Origin: Candidatus Gastranaerophilales bacterium
GTDB lineage: Bacteria > Cyanobacteriota > Vampirovibrionia > Gastranaerophilales > Gastranaerophilaceae
Assembly: GCA_944323705.1 (NCBI GenBank)
Contig: CALUTM010000011.1
Span: 1-43,934, forward strand
DNA: 43,934 nucleotides
Direction: 5' to 3'
Below, in pieces: positions 1-43,934 of the stretch. A program made the position numbers and the translations under genes. How positions within the stretch are numbered: position 1 is the first letter of the stretch; the number at the start of each line of letters is the position of its first letter. The notes beneath the pieces were generated by a model. It was not told the origin of the DNA, did not search any database, and was given only the letters and a program-made list of their open reading frames with translations.

Positions 1-2317
1 CGGTATAAAAATTGTTGCAGAACCTTTAGGCGTTTTGGCAGGTATCGTTCCTACCACAAACCCGACTTCTACAGCAATATTCAAATCATTAATTGCTCTT
101 AAAACAAGAAACGGTATTATTTTCTCACCGCACCCGAGAGCAAAAAAATGCACAATCGAAGCTGCAAAAATCGTTCTTGAAGCAGCTGTTAAAGCAGGTG
201 CTCCAGAAGATATTATCGGCTGGATTGATGTTCCTTCAATTGAACTTTCAAACGCTTTAATGCAGCACCCATCAATCGCGTGCATCGTTGCTACAGGCGG
301 TCCCGGCATGGTTAAAGCAGCATATTCATCAGGCAACCCTGCTTTAGGTGTAGGTCCGGGTAATGTTCCGGCTGTTATTGATGAAACTGCCGATATTAAA
401 ATGGCTGTATCTTCAATTCTTATGTCAAAATCTTTCGATAACGGTATGATTTGTGCTTCAGAGCAGTCAGTTATCGTTGTTGACAGTGTTTACGAAGAAG
501 TTAAGAACGAATTCTTATACAGAGGTGCTTACCTTGTAAACGACGGACAAAAGCAAAAATTAATCGACCTTCCTCTTATCGATCCGAAGAGAGGAACAGC
601 TCACCCTGATGTTGTTGGGCAAAAACCACACAGGATTGCTGAACTTGCAGGATTTGGCAATGAAGTTCCTGAAGATGCAAAAATTCTTCTTGTAGAAAGA
701 CCGGAAGTTGATTGGGAAGATCCGTTCTCAAGAGAAAAATTATCACCGGTTCTTACAATGTACAGAGCATCCGATTTTGAAGATGCTGCCGAAAAAGCTC
801 ACCACCTCGTAATCAGAGGCGGTGCAGGTCACACTTCTGTTCTTTATACTGATGAACGTAAAAAAGACAGAATCGACAGATATTCTGAAATGATGCCTAC
901 TTGCAGAGTTTTAATCAACTCACCATCATCACAAGGCGGTATCGGTGATTTATATAACTTTAGACTTGAACCGTCACTTTCACTCGGCTGCGGTTCTTGG
1001 GGTAAAAACGCTGTTTCAGGTAATATCGGCGTTGAAAACTTATTGAACTACAAGACTGTTGCTGAAAGGAGAGAAAATATGTTATGGTTTAAGGTTCCTT
1101 CAAAAGTTTACTTCAAGAGAGGTGCTACTGATTTAGCATTAAGAGAACTTGCAGGTAAAAAACGTGCATTTATCGTAACTGACAGATTCTTATTCAATTC
1201 AGGTGCAGTAAATACTATTACTAACGTTCTTGATGAAATCGGCATCGAACACGAAGTATTCTTTGATGTTAAACCTGATCCGACATTATCTACAATTGAC
1301 CAGGCAATGGCTATTTTAAGACCGTTTGAACCTGATGTAATCATCTCTGTTGGCGGCGGTTCTCCGATGGATGCTGCTAAGATTATGTGGTTATTGTATG
1401 AACAGCCGGATACAAACTTCGAAGATATCGCTATGAGATTTATGGATATCAGAAAGAGAATCTGCTCTATACCTGAATTAGGAAAGAAAGCTACAATGGT
1501 TGCTATCCCGACTACATCAGGTACAGGTTCAGAAGTAACTCCGTTTGCTATTATTACGGATGATGAAACTCACGTAAAATATGCAATCGCAGATTACGCC
1601 CTGACTCCGAATATGGCAATTGTTGACCCGAACTTTGTAGACGGTATGCCTAAAGGCTTGACTTCAGCATCAGGTATCGATGCTTTAGTTCACGCATTTG
1701 AAGCTTATGTTTCTAATATGGCAACAAACTTCACTAACTCAAACGCTTTAGAAGCAACTAAGTTAATCTTCAGATACTTAGAAAGATCATACAGAGAAGG
1801 TGCTAATGATCCTCTTGCAAGAGAAAAAATGCACTATGCAGCTACAATTGCAGGTATGGCATTTGCTAACTCTTTCTTAGGATTGTGCCACTCAATGGCT
1901 CACAAACTCGGTGCAATGTATCATGTACCGCACGGTGTTGCTAATGCGTTGTTATTCAGACAAATTATCAAATATAATTCATCTGATGCTCCGCACAAAC
2001 AAGCAATCTTCCCGCAGTACAAGTTCCCGAATGCTAAGGCTAAATACGGTCAAATTGCTGACGAGTTAGGCTTGGGCGGAAACAACGATGACGAAAAGGT
2101 CGAATTGCTTCTTAAAGCCGTTGATGAATTGATGGATAAGATTGAATTACCAAAATCTATTAAAGACTTTGGTGTTGATGAACAAACATTTATGGATAAC
2201 CTGGATGAACTTGTTGAATTGGCTTTCGACGACCAATGCACAGGTGCTAACCCTGCATATCCTTTGATGTCAGACATCAAGAAAATCTACATTGATGCTT
2301 ACTACGGTAATGTGTAG
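1..2317 (+). CDS. adhE: Bifunctional acetaldehyde/alcohol dehydrogenase AdhE (5' truncated by the window edge)
   Basis: Cytosolic enzyme that reduces acetyl-CoA to acetaldehyde and then to ethanol, regenerating NAD+ during fermentation. The frame is open from base 2, so the N-terminus lies outside the window; by comparison with the usual ~870-890 residues about 100 are missing. The visible protein starts in the aldehyde dehydrogenase domain (GIVPTTNPTSTAIFKSL), with the catalytic cysteine in GMICASEQS. The C-terminal half is an iron-dependent alcohol dehydrogenase with the nucleotide motif SVGGGSPMDAAK and the metal-ligand region DALVHAFEAY / GLCHSMAHKLGAMYHVPHG. Both domains look intact, so ethanol fermentation is predicted. 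It ends at a strong hairpin terminator and has no partner gene downstream. Codon use is strongly biased, as expected for a highly expressed gene. Identity is very secure. Confidence 0.97.
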   Translation, partial: GIKIVAEPLGVLAGIVPTTNPTSTAIFKSLIALKTRNGIIFSPHPRAKKCTIEAAKIVLEAAVKAGAPEDIIGWIDVPSIELSNALMQHPSIACIVATGGPGMVKAAYSSGNPALGVGPGNVPAVIDETADIKMAVSSILMSKSFDNGMICASEQSVIVVDSVYEEVKNEFLYRGAYLVNDGQKQKLIDLPLIDPKRGTAHPDVVGQKPHRIAELAGFGNEVPEDAKILLVERPEVDWEDPFSREKLSPVLTMYRASDFEDAAEKAHHLVIRGGAGHTSVLYTDERKKDRIDRYSEMMPTCRVLINSPSSQGGIGDLYNFRLEPSLSLGCGSWGKNAVSGNIGVENLLNYKTVAERRENMLWFKVPSKVYFKRGATDLALRELAGKKRAFIVTDRFLFNSGAVNTITNVLDEIGIEHEVFFDVKPDPTLSTIDQAMAILRPFEPDVIISVGGGSPMDAAKIMWLLYEQPDTNFEDIAMRFMDIRKRICSIPELGKKATMVAIPTTSGTGSEVTPFAIITDDETHVKYAIADYALTPNMAIVDPNFVDGMPKGLTSASGIDALVHAFEAYVSNMATNFTNSNALEATKLIFRYLERSYREGANDPLAREKMHYAATIAGMAFANSFLGLCHSMAHKLGAMYHVPHGVANALLFRQIIKYNSSDAPHKQAIFPQYKFPNAKAKYGQIADELGLGGNNDDEKVELLLKAVDELMDKIELPKSIKDFGVDEQTFMDNLDELVELAFDDQCTGANPAYPLMSDIKKIYIDAYYGNV

Positions 2318-2360
2318 AGTAAAATTAATGTTGCGGCAGAGACCCTGTCCACATTATTAG

Positions 2361-2392
2361 AAAAGAGGGCTGATAAAATCAGCCCTCTTTTT
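2361..2392. terminator. Bidirectional intrinsic terminator between adhE and the convergent gene
   Basis: A perfect 10-bp stem (AGAGGGCTGA at 2364-2373, complement at 2379-2388) closes a 5-nt loop. It is followed by a T run on the plus strand and preceded by an A run that acts as the T run on the minus strand. It terminates adhE and the convergent gene; the latter's TAA stop (2391-2393) overlaps the T run. Confidence 0.9.
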
Positions 2393-3032
2393 ATGCATTC
2401 AAATCTATAAATTTCTCTTTTTCACCGACATTTGTTATTTTTACCTTGTTTAGGTCAGAAGGATCAAATTGATAGATATTAGCAAAGGAAAAGAATGCAC
2501 TGCGATTTTTCGTCGGATAGGGAGTGACACTCGTTTCTACTCCGCGTGGAAAAAATTTTCCGACAAGTTCTTTTACTTTATCAATAAAAGCTGTAGGGCA
2601 TGCCTCCAGTTCGCCCCCCGGAAAACTTTCACATCCGCGAACATTCATCAATAACTTGGGTTTAAAATTTTTATCCGTATAATACTCATACTTAGCCAAC
2701 TGTTTCTCAAGAGCACTCAACTGCCCCGCATTGTTGGTCGGAACATAGTGTGACAATATCGCAAGCGGCTTTCCGTCAACACATTTGGTTATTAAGCCCA
2801 CAGCATTACATCCGCACAGACTATCGGTAAAAATTGTATTTATGCCATTTTCCGTTATTCTTGCTGCAGTACAATGATTCATATCAACGCGAACAATACC
2901 CTTGTTTCCGTCTCTCATCATTTTTGCTAAAACAAACTCAGGCATCGCATTTACTGATGCCACATTTTCCCGAGCATTTGCAGAAAGGTTGGGAACAAAG
3001 CTCCTTGTCAGATTTATAATCTTACTTACCAT
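2391..3032 (-). CDS. Hypothetical protein with a CheD-like Cys/His signature
   Basis: Protein of 213 aa with no signal peptide or membrane segment; I do not recognise a named family with certainty. Residues 70-97 read as a strand-turn-strand with a Gly-Cys-x-Ala-Val core (C73 and C75) and a His-Tyr-x-Pro (H95). This resembles the LGSCVAV...HFMLP catalytic signature of CheD-type glutamine deamidases, with about three extra residues between Cys and His. Other cysteines (C54, C84, C134) could be structural. No chemotaxis gene lies nearby, so a role in receptor deamidation is not implied. It stands alone, convergent with adhE, with its own 5' region at about 3033-3060. The deamidase-fold idea is an inference from one motif; a wholly different fold remains possible. 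Confidence 0.7.
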   Translation of the reverse strand: MVSKIINLTRSFVPNLSANARENVASVNAMPEFVLAKMMRDGNKGIVRVDMNHCTAARITENGINTIFTDSLCGCNAVGLITKCVDGKPLAILSHYVPTNNAGQLSALEKQLAKYEYYTDKNFKPKLLMNVRGCESFPGGELEACPTAFIDKVKELVGKFFPRGVETSVTPYPTKNRSAFFSFANIYQFDPSDLNKVKITNVGEKEKFIDLNA

Positions 3033-3177
3033 ATATATAATAAGATTATATTAACCTAAAAATTGCCTTTTTGTTACAAAATGTTTAAATTATTAAATTG
3101 AATATTCTTCTGGCAGAATTTCTTCCCATTATCGGTTATTATTAAATCTACAGTTTGAATGTCAGTCTCTGCATGTA

Positions 3178-3198
3178 CCCTCTCCTTACAGGAGAGGG
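3178..3198. repeat. Dispersed palindromic repeat, copy 1
   Basis: Perfect inverted repeat: CCCTCTCC, TTACA loop, GGAGAGGG. An identical copy lies at 3324-3344 and a variant at 42742-42762. The interval 3033-3447 between the CheD-like gene and tyrS holds this pair, a GGCGGG/CCTGCC hairpin with an adjoining A run (3261-3285), and otherwise AT-rich sequence without a convincing gene. Confidence 0.85.
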
Positions 3199-3323
3199 AA
3201 CGATTACACTTGCTTTATATGGGTAACAGAGCTCAACAAAAACTAAAGATGTATAACATATTAAAAAAGGCGGGGGCTCCTGCCCTTTGTTAAGAATCAT
3301 AAATGATTAATACCTCACCCGTA

Positions 3324-3344
3324 CCCTCTCCTTACAGGAGAGGG
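3324..3344. repeat. Dispersed palindromic repeat, copy 2
   Basis: The same 21-nt palindrome as at 3178-3198, here preceded by CCTCACCCGTA. That leader matches the inverted leader of the copy near 43 kb. Its location about 100 nt upstream of tyrS could place it in the leader or just upstream of the promoter; I could not identify a convincing promoter here. Confidence 0.85.
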
Positions 3345-3447
3345 AATGTTTACATTAGGTTAAACTAGATAAAATATTGTTTTATAAAATATTTACGCCG
3401 GACTTTCTTTTTGGTACGCTTAAAGTAATAGCAAGGGGATTTAAGAT

Positions 3448-4671
3448 ATGACAGAAATAAGACAAGAATTTATAGAACAGGCAAAACAACTGACAAGAAA
3501 TGCGGAAGTGCTGCCGAACGGTTTTGAAGAGTTAGCCGCAAAACTTCAGCACGCACATGATACAAATACACCTTTAAGAATAAAATTAGGTATGGACCCG
3601 ACAAGACCGGATTTACATCTCGGGCACACGGTAGTTATGAGAAAGTTGAAAGAATTTCAAAAACTCGGGCATAAAATTGTATTACTTGTCGGCGGAGCTA
3701 CTGCCATGATAGGCGACCCCTCAGGGAAATCAGAAACAAGACCCGCATTAACCAAAGAACAGGTAGAAGAAAATGCCAAAACCTATTTTGATCAGATGTC
3801 AAAAGTTTTGGACATATCCGACGCGGAAGTCGTTAATAATGCGGACTGGCTGCATAAAATGACATTCACGGAACTTCTTCAACTTGCAGGGAAAGTAACG
3901 GTTGCACAGATGATGACAAGAGACGATTTTGCCAAGAGATATGCAGAGGGGAAACCCATTGCAATTCATGAATTCTTTTACCCGCTCATGCAAGCTTATG
4001 ATTCGGTTGCAATAGATTCTGACATAGAATTGGGCGGAACGGATCAAAGATTTAATACACTTTTGGGACGTGATATACAGGCTGCTTACGGAAAAAAGCA
4101 TCCTCAGCTTGTAATGATGCTCCCTCTTCTTGAAGGCACGGACGGTGTTGTTAAGATGTCAAAAACCTATCCCGAACACTGCATATCTTTAACAGACAGT
4201 GCTAAGGATATGTTCGGAAAACTTATGAGCATTCCTGACACATTGATTACAAGATACTATTCTCTTTTGACTGATGTACCGCTTGCTGAACTTGTTAAAA
4301 TGGATGAACAAATTGCCTCAAATTCCGTAAATCCGCGTGATATAAAAATGGAATTAGCACACATTATTACGGAAGAATATCACGGCAAAGAAGGGGCAGA
4401 CAAGGCACAGGAAGATTTCATTAACGTCGTATCCAACAAGGGAATACCCGACGATATTGAAAGTGTTACAATAGAATCCGAAGGTATCAGCATAACGGAC
4501 TTGCTTGTAAATCTCGGTTTTGTTCAGAGTAAAGGTGAGGCAAAACGTTTAATTCAGGGGGGCGGAGTAAAAATAGACGGAGAAAAGCTCTCTGACATGT
4601 CGTTTATGGTTAAGCCGAATATGAATGCGGTACTGCAAGCAGGTAAAAGAAAGTTTGTGAAACTGATATAA
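3448..4671 (+). CDS. tyrS: Tyrosyl-tRNA synthetase
   Basis: Class I aminoacyl-tRNA synthetase that charges tRNA-Tyr with tyrosine in the cytosol. The 407-aa protein has the HIGH-type signature HLGHT (residues 57-61), the KMSKS-type loop as VVKMSKTYPEH (~232-242), and a C-terminal S4 RNA-binding domain (QSKGEAKRLIQGGGVKIDGE, ~360-380). This is the layout of the TyrZ-type branch of bacterial TyrRS. The ATG follows an AAGGGG ribosome binding site at 9-nt spacing. It is the first of three plus-strand genes; cysK follows after 35 nt and cysE after that, so co-transcription is likely. No T-box-like leader is evident in the upstream repeats. All catalytic motifs are present and function is secure. 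Confidence 0.97.
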   Translation: MTEIRQEFIEQAKQLTRNAEVLPNGFEELAAKLQHAHDTNTPLRIKLGMDPTRPDLHLGHTVVMRKLKEFQKLGHKIVLLVGGATAMIGDPSGKSETRPALTKEQVEENAKTYFDQMSKVLDISDAEVVNNADWLHKMTFTELLQLAGKVTVAQMMTRDDFAKRYAEGKPIAIHEFFYPLMQAYDSVAIDSDIELGGTDQRFNTLLGRDIQAAYGKKHPQLVMMLPLLEGTDGVVKMSKTYPEHCISLTDSAKDMFGKLMSIPDTLITRYYSLLTDVPLAELVKMDEQIASNSVNPRDIKMELAHIITEEYHGKEGADKAQEDFINVVSNKGIPDDIESVTIESEGISITDLLVNLGFVQSKGEAKRLIQGGGVKIDGEKLSDMSFMVKPNMNAVLQAGKRKFVKLI

Positions 4672-4706
4672 GCGTTTTAGACATACTCTAGGATATAGGG
4701 GGACTT

Positions 4707-5567
4707 ATGATATACAATAACATTTTAGAAACCATCGGCAAAACCCCTATGGTCAGATATAATGACAATATACTGCTAAAATTGGAATACTTTAATCCGT
4801 CCGGCTCAATAAAGGACAGGGCAGCTTATTCAATGATTAAGCGTGCCGAGGAAAGGGGAGATATTGATAAAGAAACGATAATTATCGAACCTACCAGCGG
4901 TAATACCGGAATCGGACTTGCTATGGTTTGTGCGGTTTTGGGATTAAAATTGATAATTTGCATGCCGGAAAATATGTCAGAAGAGCGTAAAAAAAGTATT
5001 TCCGCATACGGAGCAGAACTCGTATTAACACCTGCAAAGGACGGTATGGAAGGAGCCGTCAAAAAAGCTGATGAGCTTAATAATATTTACCCCAACAGTT
5101 GGATTCCGATGCAGTTTTCCAATTTGGATAACCTTGAGGCACACAAAATTACTGCGGAAGAAATTCTTTCGGAAACAAACGAGTGTGTTGTTGTTGCGGG
5201 GATTGGAACGGGCGGAACTGCATTCGGCTTAAAAAAATACTTGAATAATTGTATGGTTTTTGGCGTTGAACCCGCAGAAAGTCCCCTGTTAACCGAAGGG
5301 CATGCCGGATGTCACAAAATTCAGGGAATCGGAGCTAATTTTGTACCTGAAATTGCAAAAACTGGAAAACTCGACGGAATTATTACGGTCAAAGGAGATG
5401 CTGCTATAGAAGAAGCCAAAAACTTAGCCCAATCTCACGGAATATTTTGCGGAATTTCGGCAGGTGCAAACTTATACGCAGCCAAAGAACTTGCAAAAAG
5501 ATATCCCGAAAGAGAGGTTGTCGCTATTATTCCAGACAGCGGCGAAAGATACTTGTCTGTTTGGTAA
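4707..5567 (+). CDS. cysK: Cysteine synthase (O-acetylserine sulfhydrylase), PLP-dependent
   Basis: Makes cysteine from O-acetylserine and sulfide in the cytosol. The PLP lysine is in NPSGSIKDRAA (K36). The substrate loop is EPTSGNTGIGLA, the phosphate-binding glycine loop is AGIGTGGTAFG, and the C-terminal serine that contacts the pyridine ring is in IIPDSGERYLS. At 286 aa it is slightly shorter than the usual 300-310, with a compact N-terminus. An AGGGGG ribosome binding site sits just upstream of the ATG. It is followed after 37 nt by cysE, whose product supplies O-acetylserine, so both enzymes of the pathway are together and can form the cysteine synthase complex. CysM is the alternative name, but the CysE partnership favours CysK. 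Confidence 0.94.
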   Translation: MIYNNILETIGKTPMVRYNDNILLKLEYFNPSGSIKDRAAYSMIKRAEERGDIDKETIIIEPTSGNTGIGLAMVCAVLGLKLIICMPENMSEERKKSISAYGAELVLTPAKDGMEGAVKKADELNNIYPNSWIPMQFSNLDNLEAHKITAEEILSETNECVVVAGIGTGGTAFGLKKYLNNCMVFGVEPAESPLLTEGHAGCHKIQGIGANFVPEIAKTGKLDGIITVKGDAAIEEAKNLAQSHGIFCGISAGANLYAAKELAKRYPEREVVAIIPDSGERYLSVW

Positions 5568-5604
5568 AAATTTTTCCGATAGAAAGATTCAAGGAGTCGA
5601 TTAA

Positions 5605-6249
5605 ATGCTCATACGTGCAATAAAAAAAATAAAAGAAGATATTAAAGTTATTTACGAAAAAGACCCTGCCGCAAATAATCTTGCGGAAGTTCTTTTTTGC
5701 TATCCCGGACTTCAGGCACTAATTTCGCACAGAATCGCACACAAGCTTGCATATTGGGGAATTCCGTTTTTACCCAGATTTATTTCTTATCTTACAAGAA
5801 TCATAACAGGAATTGAAATACACCCCCGGGCAAGAATCGGACGGAGATTTTTTATTGACCACGGAGAGGGTGTTGTAATCGGAGAAACAACCATAATCGG
5901 AGACGATGTACTCATCTATCAACAGGTAACGTTAGGCGGAACAGGTAACGAGCACGGCAAACGCCACCCGACAATCGGGAATAACGTAATTATCGGAGCG
6001 GGAGCAAAAATTCTCGGGAATATAACCGTGGGTGACAACACAAGAATAGGAGCAGGCTCTGTTGTCATAGATGACGTTCCCGAGCATTGCACGGTGGTCG
6101 GTGTACCCGGCAGAGTCGTTCAACAGAAATTCATGAATCCTGACGGAGTTCTTATGCATAACAGAATACCAGACCCCGTAAAATGCGAATTGAATCGTTT
6201 AAAATATGAACTACAAGATATCAAAGAAAAGTTGGACGCAAAAATTTAA
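5605..6249 (+). CDS. cysE: Serine O-acetyltransferase
   Basis: Acetylates L-serine with acetyl-CoA, giving O-acetylserine for the adjacent CysK. The 214-aa protein has a short helical N-terminus (EpsC-like rather than the long enteric form). A left-handed beta-helix of hexapeptide repeats runs from about residue 75 to 175, with DHGEGVVIGET, LGGTG and GVPGRVV typical of the family. The C-terminal ~35 residues form a charged helix extending beyond the fold; I see no canonical terminal Ile-based CysK-binding decapeptide, although the protein does end in Lys-Ile. The ribosome binding site is AAGGAG. It is the last gene of the tyrS-cysK-cysE group, and a short AT palindrome follows the stop. Confidence 0.95.
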   Translation: MLIRAIKKIKEDIKVIYEKDPAANNLAEVLFCYPGLQALISHRIAHKLAYWGIPFLPRFISYLTRIITGIEIHPRARIGRRFFIDHGEGVVIGETTIIGDDVLIYQQVTLGGTGNEHGKRHPTIGNNVIIGAGAKILGNITVGDNTRIGAGSVVIDDVPEHCTVVGVPGRVVQQKFMNPDGVLMHNRIPDPVKCELNRLKYELQDIKEKLDAKI

Positions 6250-6524
6250 ATTTTGTAACAATATTTGGCAAATCAAACAAATTATCGGTTCACCCTCACT
6301 ATAACAATAAAATATATCCGCCAGAAAAAAGAGAGTATCGTACAAAAGGATTACAATAAACCTTAGAATGTGAATATCAGTCCCCCCTAAGTGTCTCTCA
6401 CCTCTTTTTCAGACGGCAGTTCAAGAAACGACACAAAAGTATTGCTGATAAATATGGCTGGAACACGCTTAGCCACTACCGTTATTTTTTCCGGCACTAA
6501 CCTAGCAGACATTTAACTCCGGTC

Positions 6525-6697
6525 GTTTACCCCTTCTATCCCCCTATTTACCCCTCGTTTATTTACCTCCCTTAAATTTCCCCCCCTGCTATTTTCTCAC
6601 CCTCTTTGCATTTGCCTCCTCCCTTATTTTCCCCCCCCTCATTTACCCCTCTATTTACCCCTCTATTTACCCCTCTATTTACCCCTTTATTTACCCC
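6525..6697. repeat. GGGGTAAAT/ATTTACCCC minisatellite tract, intergenic
   Basis: Five exact ATTTACCCC units start at 6641, 6653, 6665, 6677 and 6689, a strict 12-nt period with TCT or TTT spacers. An isolated exact unit lies at 6546 and a GTTTACCCC variant at 6525. Between these are decayed C-rich copies (6555-6640). The last unit ends at 6697, directly against the -35 box of the next promoter. The same repeat occurs in murC, rsmD, after polA, after trmD and near 42.35 kb. The rest of the 6250-6846 gap is AT-rich, with no gene seen. Confidence 0.95.
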
Positions 6698-6726
6698 TTG
6701 CAAAATTTTGAAACCTATATTATAAT
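6698..6726 (+). promoter_or_regulatory. Near-consensus sigma-70 promoter of the zinc-ribbon protein-rimM-trmD operon
   Basis: TTGCAA (6698-6703), a 17-nt spacer, and a perfect TATAAT (6721-6726). Transcription would start near 6733, giving a leader of about 115 nt. That leader begins with a small hairpin (AGAGTT at 6735-6740, AACTCT at 6749-6754) and is AT-rich thereafter. The minisatellite touches the -35 box. Confidence 0.85.
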
Positions 6727-6846
6727 GCATGTGTAGAGTTGAATGTTTAACTCTCGTCTTTTTGATTGAATCTCATATTATTTTTAATTGATAGGATTAT
6801 TTTAAGTAGTGATATTTTTATTTTAATTGGTTAAGAGGCTTTTATT

Positions 6847-7791
6847 ATGTATGTAAACAAGTGCATTAAGTGTGGTGCGGAATTTGAAACAAAAAACCCC
6901 AAAAGAGTTATTTGCCCGAATTGCTTATACGCAGACAAAGGCAGTGAATCTACCGATGAAAAACCTATGCAGAGCTACAGTTCTTACTCAACGGAGACGC
7001 GTCCGAGAAGTTATGACAGACCTGCACAAGGCGGTTACAGAAATAATAATTACCGCAGACCGGATAATAGAGGCGGACAACAAGGCGGATACCAGAGACG
7101 CGATAATCGTGGCGGGTATCAGCAAAAAAGACCGAATAACCAAGGCGGATTTAGAAATAATTACGCAAGTGTAAGACCGCACCCCAAAAAGCAAGGACCT
7201 AAAAAGCCAAAAGCAGCAAGACCTTTACTTGTCAGCAAGGAGCAATTGGAACAAATAGAAGTTCTTTATAAAGCGATGCTCCCCTTGCCGAACCCTGATT
7301 GTCACGAAGTTATCGGAGCAAAATTGGGAATTGAACCGCAAAAAGTATTTTTCGGCATAAATTTGATTCGTCAAAAAATGATGCTGCCGAAACTTCCGTT
7401 CCCCAAACGTAAATTGGCGATTTCGCCTGACCAGATGATGGCAATCAAGGCTCTTTATGAACCTCTTTTACCGTTGCCGCCTATCGGATGCCACAAGATT
7501 ATTGCGGCTCAGTTGAAAATGGATGAGTGGAGAGTCCATGTCGGAATTAAGCTTATTCGTGCCCAACTCGGACTTGACAGGTGGAACGAGGACAGAGCCG
7601 ATAAGCCCGCTGATTACATGGTCTCAAAACACACAAAACCAAGCGAAGAAGAAAAAGTTCCTGTTGCAGTAGAAGCAAAAACAGAGGCTTCTGCAGAAGC
7701 TCCAGAAGAAGCAAAGGAAGCATCGGCAGAAGATCCCGCAGAAAAGCCGAAACGGGGAAGAAAACCCAAGAAGAAAGAAGATGAAGAATAA
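6847..7791 (+). CDS. Zinc-ribbon, RGG-rich protein with a duplicated HTH-like domain; candidate RNA-binding protein
   Basis: Protein of 314 aa that I cannot assign to a named family. Residues 6-26 form a zinc ribbon (C6-x2-C9, C23-x2-C26). Residues 55-105 are a low-complexity Gly/Arg/Asn/Gln/Tyr stretch with RGG and GGY motifs, as in RNA-binding disordered regions. Residues 130-180 and 193-243 are two copies of a ~51-residue domain sharing LPLP, Cys-His, an alanine/leucine helix and GI-x-LIR. The pattern (IGAKLGI...V...I..IR) resembles a helix-turn-helix. The C-terminus (260-314) is Glu/Ala-rich and ends in an AT-hook-like KRGRKPKKK. Its stop overlaps the rimM start by 11 nt, so translation is coupled. 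It occupies the place where many bacteria carry rpsP-khpA next to rimM-trmD, which suggests a ribosome- or tRNA-related RNA-binding role. That role is inference. Confidence 0.85.
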   Translation: MYVNKCIKCGAEFETKNPKRVICPNCLYADKGSESTDEKPMQSYSSYSTETRPRSYDRPAQGGYRNNNYRRPDNRGGQQGGYQRRDNRGGYQQKRPNNQGGFRNNYASVRPHPKKQGPKKPKAARPLLVSKEQLEQIEVLYKAMLPLPNPDCHEVIGAKLGIEPQKVFFGINLIRQKMMLPKLPFPKRKLAISPDQMMAIKALYEPLLPLPPIGCHKIIAAQLKMDEWRVHVGIKLIRAQLGLDRWNEDRADKPADYMVSKHTKPSEEEKVPVAVEAKTEASAEAPEEAKEASAEDPAEKPKRGRKPKKKEDEE

Positions 7792-8293
7792 TTTTGTCTC
7801 GGTTGGTAAAATTCTGAATTTTCACGGCGTGCAGGGAGAAGCTAAGCTTGGCTACTCTAAAAACAGGGAAGAATTCTTGTCCCAACTGAAGGAAGTTTAT
7901 ATTCTTGCAAACAACGAATATAAAAAGTTGGAAATTGTACGTATCAGATTTACTCCCAAGTGCGGAATTATTAAGTTTAAAGGAATTGATTCTTTAAATG
8001 ATATTGTGGAGCTCAAAAATCAGCTTTTATTTGTAACGGAAGAGACTGCACGGGAGTTTTTGGAAGAAGATGAATTTTTGATTGACGAACTTGTCGGTTT
8101 GGACGTATATGACGGAGACAAAAAAGTCGGTGCGGTTGTCGGGGTTTCAAATAACGGGGCAAGCGATTTATTATCCGTAAAAACATTGAGCAAGAAAGTA
8201 TCGTTAGTACCTTTCGTTAAAGCGATTGTGCTGTCTGTTGATATAAAAAACCGTAAAATACAAATAAACAATTTAGAAGGGTTGTTGGAATGA
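7781..8293 (+). CDS. rimM: 16S rRNA processing/30S maturation factor RimM
   Basis: Assembly factor for the 30S head domain that binds ribosomal protein S19. The 170-aa protein has the N-terminal beta-barrel (VGKILNFHGVQGEAKL, residues 8-23; the usual motif has G-x-HG-x-G) and the C-terminal PRC-barrel (DELVGLDVYDGDKKVGAVVG, from ~100). Length is typical. It starts inside the end of the zinc-ribbon gene (11-nt overlap) and its stop overlaps the trmD start as ATGA, so three products are translationally coupled from the promoter at 6698. The sequence is diverged but the partnership with trmD makes the call firm. Confidence 0.93.
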   Translation: MKNNFVSVGKILNFHGVQGEAKLGYSKNREEFLSQLKEVYILANNEYKKLEIVRIRFTPKCGIIKFKGIDSLNDIVELKNQLLFVTEETAREFLEEDEFLIDELVGLDVYDGDKKVGAVVGVSNNGASDLLSVKTLSKKVSLVPFVKAIVLSVDIKNRKIQINNLEGLLE

Positions 8294-8988
8294 GGTTTGA
8301 TGTCCTGACATTATTCCCTGAGTTAATCAACTCACATATAGATTTTAGTATAATGAAGAGGGCTAGCGAGGCGGGAATTATAGAGGTTGTAACTCATAAT
8401 CCCAGAGATTATACTCTTGATAAACATAAAAAAGTTGACGATACGCCCTACGGAGGCGGAGCGGGGATGGTCTTAATGCCGCAGCCCTATGTTGATGCGT
8501 ATAATTCTGTTGCGAAGTCGGAAAACAGTATCACTTTAATGATGACGCCGCAGGGAGAGCCGTTTTGCGACGATATATCTAATGAACTTGCAAAATATGA
8601 GCAGATTGTCATACTCTGCGGACATTATGAAGGTTTTGACGAGAGGATAAGAGAAATTATTAAGCCGAGAGAAATTTCCATCGGCGACTTTGTACTCACG
8701 GGGGGAGAATTGCCTGCCCTTTGCATTATAGACAGTGTTTCAAGGAAAATTGAAGGCACGCTCGGGAAAATTGAATCTGCTCATGATGACAGCTTCTCTG
8801 ACGGTTTATTGGAATATCCGCAATATACAAAACCCCGGGAGTATATGGGGTATAAAGTTCCCGAAGTTCTTTTGAACGGAAACCATAAATTAATTGAAGG
8901 GTACAGAATGGAACAAAAAATCATAAGAACTAAAAGAAAACGCCCGGATTTGTGGGAAAAATACAAATCCAAGAATAATCGCGATTAA
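8290..8988 (+). CDS. trmD: tRNA (guanine-N1-)-methyltransferase TrmD
   Basis: Methylates G37 at N1 in tRNAs that read CNN codons, using S-adenosylmethionine, and prevents +1 frameshifting. The 232-aa SPOUT-fold protein shows the N-terminal MRFDVLTLFPELI, the DDTPYGGGAGMV segment, CGHYEGFDERI, and the trefoil-knot cofactor region EISIGDFVLTGGELPALCII. The C-terminus has the characteristic EGYRMEQKIIRTKRKRPDLW. It is about 10-20 residues shorter than the E. coli enzyme at the C-terminus. The start overlaps the rimM stop (ATGA). rplS, its frequent downstream neighbour, is absent; a non-coding repeat region follows. Confidence 0.96.
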   Translation: MRFDVLTLFPELINSHIDFSIMKRASEAGIIEVVTHNPRDYTLDKHKKVDDTPYGGGAGMVLMPQPYVDAYNSVAKSENSITLMMTPQGEPFCDDISNELAKYEQIVILCGHYEGFDERIREIIKPREISIGDFVLTGGELPALCIIDSVSRKIEGTLGKIESAHDDSFSDGLLEYPQYTKPREYMGYKVPEVLLNGNHKLIEGYRMEQKIIRTKRKRPDLWEKYKSKNNRD

Positions 8989-9017
8989 TCGGATTTACTA
9001 ATCTCACGTCACTCAGA

Positions 9018-9026
9018 GGGGTAAAT
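9018..9026 (+). repeat. Single GGGGTAAAT unit after trmD
   Basis: One exact copy of the dispersed unit, 30 nt after the trmD stop, with G-rich strand in the trmD sense. The whole gap 8989-9479 contains no convincing gene: it holds this unit, a small hairpin, one long dispersed repeat and a perfect 14-bp inverted repeat, listed separately. Confidence 0.85.
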
Positions 9027-9122
9027 GTAACCGACCAGGGTTTATAGTTACAAATCTTACGTCTTTCAGGAATAGGTTGGACTTTCAGTCCCAAAAACTA
9101 TAGAAAATCCAATAAACATTTG

Positions 9123-9144
9123 AAAAAGGCGGGTTTCATCCGCC
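9123..9144 (-). terminator. Hairpin with minus-strand T run (possible terminator)
   Basis: GGCGG (9128-9132) and CCGCC (9140-9144) flank a 7-nt loop. Read on the minus strand the stem is followed by five T residues, the form of an intrinsic terminator for the uridine-kinase-like gene about 335 nt away. A similar AAAAAAGGCGGG hairpin at 3261-3285 suggests it may instead be a dispersed repeat. Confidence 0.45.
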
Positions 9145-9158
9145 ATACATTTTCGCTA

Positions 9159-9256
9159 TGTCATCCTGAAAGATTAGAAAAACAAACGTTGGTGCAGTTT
9201 TTCAATCTGTTCAGGATCTTACCAAAATGCAAGCATAATGCCAAGTTAGCAAGACT
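9159..9256 (+). repeat. REP-like dispersed repeat, copy A
   Basis: The first 30 nt (9159-9188) are identical to 20483-20512, and the match continues with small differences through the shared TTTTTCAATCTGTTCAGGATC block. The two ends (TCCTGAAAGATTAG and CAATCTGTTCAGGA) are imperfect inverted repeats, so the element can fold into a long hairpin. It has no coding capacity I can support. Confidence 0.85.
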
Positions 9257-9404
9257 TTCTAGTCCACTATCCAAACCGCACGCGTGTGAACTTGGGCGAA
9301 CAATAGCGTGCATTAGTGATTGGGCGAATGCCCAAAGATTAATACATTTGAGCGTTAGCGAAAATGTCGGAAACAACGGCAGTTTTTCTTCTCTTTTGGT
9401 TCTG

Positions 9405-9440
9405 TTTTCTCTTCTTTTCTTGCCGAAAAAGAAGAGAAAA
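9405..9440. repeat. Perfect 14-bp inverted repeat
   Basis: TTTTCTCTTCTTTT (9405-9418) and its exact complement (9427-9440) enclose an 8-nt loop. The purine/pyrimidine asymmetry is complete. It lies 40 nt beyond the 3' end of the minus-strand uridine-kinase-like gene and may protect or terminate its transcript, although no T run follows on that strand. Confidence 0.75.
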
Positions 9441-9479
9441 TCAACAAATATTTTTTAAAAAATTTTCAATACCATACTG

Positions 9480-10325
9480 CTAATCTTCTGAAAAATACAT
9501 TTCCTGAATGACTGCAATAATTTTATTTAAGAAATTTTTGTATTTAATTCTATCCGCCGAGCCCGACAAAACTATATCAGCCTGCTTTTTACAAGGACGA
9601 ATATGGACTTCTGCCTTTTCACTTGCATTTTTATAAATAATGTCCGCAGAATCGCCCAAATCCCGTTCTTTTGCTCTTTCATAAAATCTTTCTTTTTTGA
9701 TTTTTTCGTCAATATCAACATAAATTTTAAAATCAAACGCATCTTTTACTTTATCCGTAAGCGTGAACAAACCTTCCGAAATAATAATTTTGGAAGGTTT
9801 AGCCAATGTATAATTATCAAAACGTTTTGCAGTTCCGCTCATGTCATATTTAGGAAGATATGTTTCTTTGCCTGACAACAGTTCCTTAATATGCTTATGC
9901 ATAAGTTCAAGTTCCAATGCCTGAGGCACATCTAAATCGTAATGCTTTGCAAACTCGGAAAAACTTCCCGCTGCCTTTACCATTTCGGAACGATCATAAT
10001 AATAATCATCAGTATTTACTCTTGTTATAACATCAGGAATGTTAAACTCCGAAGCAAAAGACTCTATTGTATCAATTAAATCCATTGTTATGGTTGATTT
10101 TCCGCTCGCAGTCTCACCTGCAATACCAATAGAGGCGGGCATTTTTATTCTGCCTGACAAATAAGCCGCAATCTTTTTTATGACAAAAGGCGTATAACTC
10201 ACCAGAATAGAGCCCTCAGCCTTTATTTCTTTTTCAAAAACCCTTTGCAAGTAACGCTCTATCTCTTCACATAACGTTGTTGGTTTTAAGGCATTATTTT
10301 GTAAGGCAATTATGTTTTGCATCAT
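9480..10325 (-). CDS. Uridine kinase-like P-loop kinase with N-terminal extension
   Basis: Probable nucleoside or small-metabolite kinase of the uridine kinase/phosphoribulokinase family. Of 281 aa, residues ~85-100 hold the Walker A loop GIAGETASGKST. It is followed by the substrate-region motif NTDDYYYDRSE, the YDLDVPQALELELM segment (equivalent to the DHPDAFD region of Udk), the strand IIISEGLFTL, and an Arg-rich lid (KERFYERAKERDLGD). The ~80-residue N-terminal extension (alpha-helical, charged) is absent from standard Udk and could alter substrate specificity or oligomerisation, so true uridine kinase activity is not assured. ATG has a second ATG immediately after; an AGGA site lies 8 nt upstream. 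A TATAAT (10346-10351, minus) gives a short leader. It is downstream of a DUF4037 gene on the same strand, 92 nt apart. Confidence 0.85.
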   Translation of the reverse strand: MMQNIIALQNNALKPTTLCEEIERYLQRVFEKEIKAEGSILVSYTPFVIKKIAAYLSGRIKMPASIGIAGETASGKSTITMDLIDTIESFASEFNIPDVITRVNTDDYYYDRSEMVKAAGSFSEFAKHYDLDVPQALELELMHKHIKELLSGKETYLPKYDMSGTAKRFDNYTLAKPSKIIISEGLFTLTDKVKDAFDFKIYVDIDEKIKKERFYERAKERDLGDSADIIYKNASEKAEVHIRPCKKQADIVLSGSADRIKYKNFLNKIIAVIQEMYFSED

Positions 10326-10345
10326 AAAATCTTTTCCTTTGTTCT

Positions 10346-10351
10346 ATTATA
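10346..10351 (-). promoter_or_regulatory. -10 box of the uridine-kinase-like gene
   Basis: Perfect TATAAT on the minus strand, 20 nt before the ATG, with an AGGA ribosome binding site in between. No good -35 hexamer is seen at 16-18 nt. Confidence 0.55.
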
Positions 10352-10417
10352 CACAAATTAAAACAAAAGAAAAGTTTTTCTTGCGGGGGAAAACAGAAAA
10401 TTTTACAATTAGTAACA

Positions 10418-11209
10418 CTATAGTATTTTTCTTAAGTTTTCGACCATTTTATCCGCCGTCGGCAAACGTTTTAATACCTCCCCGACAGAAAGAGTTTTTA
10501 CGTCGGACTCAAATCCTTCGGGTAAAATCTTACAGTTTTTTAACGCAAACGGAACAAGCTTCTTTTCTCCCGGATTTAGCACTCGATTCTTTGCAAAGAT
10601 TACATCAAAATAACTCGCAAGAAAAGCCGCACATCTGTGGTTTATACTTACAAAATCATTTCTTTCCACGGCTGAGGCTATCTGATCTCTGTATGAAAAC
10701 AGTGCATCTTTTAAATAGGCGAAATTCTTCTTAATTATATTATTTGCCAACTTTTCGGGATATTGTGTATCAACACGTTTTTTTATCCCCTCAAGCCATC
10801 CGTTTTTATCATACAAAACCTCCGTTTTCTTTATATTATCGACAAAGCAGGTTGTATACCCCAAAGAAGCATTACACCCTTCCCATACCCATTTTATATT
10901 ACCCTCTATAAATTCCGGCGTACGGTACATTATATCAATCGGCTTACCTGTTTCTCTTAATATAAAAGTATCGCCCGTTTCAAAATAATGGTTATCTATT
11001 TCAGGTCTATCTGCATATTTTTCAGCTATTTTGCGTCTCTCATCCACGGAAGGTTCTGATTTTCCATAGATATAAATATCGTAGTCAGATTTGTTATCCG
11101 CCGTATTTGCGGTAGAAGAGCCGCCCAAGCCGATTGATTCTACCTCTTTAAGTTTTTTATAATGCTCTATCATCTCGGTTAAAATTTCGTGATTTCTGTT
11201 TACCTGCAT
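10418..11209 (-). CDS. Nucleotidyltransferase-fold protein (DUF4037 type)
   Basis: Protein of 263 aa. The N-terminal Pol-beta-type nucleotidyltransferase core has GLGGSSTANTADNKSDYDIYIY (residues ~30-51): the Gly-Ser helix, then Asp-x-Asp metal ligands. The remaining ~200 residues are mostly helical with DIMYRTPEF, matching the DUF4037 arrangement. Substrate is unknown; related proteins modify small molecules, tRNA or proteins by NMP transfer. The longer frame begins at GTG 11215, but ATG 11209 has AAGGA at 8-nt spacing and is preferred. It is divergent from polA across about 55 bp. It is the first gene of a short minus-strand pair with the uridine-kinase-like gene. It is not paired with a HEPN or antitoxin gene, so a toxin-antitoxin role is not supported. 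Confidence 0.82.
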   Translation of the reverse strand: MQVNRNHEILTEMIEHYKKLKEVESIGLGGSSTANTADNKSDYDIYIYGKSEPSVDERRKIAEKYADRPEIDNHYFETGDTFILRETGKPIDIMYRTPEFIEGNIKWVWEGCNASLGYTTCFVDNIKKTEVLYDKNGWLEGIKKRVDTQYPEKLANNIIKKNFAYLKDALFSYRDQIASAVERNDFVSINHRCAAFLASYFDVIFAKNRVLNPGEKKLVPFALKNCKILPEGFESDVKTLSVGEVLKRLPTADKMVENLRKIL

Positions 11210-11227
11210 ACACACCGTCCTTGATTA

Positions 11228-11236
11228 TGATATAAT
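11228..11236 (+). promoter_or_regulatory. Extended -10 promoter of polA
   Basis: TGA followed by a perfect TATAAT (TG-n-TATAAT), with a start expected near 11243. The leader is about 20 nt and includes GGGAG. The -35 region is weak, as is usual for extended -10 promoters. The same TTATGATATAAT string precedes ruvC. Confidence 0.7.
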
Positions 11237-11263
11237 AATATTTAATTGATATGGGAGTATTAT

Positions 11264-13921
11264 ATGCCAAAAACATTAATATTAATAGACGGACATGCTC
11301 TTGCTTACAGACAATTTTTTGCACTTGAAAGAACTGCAATGAAAAACTCGGAAAATCAACCGACCTGGGCTGTATACGGTTTCTTTAAGTCAATATTCGA
11401 TTTACTTTCCAAAATCCATCCCGACTATATAGCGGTAGCATTTGATGTTGGCAGAAGAACCTTCCGTACCGAAAAATTTGAAGAGTACAAGGCTAATCGT
11501 GAAGCTATGCCTGACACGTTAAGAAGCCAATTGGGAGTTATATGCGAAGGGCTTGAAGCCTTTGAAATTCCTATCATCACTAAAGAAGGATTTGAAGCCG
11601 ATGATATTATCGGAACTATTTCAAAAACAGCTTCCGAAAAAGGGCATAATACACTTATACTAACGGGAGATCAGGACAGCTTTCAACTTGTAGACAAAAA
11701 CGGAAGCGTGAAAGTGCTTATACCGACTAAAGGAGAGCTGCTTGAGTATGATTGGAATAAAGTCTATGAAAAACTCGGAGTCTACCCTGATCAAGTAACA
11801 GATTATAAGGGGTTAAGAGGGGATACTTCCGACAATATACCGGGAATTAAAGGTATCGGAGAGAAAACCGCACAAAAACTCCTCAGCAGGTATAAAACCC
11901 TTGAGGATGTACTTGCGGATTGTGAAAATATCCCGGAAAAAGCAGTAAAACAAAAAATATGCGAACAAAAAGATATAGCAATACTGTCAAAAGAATTGGC
12001 AACTATTATAAGAAATGTAGATTTGGATTTTAATATAGATACCGCATCCGTTAATTTGCCTAAGATTGAAAATGTTTCCGCTTTTTTAAGGAAAATGCAA
12101 TTCTACACATTTATAAAAAATATCGACAAAATTCTCTCATCTTTTAATAACAACGCCACTCAGAACCAAAATCTGAGCCTGTTTAATATTGGAGACGGAG
12201 TTCAGCAGAATTTATTTTCTCAAGCAATGAAAAACACTGTAGAAGATAAGCAATTTGAATACCAAATTGTTACGGAACCAAACAAGTCAGAGATAATAGA
12301 GAGAATAAAAAAATCCCCGAGAATTTCCGTAAAATGGTATTCAAAAGAAGATTTAATAACCGGATGCTCGGTCTCAAACGGGGAAAGTTACTATTTTTCA
12401 AAGGATTTTATCAATGAGTTAAAGCCTATAATAGAAAATCCCGATATAAAGAAAATAGGCTATGACGCAAAGTCTGATTACCACTTGCTTTTAAATAACG
12501 GATATTCGCCAAAGGGATTGGAATATGACGTTTTATTGGCAAGCTACGTGAAAGATCCAAACCGCAAACATACACTGGAAGCACAGGCACTTGATTTTAT
12601 AAATCATATTATGACAAATCGTGACGATGAAATAAAATACGCTTGTGACGAAGCTTATACCATTTTCAGACTGTATGAATACTGGATACAAAATCTTGAT
12701 AAAGAGGAACAAAACCTTGTTAACAATATCGAAATTCCGTTGACAATAGTTCTTGCAAAAATGGAACACACAGGCGTTGCGATTGATTGTGAGTATTTAA
12801 AAGAACTGTCCGCATATATGACGGAAAAGCTTGCCGAGCTTGAGGACTTAATCTACCAACTGGCAGGTGAACCGTTTAATATAAATTCACCCAAACAGGT
12901 CGCGGAAATACTTTTTGATAAGTTAGAACTTAAAACTAAGAAGAAAAAATCCCGTTCCACTAGTGCCGAAGTTCTGGAGGAACTTGCACAAGAATACGAA
13001 ATTTGTGATTATATTCTTCAACACAGAAAGTTTGCAAAGCTAAAATCGACTTATACTGATGTATTACCTACTCTCATAAGCAAACGTGACGGCAGGATAC
13101 ATACAACGTATAATCAGGCTCTAACCGTAACGGGAAGGCTCTCGTCGTCAAATCCGAACCTTCAAAATATTCCGATAAGGACTGAAGAGGGGAATAAAAT
13201 CAGATCCGCTTTCTGTGCGATGGACAAAGAAAATTCCCTTATACTCTCTGCCGATTATTCACAGATTGAATTAAGGCTCCTTGCACACGTATCCGGGGAT
13301 GAGCATCTTATACACGCTTTCTCTACAGGAGAAGATATTCACACTATGACTGCCGCAAAAGTTTTTGGTGTAGATTTAAATGAAGTTACCAAAGAAATGA
13401 GACGACGAGCTAAAGCCGTTAATTTCGGTATAGTTTATGGCCAATCAAAATACGGGCTTGCCCGAAACCTCGGTATCAGCAATAATGAAGCTCAAGAATT
13501 CATCGATAAATATTTTGAAACATATCCGAGGGTAAAAGAATACATGAATTATGAAATAGACTTCGTTAACAAGCACGGGTATGTCGAAACCATTTTCGGA
13601 CGTAAACGCTATCTTGCATCAGAACTTGCAAGTTCAAATTTTCAGATACGGGAATTTGCACAACGAGCAGCCATCAACCAGCCGCTTCAAGGCACCGCCG
13701 CAGATTTAATCAAAATGGCAATGATTAGAGTCGACAAGGAAATTGAAGGGTTAAAATCAAAAATGATAATGCAAGTTCACGACGAATTAATATTTGAAGT
13801 TCCCAAAGACGAATTGGAAGATATAAAATCAATCGTCCTAAGGTGTATGGAACTTGACCAACCTCTTAAAGTTCCGCTCGTTGTTGATGTCAACTACGGT
13901 CCGAGTTGGCGAGAGGGGTAG
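11264..13921 (+). CDS. polA: DNA polymerase I
   Basis: Repair and Okazaki-fragment polymerase, 885 aa. Residues 1-~285 are the 5'-3' flap exonuclease (LILIDGHALAYRQFF, FEADDIIGTI, LRGDTSDNIPGIKGIGEKTA). Residues ~310-480 are a 3'-5' exonuclease-like domain in which the Exo I Asp-x-Glu is missing (ISVKWYSKED), while aspartates matching Exo II and III remain, so proofreading is predicted inactive. The polymerase domain has motif A (LSADYSQIELRLLAH), motif B (RRRAKAVNFGIVYGQSKYG) and motif C (IMQVHDELIFEVP). The longest frame begins at TTG 11246, but ATG 11264 with GGGAG upstream is the better start. The stop TAG lies within a GGGGTAGGGGTAAAT repeat string, so the last residues are read from the edge of the repeat. 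Convergent with a permease gene. Confidence 0.97.
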   Translation: MPKTLILIDGHALAYRQFFALERTAMKNSENQPTWAVYGFFKSIFDLLSKIHPDYIAVAFDVGRRTFRTEKFEEYKANREAMPDTLRSQLGVICEGLEAFEIPIITKEGFEADDIIGTISKTASEKGHNTLILTGDQDSFQLVDKNGSVKVLIPTKGELLEYDWNKVYEKLGVYPDQVTDYKGLRGDTSDNIPGIKGIGEKTAQKLLSRYKTLEDVLADCENIPEKAVKQKICEQKDIAILSKELATIIRNVDLDFNIDTASVNLPKIENVSAFLRKMQFYTFIKNIDKILSSFNNNATQNQNLSLFNIGDGVQQNLFSQAMKNTVEDKQFEYQIVTEPNKSEIIERIKKSPRISVKWYSKEDLITGCSVSNGESYYFSKDFINELKPIIENPDIKKIGYDAKSDYHLLLNNGYSPKGLEYDVLLASYVKDPNRKHTLEAQALDFINHIMTNRDDEIKYACDEAYTIFRLYEYWIQNLDKEEQNLVNNIEIPLTIVLAKMEHTGVAIDCEYLKELSAYMTEKLAELEDLIYQLAGEPFNINSPKQVAEILFDKLELKTKKKKSRSTSAEVLEELAQEYEICDYILQHRKFAKLKSTYTDVLPTLISKRDGRIHTTYNQALTVTGRLSSSNPNLQNIPIRTEEGNKIRSAFCAMDKENSLILSADYSQIELRLLAHVSGDEHLIHAFSTGEDIHTMTAAKVFGVDLNEVTKEMRRRAKAVNFGIVYGQSKYGLARNLGISNNEAQEFIDKYFETYPRVKEYMNYEIDFVNKHGYVETIFGRKRYLASELASSNFQIREFAQRAAINQPLQGTAADLIKMAMIRVDKEIEGLKSKMIMQVHDELIFEVPKDELEDIKSIVLRCMELDQPLKVPLVVDVNYGPSWREG

Positions 13922-14004
13922 GGGTAAATCAGAGTAAATCAGGGTAAATCATAGGGGGAGGGGGGTAAATAGTAAATAGTAAATAGTAAATAGTAGATAG
14001 TAAA
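13916..14004 (+). repeat. GGGGTAAAT units merging into an AGTAAAT heptamer array
   Basis: Exact GGGGTAAAT units lie at 13921 and 13962, with degenerate AGAGTAAAT and AGGGTAAAT units between. From 13971 a 7-nt tandem repeat, AGTAAAT, runs for about 4.7 copies with one G substitution. The tract begins on the polA stop codon and fills the gap between polA and the convergent permease gene. No separate terminator was seen. Confidence 0.92.
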
Positions 14005-14028
14005 ACTCAACTGACAAAGATAAAAACC

Positions 14029-15258
14029 CTACTCATACCTCAAAGCATCAATCGGATTCAAAAGAGACGCTTTATACGCAGGGTAGTATCCGAACCCGAT
14101 ACCTACTATGCCCGAGAAACTTAAAGCAAGAATTATTGAAAATAATGAGATAGAAATTGTCATTGAAGGTGCAAAAACCGTTATCAAATAGGAACCCAGA
14201 ACGCCGACAACAACGCCGATTAAGCCACCTATCATTGATAACAAAAATGATTCAACCAAAAACTGGAGTCGTATATCGTTCACTCCCGCACCGATTGCCA
14301 TTCTTATACCTATCTCTTTGGTTCTCTCGGTCACAGACACTAACATTATGTTCATAATACCAATACCGCCGACCAACAGAGAAACAGAGGCTATTGAAGC
14401 AAGCAGGATGGCAAAAGTTTGAACGGTAGATTTCATCCGCTCTTGAAACTCGGCAGAATTACGTATCTCAAAATCGTTTTCCTGATTTTTGCCGATATTA
14501 TGTCTCGAAACCAAAATCTCATTAATATCTTCCATTGTCTCGTCTACTGTGTCAGGATTTTGGCACTTTATCACAATTTGACTTACCGTACCCGGAAAAT
14601 CCGTACCAAAAACTTTCTTCTGAGCTGTTGTTATGGGAATAAATATCAAATCATCCTGATCAAACGGACCTGATTGTCCCTTTGTTTTCAAAAGCCCGAT
14701 GACTTTAAAAGGAATATTACCTACTCTTATAACCTTATTTATGGGATCGACATCGCCGAACAGCTCTGTTGCCACGGTTGAACCGATAAGACATACCTTT
14801 GCACTGTTTTGCATGTCCTCAGGTATAAATCCCCTGCCCATCTCCGTTTCATAATTTTTAATATACAAATAGGCAGGTTGAACACCATATACCGTAGTGG
14901 ACCAATTTTGGTTACCGTATGTCAACTGCTGAGTTTGGGAGGACATTGTAGAGATTGCCAGAATTCCCCTTGCCATTTTCTTTATTGCGATTGCATCTTT
15001 TGATGTCAATGTAGGCTTCGTACCCATTCCCATGTGCACTCCGCCCGATTTTGCAGAGGCGGAGCGTATGGTTAAAATATTGGTTCCCATCGCCTCCATA
15101 TTCTCGGTAACCTTTTTACTTGCCCCGGTTCCGACAGCCAACATAATAATTACGGCACTCACACCGATTATTACACCCAGACTCGTTAATGCCGAACGGA
15201 GCATATTGACTCTTAAAGAATTAACCGCCATTTTTAACGTAGATTTAAAATCCAACAT
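14029..15258 (-). CDS. MacB-like ABC transporter permease (FtsX family)
   Basis: Inner-membrane permease of the MacB/LolCE type, which couples ATP hydrolysis to mechanical work on periplasmic substrates rather than to direct transport. The 409-aa protein has one N-terminal membrane segment (SLGVIIGVSAVIIMLAVGTG), a large periplasmic core domain (~50-280), and three C-terminal membrane segments of the FtsX domain (ILLASIASVSLLVGGIGIMN, then two more). NIMLVSVTERTKEIGIRMAIGA is the classic coupling helix. A GTG at 15267 extends the frame by three residues; ATG 15258 is preferred though its ribosome binding site is weak. Neither the MacB-type ATPase nor a MacA adaptor is adjacent, so the partners must be encoded elsewhere. 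The gene upstream on the same strand (58 nt away) appears unrelated. Confidence 0.92.
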   Translation of the reverse strand: MLDFKSTLKMAVNSLRVNMLRSALTSLGVIIGVSAVIIMLAVGTGASKKVTENMEAMGTNILTIRSASAKSGGVHMGMGTKPTLTSKDAIAIKKMARGILAISTMSSQTQQLTYGNQNWSTTVYGVQPAYLYIKNYETEMGRGFIPEDMQNSAKVCLIGSTVATELFGDVDPINKVIRVGNIPFKVIGLLKTKGQSGPFDQDDLIFIPITTAQKKVFGTDFPGTVSQIVIKCQNPDTVDETMEDINEILVSRHNIGKNQENDFEIRNSAEFQERMKSTVQTFAILLASIASVSLLVGGIGIMNIMLVSVTERTKEIGIRMAIGAGVNDIRLQFLVESFLLSMIGGLIGVVVGVLGSYLITVFAPSMTISISLFSIILALSFSGIVGIGFGYYPAYKASLLNPIDALRYE

Positions 15259-15316
15259 AAGCCCCACATCCGTTAAATAAATGCTTTAAACAGGTTATCC
15301 GCCTGTCTGTGTATAA

Positions 15317-16396
15317 CTAACCCTTTTCCGCAAATATTGTGTCACAAATATTTGTTTGAGGAACATAGTCATACTCGGACATTGAAATTTTGTTGATAAT
15401 CTTTGAGCGTTTTTTACGATATAACATATCAATGAAGGCTTCCAATCTCGTTATAAAACCTGCTTCTCCCGTATGTTCGTCAATCGTTAGAGAAAGCATC
15501 GGCTTGCCCGCCTCTTTAGCCTTTCTTGTAATTCTCTCTATCATCAACGAGTCAGGTCCGCATCCGAAAGCGTTAAGTGTTATAATTCCGTCTATTCGGT
15601 TATCCTTAAGATAATGCCCGGCAGTTCCTGTCATTTCATACTCGTTTGCCCAGTAGCGTTTTTGACCGAGAGAAGCAATACCCTCTTCCATCTGTTCATC
15701 AGTTAACTGCAAGGACGTAAACACTTTTACATCCATTTTTTCAAGCTTTTCAAAGATTTTCATACAGGCTCTGTCATCATATATATTATATGCGTGCGAA
15801 ACCAATGCAACATTTATCGGAGCCGAATTTGAAGTATTTTCTATAAAAACCTTACCCTGAAGAGCATAATTCATGGCTTTCTTATAGCTCATACCCGTAC
15901 GAGCCATAACAAGGAAATTATTATATACCTTCCAACCCTGCTTTGAAGCTTTTTTTATCTCATCAAAATTGACAATTCCAAACGGCTTAACCGCTTCTTC
16001 CAAAAAGGTATATAACCCCTGGTTTTTAGCAGATTTATCCAATGTAGGTTCTATAATATTTACATCAGCTTTAATAACGTTCCTGACTAAATCCGGCAGC
16101 CCTCTTATCTTTGAACAATTATAAATTTTCGGAGCTATTGACTGCAGGGAAGGTACAAAAATATTTTTTACACCTTTTGCGACTAAATTAAGAATGTGCC
16201 CCAAATATATCTTGATTGGAAGGCAAGTTTCAGTCACAACCAATGCCGAGCCGTCAGACATCGTCTGTTTTGTAGTGGGATCAGAAAGAACAATTTTAAT
16301 CCCCAAACTTGTAAAGAAACCGTACCAAAACGGGTAATTATTGTAAAACGACATTCCACGCGGAATCCCTATAACCATATCTTTTGTATTTTCCAT
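15317..16396 (-). CDS. 2-hydroxyacyl-CoA-dehydratase-type protein (DUF2229-like), orphan
   Basis: Cytosolic protein of 359 aa resembling the DUF2229 part of the activase/dehydratase proteins related to BcrC/BadD/HgdB. The N-terminus reads VIGIPRGMSFYNNYPFWYGFF, then LSDPTTKQTMSDG and TETCLPIKIYLGHI, the Cys-containing signature of the family. A later GCGPDSLMIERI (~275-286) could hold another iron-sulfur ligand. In many genomes this domain is joined to an ATP-hydrolysing activase and a further dehydratase subunit; here it stands alone and no activase is adjacent. The substrate cannot be told from the sequence. The start ATG has AAAAGG at 6-nt spacing. It faces ruvC divergently across about 100 bp. 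Confidence 0.8.
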   Translation of the reverse strand: MENTKDMVIGIPRGMSFYNNYPFWYGFFTSLGIKIVLSDPTTKQTMSDGSALVVTETCLPIKIYLGHILNLVAKGVKNIFVPSLQSIAPKIYNCSKIRGLPDLVRNVIKADVNIIEPTLDKSAKNQGLYTFLEEAVKPFGIVNFDEIKKASKQGWKVYNNFLVMARTGMSYKKAMNYALQGKVFIENTSNSAPINVALVSHAYNIYDDRACMKIFEKLEKMDVKVFTSLQLTDEQMEEGIASLGQKRYWANEYEMTGTAGHYLKDNRIDGIITLNAFGCGPDSLMIERITRKAKEAGKPMLSLTIDEHTGEAGFITRLEAFIDMLYRKKRSKIINKISMSEYDYVPQTNICDTIFAEKG

Positions 16397-16481
16397 GAAA
16401 AACCTTTTCCTATTTACGTACTACTCTATAATACAGCGAATAAACGTTTTTGTCACGAAAGTATGATGAAATGTTAAGTTA

Positions 16482-16490
16482 TGATATAAT
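16482..16490 (+). promoter_or_regulatory. Extended -10 promoter of ruvC, possibly leaderless
   Basis: TGA plus a perfect TATAAT (16485-16490). Only six bases (TTGGAT) separate the box from the ATG at 16497, so the usual initiation point, 6-7 nt downstream of the box, coincides with the A of the start codon. No ribosome binding site is present. Confidence 0.7.
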
Positions 16491-16496
16491 TTGGAT

Positions 16497-16967
16497 ATGA
16501 AGATATTAGGCATTGATCCCGGTATGGCAATTGTCGGGTACGGAATTATTAACATAGAAAACGATAAAATCGAACTGTTAACATCAGGTTCCGTACAAAC
16601 CGATAAAAAACTTTCGGATTCAAAACGACTGCTTGAAATATATAATGATTTAACTACCATAGTAAAAAAATATCAACCTGACTGTGCATCCGTTGAAGAA
16701 TTATTTTTCTTCAAAAATCAAAAAACCGTAATACCCGTTGCAGAAGCTAGAGGAGTTATTCTGACCGTACTGGAAAAGTTTAATATTCCAACTTACAGCT
16801 ATACACCGATGGAAGTTAAACAGGTTTTAACAGGCTATGGAAGAGCGGAAAAAAAAGAAGTTGAGCAGATGGTAAGGATTGCACTTAATTCCGACAAACT
16901 TCCAAAACTTGATGACACAATTGACGCAATTGCAATTGCAATATGCCACTCGAGAAATATTGTATAA
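16497..16967 (+). CDS. ruvC: Crossover junction endodeoxyribonuclease RuvC
   Basis: Holliday-junction resolvase, 156 aa, an RNase H-fold dimer that works with RuvAB in homologous recombination. It opens with MKILGIDPGMAIVGYG (catalytic D7), has SVEELFFFKNQKTVIPVAEARG (catalytic Glu near residue 68), the TPMEVKQVLTGYGRAEKKEV loop, and ends with DTIDAIAIAICHS (catalytic aspartates). All four acidic residues expected are present. The frame can be extended to TTG 16491, but ATG 16497 matches the family N-terminus exactly. ruvA and ruvB are not nearby. It converges on the SNF2 helicase gene with only 7 nt between stop codons and no terminator hairpin. Confidence 0.96.
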   Translation: MKILGIDPGMAIVGYGIINIENDKIELLTSGSVQTDKKLSDSKRLLEIYNDLTTIVKKYQPDCASVEELFFFKNQKTVIPVAEARGVILTVLEKFNIPTYSYTPMEVKQVLTGYGRAEKKEVEQMVRIALNSDKLPKLDDTIDAIAIAICHSRNIV

Positions 16968-16974
16968 AATCCGC

Positions 16975-19900
16975 TTAGTCTACAGAGAAGATGTCTTTCA
17001 AATCTTCCATTGTTAATGACTTGGTGATGTTTCTGTCAATTGACACAACACTGTCTACCAAATCTCTCTTTCGACCTTTTATTTTCTGAATTTTTTCTTC
17101 AACCGTATTTTTGGTAATAAGCCTGTAAACGAATACCTTTTTCGTCTGACCGATACGATATGCCCTGTCGGTCGCCTGATCTTCAACGGCCGGATTCCAC
17201 CACGGGTCATAGTGAATAACATAATCCGCACCTGTAAGGTTCAAGCCAGTTCCGCCCGCTTTTAAGCTTATAAGGAAAATCGGAATATTCGGGTTGTTAT
17301 TAAAGTTTTCAACGGCTGCCTGTCTGTCCTTGGTTTTTCCTGTTAAGTATTCATAAGGAATACCCTCTCTCTCAAGCCAAGCCTTTATAATATCAAGCAT
17401 ATCTACAAACTGGCTAAACAGGAGGACTCTGTGTTTTTCCTGTATAATTTGCTCCAACATACCTTTCAAATACTCAAATTTACCCGACTTCATGACGCCT
17501 TTAACATGCTCTTTGTCGTATAATTTCGGATGACAGCATATCTGACGCAGCCTGAGAAGTGCCGAGAATATTGACATCCTGCTTTTTTCAAGTCCGTTAA
17601 GCTCAATACTCTTGAAGAGTTCTTCCTTAGTACTGTCGAGAACTTCGAGATAAAAGTCTCTCTGCTCGTCCGTAAGTTCGCAGTATGCCATATTTTCGAC
17701 CTTATCCGGCAAATCTTTTGCGACATCTCTCTTCATACGTCTCAATATGAATGGGAAAATTTGAAGTTTAAGCCGTTTTTCTACCGTTTTATCCTGTCTT
17801 TCCATTATAGGAGTAACATACCTGTAGTTAAATTCCGCAACATTAAATAAGAATCCGGGCATCAGAAAATCAAATACCGACCAGAGTTCTTCAAGTTTGT
17901 TCTCAATCGGTGTACCTGAAAGAGCAAGCTTATGGTCGGATTGAAGCTCTTTTACCGCCTGAGCAGTTTGAGAAATCGCATTTTTAATATTTTGAGATTC
18001 ATCCAAAATAATATATCTGAAATTGTATTTTTTGAGTTTTGCAATATCTCTTCTTACAAGGGCATAACTCGTAATTACGATATCATACTCTGGTATATGC
18101 TTGAATAAATCCTTTCTGTCTGCTCCCGTAAGCTTCAGGCAGGATAAGTCAGGCGTAAACTTTTGTATCTCGGCTTCCCAGTTAAAAACAACCGTCGTCG
18201 GTGCTATAACAAGAGTTGTCTGCGGTCCGTCAACTTCCTTTGCTTTTTGAAGTAAACTCAATGCCTGCAAAGTTTTACCAAGCCCCATATCATCCGCCAA
18301 AATTCCGTTTAAACCGTACTGATACAAGAACCATAACCAATGGAAACCTTTTATCTGGTATTCCCTAAATTCCGCATTTACACCCTTTGGAATTTCAACC
18401 CCGTCAGAAGTTGTTGAGAAGGTTGAAATTTGTTCCCAGAATTTTTGGAACTTGTCGCTCATAACAAGTTCAAAGCCCTGATTTTGGAGTTCTGTTATTA
18501 AACCTACACGATAAGTTTTGACCAAAAATTTATTTTCATTATTTCTATACGCATCAAACGAGTTAAACGAACGCATAATCTGATAAATATTTTGAGCCGG
18601 ATATTCAACAAAACCGAGGCTTCTTACCCGAGCATATTTCTCACCGCTCTGAATGGTTTCATAAATATCATCAAAATCTATTATTTCTTCCCCGACGCGT
18701 CCGTAAAGCTGTATTTCCATACTGTCAATTGATTCTTCCGAAAAATCAATTTTGGCACACATTTTAAAAGGTTCACTCAAGAGTTTGAAGAAATTCATAT
18801 CATCTCTTTCCTCAAACTTCCAACCTTCACCAGCCTGCTGAATATAGTAATTATAAAAATCAATTGCATTTTCTTTCTCAAGAGCAAGGTTATTGGTCTG
18901 CATCGGAACAAATTTGCAGGCAAGCAGCATATTATAAGCCATCTGCTCATGCTCATAGTCTCTTTTTATCCAATAAACCAACCCGTCTTCTTCTTTGCTC
19001 TTAACAGATATATATGGAGATTTTTCCTTGCTTTTCGAATAAGGCACCCTTACACCCGAGTAATCAAATTCCAAAGAAGCTTTAAGAGACTGGTCATAAT
19101 CAATACCAAGAGTTACAACATTCAACGGAGGTTTATGGTCCAAAAGCAATTTTGAAATATTTTCCGCAATGGTAACATTCATAATCTCTTTTAAATGAGG
19201 TAATTCTTCGTATACAAATTTTCCGCCGTCAGCCTCCTTCAAATCCGTAAATGTAGACTTAATAATGCTTTGCGGAAGTTCATTCATTGCAATATTAATC
19301 GGGAAAATTATATTTTTATATCTTCCCCACTTAATTTGTCTTGAAAAATACTTAACCTCTTCAAACGGATATGTTTCATCCTTATCGGGACGCGTCCAAA
19401 AGAGCTCCAATACAATATTTGTAGCACCGTTAACATTTGTCGTGGACACATCAAGGTTTAAACTCCACATATTATCGGTAAACTGAATTCTCTCCTTAGT
19501 CTTTTCATCCAAAACTTCTTCAAGCTCAGCCATCAGCGGAAAAACAGGAGCAAATTTGGTTATCGGAATATCATACCATCCGGCTTTTTTATCCTGTTTT
19601 GAAATTTTCAACAGAGTTTGAAACAATGCTAATTCACGCTTTTGTGCTTCGTTCAGTTCAAAATCCGGGTTTGTACGCTGTACATCTATCAAAGCCCTTA
19701 ATATTGTTTCCAAAGAGCGAACTATCTTGTTTGTAGCCCTGTCCCGTACAAGAATTGAAAAGAAATTTTGACGCCTTTTGGGGTTAAAGTGAAAAATATA
19801 ACTTCCAATCGGAGGTTCTTTTAAAGCAGTATCCGTATCGCTTCTGTCAGGTTCAACCCCGTATTTTTCAAGCATCCAGTTTTCATAGGCACCTTCCTCA

Positions 19901-20166
19901 ATAGCTTTAAGTGCCACTGCAACAGAGTGTTTACACCATTCTTCCTTGAGAGGGCAGTTACATCTTGCCTCTATCTTGTTTTTCTTGAATATTAAATCCG
20001 TCAGATAAAAATCCTGATAATTTCCTTTTACCTTACCCTTAAAAAAGTTTTTTTCGGGATAAGACTCAAGAATCATATCCTTCTGGTAATATTCATAGCC
20101 TCGCCTCCAGCTTCCGGGCGTTGCGTTTTTCTTTAAGAAATCGTAATTAAACCTAAATTCGCTCAT
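16975..20166 (-). CDS. SWIM zinc-finger SNF2-family helicase
   Basis: Swi2/Snf2 DNA translocase of 1063 aa. Order of parts: SWIM zinc finger CNCPLKEEWCKH at ~69-80; a long central bacterial SNF2-associated region (~100-590); the N-terminal ATPase lobe with Walker A DDMGLGKTLQALSLL (~620) and Walker B as DESQ rather than DEAH (~722), then LSGTPIENKLEELWSVFDF; the C-terminal lobe with LLFSQFVDML and GGTGLNLTGADYVIHYDPWWNP...DRAYRIGQ (~970-1010). This is the chromatin-remodeller-like or RapA-like class; in bacteria it is variously linked to transcription recycling or DNA repair, and its exact task here is unknown. A TTG at 20220 would add 18 residues. ATG 20166 is chosen, although neither has a clear ribosome binding site. 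Confidence 0.94.
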   Translation of the reverse strand: MSEFRFNYDFLKKNATPGSWRRGYEYYQKDMILESYPEKNFFKGKVKGNYQDFYLTDLIFKKNKIEARCNCPLKEEWCKHSVAVALKAIEEGAYENWMLEKYGVEPDRSDTDTALKEPPIGSYIFHFNPKRRQNFFSILVRDRATNKIVRSLETILRALIDVQRTNPDFELNEAQKRELALFQTLLKISKQDKKAGWYDIPITKFAPVFPLMAELEEVLDEKTKERIQFTDNMWSLNLDVSTTNVNGATNIVLELFWTRPDKDETYPFEEVKYFSRQIKWGRYKNIIFPINIAMNELPQSIIKSTFTDLKEADGGKFVYEELPHLKEIMNVTIAENISKLLLDHKPPLNVVTLGIDYDQSLKASLEFDYSGVRVPYSKSKEKSPYISVKSKEEDGLVYWIKRDYEHEQMAYNMLLACKFVPMQTNNLALEKENAIDFYNYYIQQAGEGWKFEERDDMNFFKLLSEPFKMCAKIDFSEESIDSMEIQLYGRVGEEIIDFDDIYETIQSGEKYARVRSLGFVEYPAQNIYQIMRSFNSFDAYRNNENKFLVKTYRVGLITELQNQGFELVMSDKFQKFWEQISTFSTTSDGVEIPKGVNAEFREYQIKGFHWLWFLYQYGLNGILADDMGLGKTLQALSLLQKAKEVDGPQTTLVIAPTTVVFNWEAEIQKFTPDLSCLKLTGADRKDLFKHIPEYDIVITSYALVRRDIAKLKKYNFRYIILDESQNIKNAISQTAQAVKELQSDHKLALSGTPIENKLEELWSVFDFLMPGFLFNVAEFNYRYVTPIMERQDKTVEKRLKLQIFPFILRRMKRDVAKDLPDKVENMAYCELTDEQRDFYLEVLDSTKEELFKSIELNGLEKSRMSIFSALLRLRQICCHPKLYDKEHVKGVMKSGKFEYLKGMLEQIIQEKHRVLLFSQFVDMLDIIKAWLEREGIPYEYLTGKTKDRQAAVENFNNNPNIPIFLISLKAGGTGLNLTGADYVIHYDPWWNPAVEDQATDRAYRIGQTKKVFVYRLITKNTVEEKIQKIKGRKRDLVDSVVSIDRNITKSLTMEDLKDIFSVD

Positions 20167-20399
20167 TAATGTGAGGTACTCATCCTTTTCGGGCTTGTAA
20201 ATTCTAAAATAGCCAGTCAAAATTGACTATCTATAAGGCTCCCAACCTTTAAAATTATTATGACACAGAATGCTTTTTTATGCAAGTACAAAACTTAGGG
20301 ATTTATATCGCAGTTTACACTAAAAAAGCTAAAATTATCACCCTGAACCAGTTTCGGAATTGTATATATTACATAATTCGATGACATAGTAAAAAATCA

Positions 20400-20426
20400 C
20401 TAACCCACATTTATTCCTGCTCCAAG
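20400..20426 (-). pseudogene. Relic of a second flagellin 3' end
   Basis: Twenty-seven bases match the last nine codons of the flagellin gene (20871-20897) at 25 of 27 positions. They encode LGAGINVG and a stop in the same orientation, 444 nt beyond the real stop. No homology continues on either side. This looks like the remnant of a deleted flagellin copy, or an end duplicated when the intervening repeats were inserted. Confidence 0.75.
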
Positions 20427-20482
20427 TCGTAGGTTGGCGTGAAACCCAACAAAAAAAATAATGTCATGATATTAAATACAAA

Positions 20483-20584
20483 TGTCATCCTGAAAGATTA
20501 GAAAAACAAACGAAAGTGTAGTTTTTCAATCTGTTCAGGATCTTACCGAAAATCAAGCATAATGCCAAGCCGGTAAGATGCTGA
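20483..20584 (+). repeat. REP-like dispersed repeat, copy B
   Basis: Second copy of the element at 9159-9256, same orientation, with both ends able to pair as an imperfect hairpin. The interval 20221-20870 holds no gene: it contains the flagellin relic, this repeat, several short GTAGGTTGG / CCAACCTAC-type palindromes and one 69-bp direct repeat. Confidence 0.85.
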
Positions 20585-20745
20585 ACCAAGTTCGGCAAGG
20601 CAAAATAATTTATTCGGGTCAGTTGTAGAACCTAAATTGGCAAGTCAAAATTTATTGTTGAGTTCCACCCGACCTACTGCTTTTATAGTTCATTATAATA
20701 TTTTATTATAAAAACAACATTAATTTATTTGCTGGGTTTCACCCA

Positions 20746-20814
20746 ACTAAAATATTATAGTTAATAAAAGGCTGGATTGCTTCGGACTAATCGTCCTCGC
20801 AACGACATGAAATT
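20746..20814 (+). repeat. 69-bp direct repeat flanking the flagellin locus, downstream copy
   Basis: Matches 23112-23180 over 69 nt with 6 differences, and the first 40 nt are identical. The second half (GGCTGGATTGCTTCGG...CCTCGCAA) is a common style of dispersed chromosomal palindrome. Together the two copies bracket the flagellin gene and the small ORF upstream of it. Confidence 0.9.
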
Positions 20815-20870
20815 ATATCATTTCACGTTTAGTTATAGTAGGTTAGGGTTTCTACCCCAACTTACTGCTG

Positions 20871-22787
20871 CTAGCCCACATTTATTCCGGCTCCAAGCAG
20901 CCTTAGTGCAATTTCCGGGGTCTGATTGGCGGTCGCAAGCAGAGTTGACGACGCATTCTGCAATATCTGCATCTTTATGTACTCACTTGATACTTCCGCA
21001 ATATCCGCATCCTGTATTGTTGAGCGTGATGAGATGAGGTTTTCATACTGAATACCAATTTCTTCCAACACGGATTCAAGTCTGTTTTCAGCCGAGCCCA
21101 GTTCTGTCTGCTTAATTTCTATTGCCCGAATACTTTCATCTATAGTTTTCAAAAAATCAGGAGATGTAATTCCGCCTGCCATCAAACTGTCTAATCCCGG
21201 AAGAGAAATATCCGTATTATAGCTCAAGCGGCTTGAATCCGAGCTGTTGATTCCTACCTGCAAGCCAAATGTCGTGCCTAAAGTCAAATCAAGGCTCCCC
21301 GTCTCATCGTAATTACCCGCACGATTCCCTACTGTATTAAGCCCCAATGTCTGTATCCCGTCGTAATAATTGTCCACAAAATGGACTTTTGTGCTTGCTG
21401 TAACATCACCTGCTAATACTCCGGTATTTGTGATTCCGTTTATTTCTCCAAGTATGATATTATTTTTTACTGGTGTTGCATAATAATTGTAAAACAGACC
21501 TATCATTCCACCGACATTAGACTCTCCTTCCACAATACCTGAAAAATAATTATTAATAGCAACAATACCCGAACCGACAATCCCGCCCACATTTTTGGTA
21601 CCGGTAATATTTGCCGTAGTTTTTGAATTTGAAGCACCGCCATCTCCGACAATTCCGCCTACCGCAGATGTACCTGTAACATTACCTTTTGAATAACTGT
21701 ATGATGTGCTTGAATAATTATTCCACCCTGCTATTCCGCCAATGTCATTTTTCCCTGTGACATCCGCATCTGCGTAGCAATATTTAGGATAACCATAATA
21801 TGTCCCTCCGACAATGCCGCCGACATAAGATGCACCGCTAACTTTGCCGCTCACCGAACAATTAGTTATATTGCTCGCACTGCTTTGACCGGATAGAATT
21901 CCTACATAGCTGGCTCCGGTAACATCAGCGTTTTCTATGCGTACATTCTTAATGTCACTGTAAGAACCATTACTCCTTCTGTCTGTTGCTCCAAAAAAAC
22001 CACGGTATCCTGAATTCGGGGCATTTATGTACAAATTAGAGATTGTATATCCGTTTCCGTCAAAGATTCCTCTAAATTGCTTGGAAGGGGTACCTATCGG
22101 AGTCCAGCCGGTGCCTGTAGAATACGCACTCAAATCAATATCATTTGCTAGGACGATTTCAATTTCCTTTGCATTGCCTGAATTTACCATACGGGCAAGT
22201 TTGGCAAGCTCATCAGCCGTTGAAATTGAATATGTCCCGCCGTTTATTGCTATATTCTCATCTACACTCGAAAAAGGCGTCATTGCCGATGTATCACGCC
22301 GAACTATATCTTGCAGAAATCCCGCTGAATTTAAGCTGAGTTCTTTACCTTCGTTGCTTACGCTTGAGGCTGAGGAAAACAAATTCTGTCCGTTATACTC
22401 TGTTGAGCCTTTTATGCGGTATAATTCATTTATTAACGCATTAGCTTCGCTTGTTATGGCGTCTATGGAACGACCGCCGTATGTACCATTCAAAGCCTGT
22501 GTTCCGAGTGCTCTAAGGCGGGATAATATATCACTCATCTGAGTAAGAGAAGCGGATGCGGTTTTTATCATATCAAGCCCCATAAGAGCGTTGTTTTCCG
22601 CTACCTCATACGCACCGATTTTTGTGGTCATATTGGTAACTATAGAATACCCCGCAGCATTATCTTTTGCGTGGTTTATCTTAAAGCCCGTCGTCATACG
22701 CTCGATTGCCGTATTAAGACCGACGGTTGATGTATTAAGGTTTGATTGGACAATTAAGCTCCCGAGGTTTGTATTAATCCCTATCAT
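20871..22787 (-). CDS. Flagellin with a GLUG-repeat beta-helix variable domain
   Basis: Filament subunit of 638 aa, about twice the size of a minimal flagellin. Residues 1-~145 are the conserved N-terminal D0/D1 helices (MIGINTNLGSLIVQSNLNTS..., KDNAAGYSIV) and ~505-638 the C-terminal helices (AENRLESVLEEIGIQ, QDADIAEVSSEYIK, ending ALRLLGAGINVG). Between them, ~183-480 is a repeat domain with the signature of GLUG adhesin modules: DELAKLARMVNSG, NDIDLSAYSTGTGWTPIG, FDGNGYTISNLYI, then at least six V/G-rich units such as ASYVGGIVGG, NDIGGIAG, SAVGGIVGDG, KNVGGIVGSG, SNVGGMIG. The fold is predicted to be a beta-helix projecting from the filament. GGAGGT lies 5 nt before the ATG. No other flagellar gene is nearby, and no sigma-28 promoter was recognised. 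Lone flagellin genes are often scattered. Confidence 0.93.
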   Translation of the reverse strand: MIGINTNLGSLIVQSNLNTSTVGLNTAIERMTTGFKINHAKDNAAGYSIVTNMTTKIGAYEVAENNALMGLDMIKTASASLTQMSDILSRLRALGTQALNGTYGGRSIDAITSEANALINELYRIKGSTEYNGQNLFSSASSVSNEGKELSLNSAGFLQDIVRRDTSAMTPFSSVDENIAINGGTYSISTADELAKLARMVNSGNAKEIEIVLANDIDLSAYSTGTGWTPIGTPSKQFRGIFDGNGYTISNLYINAPNSGYRGFFGATDRRSNGSYSDIKNVRIENADVTGASYVGILSGQSSASNITNCSVSGKVSGASYVGGIVGGTYYGYPKYCYADADVTGKNDIGGIAGWNNYSSTSYSYSKGNVTGTSAVGGIVGDGGASNSKTTANITGTKNVGGIVGSGIVAINNYFSGIVEGESNVGGMIGLFYNYYATPVKNNIILGEINGITNTGVLAGDVTASTKVHFVDNYYDGIQTLGLNTVGNRAGNYDETGSLDLTLGTTFGLQVGINSSDSSRLSYNTDISLPGLDSLMAGGITSPDFLKTIDESIRAIEIKQTELGSAENRLESVLEEIGIQYENLISSRSTIQDADIAEVSSEYIKMQILQNASSTLLATANQTPEIALRLLGAGINVG

Positions 22788-23013
22788 ACAACACCTCCGG
22801 CGTGAAGCAATCGGAGATGATGCGGGATTTTATCCTGGCTGCCGTATCGGCTAAAAGCACGCCCGGAGCAGGCTGACAGACCCCCCCCGAAAAGCATGAG
22901 TACAAGCGGCTTTCAAGGGCAGCGGTGTATATTAAAGCTCTATCATCTTCTTTCTGTGCCAACCGTTCCATCAGTTCACATATCCTTTGTTTATTATACT
23001 TTACTAATGCCAC
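22774..23013 (-). CDS. Small ORF overlapping the flagellin start (hypothetical)
   Basis: A 79-aa frame (GTG start; an internal ATG would give 65 aa) that ends 14 nt inside flagellin. Content: a helical, charged N-terminal half (QRICELMERLAQKEDDRAL) and a Cys/Pro segment (SCFSGGVCQPAPGV). Its base composition is visibly richer in G and C than the surrounding gaps, like the flagellin gene itself. An AAAGGA site precedes the internal ATG at a rather long spacing. The overlap would allow translational coupling to flagellin, and the size would suit a flagellin chaperone or regulator, but no known family is recognised. It contains a run of eight C (22881-22888). It could be non-coding leader. Confidence 0.4.
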   Translation of the reverse strand: MALVKYNKQRICELMERLAQKEDDRALIYTAALESRLYSCFSGGVCQPAPGVLLADTAARIKSRIISDCFTPEVLYDRD

Positions 23014-23111
23014 ATATTGGGGATTTCATAACAGTTTTCAGGAACTTTGTTACATATTGTTACAAGATTTTAACCGACCTGCAAGTGGTAGACTAAAGTC
23101 TACCCTACGAT

Positions 23112-23180
23112 ACTAAAATATTATAGTTAATAAAAGGCTGGATTGCTTCGGCTTAATCAGCCTCGCAATGACAAGAAATT
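23112..23180 (+). repeat. 69-bp direct repeat flanking the flagellin locus, upstream copy
   Basis: Partner of 20746-20814, 2.37 kb apart and in the same orientation. The gap 23014-23301 otherwise holds short palindromic fragments (GTGGTAGAC...GTCTACC near 23085-23105) and no gene. Confidence 0.9.
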
Positions 23181-23301
23181 TATTTGCAAGTTTTCATCCG
23201 ACCTACGATGCTTGTCATCGAATTACATAACATGTACAAGAATGACATTATAGCCATATTCCGAGTATATTTTGTATAAAGTTGTATATAAGCCCCAAAA
23301 C

Positions 23302-24417
23302 TTATAAAAACTCGGAAAGAATTATATTACTTACCAAAATACCCTTTAGGTTTAGGGCGTACCTGTCTTTTTCAAAATATTCCGAATATTTGTCAAGAAT
23401 ATTTTTATATTCACATCCGAAATCTATCCCGAATTTATCTTTTATCTTTTTAACATTCACCCCCTCAGTTTTTCTGAGTCCGAGAAAAATCTCCTCTTCC
23501 AACTGCTCTTTTTTTGTTAATTGATGACTTTTTTCACTTTCACAAGGATTATGAATATAAGTTTCAAGCCCGTTATAGTTGGAATACCTTATACCGCCAA
23601 CATAACCGTGTGCTGCGGCACCAAATCCGTAATATTCTTCATTGTTCCAATAATTCAAGTTATGCCGTGACTCAAAGCCCGATTTTGCAAAGTTACTGAT
23701 TTCGTATCTGCAAAACCCGTTATTATTTAAAAAAGCATTTATCTCCTCGTACATATCAGCCTGCATATCCTCATCGGGCAAAGAGAGAGAAGCATTCCCC
23801 CCCCCCTCAGAATCTGACAATTTATTCGTTTTCCCGTCATAAAAGCGACCCCAATAAGACTCTTCTTCTATCTTGAGACCATAGGTTGAAATATGCTGAA
23901 TATCCAAACTCAGAAATTTTTCCAAATCTTTTCTTACCCCCTCTAATGTTTGCATGGGAAGCCCGTAAATCAAATCAACGCTGATATTTTCAAAACCTGC
24001 TCTCTTTGCACTTTTTACCGCCTTAATTATATCATCCGCACAGTGTCTCCTGCCGATAAATTTCAGTATTTTATCATCAAAAGTTTGAGAGCCTATGCTG
24101 AGCCTGTTTACACCAGTCTCTTTAATTCCTCTTATATTATCCGCATCGTCGGGATTAAGTTCAAGAGTCACTTCCGCCTCATTACTCAAAGAAAACAAGC
24201 TTATAATCTTCTCCAGAAGCTTTTGCGACATAAGAGACGGCGTTCCGCCTCCAAAATAAAGAGTTCTTATCCTTTCTCCGCGATATTTATGTTTAATTTC
24301 TTCAATAAGAGCTTCCGCATACAATCCCATAAGCTCCGGTTTATTATACGAGACAAAGGAACAGTATTTGCATTTTGATTTACAAAACGGAATATGTATA
24401 TAAACACTCTCGGGCAT
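23302..24417 (-). CDS. hemW: Radical SAM heme chaperone HemW
   Basis: Radical SAM protein of 371 aa with the CKSKCKYC cluster motif (C12, C16, C19) and the HemW pattern HIPFC..KC.YCSF, GGGTPS, ELNPDD, SIGSQTFDD, and GLPMQT. HemW proteins insert heme into respiratory proteins; the extra cysteine of true coproporphyrinogen dehydrogenase HemN (CxxxCxxCxC) is absent, as is its longer N-terminus. Residues ~198-215 (KLSDSEGGGNASLS) are an unusual insertion before PDEDMQADMY. They include a homopolymer of ten G on the coding strand (23797-23806), which is prone to slippage and could switch the gene off. The start overlaps the ftsQ stop by one base (TAATG). It is the last gene of a long minus-strand operon; no terminator hairpin follows. 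Confidence 0.93.
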   Translation of the reverse strand: MPESVYIHIPFCKSKCKYCSFVSYNKPELMGLYAEALIEEIKHKYRGERIRTLYFGGGTPSLMSQKLLEKIISLFSLSNEAEVTLELNPDDADNIRGIKETGVNRLSIGSQTFDDKILKFIGRRHCADDIIKAVKSAKRAGFENISVDLIYGLPMQTLEGVRKDLEKFLSLDIQHISTYGLKIEEESYWGRFYDGKTNKLSDSEGGGNASLSLPDEDMQADMYEEINAFLNNNGFCRYEISNFAKSGFESRHNLNYWNNEEYYGFGAAAHGYVGGIRYSNYNGLETYIHNPCESEKSHQLTKKEQLEEEIFLGLRKTEGVNVKKIKDKFGIDFGCEYKNILDKYSEYFEKDRYALNLKGILVSNIILSEFL

Positions 24418-25265
24418 TATTCATCCAGCTTGATATAACTTGTATCCCAACGCAAGTCGATGTATTTAACCTTTTTATTAAGCATTTTGACTTGCGGCAG
24501 TAAAGAAGGTATTCTGTGAATTTTATCAAACGTTCCCGCATTAAAACTCCCTAATCGAATGTTTACTGTTGGAATTTTTACATACACATCTTTGGGGTTT
24601 CTGTAGTCAATATATTCAACGGGTTCTCCTGAATCAATCTCTACTGTGGCAGCAAGCTTTTTAAAATTACTGATTTTTGTTCTGTCCCAATTACGATAAT
24701 CATCTCCGCTGCCGTAAGTTATAACTCTGACTGTTTTAAATTCGGGAGCCAAGGGCATATACTCCCTTCCGATAAGTTTTCCGTCGGAAGAAAAGAAAGC
24801 AATGGGAGCGACTTCAGTATCTGGAGCAATCGTGATTGCGGGAATTCTTTCTATTACAATAATTTGAAGCCTTGCCGGAAACCAAAAGCGTCTGATATAA
24901 ACGTCTCTGACAGGTTCAAGCTGCATTATACTTTTTTTCAGATTATCGGTTTTGACTAGAAAAATAGGCTTTAACGGTACCTGATTCCGCCTGAGTGCCG
25001 AAAGAACTTTCTGAGACGGAACAATCCTGTTATTTACGATTTCCAATGACGGATTGTTCAGGCTGTCAAACGCATTTGTATGTAATCTCCATTGAGGCAT
25101 TTTTAGGATAAAAAAGCCTAAAAACACCATAAACAACATCAAAAATAATTTCCAGAGCACTCTCAATTGTCTGAGACGTTTTTGCGAACGCCTTATCTTT
25201 CTCTGCATTTTTGCCTGTTGCAGACGACGATTTTGGTGATATCTCGGATGCTCCTCATTAGACAT
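24417..25265 (-). CDS. ftsQ: Cell division protein FtsQ/DivIB
   Basis: Bitopic divisome protein, 282 aa. Residues 1-35 are a very basic cytoplasmic tail (HQNRRLQQAKMQRKIRRSQK); ~36-55 form one membrane segment (VLWKLFLMLFMVFLGFFIL); the rest is extracytoplasmic with a POTRA domain (~80-150, LEIVNNRIVPSQKVLSALRR...VRDVYIRRFWFPARLQIIVIER) and the FtsQ beta domain. It connects FtsA/FtsK with FtsBL in the divisome. It sits directly after ddl, as in many murC-murB-ddl-ftsQ clusters, with a one-base TAATG overlap. ftsA and ftsZ, which normally follow, are replaced here by hemW. Confidence 0.92.
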   Translation of the reverse strand: MSNEEHPRYHQNRRLQQAKMQRKIRRSQKRLRQLRVLWKLFLMLFMVFLGFFILKMPQWRLHTNAFDSLNNPSLEIVNNRIVPSQKVLSALRRNQVPLKPIFLVKTDNLKKSIMQLEPVRDVYIRRFWFPARLQIIVIERIPAITIAPDTEVAPIAFFSSDGKLIGREYMPLAPEFKTVRVITYGSGDDYRNWDRTKISNFKKLAATVEIDSGEPVEYIDYRNPKDVYVKIPTVNIRLGSFNAGTFDKIHRIPSLLPQVKMLNKKVKYIDLRWDTSYIKLDE

Positions 25266-26200
25266 TATTTATTTAACCCTACGCTGTTAAGTATCATTAA
25301 TACAAGATTATCATAGTCAATTCCGCAAGCTTTTGCCTGTGCAGGTAAGTCGCTTACATCCGTCATACCCGGGTTTGTATTAATTTCAAGAAAATAAGGT
25401 TTATCATCTTTAATCATAAAATCTACTCTTGAAACCCCGGAGCACCCTGCAAGAACGTGAGCCTCTACGGCAATTTGTTTTGTTAAGTCAGACGCTTCTT
25501 TTGAAAGTCCCTTTGCCGGAACAATAAATTCGGAAAGCCCCTTTGTATATTTTGCATCCAAATCATACCATTCCGTTTTTGTTCTTATTTCCAAAATTTC
25601 TGTCGCAAAAGGTTTCCCGTCCTTTTCCAAAACCCCTACGGTTGCAAAAAAGCCGTCTATGAACTCTTCTATTAAAACATCTTTATTGTACTTACGAGCC
25701 TTTGTAACGGCATCATACAATTCGCCGTCACAAATAACTTTTGTCATACCGTAACTTGACCCCTCAGAAACAGGTTTTACCATCAGAGGATATTCAAGTT
25801 CCATAACTTTTTTTACGGGATCTTCGTTAAAATGAACATATACAGACTTAATAAGCGGAACATTGGAATTTCTCAAAACCCGCTTGGTGTATTCTTTATT
25901 CATACAGATTGCACTGGACATAACGCCGCACCCTGTGTACGGGATTTTCATAATTTCCAAAAGTCCCTGAATACATCCGTCCTCGCCGTATTTGCCGTGC
26001 AAAGTATTATAAGCATACTCAAAACCTTTTAAATCTTCGGCAACTGTCGGGCTTACATCTACAATTTCCGCATTTTTATAACCCAACCTTTGCAAAGCTC
26101 CGAGAATGTTTTTCCCGGAACGGAGCGAAACTTCTCTTTCCGAGGACATCCCTCCGCATAAAACCGCTACTTTTGCGTCTTTTGGTACAATATATTGCAT
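25265..26200 (-). CDS. ddl: D-alanine--D-alanine ligase
   Basis: ATP-grasp enzyme, 311 aa, that makes the D-Ala-D-Ala dipeptide for peptidoglycan. It has VAVLCGGMSSEREVSLRSG at the N-terminus (substrate helix with the conserved Glu and Ser), NTLHGKYGEDG, the ATP-binding core MVKPVSEGSSYGMTKV, and the metal-binding end RVDFMIKDDKPYFLEINTNPGMT. The presence of YGM at the omega-loop region (SSYGM) is typical of DdlB-type D-Ala ligases rather than of vancomycin-resistance D-lactate ligases. It overlaps murB by 34 nt and ftsQ by one base, so all three are translationally linked. Confidence 0.96.
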   Translation of the reverse strand: MQYIVPKDAKVAVLCGGMSSEREVSLRSGKNILGALQRLGYKNAEIVDVSPTVAEDLKGFEYAYNTLHGKYGEDGCIQGLLEIMKIPYTGCGVMSSAICMNKEYTKRVLRNSNVPLIKSVYVHFNEDPVKKVMELEYPLMVKPVSEGSSYGMTKVICDGELYDAVTKARKYNKDVLIEEFIDGFFATVGVLEKDGKPFATEILEIRTKTEWYDLDAKYTKGLSEFIVPAKGLSKEASDLTKQIAVEAHVLAGCSGVSRVDFMIKDDKPYFLEINTNPGMTDVSDLPAQAKACGIDYDNLVLMILNSVGLNK

Positions 26201-27075
26201 AATTCTTCCTCTTTTTTCGTCTTATCACCGATAAAAATCACTTCAGGCTTCAATTCAATTGTATACGTATCTTTTACCGCCTGAAACATTTTAACCATAA
26301 GTTCCAAAACGTCCTCCGACGTTGCATTACCTTTATTTACAATAAAGTTGGCGTGTTTTTGCCAAACCTTTACATTAGGCATGTCAAAATTTTTAACCCC
26401 TGCTTTATCCAACAGTCTCCCCGCAGAATCGTTATCGGGGTTTTTGAATACACTGCCCGCATTAGGTTCTTTTAAAGACGGCTGAACGGTTTTTCTAAAA
26501 GTCAGGTTTCTGTCCATTAATTCTTTAATTTCCTCACGCGGAAGTTTTTTCAAATCGAATTCCGCAGACAACATAATATATCTGCCGTCGTGCAGAACCG
26601 AATGTCTGTACGAAAACTCCATCTCGTCTTTTTGTTTAAACACAACCTCTTTTGTTTCCTTATCAAACAGGCAGCATGATGACAAAACATCAGCAACACA
26701 TTGTCCGTGTGCACCCGCATTCATATAAACAGCACCGCCGATTGTCCCCGGGAGTCCTATTAAGAACTCGAAGCCGCTTAAAGAGGCTTCACCCGCCTTT
26801 TGTGAAATAAGAGGGTCTTTTACTCCGCAGTCCGCATAAATTTTGGTACCTTTTATCTCAAAATTTTTCATCTCGGTTGTCAAAATAACATTCCCACTGT
26901 ATCCGTTTGAAGAAAACAAAACATCCGAACAGCTTCCGAGAACCATATAATTATCAATTTCTCTTAAAAGTCCAGTAAATTCTTCTATACTCTCTGGCAG
27001 ATAAAGCTTTTTAACTTTCCCGCCGATTTTAAAGGTCGTTAAATTTTTTATTTCAAAATCTTCTTTTACTTGCAA
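26167..27075 (-). CDS. murB: UDP-N-acetylenolpyruvoylglucosamine reductase MurB
   Basis: FAD- and NADPH-dependent reductase, 302 aa, giving UDP-N-acetylmuramate. FAD-binding motifs: LTTFKIGG (residues ~11-18), LGSCSDVLF (usually GxGSN) and GLPGTIGGAVYMNAGAHG. Catalytic residues: the Ser in PNAGSVFKNP and the Glu in LKPEVIFIG. The size and lack of the long Tyr loop suit a type II MurB. The last 34 nt overlap ddl, so the C-terminal residues (LCNILYQKTQK) are read from the start of ddl in another frame. murC precedes it by 11 nt. Confidence 0.96.
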   Translation of the reverse strand: MQVKEDFEIKNLTTFKIGGKVKKLYLPESIEEFTGLLREIDNYMVLGSCSDVLFSSNGYSGNVILTTEMKNFEIKGTKIYADCGVKDPLISQKAGEASLSGFEFLIGLPGTIGGAVYMNAGAHGQCVADVLSSCCLFDKETKEVVFKQKDEMEFSYRHSVLHDGRYIMLSAEFDLKKLPREEIKELMDRNLTFRKTVQPSLKEPNAGSVFKNPDNDSAGRLLDKAGVKNFDMPNVKVWQKHANFIVNKGNATSEDVLELMVKMFQAVKDTYTIELKPEVIFIGDKTKKEEELCNILYQKTQK

Positions 27076-27086
27076 TACCCTATCCT

Positions 27087-28535
27087 TTATACATTTACCG
27101 TTTTAACATTCAAAAGCCTTACAGCCTCCAGATTCTTACCCAATGAAGTTATGCTTCCCGCTCCCAAACCTATAACCGCATCGCCTGACTTAAGCGTAGG
27201 AAGAAGGGTTTTTGCAACATCCGCCATACTGCCTTTAATATATTCCGCCCCATCCAAAGATTTTGCGAAAGCTTCACCGCTAACACCTTCAATCGGTTCT
27301 TCCGAAGCTGCATAAACATCCGTAACAATAATTCTTCCTGCCGCATCAAATGCTTGAGCAAACTCTTTCCACAAAGCTTTTAATCTTGTATATCTGTGCG
27401 GCTGAAAAACCGCAACAACATTTTCCTTGCCAAATTTCAAAGCGGCAGCCTCCAAAGTTGCTCTTATTTCAGTCGGGTGATGAGCATAATCATCATAGAC
27501 TTTAATTCCGCCGAATTCGGCAACTTTCTGAAACCGACGTCCCATACCGCTAAACTGTTCAAAATACTTCGCGAACTCTTTTAGGCTGCTTTCGGTAATT
27601 TCATCGACAGGGTTTACCCCCTCATTTACCCCCTCATTTACCCCTACATTTACCCCCTCATTTACCCCTACCCCAGCCCCCTCGTTTAAGGCGGCAACAA
27701 CAGCAAGAGTATTGTACACATTATGGACACCAGAGAGTTGTATTTTCAACTTCAGCAATAAAGTACCGTTATGATAAATCTCAAAGCTTGTCCCGTCTTG
27801 AGCATAACAAATATTTTTTGCCGTATAATCGGCATCATTAAGCCCGTATGTTATAAACTTACCGCTTAACAACCTTGTACCATTGTTATCGTTATTTATC
27901 AGGACTTTTTTTGATTGCAAAATCACTTTATTAAAAGTCTCAATCAAATCCGACATTCCGTTTTTATAAAAATCAAGATGATCCTCTTCCAGATTGTTTA
28001 TGACAAGAATATCAGGATTATACTTTACAATTGTCCCGTCACTTTCATCAAGTTCTGCAATAAAATATTTACCGTTCCTGTGCTGAGCATTTGTGTTGTA
28101 TTCGGGAATAATACCGCCATCCACAAAAGACGGCTCCAAACCCGCTTTAGCTAACACATAAGATGCCATTCCGCTGGTAGTTGTTTTTCCGTGTGTACCT
28201 GAAAAACCGATAAAGCACTTGCCTGCCTCCTGAGCGGATTTTGCAATTTCTTCCAAAAGGTCCGAGCGGTGAAGGATTTTTAACCCCAACTCCTTTGCCC
28301 GTATTAACTCGGGATTATTATCTCTTATCGCACTGCTTTTTACTATAACGGCATCAGCAGGTACATTTTCCGCACTATGTCCGATAAAAACCGTTGCACC
28401 TAACTCTCTTAATTTATCTATATATTTAGACTCTGCAATGTCAGAACCCGACACCGTATGACCGTCCTCCAGTAAATACTTTGCAAGCCCGCTCATTCCG
28501 ATTCCGCCGATTGCAATAAAATGATATCTTCCCAC
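27087..28535 (-). CDS. murC: UDP-N-acetylmuramate--L-alanine ligase MurC with a repeat-derived loop
   Basis: Cytosolic ligase that adds L-alanine to UDP-MurNAc. It has the N-terminal Rossmann motif HFIAIGGIGMSGLAKYLL, the ATP loop FSGTHGKTTTSGMA, the HNVYNTLA helix and the C-terminal YDDYAHHPTEI. The frame can be prolonged upstream to 28637, but that overlaps rsmD; a GTG at 28535 has GAGG at 8-nt spacing and gives the normal N-terminus (482 aa). Residues ~284-308, between the central domain and FSGMGRRFQ, are an insertion of GVN-E/V-GVN units encoded by five 12-nt repeats (27612-27668). Family members lack this, so it should be a surface loop that leaves catalysis intact. Confidence 0.95.
   Translation of the reverse strand: MGRYHFIAIGGIGMSGLAKYLLEDGHTVSGSDIAESKYIDKLRELGATVFIGHSAENVPADAVIVKSSAIRDNNPELIRAKELGLKILHRSDLLEEIAKSAQEAGKCFIGFSGTHGKTTTSGMASYVLAKAGLEPSFVDGGIIPEYNTNAQHRNGKYFIAELDESDGTIVKYNPDILVINNLEEDHLDFYKNGMSDLIETFNKVILQSKKVLINNDNNGTRLLSGKFITYGLNDADYTAKNICYAQDGTSFEIYHNGTLLLKLKIQLSGVHNVYNTLAVVAALNEGAGVGVNEGVNVGVNEGVNEGVNPVDEITESSLKEFAKYFEQFSGMGRRFQKVAEFGGIKVYDDYAHHPTEIRATLEAAALKFGKENVVAVFQPHRYTRLKALWKEFAQAFDAAGRIIVTDVYAASEEPIEGVSGEAFAKSLDGAEYIKGSMADVAKTLLPTLKSGDAVIGLGAGSITSLGKNLEAVRLLNVKTVNV
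27612..27685 (-). repeat. In-frame GGGGTAAAT minisatellite within murC
   Basis: Units at 27612 (GTTTACCCC variant), 27624, 27636, 27648 and 27660 (exact ATTTACCCC) have a strict 12-nt period, followed by the decayed units CCCCAGCCCC. On the coding strand each unit reads GAG or GTA then GGG GTA AAT, i.e. Glu/Val-Gly-Val-Asn. The 12-nt length keeps the murC frame whatever the copy number. Confidence 0.95.
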
Positions 28536-28611
28536 TGTTTTAACCTCGTAATATACAAGAAATATTATATTATAAATAAACGTTCTTTTACAATAGGAGA
28601 ATACAGAAAAA

Positions 28612-29232
28612 TTAGTATTTTTCCGTAAATTCATCATTTAGCAGAAAGGTGACATTTTTCCCGCCGTAGTTTTTTTGTTTTATAATATCAAACCCCGCAA
28701 AATCAATGGATTCCGAATGTTCTACAATGAGTATTTTCCCAAACGGCAAGTTCTCCGAACTCTCACCATCCACGTTTTTATCAGGGGATTTACCTTTGTA
28801 TTTACCCCCTAATTTACCCCCTAATTTGCCACGTAGTTTCATTAAAATATCTTCATAAATTCCGCTTTTATACGGAGGGTCAATATATATAACGTCAAAA
28901 TTCTCCTCTGTTTTGAAAATAAGCTTTTCACTGTCACCAATCACCAAATCGGGCTTAAGAGAAAGTTTTTCATAATTCTTTTTTATAATTTGTGCCGCTT
29001 TAATATTCTTTTCAAACACTTTGACTCTCTCAAACCCTCTTGACAAGGCTTCCAACCCCATAATGCCGGAGCCGCCGAATAAATCCAAAAAACTCTTTCC
29101 CTCAAACTCTCCGACTATTGAATACAGGGTATTAAAAACTCCCATTCTGACTTTAGAAAGGGTTGGTCGCGTTATATTTTCATCGGGAGCCAATAATTTG
29201 CGTCCTTTATAGATTCCTGCGGTTATAATCAT
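28612..29232 (-). CDS. rsmD: 16S rRNA (guanine(966)-N2)-methyltransferase RsmD with a repeat-derived insertion
   Basis: Rossmann-fold methyltransferase of 206 aa that modifies G966 in 16S rRNA. Motifs: ITAGIYKGRKL and RPTLSKVRMGVFNTL at the N-terminus, the SAM loop FLDLFGGSGIMGLEALSRG, and the catalytic YIDPPYKSG. Between YEDILMKL and ILIVEHSES an insertion of about 30 residues includes GGKLGGKYKGK (~133-148), encoded by GGGGTAAAT-type 12-nt repeats. A TTG one codon upstream exists; ATG 29232 overlaps the TGA of the preceding gene. murC begins 76 nt after its stop, an AT-rich gap that could carry a secondary promoter. Confidence 0.93.
   Translation of the reverse strand: MIITAGIYKGRKLLAPDENITRPTLSKVRMGVFNTLYSIVGEFEGKSFLDLFGGSGIMGLEALSRGFERVKVFEKNIKAAQIIKKNYEKLSLKPDLVIGDSEKLIFKTEENFDVIYIDPPYKSGIYEDILMKLRGKLGGKLGGKYKGKSPDKNVDGESSENLPFGKILIVEHSESIDFAGFDIIKQKNYGGKNVTFLLNDEFTEKY
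28788..28835 (-). repeat. In-frame GGGGTAAAT minisatellite within rsmD
   Basis: Exact ATTTACCCC units at 28800 and 28812, with decayed units at 28788 and 28824, again with a 12-nt period. The coding strand is read in a different frame from murC (GGT AAA TTA GGG), giving Gly-Lys-Leu-Gly units. Confidence 0.9.
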
Positions 29233-29945
29233 CAAAGTTCCAGTTTTTCTATTTTTACATTAAAAACACTTTCAATATCAATGCCGTTCAGGATACCCGT
29301 TATCAAATCCTCCGGCGAAAAACCCGACTCAAGATGCGGCACCAGCCCCAGTATCTTAATATTAGTATACTCTTCTATCACTCTAGGTATCGCCGTAAGC
29401 AGATTTTTAGGGCAATCTTCCGTTATATTGTTAATAATAACCCCTCTGATGTCGATTCCCTTTTCCTGAGCCGTATATATAGAAAGCAGAGTATCATTAA
29501 TCGAATCATCCCGCGGAGTCACTACAAACAATAACGGGACCTGCAAATGCTTTACCATATCTGCGGTTTGAACACCCGCTGCCAAAGGACTCATTATCCC
29601 GCAGTCGCCGTCAATGATTGTACACTCGGACATTGCCGTAATTCTGTTATACTCACTGTTAATCAAGTCAATATCTATTGGCTCGTTTTCCAATTCGGAA
29701 GCTATCAGCGGTTCCAAATTTGATTTAAACAAATACGAAAAATGGGTATCAATGTATGGATCTATTGTTTTAATATAAGTCAAATCAGGCGATTGCATAA
29801 AACCGTTTATTTCAATTCCCGCAGTTTGAACAGGTTTATAAACACAGGTTGAATAGCCGAGACTTTGCATGGTAGCCGCAATACCTGCCGTTATAAACGT
29901 TTTACCTTCTTTTCTGTTTGAAGATGTTACATACAAGTTTAACAT
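29232..29945 (-). CDS. BioD-like P-loop NTPase (dethiobiotin synthetase family)
   Basis: Protein of 237 aa with an N-terminal P-loop SSNRKEGKTFITAGIA, a following YKPVQTAG (typical of BioD and of the N-terminal domain of phosphotransacetylases), CTIIDGDCGIMSPLA, and PLLFVVTPRDD. These fit the BioD/AAA_26 group. The P-loop is RKEGKT rather than the canonical TxVGKT, and no other biotin gene is in the window, so dethiobiotin synthesis is plausible but not proven; a regulatory P-loop role is the alternative. It overlaps yjbQ by 7 nt and rsmD by 1 nt, all in the long minus-strand operon. Confidence 0.8.
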   Translation of the reverse strand: MLNLYVTSSNRKEGKTFITAGIAATMQSLGYSTCVYKPVQTAGIEINGFMQSPDLTYIKTIDPYIDTHFSYLFKSNLEPLIASELENEPIDIDLINSEYNRITAMSECTIIDGDCGIMSPLAAGVQTADMVKHLQVPLLFVVTPRDDSINDTLLSIYTAQEKGIDIRGVIINNITEDCPKNLLTAIPRVIEEYTNIKILGLVPHLESGFSPEDLITGILNGIDIESVFNVKIEKLEL

Positions 29946-30355
29946 ATTATCTGCACCATTATATTCCTTGAACGCTGCTTGTTGTCAAAATCCAAAAGCA
30001 CAACCTGCTGCCAGGTTCCGAGATTCAGAAGTCCGTCTTTTAATGCAATATTTACGGAGCTCCCGACTAAAGCGGCTCTTACGTGTGCATATCCGTTTCC
30101 GTCGTGCCAAATCTCATCATGGTGATATTCCATACCCGTCGGAGCAATCCTCTCCAGAGCCTCTTTTAAGTCCTGAACCAGACCTTTTTCGTATTCTATT
30201 GTAGTAACAGCAGAAGTACTCCCCTGAACGGAAACGCAGACAAGTGCATTCTTTAATTCATGTTGATACACGCAATTTTGCACATGTTTTGTAATATCAA
30301 TTATATCGTTGTGCCCCTGTGTATTAATAACAAAATTTTCATTTATTATCGGCAT
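29939..30355 (-). CDS. YjbQ/UPF0047 family protein
   Basis: Protein of 138 aa matching the YjbQ family throughout: FVINTQGHNDIIDIT at the N-terminus, ALVCVSVQGSTSAVTTIEYE, and the signature HVRAALVGSSVNIALKDG with GTWQQVVLLDFD. The family is a small trimeric enzyme-like protein; the E. coli member has weak thiamine phosphate synthase activity, and the physiological role is unsettled. It begins 21 nt after rqcP and overlaps the BioD-like gene. Confidence 0.9.
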   Translation of the reverse strand: MPIINENFVINTQGHNDIIDITKHVQNCVYQHELKNALVCVSVQGSTSAVTTIEYEKGLVQDLKEALERIAPTGMEYHHDEIWHDGNGYAHVRAALVGSSVNIALKDGLLNLGTWQQVVLLDFDNKQRSRNIMVQIIC

Positions 30356-30376
30356 TTTTCCTCCGTATAGTCTCCA

Positions 30377-30625
30377 TTATTCCTCAATTACCCTGTAAAG
30401 AGTTGAAGCTTCTTGTACGCTTACGTTTCCTGTCGGTATAATAATCACCTCGATTTTCTCGGTACGGTTAGAATACTCTATTTCAATTATATCCCCAACT
30501 TTAAGTTGTTTGGCAGGTTTTGCGGCATTACCGTTCACAAGCACACGCCCCATTTCCGAAACGGCGTTAGCTACGGTTCGGCGTTTTATCAGTCTCGATA
30601 CTTTTAAAAATTTATCCAATCTCAT
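30377..30625 (-). CDS. rqcP: S4-domain ribosome quality control protein RqcP
   Basis: Protein of 82 aa composed of a single S4 RNA-binding domain (MRLDKFLKVSRLIKRRTVAN, residues 1-20; VLVNGNAAKPAKQLKVGDIIEI). The N-terminus is nearly the same as that of B. subtilis RqcP (YabO), which binds the 50S P-site tRNA with RqcH and drives C-terminal alanine tailing of stalled peptides. HslR is the other S4 family of this size, but its sequence is less similar. It overlaps the punA stop as ATGA. rqcH is not in the window. Confidence 0.88.
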   Translation of the reverse strand: MRLDKFLKVSRLIKRRTVANAVSEMGRVLVNGNAAKPAKQLKVGDIIEIEYSNRTEKIEVIIIPTGNVSVQEASTLYRVIEE

Positions 30626-31425
30626 AACTCTTTAATAATTTCTTTCACAAGTTGTTTAAACTTCTCTTTTGCATCACCTGCCGCCTTGATAACGTCCTCA
30701 TGGGAAAGCCCCACTGTGCTGACTCCCGCCGCAGAATTACATATACAGCTTATTCCGATAACCTTCATACCTGCCCAAGAAGCAGTAATTGCCTCGGGAA
30801 CAGTCGACATACCAACTGCATCCGCACCGATTACCCTTGCCATCCGAACTTCCGCAGGTGTCTCGTAAGAAGGTCCGGTAAATGCCATATAGACACCTTT
30901 TTGAAGTGATATACCAAGTTTTTCACCTGCTTTTTCTACCAAATTCACATACTTTTCGGTATACACCTCACTCATATCAGGAAATCTTTTCCCCATAGAG
31001 TCATCATTCGGTCCGATAAGAGGATTTACGCCCATGTGATTTATATGATCGGTTATAATCATTAAATCCGAAGGTTTAAAATCAGGATTTACACCGCCTG
31101 CGGCATTTGTTACAATCAAATTCTCAACCCCGAGTTTTCTCATAACCTTTATCGGAAAAACCACCTTGTGTATTGAATGCCCTTCATAAAAATGAAATCT
31201 TCCCTGCATCATAATTACATTTTTACCGTTTATCCGTGCAAACACCAATCTGCCTTTATGCCCGGAAACCGTTGAAGCTTCAAAACCCGGAATTTCCGAA
31301 TACGGAATTGCACAATCACAATACTCATCGGCAAGTTCACCAAGCCCTGAGCCTAATACTATACCGATTTCAGGTTTAAATTCTCCTATTTTTCCTTTTA
31401 TAAACTCTACAGCAGTTTCTAACAT
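30622..31425 (-). CDS. punA: Purine nucleoside phosphorylase
   Basis: Trimeric-type (PNP I) enzyme of 267 aa that cleaves guanosine, inosine and their deoxy forms to base and (deoxy)ribose-1-phosphate. Motifs: LGSGLGELAD (phosphate), SGHKGRLV, MQGRFHFYEG, VTNAAGGVNP and FTGPSYETPAEVRMARVIGADAVGMSTVPE, with the Glu and Asn that hold the purine. The longer frame goes up to 31506 through the terminator; ATG 31425 with GGGAG at 10 nt is preferred. It begins the long operon that runs to hemW. Confidence 0.95.
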   Translation of the reverse strand: MLETAVEFIKGKIGEFKPEIGIVLGSGLGELADEYCDCAIPYSEIPGFEASTVSGHKGRLVFARINGKNVIMMQGRFHFYEGHSIHKVVFPIKVMRKLGVENLIVTNAAGGVNPDFKPSDLMIITDHINHMGVNPLIGPNDDSMGKRFPDMSEVYTEKYVNLVEKAGEKLGISLQKGVYMAFTGPSYETPAEVRMARVIGADAVGMSTVPEAITASWAGMKVIGISCICNSAAGVSTVGLSHEDVIKAAGDAKEKFKQLVKEIIKEL

Positions 31426-31457
31426 AACACTAAATCTCCCGTTTAGTATTTTACAAC

Positions 31458-31495
31458 AAAAAAAATCCCCGTACATCATAGTACGAGGATTTTTT
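31458..31495. terminator. Intrinsic terminator after mlaD
   Basis: A 14-bp stem with one mismatch (31461-31474 with 31481-31495, loop ATCATA) is flanked by A on one side and T on the other. On the minus strand it ends the mlaE-mlaF-mlaD transcript 14 nt after the mlaD stop and separates it from punA. Confidence 0.88.
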
Positions 31496-31508
31496 ACAAA
31501 ACTCAATA

Positions 31509-32864
31509 TCAGAACATCAATCTGAACAATAAGAATCTCTTATTTAATTTTTCTGAGAATTTCTTCAGGTTTGCAACCGTCTCGGATGTGTCTTCCACAA
31601 TCTGTTTCAAGCCGTTCTTATCGCCATCTTCACCATTAATTGTTTCCAGTGCGGATGAAACCTCACACATTGTTACATTCAAATTATCAATTGATGTTTC
31701 GATTTTTGTTTTCAGATTTTCATCTTTAGTCATCTGACTTACGGATGTAGATATTTCGTTAAGATTACTCATAACCGCATTCAAATCTTCACCAAACTCC
31801 TCTGCATCAATAGCACCTACTATAGGAGTGAGTTGTTTAGACAAATTCGAAATTGCTTCAGCCGTATCATACAACATCGGCTTGAACTTCTCATCACCTA
31901 TTATACCGTTAATATTGGTTGCAAGTTTGTTAAAGTTGTTTGAAACGTCGCTCATCATCCAAAGTACCGCATCAATATCATTTCTTGAAGTTTCTACGAG
32001 TTTTTCCGTCTTTTCAAGCGTAGAAGTTGCTTGAGCAGTCAAGTCTTTGAAGTTTGTGACCGATTGTCTTAATTCCGTAATCATAGAGTCATTCAACAAC
32101 TCATTAATAATTCTGTTTGTTTCCGTAAGTGATTCGGCAGCCTTATATTGTAAATCCATAAAATCTGCAATTCTCATCGGCTCAATAATAGTATAAGGCG
32201 ATGTCTGTTGCGGATAAGGAAGAGGAGTATTATCCAACGGTGTTATACGTAACTTTTTAACACCGTTCACCGTAATTATTTTACCTGTCATAAAGCGGGG
32301 TAATATTAAACCCGGAAGGTTTACCACATAATCCACTTTATAAGCATAATTTGTGTTAATAAAGTCCTTTAACTCGTCCGGCACAAGCTTTGAAGTCATA
32401 ATCAATGATTTTTTGACAAGCCCTACGTCATAATATTTATCATCTAGCTTTATTTCAACAGGAGCGTCATTCGGCAGTATATCTTTGTTAACAACAGGAA
32501 TATAAACGGAACGAACTCTGGGGGGGGTAATTTCTAAAAACTGTTCACCGATAAGCCCGGACTGTTGTATTGAAAGCATTGAAGCTTTCGGGATTGTTAT
32601 TCCGGGCTCCGTAATAACAAATTTGAGTTTTACATAACTTGATTCACCACTCACAACAGGAGTTATTTCTTCAACCTGCCCGACTCTAAGCCCCATCATT
32701 TGGACACCCGAGCCCGGACGCATACCGTTTACGTCCTTAAACTGTACTTCTATACGTTCCGCAGACGAAAAAGAACGACCCTTTATCCACAAAACCGTAA
32801 AAAGAAGTATTGCTAAAGCTACTATTGTTAAAATTCCTACTTTAAATGATGGTGACAACTTCAT
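31509..32864 (-). CDS. mlaD: MlaD/MCE-domain substrate-binding protein with coiled-coil tail
   Basis: Inner-membrane-anchored lipid-binding subunit of the Mla (retrograde phospholipid transport) system, 451 aa. One N-terminal membrane helix (~9-27, GILTIVALAILLFTVLWIKG), the MCE domain (~35-125, VQFKDVNGMRPGSGVQMMGLRVGQV, IGEQFLEI), then a long helical tail (~240-440) rich in Ser/Thr/Asn heptads (SLTETNRIINELLNDS..., AEAISNLSKQL). This is longer than the proteobacterial MlaD (~180 aa) and resembles the cyanobacterial/plant TGD2 style. A run of eight C on the coding strand (32520-32527) encodes the Pro-Pro of ITPPRVR. It lies directly after mlaF. Confidence 0.9.
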   Translation of the reverse strand: MKLSPSFKVGILTIVALAILLFTVLWIKGRSFSSAERIEVQFKDVNGMRPGSGVQMMGLRVGQVEEITPVVSGESSYVKLKFVITEPGITIPKASMLSIQQSGLIGEQFLEITPPRVRSVYIPVVNKDILPNDAPVEIKLDDKYYDVGLVKKSLIMTSKLVPDELKDFINTNYAYKVDYVVNLPGLILPRFMTGKIITVNGVKKLRITPLDNTPLPYPQQTSPYTIIEPMRIADFMDLQYKAAESLTETNRIINELLNDSMITELRQSVTNFKDLTAQATSTLEKTEKLVETSRNDIDAVLWMMSDVSNNFNKLATNINGIIGDEKFKPMLYDTAEAISNLSKQLTPIVGAIDAEEFGEDLNAVMSNLNEISTSVSQMTKDENLKTKIETSIDNLNVTMCEVSSALETINGEDGDKNGLKQIVEDTSETVANLKKFSEKLNKRFLLFRLMF

Positions 32865-32879
32865 TTTATTTCCTCTTAT

Positions 32880-33599
32880 CTATGCATTCATTTTCATCGG
32901 ACCGTCTAAAGCGGCGTTTACAAATTGTTTTGTATAAGGGGTTTCTTCCCTCATTAACTCTTCAGGTGTTCCTTCAAAAACAGCATGACCATTATACAAC
33001 ATCAACACCGAATCTGCCGTCCTTTTAATAGTTGACATTTGGTGAGTAACGACAATGGAAGCCGCATTTGTTTCATTTTTTAACCTGACTATATAATCCT
33101 CTATCAACGTTGATGATATCGGATCCAAACCCGCAGTCGGTTCATCATAAAGAATAATCTTGGGTTCCGTAACAATTGCACGGGCAAAACTTACACGCTT
33201 CTGCATCCCGCCCGAAAGTTCCGACGGGAATTTGCCTTCTATTCCTGAAAGTCCTACCATTTCTAGCTTTTCGGCAACGATTTTTTCCAATTCACCGCGG
33301 GTATATTTTCCACGCAAATCTTTACGTTCCTGAAGAGCAAAGGATATATTATCAAAAACATTCAGCGAATCAAAAAGGGCAGAGTACTGAAATACCATCG
33401 CTATATCACCGCCTGATGTATTAATCTCACCCGAATCTTTTTCTATAAGACCGCTAATCAATTTTAAAACGGTACTCTTACCAGAGCCGCTAAAACCGAC
33501 TATTGATAGTATCTTCCCGTCATCCACCCTAAAAGAGATGTTATCCAGGATAACTTTTTTGTCAAAAGATTTTACTAAATTTTTAACTTCTATTCCCAT
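32880..33599 (-). CDS. mlaF: Mla ABC transporter ATPase MlaF
   Basis: Cytosolic ATPase subunit of the Mla complex, 239 aa: Walker A GFSGSGKST, Q-loop MVFQYSALFDSLNVFDNISF, ABC signature LSGGMQKRVSFARAI, Walker B IILYDEPTAGLDP, and H-loop VVTHQM. The D-loop and the extended C-terminus (TPEELMREETPYTKQFVNA) suit MlaF/TtgF-type proteins. A longer frame to 33674 would overlap mlaE; ATG 33599 with AAAGG at 7 nt is the start. It sits 14 nt after mlaE and 15 nt before mlaD, in one operon. Confidence 0.94.
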   Translation of the reverse strand: MGIEVKNLVKSFDKKVILDNISFRVDDGKILSIVGFSGSGKSTVLKLISGLIEKDSGEINTSGGDIAMVFQYSALFDSLNVFDNISFALQERKDLRGKYTRGELEKIVAEKLEMVGLSGIEGKFPSELSGGMQKRVSFARAIVTEPKIILYDEPTAGLDPISSTLIEDYIVRLKNETNAASIVVTHQMSTIKRTADSVLMLYNGHAVFEGTPEELMREETPYTKQFVNAALDGPMKMNA

Positions 33600-33613
33600 T
33601 TTAATGCCTTTTA

Positions 33614-34369
33614 TTAATAGAAAAACATTGCCGCAAATATCAAATCCAGTATAACTATCGCCACAAAAGACCAAACGACAGCCTTTGTAGTCGCAATACC
33701 GACACCTTTTGCACCGTCTTTAGCTTCCATACCGCAAGAACAGCTTATCAGAGTTATAACAAACCCGAACGCAAGAGATTTCAACATACAAACATTCAAA
33801 TCACGTATACTGAGTCCAAACCATACGGAATCAAAATACGCTTTATAAGTGAGCCCGGAGGTTAAATTAGAAGCAACTGCACCCGTTATTATACCGAAAA
33901 GTGAAGCTACAACAACCACCAGAGGCATCATTAAAGTGCCCGCTATTATTCTGGGCGTAAACAGGTAATGAACGGGGTTAACTTTAAGCACCCTTATTGC
34001 GTCTATTTGTTCCGTAACTTTCATTGTCGCGATTTCCGATGCAAGCGAAGAGCCTATCATTGATATTATGGCAAATCCCGCCATTATGACCCCCTCTTCG
34101 CGCACCATTAATATTGCAACCAACATTCCGACATAATTTCCCGCACCCTGTTTAACCATTTCACCTGCAACCTGCATAGCTATAATAATAGAGGTCATGC
34201 CGACAATCGACAGAGTAATCGGAAGTGAAGAAATGCCAAATCGGGAAGCCTGCTCCATAACGGATTTAAATGTGGTCGGGAAACTTCTCAACCCCTTAAG
34301 CAGCTCTATGCCAAAAAGAGCAATGTTACCGAGAGTTGTAACAAAACCCTCTATTTCCGCCTGAAGCAT
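33614..34369 (-). CDS. mlaE: Mla ABC transporter permease MlaE
   Basis: Permease subunit with about five hydrophobic segments over 251 aa (for example SLPITLSIVGMTSIIIAMQV, EGVIMAGFAIISMIGSSLAS, GTLMMPLVVVVASLFGIITG, and the last IVILDLIFAAMF). It includes the family signature EIATMKVTEQIDAIRVLKVNPVHYLFTPRIIAG. The open frame reaches 34438, but a strong minus-strand promoter has its -10 at 34425-34430 with a start near 34418, downstream of that ATG, so the ATG at 34369 is chosen. It gives the normal family length. MlaB and MlaC partners are not adjacent. Confidence 0.92.
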   Translation of the reverse strand: MLQAEIEGFVTTLGNIALFGIELLKGLRSFPTTFKSVMEQASRFGISSLPITLSIVGMTSIIIAMQVAGEMVKQGAGNYVGMLVAILMVREEGVIMAGFAIISMIGSSLASEIATMKVTEQIDAIRVLKVNPVHYLFTPRIIAGTLMMPLVVVVASLFGIITGAVASNLTSGLTYKAYFDSVWFGLSIRDLNVCMLKSLAFGFVITLISCSCGMEAKDGAKGVGIATTKAVVWSFVAIVILDLIFAAMFFY

Positions 34370-34424
34370 TCTGAATATTTTATACGTGTATGTCGCTTTG
34401 TAATATATTTTCACCTTGTGTAGT

Positions 34425-34454
34425 ATTTTACCACACATTTATATTAATTTACAA
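34425..34454 (-). promoter_or_regulatory. Promoter of mlaE-mlaF-mlaD
   Basis: On the minus strand TTGTAA (34454-34449), an 18-nt spacer ending in TGG, and TAAAAT (34430-34425) form an extended -10 promoter. Its -35 hexamer is the complement of the -35 proposed for the divergent msbA-like gene. Confidence 0.65.
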
Positions 34455-34478
34455 ATATTTTTTTATTCATGCTAAACT
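34449..34478 (+). promoter_or_regulatory. Promoter of the msbA-like gene
   Basis: TTACAA (34449-34454), an 18-nt spacer ending in TGC, and TAAACT (34473-34478): an extended -10 form, with transcription start near 34485 and the GGGAG ribosome binding site just downstream. The same six base pairs serve as -35 for the divergent mla promoter. Confidence 0.5.
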
Positions 34479-34512
34479 TATTTCTAGGGAATATTTTTTA
34501 GCGGGAGCGATA

Positions 34513-36330
34513 ATGTTAAAATTAAAAGATACAACAACAAGGGATGCTTTTCGTTACGGGTATTTGCTTAACAAAATGTATCCGTACATAAAACTGGTTT
34601 TGGGACGCTCGATACTGTTATTTTTACTGGCCGTACCGTTGGGATTGCTTGACGGGGTTGTCGCATTTTCTTTGAGACCTTACATGGATTTTGTAGTAAA
34701 CGGCAATGAGTATCAAACCTTTGAACTTTTGGGACACACTTTTAAATTGCAAGCATTTTTTATCAAATTAATTCCGATTGCAATTGTTCTTTTTGCCCTC
34801 GTTCAAGGTGTCTTAAAATACATTTGCAACTATCTTTCCGACTGGACAGGCAACAAAATGTCAAATGCCTTGAAAGTTGACTTGTTCAAAAAACTTACTT
34901 CAATGGACACCAAGTTTTTTGATGTTAATTCTTCAGGTATAGTACTCAGCAGGTTCTTTACCGACCCGGATACAGCTTCCAAAAACCTGATTAATACGCT
35001 CAAAAGTTTTATACTTGCAATTTTTGAATTTGTTGCCCTTGTATTCGTGTTGCTTTTTAACTCCTGGAAGCTTGCCTTAATAGGCATAGGGGTTATGGGC
35101 ATTGCGATAACTCCTGTTATCCTCATAAAGAAAAAAATTAAAAACGTATCCAACGCAACTATGGTTGTCAGCGGTGATATGACGACAAATTTTAACGAAA
35201 CTTTTGCGGGAAACAAAATCATTACCGCGTACAATCTGCAACAAAATCAAAATCATAAGTTTGAAGAACAAATTCATGAGCAATTTGACTTAACAATGTC
35301 ATTAACAAAACGGGTGGGCTGGATGTCTCCTATTATGTACTTTGTATGTTCCATCGGTATTGCAATCGTAATGAACTACGGAAACAGCCTTATACTTTCA
35401 GGCGAAATGACGGCAGGAAGCTTTGCTTCGTTTGTAACATCACTGCTTTTATTGTACAAGCCGACAAAATCACTCGGATTAACTCTTACAAACCTGCAAT
35501 CCACGTTTGTTTCAATTGCCCGTGTATTTGAACTGTTCGATTTAATGCCCGAAATAAAGAATTCGCAAAACGCGAAAAAACTGGACGGAGTCGGAGATAT
35601 CGAATTTTCGCATGTATGGTTTGAATATGAAGAAGGACAGCCTGTTTTAAAAGATTTCAATTTGAAGGTTAATGCCAATGAAACTATAGCACTTGTCGGA
35701 AATTCGGGCGGTGGAAAATCCACTGTTGTCAGCTTGTTACCAAGATTTTATGACATAAATTCAGGTTCCATAAAAGTTAATGGTGAAGATATACGAAATT
35801 TGGATATCGAAAACTTAAGAAATAATATTTCATTTGTTTTTCAAGATAACTACCTTTTTACGGGAACTATAAAAGAAAACATTTTGATGGGGAAACCCAA
35901 TGCTTCAGAGGAAGAGCTTTTGCAGGCAATTAAGCTTTCACATTTGGACGAATTTATAGGGACTTTACCCGACGGAATTGACACGGTTGTAGGAGAAAGA
36001 GGGGCTTCACTTTCCGGCGGGCAGAGACAAAGAGTGGCGATTGCTAGAGCCCTGATTAAAAATGCCCCTATAGTTATTTTGGATGAAGCAACTTCCGCTT
36101 TGGACAATGAATCAGAAGCTATTGTTCAAAAAGCTCTGGATAACTTAATGAGAAATAAAACAGTTTTTGTAATAGCACACAGACTTTCCACAATCCACAG
36201 TGCAAACAGAATTGCCGTATTGAACGAGGGAGAACTTGTGGAATTAGGAACTCATGACGAGCTAATTAATAAAAAGGACGGCAGGTACAGATATCTTTAC
36301 GAAATGCAATTTTCAACGGGGGGTGTATAA
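34513..36330 (+). CDS. MsbA-like ABC exporter (fused permease and ATPase)
   Basis: Half-transporter of 605 aa that dimerises in the inner membrane. Residues ~20-330 hold six membrane helices (SILLFLLAVPLGLLDGVVAF and others); the C-terminal ATPase has Walker A GNSGGGKSTVVSLLPRFY, ABC signature LSGGQRQRVAIARALI, Walker B IVILDEATSALD and the H-loop IAHRLSTI. It is most like MsbA, the lipid A flippase, though a generic lipid or polysaccharide exporter is possible. The open frame extends upstream to 34390, but ATG 34513 with GGGAG at 5-nt spacing fits the family. Its stop (TAA) is adjacent to the manC ATG, which links lipid or polysaccharide export with GDP-mannose synthesis. Confidence 0.9.
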   Translation: MLKLKDTTTRDAFRYGYLLNKMYPYIKLVLGRSILLFLLAVPLGLLDGVVAFSLRPYMDFVVNGNEYQTFELLGHTFKLQAFFIKLIPIAIVLFALVQGVLKYICNYLSDWTGNKMSNALKVDLFKKLTSMDTKFFDVNSSGIVLSRFFTDPDTASKNLINTLKSFILAIFEFVALVFVLLFNSWKLALIGIGVMGIAITPVILIKKKIKNVSNATMVVSGDMTTNFNETFAGNKIITAYNLQQNQNHKFEEQIHEQFDLTMSLTKRVGWMSPIMYFVCSIGIAIVMNYGNSLILSGEMTAGSFASFVTSLLLLYKPTKSLGLTLTNLQSTFVSIARVFELFDLMPEIKNSQNAKKLDGVGDIEFSHVWFEYEEGQPVLKDFNLKVNANETIALVGNSGGGKSTVVSLLPRFYDINSGSIKVNGEDIRNLDIENLRNNISFVFQDNYLFTGTIKENILMGKPNASEEELLQAIKLSHLDEFIGTLPDGIDTVVGERGASLSGGQRQRVAIARALIKNAPIVILDEATSALDNESEAIVQKALDNLMRNKTVFVIAHRLSTIHSANRIAVLNEGELVELGTHDELINKKDGRYRYLYEMQFSTGGV

Positions 36331-37722
36331 ATGTTTGGGTTAATTTTAGCCGGAGGCTCCGGGAGCAGATTATGGCCGTTATCAAGAGAACTTTATCCGA
36401 AACAGCTGATTAATATTCAAAACTCTGAGAGTCTGTTACAGGCGACATTTGAAAGATTGCTCGAATGCATATCGTCTGCGGAAATAATCAGTATGACAGG
36501 TGTTAAACACGTATCAAACGTACGATACCAACTTTCCAATCTGTGCGAAAACCCGATTATTTTATCGGAGCCGATTTCTAAAAATACGGCACCCGCAATC
36601 GCACTCGCTTCCAAATTCATTGTTGAAAAATTCAAAGTCGATCCCGTCATACTTGCGGTACCGTCGGATCATTTGATAAATGATACAAAAAAATTCGTCC
36701 AAACGGTTAAAGAAGGGGAAAAAATTGCCGAACAGGGATATATTGTTACTTTTGGCGTCAAACCTTCTTATCCCGAAACCGGATACGGCTATATTAATGT
36801 TACCGACATTAATATTGAACAGGGCTTTAAAGTTAATAAATTTGTAGAAAAACCCGATACGGAACTTGCGGAGAAATATATTCAATCCGGCGATTATTAT
36901 TGGAACAGCGGAATTTTTATGTTCAAAGCCTCTGTTCTTTTAGGAGAATTGTCAAAATATTCGCCTGAAATTTATTCGCTTTTGGGAAATTTTGATTTTT
37001 CCGAATCAAATGAGATACCTTTTACGGAATTTGACAAAATGCCTAATATATCAATAGATTACGCCGTAATGGAAAAATCCGACAAAATCGCTTTGCTAAA
37101 ACTCGAAAGCGACTGGAAAGATTTAGGCAGTTGGAAATCCGTCTATGATGTCCATCCTAAGGACAATGACGGTAATGTAAAAATAGGACATATTCTTGAT
37201 GAGGGCTCTAAAAATTCACTCATGTATTCTTCCTCAAAACTCGTTGCAACAATAGGGTTGGAAAATACGGTTATCGTTGAAACGGAAGATGCGATTCTTG
37301 CCTGCAAAAGCGATAAAACTCAGGACGTCAAGAAAATTTTTGATATCCTAAAAAAACAGAATGATAATACACACCTTATCCATAAAACAGTTTACAGACC
37401 ATGGGGATATTATACGGTTCTTGCACAGGGAAACGGATTTTTAACCAAAATGATACAGGTAAATCCCGGTCAAAAACTCTCTGTTCAATCTCATAATCAC
37501 AGAAGCGAACACTGGGTTGTTTTGGAAGGGACGGCAAAAGTTATACTCGAGGGAAAAGAACTTATTCTAAGCCCCGGACACAGTGTTGATATTCCGGTTA
37601 AGGCAATACACTCTCTGCAAAATCCTTTTGAACACACGGTAAAAGTTATAGAAGTTCAAAAAGGCGACCTGCTCATAGAAGAAGATATTATAAGATACGA
37701 GGATATGTACGGAAGAGTTTAA
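36331..37722 (+). CDS. manC: Mannose-1-phosphate guanylyltransferase / mannose-6-phosphate isomerase
   Basis: Bifunctional 463-aa enzyme making GDP-mannose for surface glycans. N-terminal nucleotidyltransferase: LILAGGSGSRLWPLSRELYPKQL (residues 4-26), LAVPSDHLI, and WNSGIFMFKA. C-terminal type II isomerase cupin: RPWGYYTVL, LSVQSHNHRSEHWVVLEGTAKV (metal-binding His and Glu), and PGHSVDIPVKAIHSLQNP. It starts directly after the exporter stop, with a GGGGGG-rich ribosome binding site lying in the end of that gene, so the two are coupled. Confidence 0.95.
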   Translation: MFGLILAGGSGSRLWPLSRELYPKQLINIQNSESLLQATFERLLECISSAEIISMTGVKHVSNVRYQLSNLCENPIILSEPISKNTAPAIALASKFIVEKFKVDPVILAVPSDHLINDTKKFVQTVKEGEKIAEQGYIVTFGVKPSYPETGYGYINVTDINIEQGFKVNKFVEKPDTELAEKYIQSGDYYWNSGIFMFKASVLLGELSKYSPEIYSLLGNFDFSESNEIPFTEFDKMPNISIDYAVMEKSDKIALLKLESDWKDLGSWKSVYDVHPKDNDGNVKIGHILDEGSKNSLMYSSSKLVATIGLENTVIVETEDAILACKSDKTQDVKKIFDILKKQNDNTHLIHKTVYRPWGYYTVLAQGNGFLTKMIQVNPGQKLSVQSHNHRSEHWVVLEGTAKVILEGKELILSPGHSVDIPVKAIHSLQNPFEHTVKVIEVQKGDLLIEEDIIRYEDMYGRV

Positions 37723-37760
37723 TTAGCAGCAGTTTTGACTTGGAGTATTGTCGGATTTTG

Positions 37761-37769
37761 TGTTAAGAT
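37761..37769 (+). promoter_or_regulatory. Extended -10 promoter of mtaB, possibly leaderless
   Basis: TGT followed by TAAGAT (37764-37769); nine bases separate the box from the ATG at 37779, which predicts a leader of about 2-3 nt. There is no ribosome binding site. Confidence 0.5.
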
Positions 37770-37778
37770 TTAGTCACT

Positions 37779-39026
37779 ATGAAAAAGTTTTTTCTCAAAT
37801 CCATGGGATGCAAATCCAATCAATTTGAAGGGCAGATTGTAGCTCAGAGTTTAGTTCACGCAGGTTTTAAAGAAGTGAAAAAACTTGAAGATGCGGATTT
37901 TTATATACTCAATTCCTGCTCTGTCACCCATAAGAGCGATAACGAAGCTATGTACCTTTTAAGACATGCTCACGGTTTGGGGCTAAAAACAGTACTTACT
38001 GGATGTATTGCACAGATTGAAAAAGAAAAACTCCTAAAAGAACCCTTTATTGATTTTGTATACGGAAACGAAGATAAATTTAACATCGCAGCTTACCTGG
38101 ATGAGGGTAAAAATTGCGTTATTAAAGATTTGATGTCAGAAGAGAAGTTTTATAAAATCAGGCTTGATGATACGACTAAAACACGGATAAGCCTTAAAAT
38201 TCAAGACGGCTGTGATAACAGGTGTTCATACTGTATTATACCGTTCGGACGGGGAAAATCAAGGAGTGCGGACTCCGACTATATTATAAATGAAATTAAC
38301 AGGTACTCGGATTTAGGATACAAAGAAGTTGTTTTAACGGGAATTCATATAGGGCTCTGGGGAAAAGATTTTGATAAAGAGCTGTTGGACCTTTTAAAAG
38401 ATATTGAGACAAAGACTCAAATTCCGAGATACAGATTGGGCTCATTAAACCCGCTTGAAATCACACCCGAGCTTCTAAATTTTCTTGAGAAAAGCGAAAA
38501 ATTCTGCCCGCACTTTCATCTTTCACTCCAATCCGCTTGCAACAGGACTTTAAAGAACATGAACAGGCATTATGATGTGGAATTTTATCTCGACCTTATT
38601 GAAGATATAGTTTCCAGATTTAATACCCCGTTTCTCGGAAGCGACATCATAGCCGGTTTCGTCGGAGAAACGGAAGAAGATTTCGCAATTACGGTTGAAA
38701 ATCTGAGAAAATCAAAATTGAGCCAAATTCATACATTCCCTTATTCAATAAGGATAGGAACCGCAGCAGAAAAGATGGAGGGGCATCTGAGCGAGTCAAT
38801 AAAAGAAGAACGAGCCAATGTGATAAAAAAGATTTCTGCGGAAAAGTACAAGTCATTTTTAGAATCAAATATCGGAAAAGAGGCGGAAGTATTAATTGAA
38901 AAACACCTTGACAAATACGGGAAATACAAGGGATTAACAAGAAATTACATAACAGTCCAACTTAATGCGGGAGAATTTAATACGCTAAAAAAAGTTCAAC
39001 TGACACAAGGCATGTTGAAATATTAA
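37779..39026 (+). CDS. mtaB: tRNA (t6A37) methylthiotransferase MtaB
   Basis: Radical SAM enzyme of 415 aa that converts t6A37 to ms2t6A37 in ANN-decoding tRNAs. The N-terminal UPF0004 domain has three cluster cysteines (KSMGCKSNQFEG, LNSCSVTHKS, LTGCIAQ). The radical SAM motif is DGCDNRCSYCIIPFGRGKSRS, and the C-terminal TRAM domain covers ~355-415. The MtaB signature GRGKSRS and the short TRAM distinguish it from MiaB and RimO. It stands between manC and gatC; no ribosome binding site is seen before the ATG, consistent with a leaderless message. Confidence 0.93.
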   Translation: MKKFFLKSMGCKSNQFEGQIVAQSLVHAGFKEVKKLEDADFYILNSCSVTHKSDNEAMYLLRHAHGLGLKTVLTGCIAQIEKEKLLKEPFIDFVYGNEDKFNIAAYLDEGKNCVIKDLMSEEKFYKIRLDDTTKTRISLKIQDGCDNRCSYCIIPFGRGKSRSADSDYIINEINRYSDLGYKEVVLTGIHIGLWGKDFDKELLDLLKDIETKTQIPRYRLGSLNPLEITPELLNFLEKSEKFCPHFHLSLQSACNRTLKNMNRHYDVEFYLDLIEDIVSRFNTPFLGSDIIAGFVGETEEDFAITVENLRKSKLSQIHTFPYSIRIGTAAEKMEGHLSESIKEERANVIKKISAEKYKSFLESNIGKEAEVLIEKHLDKYGKYKGLTRNYITVQLNAGEFNTLKKVQLTQGMLKY

Positions 39027-39096
39027 CTCCGTGACAAATCTATTTACGCAGCATTTTTTTTATGATAATATTGTCAATATTGGAGTAGGAAAAATT

Positions 39097-39378
39097 ATGA
39101 TTACAATAAAGGATGTAGAACACGTAGCAAAGTTGGCTCGATTGGAATTAACGGAAGAAGAAAAAGAGAAGTTTACAAAACAATTGGGTGATGTCTTAAA
39201 GCATGTTGATGCGATGAATGAAGTCGACACTTCTAATGTAGAGCCGATGGCACACGCTATTGATTTTGTGAACGTAATGAGAGAGGACAAAGTCTTCTAC
39301 GAACAGACTAAAGAGGAACTGATGAAGAACGCACCCGACGAAGAGAACGGATTTTTCAGAGTCCCCAAAATCAATTAA
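39097..39378 (+). CDS. gatC: Glutamyl/aspartyl-tRNA amidotransferase subunit C
   Basis: Small 93-aa subunit that wraps GatA and GatB in the GatCAB complex, which converts misacylated Glu-tRNA-Gln and Asp-tRNA-Asn. The sequence MITIKDVEHVAKLARLELTE, then ... VEPMAHAIDFVNVMREDKV, is diagnostic. The open frame extends to 39031, but ATG 39097 with AGGA at 5-nt spacing gives the family N-terminus. gatA and gatB are not adjacent, so the complex is encoded at separate loci. It ends at an intrinsic terminator. Confidence 0.95.
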   Translation: MITIKDVEHVAKLARLELTEEEKEKFTKQLGDVLKHVDAMNEVDTSNVEPMAHAIDFVNVMREDKVFYEQTKEELMKNAPDEENGFFRVPKIN

Positions 39379-39407
39379 AAAAAGAGGCTTGTCAGCCCCT
39401 TTTTTTT
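39378..39407 (+). terminator. Intrinsic terminator after gatC
   Basis: A 6-bp GC stem with one mismatch (GAGGCT 39384-39389, AGCCCC 39394-39399, loop TGTC), extended by an A/T arm and followed by eight T. It overlaps the end of gatC and stops reading into pyrG. Confidence 0.85.
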
Positions 39408-39447
39408 ATTAATATGAATTAAGTTTTTAAAGGGATAAATATTTTAA

Positions 39448-41058
<1,611 letters not shown>

Positions 41059-41059
41059 A

Positions 41060-41455
41060 CTATTTTTTAGCTACAATATTTTGGAACATCTTGTTGTTAG
41101 GGGCATCATTGCCCAGTTTGATAAGCTTTTCCAGTGCAAACTTCAGGACATTTTTTCTTTGTTCGCACTGCACCGTGACGAATTTATCCATCTTTAAATC
41201 CTTCATCGTCTTAGGGACAATAACTCCGTCCTTTGGTATAAAACGGGCAAATGTAATAAACGGCTTGCCGTCAACTTCTCCTATATCGACTCTTAATCTG
41301 CGTTGAAGATAGTATTTTTCTACATTTTTTCTTGATTGATTTAACTTATCAAACTTTCCATGTTCAACCGCATAATCGGCTACAAGCTTTAAAGATTTAC
41401 TGTCTAAAAATCTTGCTTTAAAATTAGGAGTATTATTTGAAGAACTTATATTCAT
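41060..41455 (-). CDS. Hypothetical protein with an N-terminal NFKARF motif
   Basis: Protein of 131 aa that I cannot assign to a family. It begins MNISSSNNTPNFKARFLDSK: a polar Ser/Asn leader and a short Asn-Phe-Lys-Ala-Arg-Phe stretch, followed by a basic helical region (LNQSRKNVEKYYLQRRLRV), a strand pair (IGEVDGKPFITFARFIPKDG) and a lysine-rich C-terminal helix. No signal peptide or membrane segment. A GGTAAG site precedes the ATG. The neighbours give no functional hint. Confidence 0.75.
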   Translation of the reverse strand: MNISSSNNTPNFKARFLDSKSLKLVADYAVEHGKFDKLNQSRKNVEKYYLQRRLRVDIGEVDGKPFITFARFIPKDGVIVPKTMKDLKMDKFVTVQCEQRKNVLKFALEKLIKLGNDAPNNKMFQNIVAKK

Positions 41456-41503
41456 TTTAATCTTACCCTTTTTGAGGTAAAAACATCTGAATATATTTTT
41501 TTG

Positions 41504-42274
41504 CTACCTTAATTTTAGGAACGCTTCAATTTTTGCTTTAATCGAATTGGATGCGTAATCATCAATATCGACATAAAGCCCGTTATACTTATCAGCCAAG
41601 TATTTCGCAAGTTGAGCCTTTGCACAGAATGCCTGTGCGTAAAATACCGTCGGTACTTTTTCATCCACATACATTTCCAAATCCAAATCAGCAGGCGTCC
41701 CCGCTTCTACACATCTTGTCCAGCCGTAAACACGGGTTGTATCAGGGAATAGTTTCAAAATTTCCAAATCGTTCGGCGGAACTCCCCAAAATCCGGGGGT
41801 AAATATAGAAAATTTCGCATCCTGAGTTTTTGGGGAAATCGAACCTGACAAAATTCTTGTTTTTGCACTTTCTAAAATTTCGGGATTAATTATGCCCGCA
41901 GTGATTGTTGTAATTTTATCATACAATGGCATATTACTGTCACATATAACTATTTCTCTTTTAGGCTCTAATCTCTCAAAAACCGTTTGAATAACATTAA
42001 ACCCCAAATCGTCAAGGATTTTAGATGCGAACCAACCGCTGTCGCACTTATCTTTCCCGATTGGTGCAACAATTAAATTCGGTTTTAAGTACACTGAATT
42101 ATCAATAATATTTCTTATAATTTTACAATACGATTCCGGCAATATACTTGTTTTTGGGTAATAAAAATCAATATCCAAATCAATCCATTCGGCATTTGGA
42201 TAATCTTTCTTGACTTTTTCGACTATATCGGGGTCGGGATAACCCCAGAACCCGATTTTTGTTATACTAACCAT
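41504..42274 (-). CDS. Hypothetical two-lobed protein with repeated GFWG motifs
   Basis: Protein of 256 aa, no family recognised. Two segments look like ancient duplicates: KIGFWGYPDPDIVEKVKKDYP (residues 6-26) and TPGFWGVPPNDLEILKLFPD (~159-178), each starting a beta-strand/helix unit. Between them lie LIVAPIGKDKCDSGWFASKIL and EIVICDSNMPLYDKITTITAGI, suggestive of a nucleotide- or CoA-type fold, but no P-loop is visible. Cysteines: C50, C77, C111, C188 and C218. The ATG has no ribosome binding site, and TAATAT lies six bases before it, so this transcript too may be leaderless. It diverges from the TSCPD gene. Confidence 0.75.
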   Translation of the reverse strand: MVSITKIGFWGYPDPDIVEKVKKDYPNAEWIDLDIDFYYPKTSILPESYCKIIRNIIDNSVYLKPNLIVAPIGKDKCDSGWFASKILDDLGFNVIQTVFERLEPKREIVICDSNMPLYDKITTITAGIINPEILESAKTRILSGSISPKTQDAKFSIFTPGFWGVPPNDLEILKLFPDTTRVYGWTRCVEAGTPADLDLEMYVDEKVPTVFYAQAFCAKAQLAKYLADKYNGLYVDIDDYASNSIKAKIEAFLKLR

Positions 42275-42309
42275 ATTCTAATATTACAATAAAAAAGGAG
42301 AATTTGATT

Positions 42310-42726
42310 ATGTTAAAACAAAATGATACAATAGGGGTAAAAGGAGGGGTAGGGGTAAATAGGAGAGAACTACAAATAAACTCTATTTACAGACCCAATA
42401 TAGCGGAGGATTGGAAAATGGACGAGAATATACAAATAAAAGAAGTTGACGGAACGGACATAGTTCAGTACAAGCCGTCGGGTGTTTGCTGCAAATTGAT
42501 GCAGATGAGAATAAAAAATGACATTATTGAAGATGTAGAGTTTTTTGGCGGCTGCAACGGAAACCTTAAGGGAATCGGGATTTTAATCCGCGGTATGAAT
42601 ATTAATGATATTATTCCAAAACTAAGCGGACTTCCTTGCGGAAGCCGACCGACAAGCTGCCCGGATCAGCTTACAAAAGGTATCGAAGCATATTTGGAAG
42701 CAAAGAAAGCTGCTGCTGTGAGCTAA
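42310..42726 (+). CDS. TSCPD-domain protein (TIGR03905-like) with a repeat-containing N-terminal extension
   Basis: Protein of 138 aa. Residues 37-138 are a complete TSCPD domain of the TIGR03905 type: YKPSGVCCKLMQMRI, VEFFGGCNGNLKGIG, and the name-giving GLPCGSRPTSCPDQL, with conserved cysteines likely binding metal. Function is unknown; in other proteins the domain is fused to vitamin B12-dependent ribonucleotide reductases. Two starts are possible: ATG 42310 (AAGGAG at 9 nt) and ATG 42418 (GGAGG at 8 nt), the latter giving the normal family size. The extra 36 residues include GVKGGVGVN, encoded by GGGGTAAAT repeats. A TTG at 42304 is less likely. Confidence 0.88.
   Translation: MLKQNDTIGVKGGVGVNRRELQINSIYRPNIAEDWKMDENIQIKEVDGTDIVQYKPSGVCCKLMQMRIKNDIIEDVEFFGGCNGNLKGIGILIRGMNINDIIPKLSGLPCGSRPTSCPDQLTKGIEAYLEAKKAAAVS
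42334..42360 (+). repeat. GGGGTAAAT units in the N-terminal extension of the TSCPD gene
   Basis: GGGGTAAAA at 42334, then GGGGTAGGGGTAAAT at 42346-42360 with an exact unit at 42352. The string GGGGTAGGGGTAAAT is the same as that over the polA stop and at the end of the murC tract. Read in frame it encodes Gly-Val-Lys and Gly-Val-Gly-Val-Asn. Confidence 0.9.
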
Positions 42727-42741
42727 CGAATATCAGTCACA

Positions 42742-42762
42742 CCCTCTCCTCAAGAGAGAGGG
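42742..42762. repeat. Dispersed palindromic repeat, copy 3 (variant)
   Basis: CCCTCTC and GAGAGGG around a short spacer, with outer arms (ATCAGTCACA upstream, GGTTGAGGTGAG downstream) like those of the copies near 3.2-3.3 kb. It lies between the TSCPD gene and the nucleotidyltransferase gene; the GAGGTGAG in its arm is the only purine-rich site before the next ATG. Confidence 0.8.
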
Positions 42763-42789
42763 CTAGGTTGAGGTGAGATTCTAAATAAT

Positions 42790-43467
42790 ATGGATTTTAA
42801 TATTTCCGTCTGGTTAAAAGAGCTTGAAAAGAAGCTAAAAGAAACTTTCAAAAACAATTTACTTTATATTGGTCTGCAAGGCAGTTATGCCCGATGTGAA
42901 GCCGATAAAAACAGTGATGTAGATGTAGTTGTTATTTTGAACAGTTTATCAATAAAAGATTTGCTGGCATATAAATCCATAATCAACAGCATGCCCTATA
43001 AAGAAAAATCTTGCGGATTTGTTTCTGGAAAAGAAGAAATTCAAAACTGGTCAAAAGAAGATTTATTCCAGTTTTTTTATGACACAAAAAATATTTACGG
43101 AAAAATAGAAGATATAATAACTCCACCCTCAATAGAGGAAATTAAGAAATCAAATAAACAAGCTCTTGAAAACTTGTACCATGCAGCGGTGCACTCTTAC
43201 CTGCATTCTGAAAATCTACAGGAAGTGCTTGTTTCACTATACAAAACAACTTTTTTTATCTTACAGACAAAGTATTTTATTCAAAACGGAGAATACATTA
43301 GAACAAAACAAGAACTTTTATCCAAACTTTCCGGTTTAGATAAGGAAATTTTAACTGTTTGCATCAACAAAAATTTAGTTATAACATGTGATAATGCAGG
43401 ACATTTATATTTGCAACTAGTTGATTGGCTACAACGCAATCTTAAAGAATTTATAGGAGAAGCATGA
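42790..43467 (+). CDS. Pol-beta nucleotidyltransferase with a helical C-terminal (HEPN-like) domain
   Basis: Protein of 225 aa. The nucleotidyltransferase core is GLQGSYARCEADKNSDVDVVVIL (~28-50): GS motif and Asp-x-Asp. The C-terminal ~110 residues are helical (YHAAVHSYLHSENLQEVLVSLYKTTFFILQTKYF), resembling the HEPN-type partner found fused or adjacent in MNT-HEPN proteins. Aminoglycoside adenylyltransferase-like substrates are also possible; there is no evidence for resistance. It has a weak ribosome binding site; its stop overlaps the icd ATG as ATGA, an odd partnership with a central-metabolism gene. It is the second nucleotidyltransferase in the window; the sequence differs clearly from the one at 10.4 kb. 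Confidence 0.82.
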   Translation: MDFNISVWLKELEKKLKETFKNNLLYIGLQGSYARCEADKNSDVDVVVILNSLSIKDLLAYKSIINSMPYKEKSCGFVSGKEEIQNWSKEDLFQFFYDTKNIYGKIEDIITPPSIEEIKKSNKQALENLYHAAVHSYLHSENLQEVLVSLYKTTFFILQTKYFIQNGEYIRTKQELLSKLSGLDKEILTVCINKNLVITCDNAGHLYLQLVDWLQRNLKEFIGEA

Positions 43468-43934
43468 AAAACATAACACTTATCAAAGGAGACGGAATCG
43501 GACCGGAAATAACGGATTCGGTAATAAAGATTATTAACGCGGCAGGCGTTGCAATAGATTGGGATATCCAAACCGCAGGAGCCGACGTTATTGAGCAAGA
43601 AGGTGTTCCGCTCCCCAAGCGTGTTATAGAGTCCGTAAAAAAGAATAAGATTGCCCTGAAATCCCCTGTTACAACACCCGTCGGCAAAGGCTTCCGCTCA
43701 GTAAACGTTCAATTAAGAAAAGAACTGGACCTTTATGCAAATCTCAGACCCTGTTATAACTTGCCAAACGTTAAAACAAGATATGACAAAGTTGACATAG
43801 TTGTGGTCAGAGAAAATACGGAAGATTTGTATGCGGGAATCGAACGTCAGGTTGACGAAGACACGGCTGAAAGCATTAAAATAATTACCCGAACAGCATC
43901 CGAGCGGATTGCAAAATTTGCATTTGATTACGCT
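43464..43934 (+). CDS. icd: NAD-type isocitrate dehydrogenase (3' truncated by the window edge)
   Basis: Beta-decarboxylating dehydrogenase; the first 157 residues are visible. It opens MKNITLIKGDGIGPEITDSV, and continues with ALKSPVTTPVGKGFRSVNVQLRKELDLYANLRP and VRENTEDLYAGIE, which is the isocitrate-binding loop typical of the NAD-dependent (IDH3-like) group; isopropylmalate dehydrogenase has a different loop. It would supply 2-oxoglutarate for glutamate synthesis. ATG overlaps the upstream stop (ATGA) with AGGAG close by. The rest lies outside the window, so the coenzyme-specificity region cannot be checked. Confidence 0.9.
   Translation, partial: MKNITLIKGDGIGPEITDSVIKIINAAGVAIDWDIQTAGADVIEQEGVPLPKRVIESVKKNKIALKSPVTTPVGKGFRSVNVQLRKELDLYANLRPCYNLPNVKTRYDKVDIVVVRENTEDLYAGIERQVDEDTAESIKIITRTASERIAKFAFDYA

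Follow-up and report, generated by a model that had tools for sequence, protein, structure and literature searches.

How does a short DNA repeat come to lie in the reading frame of an essential cell-wall enzyme, and by what process did it arise there? We examined this question in a contig of 43,934 nucleotides from a Candidatus Gastranaerophilales bacterium (contig CALUTM010000011.1; the window below is this whole stretch). The enzyme is MurC, UDP-N-acetylmuramate--L-alanine ligase, which is essential for the cell wall. Its gene (27,087–28,535, minus strand, stop codon included) encodes 482 amino acids from a GTG start and contains three Pfam Mur ligase domains. It matches TIGR01082, the NCBIfam equivalog model for murC, over model positions 2–447 of 449 with a score of 420.9 bits; as this exceeds the curated cut-off of 335.1, we consider the gene call right. 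The start is probably the GTG at 28,535 and not the first ATG of the open frame; it was chosen by a GAGG a few nucleotides upstream and by alignment with relatives. Within the gene, a 12-nt tandem array of five GGGGTAAA(T/C) units (27,613–27,668, minus strand) encodes GVNE or GVNV at residues 290–308. Tandem Repeats Finder describes it as 4.7 copies with a period of 12 nt and 90% matches. Its coding-strand sequence is GGGGTAAAT-GAG-GGGGTAAAT-GTA-GGGGTAAAT-GAG-GGGGTAAAT-GAG-GGGGTAAAC, that is, five GVN units. An earlier sequence-only reading of this DNA had described five 12-nt units translated as Glu/Val-Gly-Val-Asn repeats between the HNVYN helix and SGMGRRF, and its coordinates, translation and placement all hold. 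The array is flanked on its coding 5' side by a degenerate G-rich run, GAGGGGGCTGGGGTA (27,669–27,688, minus strand), which encodes EGAGV; judged by its sequence and its alignment with ALNEAGV of relatives, it is probably a decayed copy of the unit or the old native AGV.

The repeat exists at the level of DNA and not only of protein. In the array, Gly-Val is spelled GGG GTA all five times and Asn is AAT in four of five cases, whereas GGG GTA AAT would be expected for a random GVN of this genome with a probability of 0.034. This codon uniformity, together with the intact 482-aa frame, bears out the earlier claim that the repeat is in frame and made at the DNA level. Elsewhere in the window the word recurs: TTTACCCC occurs 22 times against 1.8 expected, a count never equalled in 100 shuffles. 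The adjoining gene, rsmD (28,612–29,235, minus strand), encoding the 16S rRNA G966 methyltransferase (TIGR00095, 131 bits against a cut-off of 117.5), carries the repeat too. Two 12-nt units at 28,801–28,820 (minus strand) are read there in the other open frame (LGGKLGGKYKGK) within an insertion of ∼26 residues, in place of which the relatives examined have a short RGK-type turn. An intergenic array at 6,526–6,697 (minus strand) holds seven copies of GGGGTAAA, of which five are spaced 12 nt apart. In another array, at 13,921–14,004 (plus strand) and just downstream of a gene, copies of GGGGTAAAT are followed by a run of the 7-mer GTAAATA (13,965–14,004), which looks like the core without its G-run. 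Two cores 18 nt apart lie near the start of a TSCPD-domain open reading frame (42,334–42,359, plus strand), where they encode GVKGGVGVN.

The MurC insert, of ∼28 extra residues, resembles a tolerated flexible linker. The earlier reading had proposed that a structural model and an alignment of MurC from related genomes be used to judge the loop. In an AlphaFold2 model built on 51 relatives, the mean pLDDT is 90, but residues 290–310 (27,606–27,668, minus strand) have values below 50, falling to ∼35, and are predicted to be disordered; they lie between helices 270–286 and 315–327, both well modelled, at the end of the central domain. The gene is intact and has one full-length match in the genome, which suggests that the array is tolerated. 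The GVN linker has no evident function and the loop may well be neutral. We see no reason to regard it as functional: most congeners do without it, and sister genomes differ in its sequence and length, which drift.

From the MurC proteins of 61 genomes of the genus and of one further genome, G146, we took the segment bounded by HNVYN and GMGRRF, which gave 62 readable sequences. GVN arrays are present at this site in seven and missing from 55, and the segments vary in length, so that the alignment reveals a lineage-specific loop. The array was not found at this site in the other members of the family examined. Most segments of the genus have 37 residues and are of the type HNVYNTLAVIAALNEAGVDLRKIKDYFKEFTGMGRRF. 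The segment of the window has 65 residues and 12-nt units. In G146, 12-nt units also occur (ETGVGVNVGVNAGV), followed by a run of N: at ∼2430–2520 of locus L155 the array abuts an assembly gap or a masked stretch. The remaining five genomes carry 15-nt units with two or three copies of GVN, in segments of 64 (G181), 62 (G186), 54 (G202), 54 (G185) and 57 (G177) residues. The copy number of the units thus differs among close relatives. In a phylogeny that excludes the loop, the distribution of the array requires three changes, forced by the starred branches. A single origin was rejected, as no bootstrap tree gives one change. Judged from these sequences, similar loops appear to have grown independently, in three separate changes, at one site of MurC in related species.

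At this site, one native G-V-N or G-V-D is present in many relatives that have no array. Of the two nearest array-free relatives of the clade with 15-nt units, one, L012, has GCTGGGGTAAAT, that is GCT GGG GTA AAT, encoding AGVN, and the other, L173, has a one-residue variant. The native site is spelled exactly GGGGTAAAT in two array-free relatives, L012 and L146. Because array-free relatives hold a native G-V-N/D, and two of them hold exactly this word, growth in place is likelier than entry from outside; the earlier wording of a repeat inserted into or entering the gene therefore needs revision. The exact seed is found at two of eight native GVN sites without arrays, a number too small to prove biased conversion. 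The simplest reading of the alignment is that the native GVN codon string was the seed, multiplied in place, independently and with differing unit lengths. The sequence-only reading had also held that conservation of the same residues in distant MurC proteins without the DNA repeat would mark a selected protein feature. A single G-V-N/D is indeed conserved without the repeat; the repeated loop is not.

MurC is one of several proteins with in-frame arrays in this genome. The others include RsmD, a CoA-disulfide reductase-like protein, a NuoJ-type subunit, IlvD, a Nif3-like protein, a TPP enzyme and MurI. Antisense copies of the word lie in the genes for BamA and a PcrA/UvrD-type helicase, and the insertions of MurI and RsmD hold much non-repeat sequence. 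IlvD offers a second comparison between species. Its loop 1 reads AAGINVTL or AAGIDVTL in array-free relatives and ATGVNGVNGVNVTL, made of 9-nt units, in G146. In G181, G185, G202 and G177 it reads AAGVN followed by 12-nt units that vary in number and decay, and G186, a relative of these four, is without such an array. In loop 2 of IlvD of genome G086, the native FKGGxY has become FKGGKSTGGKYREGKY, which uses the other open frame of the word (the GGKY frame). A second dispersed repeat is found in frame in IlvD loop 1 at L229 (G204), L224 (G195), L225 (G175) and L248 (G173). It is a palindrome of the CCCTCTCC..GGAGAGGG type encoding TSPQPSPQGEG or similar, and in the genome of the window this palindrome is counted 32 times against 0 reversed controls. 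Loop 1 of IlvD is thus one permissive loop that accepts two unrelated repeat families.

The genome of the window (1.93 Mb in 87 contigs) contains 283 copies of the 9-letter word GGGGTAAAT against 22 of the reversed word, a ∼13-fold over-representation, and the tandem pattern occurs 70 times against 1 in the control. Of 63 genomes of the genus, 61 contain the tandem form, defined as two words 0–10 nt apart; it was not detected in any of 22 genomes from other families of the order. The word is strongly enriched in all six sampled genomes of the genus. Across the family, counts are high in genera g1, g8, g28, g34 and g40, mixed in g29 and g21, and near the control in most; this patchy distribution could help in the search for a genetic cause. 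The 10-mer GGGGGTAAAT has 144 hits, the first 100 of which represent 58 loci; its reversed control has 15 hits in all. As the word sits at more loci than chance seeds would give, some spreading or biased conversion of near-matches seems needed: either sites bound to decay are maintained by their expansion, or copies of the word also reach new sites.

The structure of the arrays was analyzed in 45 regions of the same genome, most of them selected around occurrences of the word in its GGGGG form. Gaps between words are 8–17, 51–55 or 108–109 nt, with GGGG(G)TAAAT retained as the core. The similarity of short spacers is 83% within arrays and 45% between them, which indicates that units are made locally. 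Among the 28 short-gap runs in these regions, 14 have two units, five have three, six have four, two have five and one has six. Inside genes, all 16 short gaps (≤20 nt) are multiples of three, compared with 12 of 39 outside (p = 1.5e-6); at the level of clusters the figures are 9 of 9 and 2 of 17 (p = 1.8e-5). This contrast suggests that the process is blind to frame and that selection filters its products, in a comparison that measures survival and not formation and is partly circular, since an array out of frame breaks the open reading frame and is then scored as non-coding. Of 78 clusters, 35 lie inside open reading frames of at least 100 amino acids, in a sample picked around the word and with coding space not normalised. 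At the intergenic loci L127:1–56, L124 and L131, a single array can contain G-runs of 4 to 9 G, as homopolymer slippage predicts; in coding arrays the run mostly stays at G4–G5. A minisatellite family with units of 53–55 nt (GGGGGTAAATGAAGTTTGTAGGcttaACGcCCGActGGTCCGCATGgttgAAAA) carries the core at its boundary at the intergenic loci L119, L120, L123, L129, L130 and L132.

We favour, at a probability of roughly two in three, a genus-level, genome-wide process of tandem duplication anchored on GGGG(G)TAAAT, with selection keeping the in-frame products in permissive loops. The seed would be a set of codons that spell or nearly spell the word (native G-V-N or G-G-K-Y), and the word with a few flanking bases would be duplicated head to tail. 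Unit length would be set locally, at 9, 12 or 15 nt in genes and mostly at 8–17 or 51–55 nt between them, and copies would later be gained, lost and mutated. In essential genes, the survivors would be only multiples of three in permissive loops, yielding a flexible GVN linker. The comparison of genomes shows several parts of this scheme: lineage-specific gain, three changes at one site, copy-number differences, locus-specific spacers and the frame filter. The chemistry of duplication would most simply be replication slippage or template switching promoted by G-runs, which could form G-quadruplexes. Such promotion is plausible given the G4Hunter score of 1.7 for the MurC array, a value that expresses predicted quadruplex potential only; a candidate quadruplex-forming sequence is (GGGGTAAATGAG)4. 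Two observations count against duplication of this kind. Growth from chance seeds alone leaves the number of loci with GGGGGTAAAT unexplained, and pure slippage would not add the non-repeat sequence in the MurI and RsmD insertions. A bolder version, which we put forward only tentatively and judge rather doubtful, invokes a motif-specific process that recognizes GGGGTAAAT-like DNA and might be, for instance, a pathway of nuclease/repair or of polymerase template switching. Such a process would actively write and multiply the word at near-matching sites throughout the genus, so that essential enzymes of different species repeatedly gain new loops at matching positions.

The main rival to in-place growth is that pre-made units were carried into the gene, by ectopic template switching, gene conversion or a small mobile element that copies the word or a short array, and expanded afterwards. 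Such traffic would account for a word present at many more separate loci than chance allows, for the 11-nt unit GGGGTAAATGA that recurs on several contigs of G086 and a 10-nt unit that recurs in G156, and for the intergenic loci that share the 53–55-nt family with its core. The palindromic dispersed repeat encoding SPQPSPQGEG in IlvD loop 1 of other genomes likewise means that insertion into that loop does occur. However, the arrays in MurC and in both loops of IlvD sit on native word-like codons, their spacers are locus-specific, and the coding arrays show neither a flanking duplication nor a terminal inverted repeat nor a flank in common. Carriage as the source of the coding arrays thus seems unlikely to us; a mixture of both routes is possible.

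That the GVN loop is a selected feature of the MurC protein, a flexible linker or binding loop of which the DNA repeat is merely the encoding, would fit its appearance in three lineages at one position and the usefulness that flexible Gly-rich linkers can have. The 55 of 62 congeners without it argue otherwise, as do codons repeated at the DNA level, the drift in sequence and length among sisters, the predicted disorder, and the gain of arrays by IlvD in the same lineages. We regard selection for the loop as improbable because exactly this word has also multiplied in other frames, in antisense and between genes. Least probable of all, and very unlikely, is an artefact of assembly or gene calling, such as a collapsed or chimeric repeat or a pseudogene. 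The assembly is a draft in 87 contigs, the array of G146 lies next to a run of N, and arrays terminate several contigs, but the 482-aa frame is intact with murC above its curated cut-off, the same loop is found in six other assemblies (five with complete in-frame arrays), and several other genes carry arrays in frame.

Growth in place from a native seed can be set beside several known classes of repeat. Gastranaerophilales are non-photosynthetic gut relatives of the cyanobacteria, to which Nostoc belongs, and the G-rich heptamers with which we compare the word are related to cyanobacterial heptamer (STRR-type) repeats. Such heptamers, dispersed and quadruplex-forming, were described by Rehm et al. 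(2015; PMC4692102) as GGGAATC in Xanthomonas and GGGGA(C/T)T in Nostoc; their unit is fixed at 7 nt, four units are preferred, and they are reported to be under-represented in coding sequence. The repeat described here is similarly a G-run joined to an A/T-rich word, over-represented and dispersed in the genome (283 against 22 for GGGGTAAAT), arranged in tandem, variable in copy number between related species and, by prediction, capable of forming quadruplexes. In contrast to the heptamers, only a core of 9–10 nt is fixed, unit length (8–17 and 51–55 nt) and spacers are locus-specific, and arrays lie repeatedly in the reading frame of housekeeping genes; the preference for four units was not seen in the 28 short-gap runs. 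The GGGGTAAAT repeat therefore shares with known G-rich repeats the G-rich word, its dispersal and its variability, and departs from them in lacking a fixed unit and a preferred unit number.

Rickettsia palindromic elements (Ogata et al. 2000; reviewed in PMC10969869) are palindromic units of ∼150 bp that integrate whole and in frame into unrelated genes. They resemble the present case in being a dispersed repeat that lies in frame in unrelated metabolic and housekeeping genes and lengthens tolerated regions of proteins. Unlike these elements and coding MITEs, which are palindromic and ∼100–150 bp long, the units here are of 9–15 nt (12 nt in MurC), non-palindromic, in tandem and apparently grown in place. 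Bacterial coding minisatellites or VNTRs change copy number by slippage, with unit lengths that keep the frame. The MurC array shares with them its in-frame units and changing copy number, and differs in that one core is common to many unrelated loci and the same loop is hit independently in different species. A role of the word as a DNA uptake sequence, which would occur as single non-tandem copies, is ruled out by its tandem form (70 against 1 in the control). We found no earlier description of GGGGTAAAT repeats in bacteria among the 15 best of 367 matches in open full text.

These genomes offer a natural before-and-after series from a DNA repeat to a protein loop: a native GVN, an exact seed, two, three and five copies, and decayed copies. 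The series covers essential enzymes, independent lineages and matching positions, and dozens of genomes of the genus could be used to measure seed choice, the rate of expansion and the frame filter. Low-complexity loops in genomes of this group may reflect mutation and not function, and should be read with caution. Caution also applies to assemblies, in which contigs tend to break at GGGGTAAAT arrays: in the genome of the window, arrays form the start of contig C6 (L127:1–56), the start of C9 (L130:3–120) and the end of C12 (L132:5320–5382). These ends suggest that the assembly fails at arrays or that the arrays are variable within the population. The ends of C9 and C12 share one 55-nt unit.
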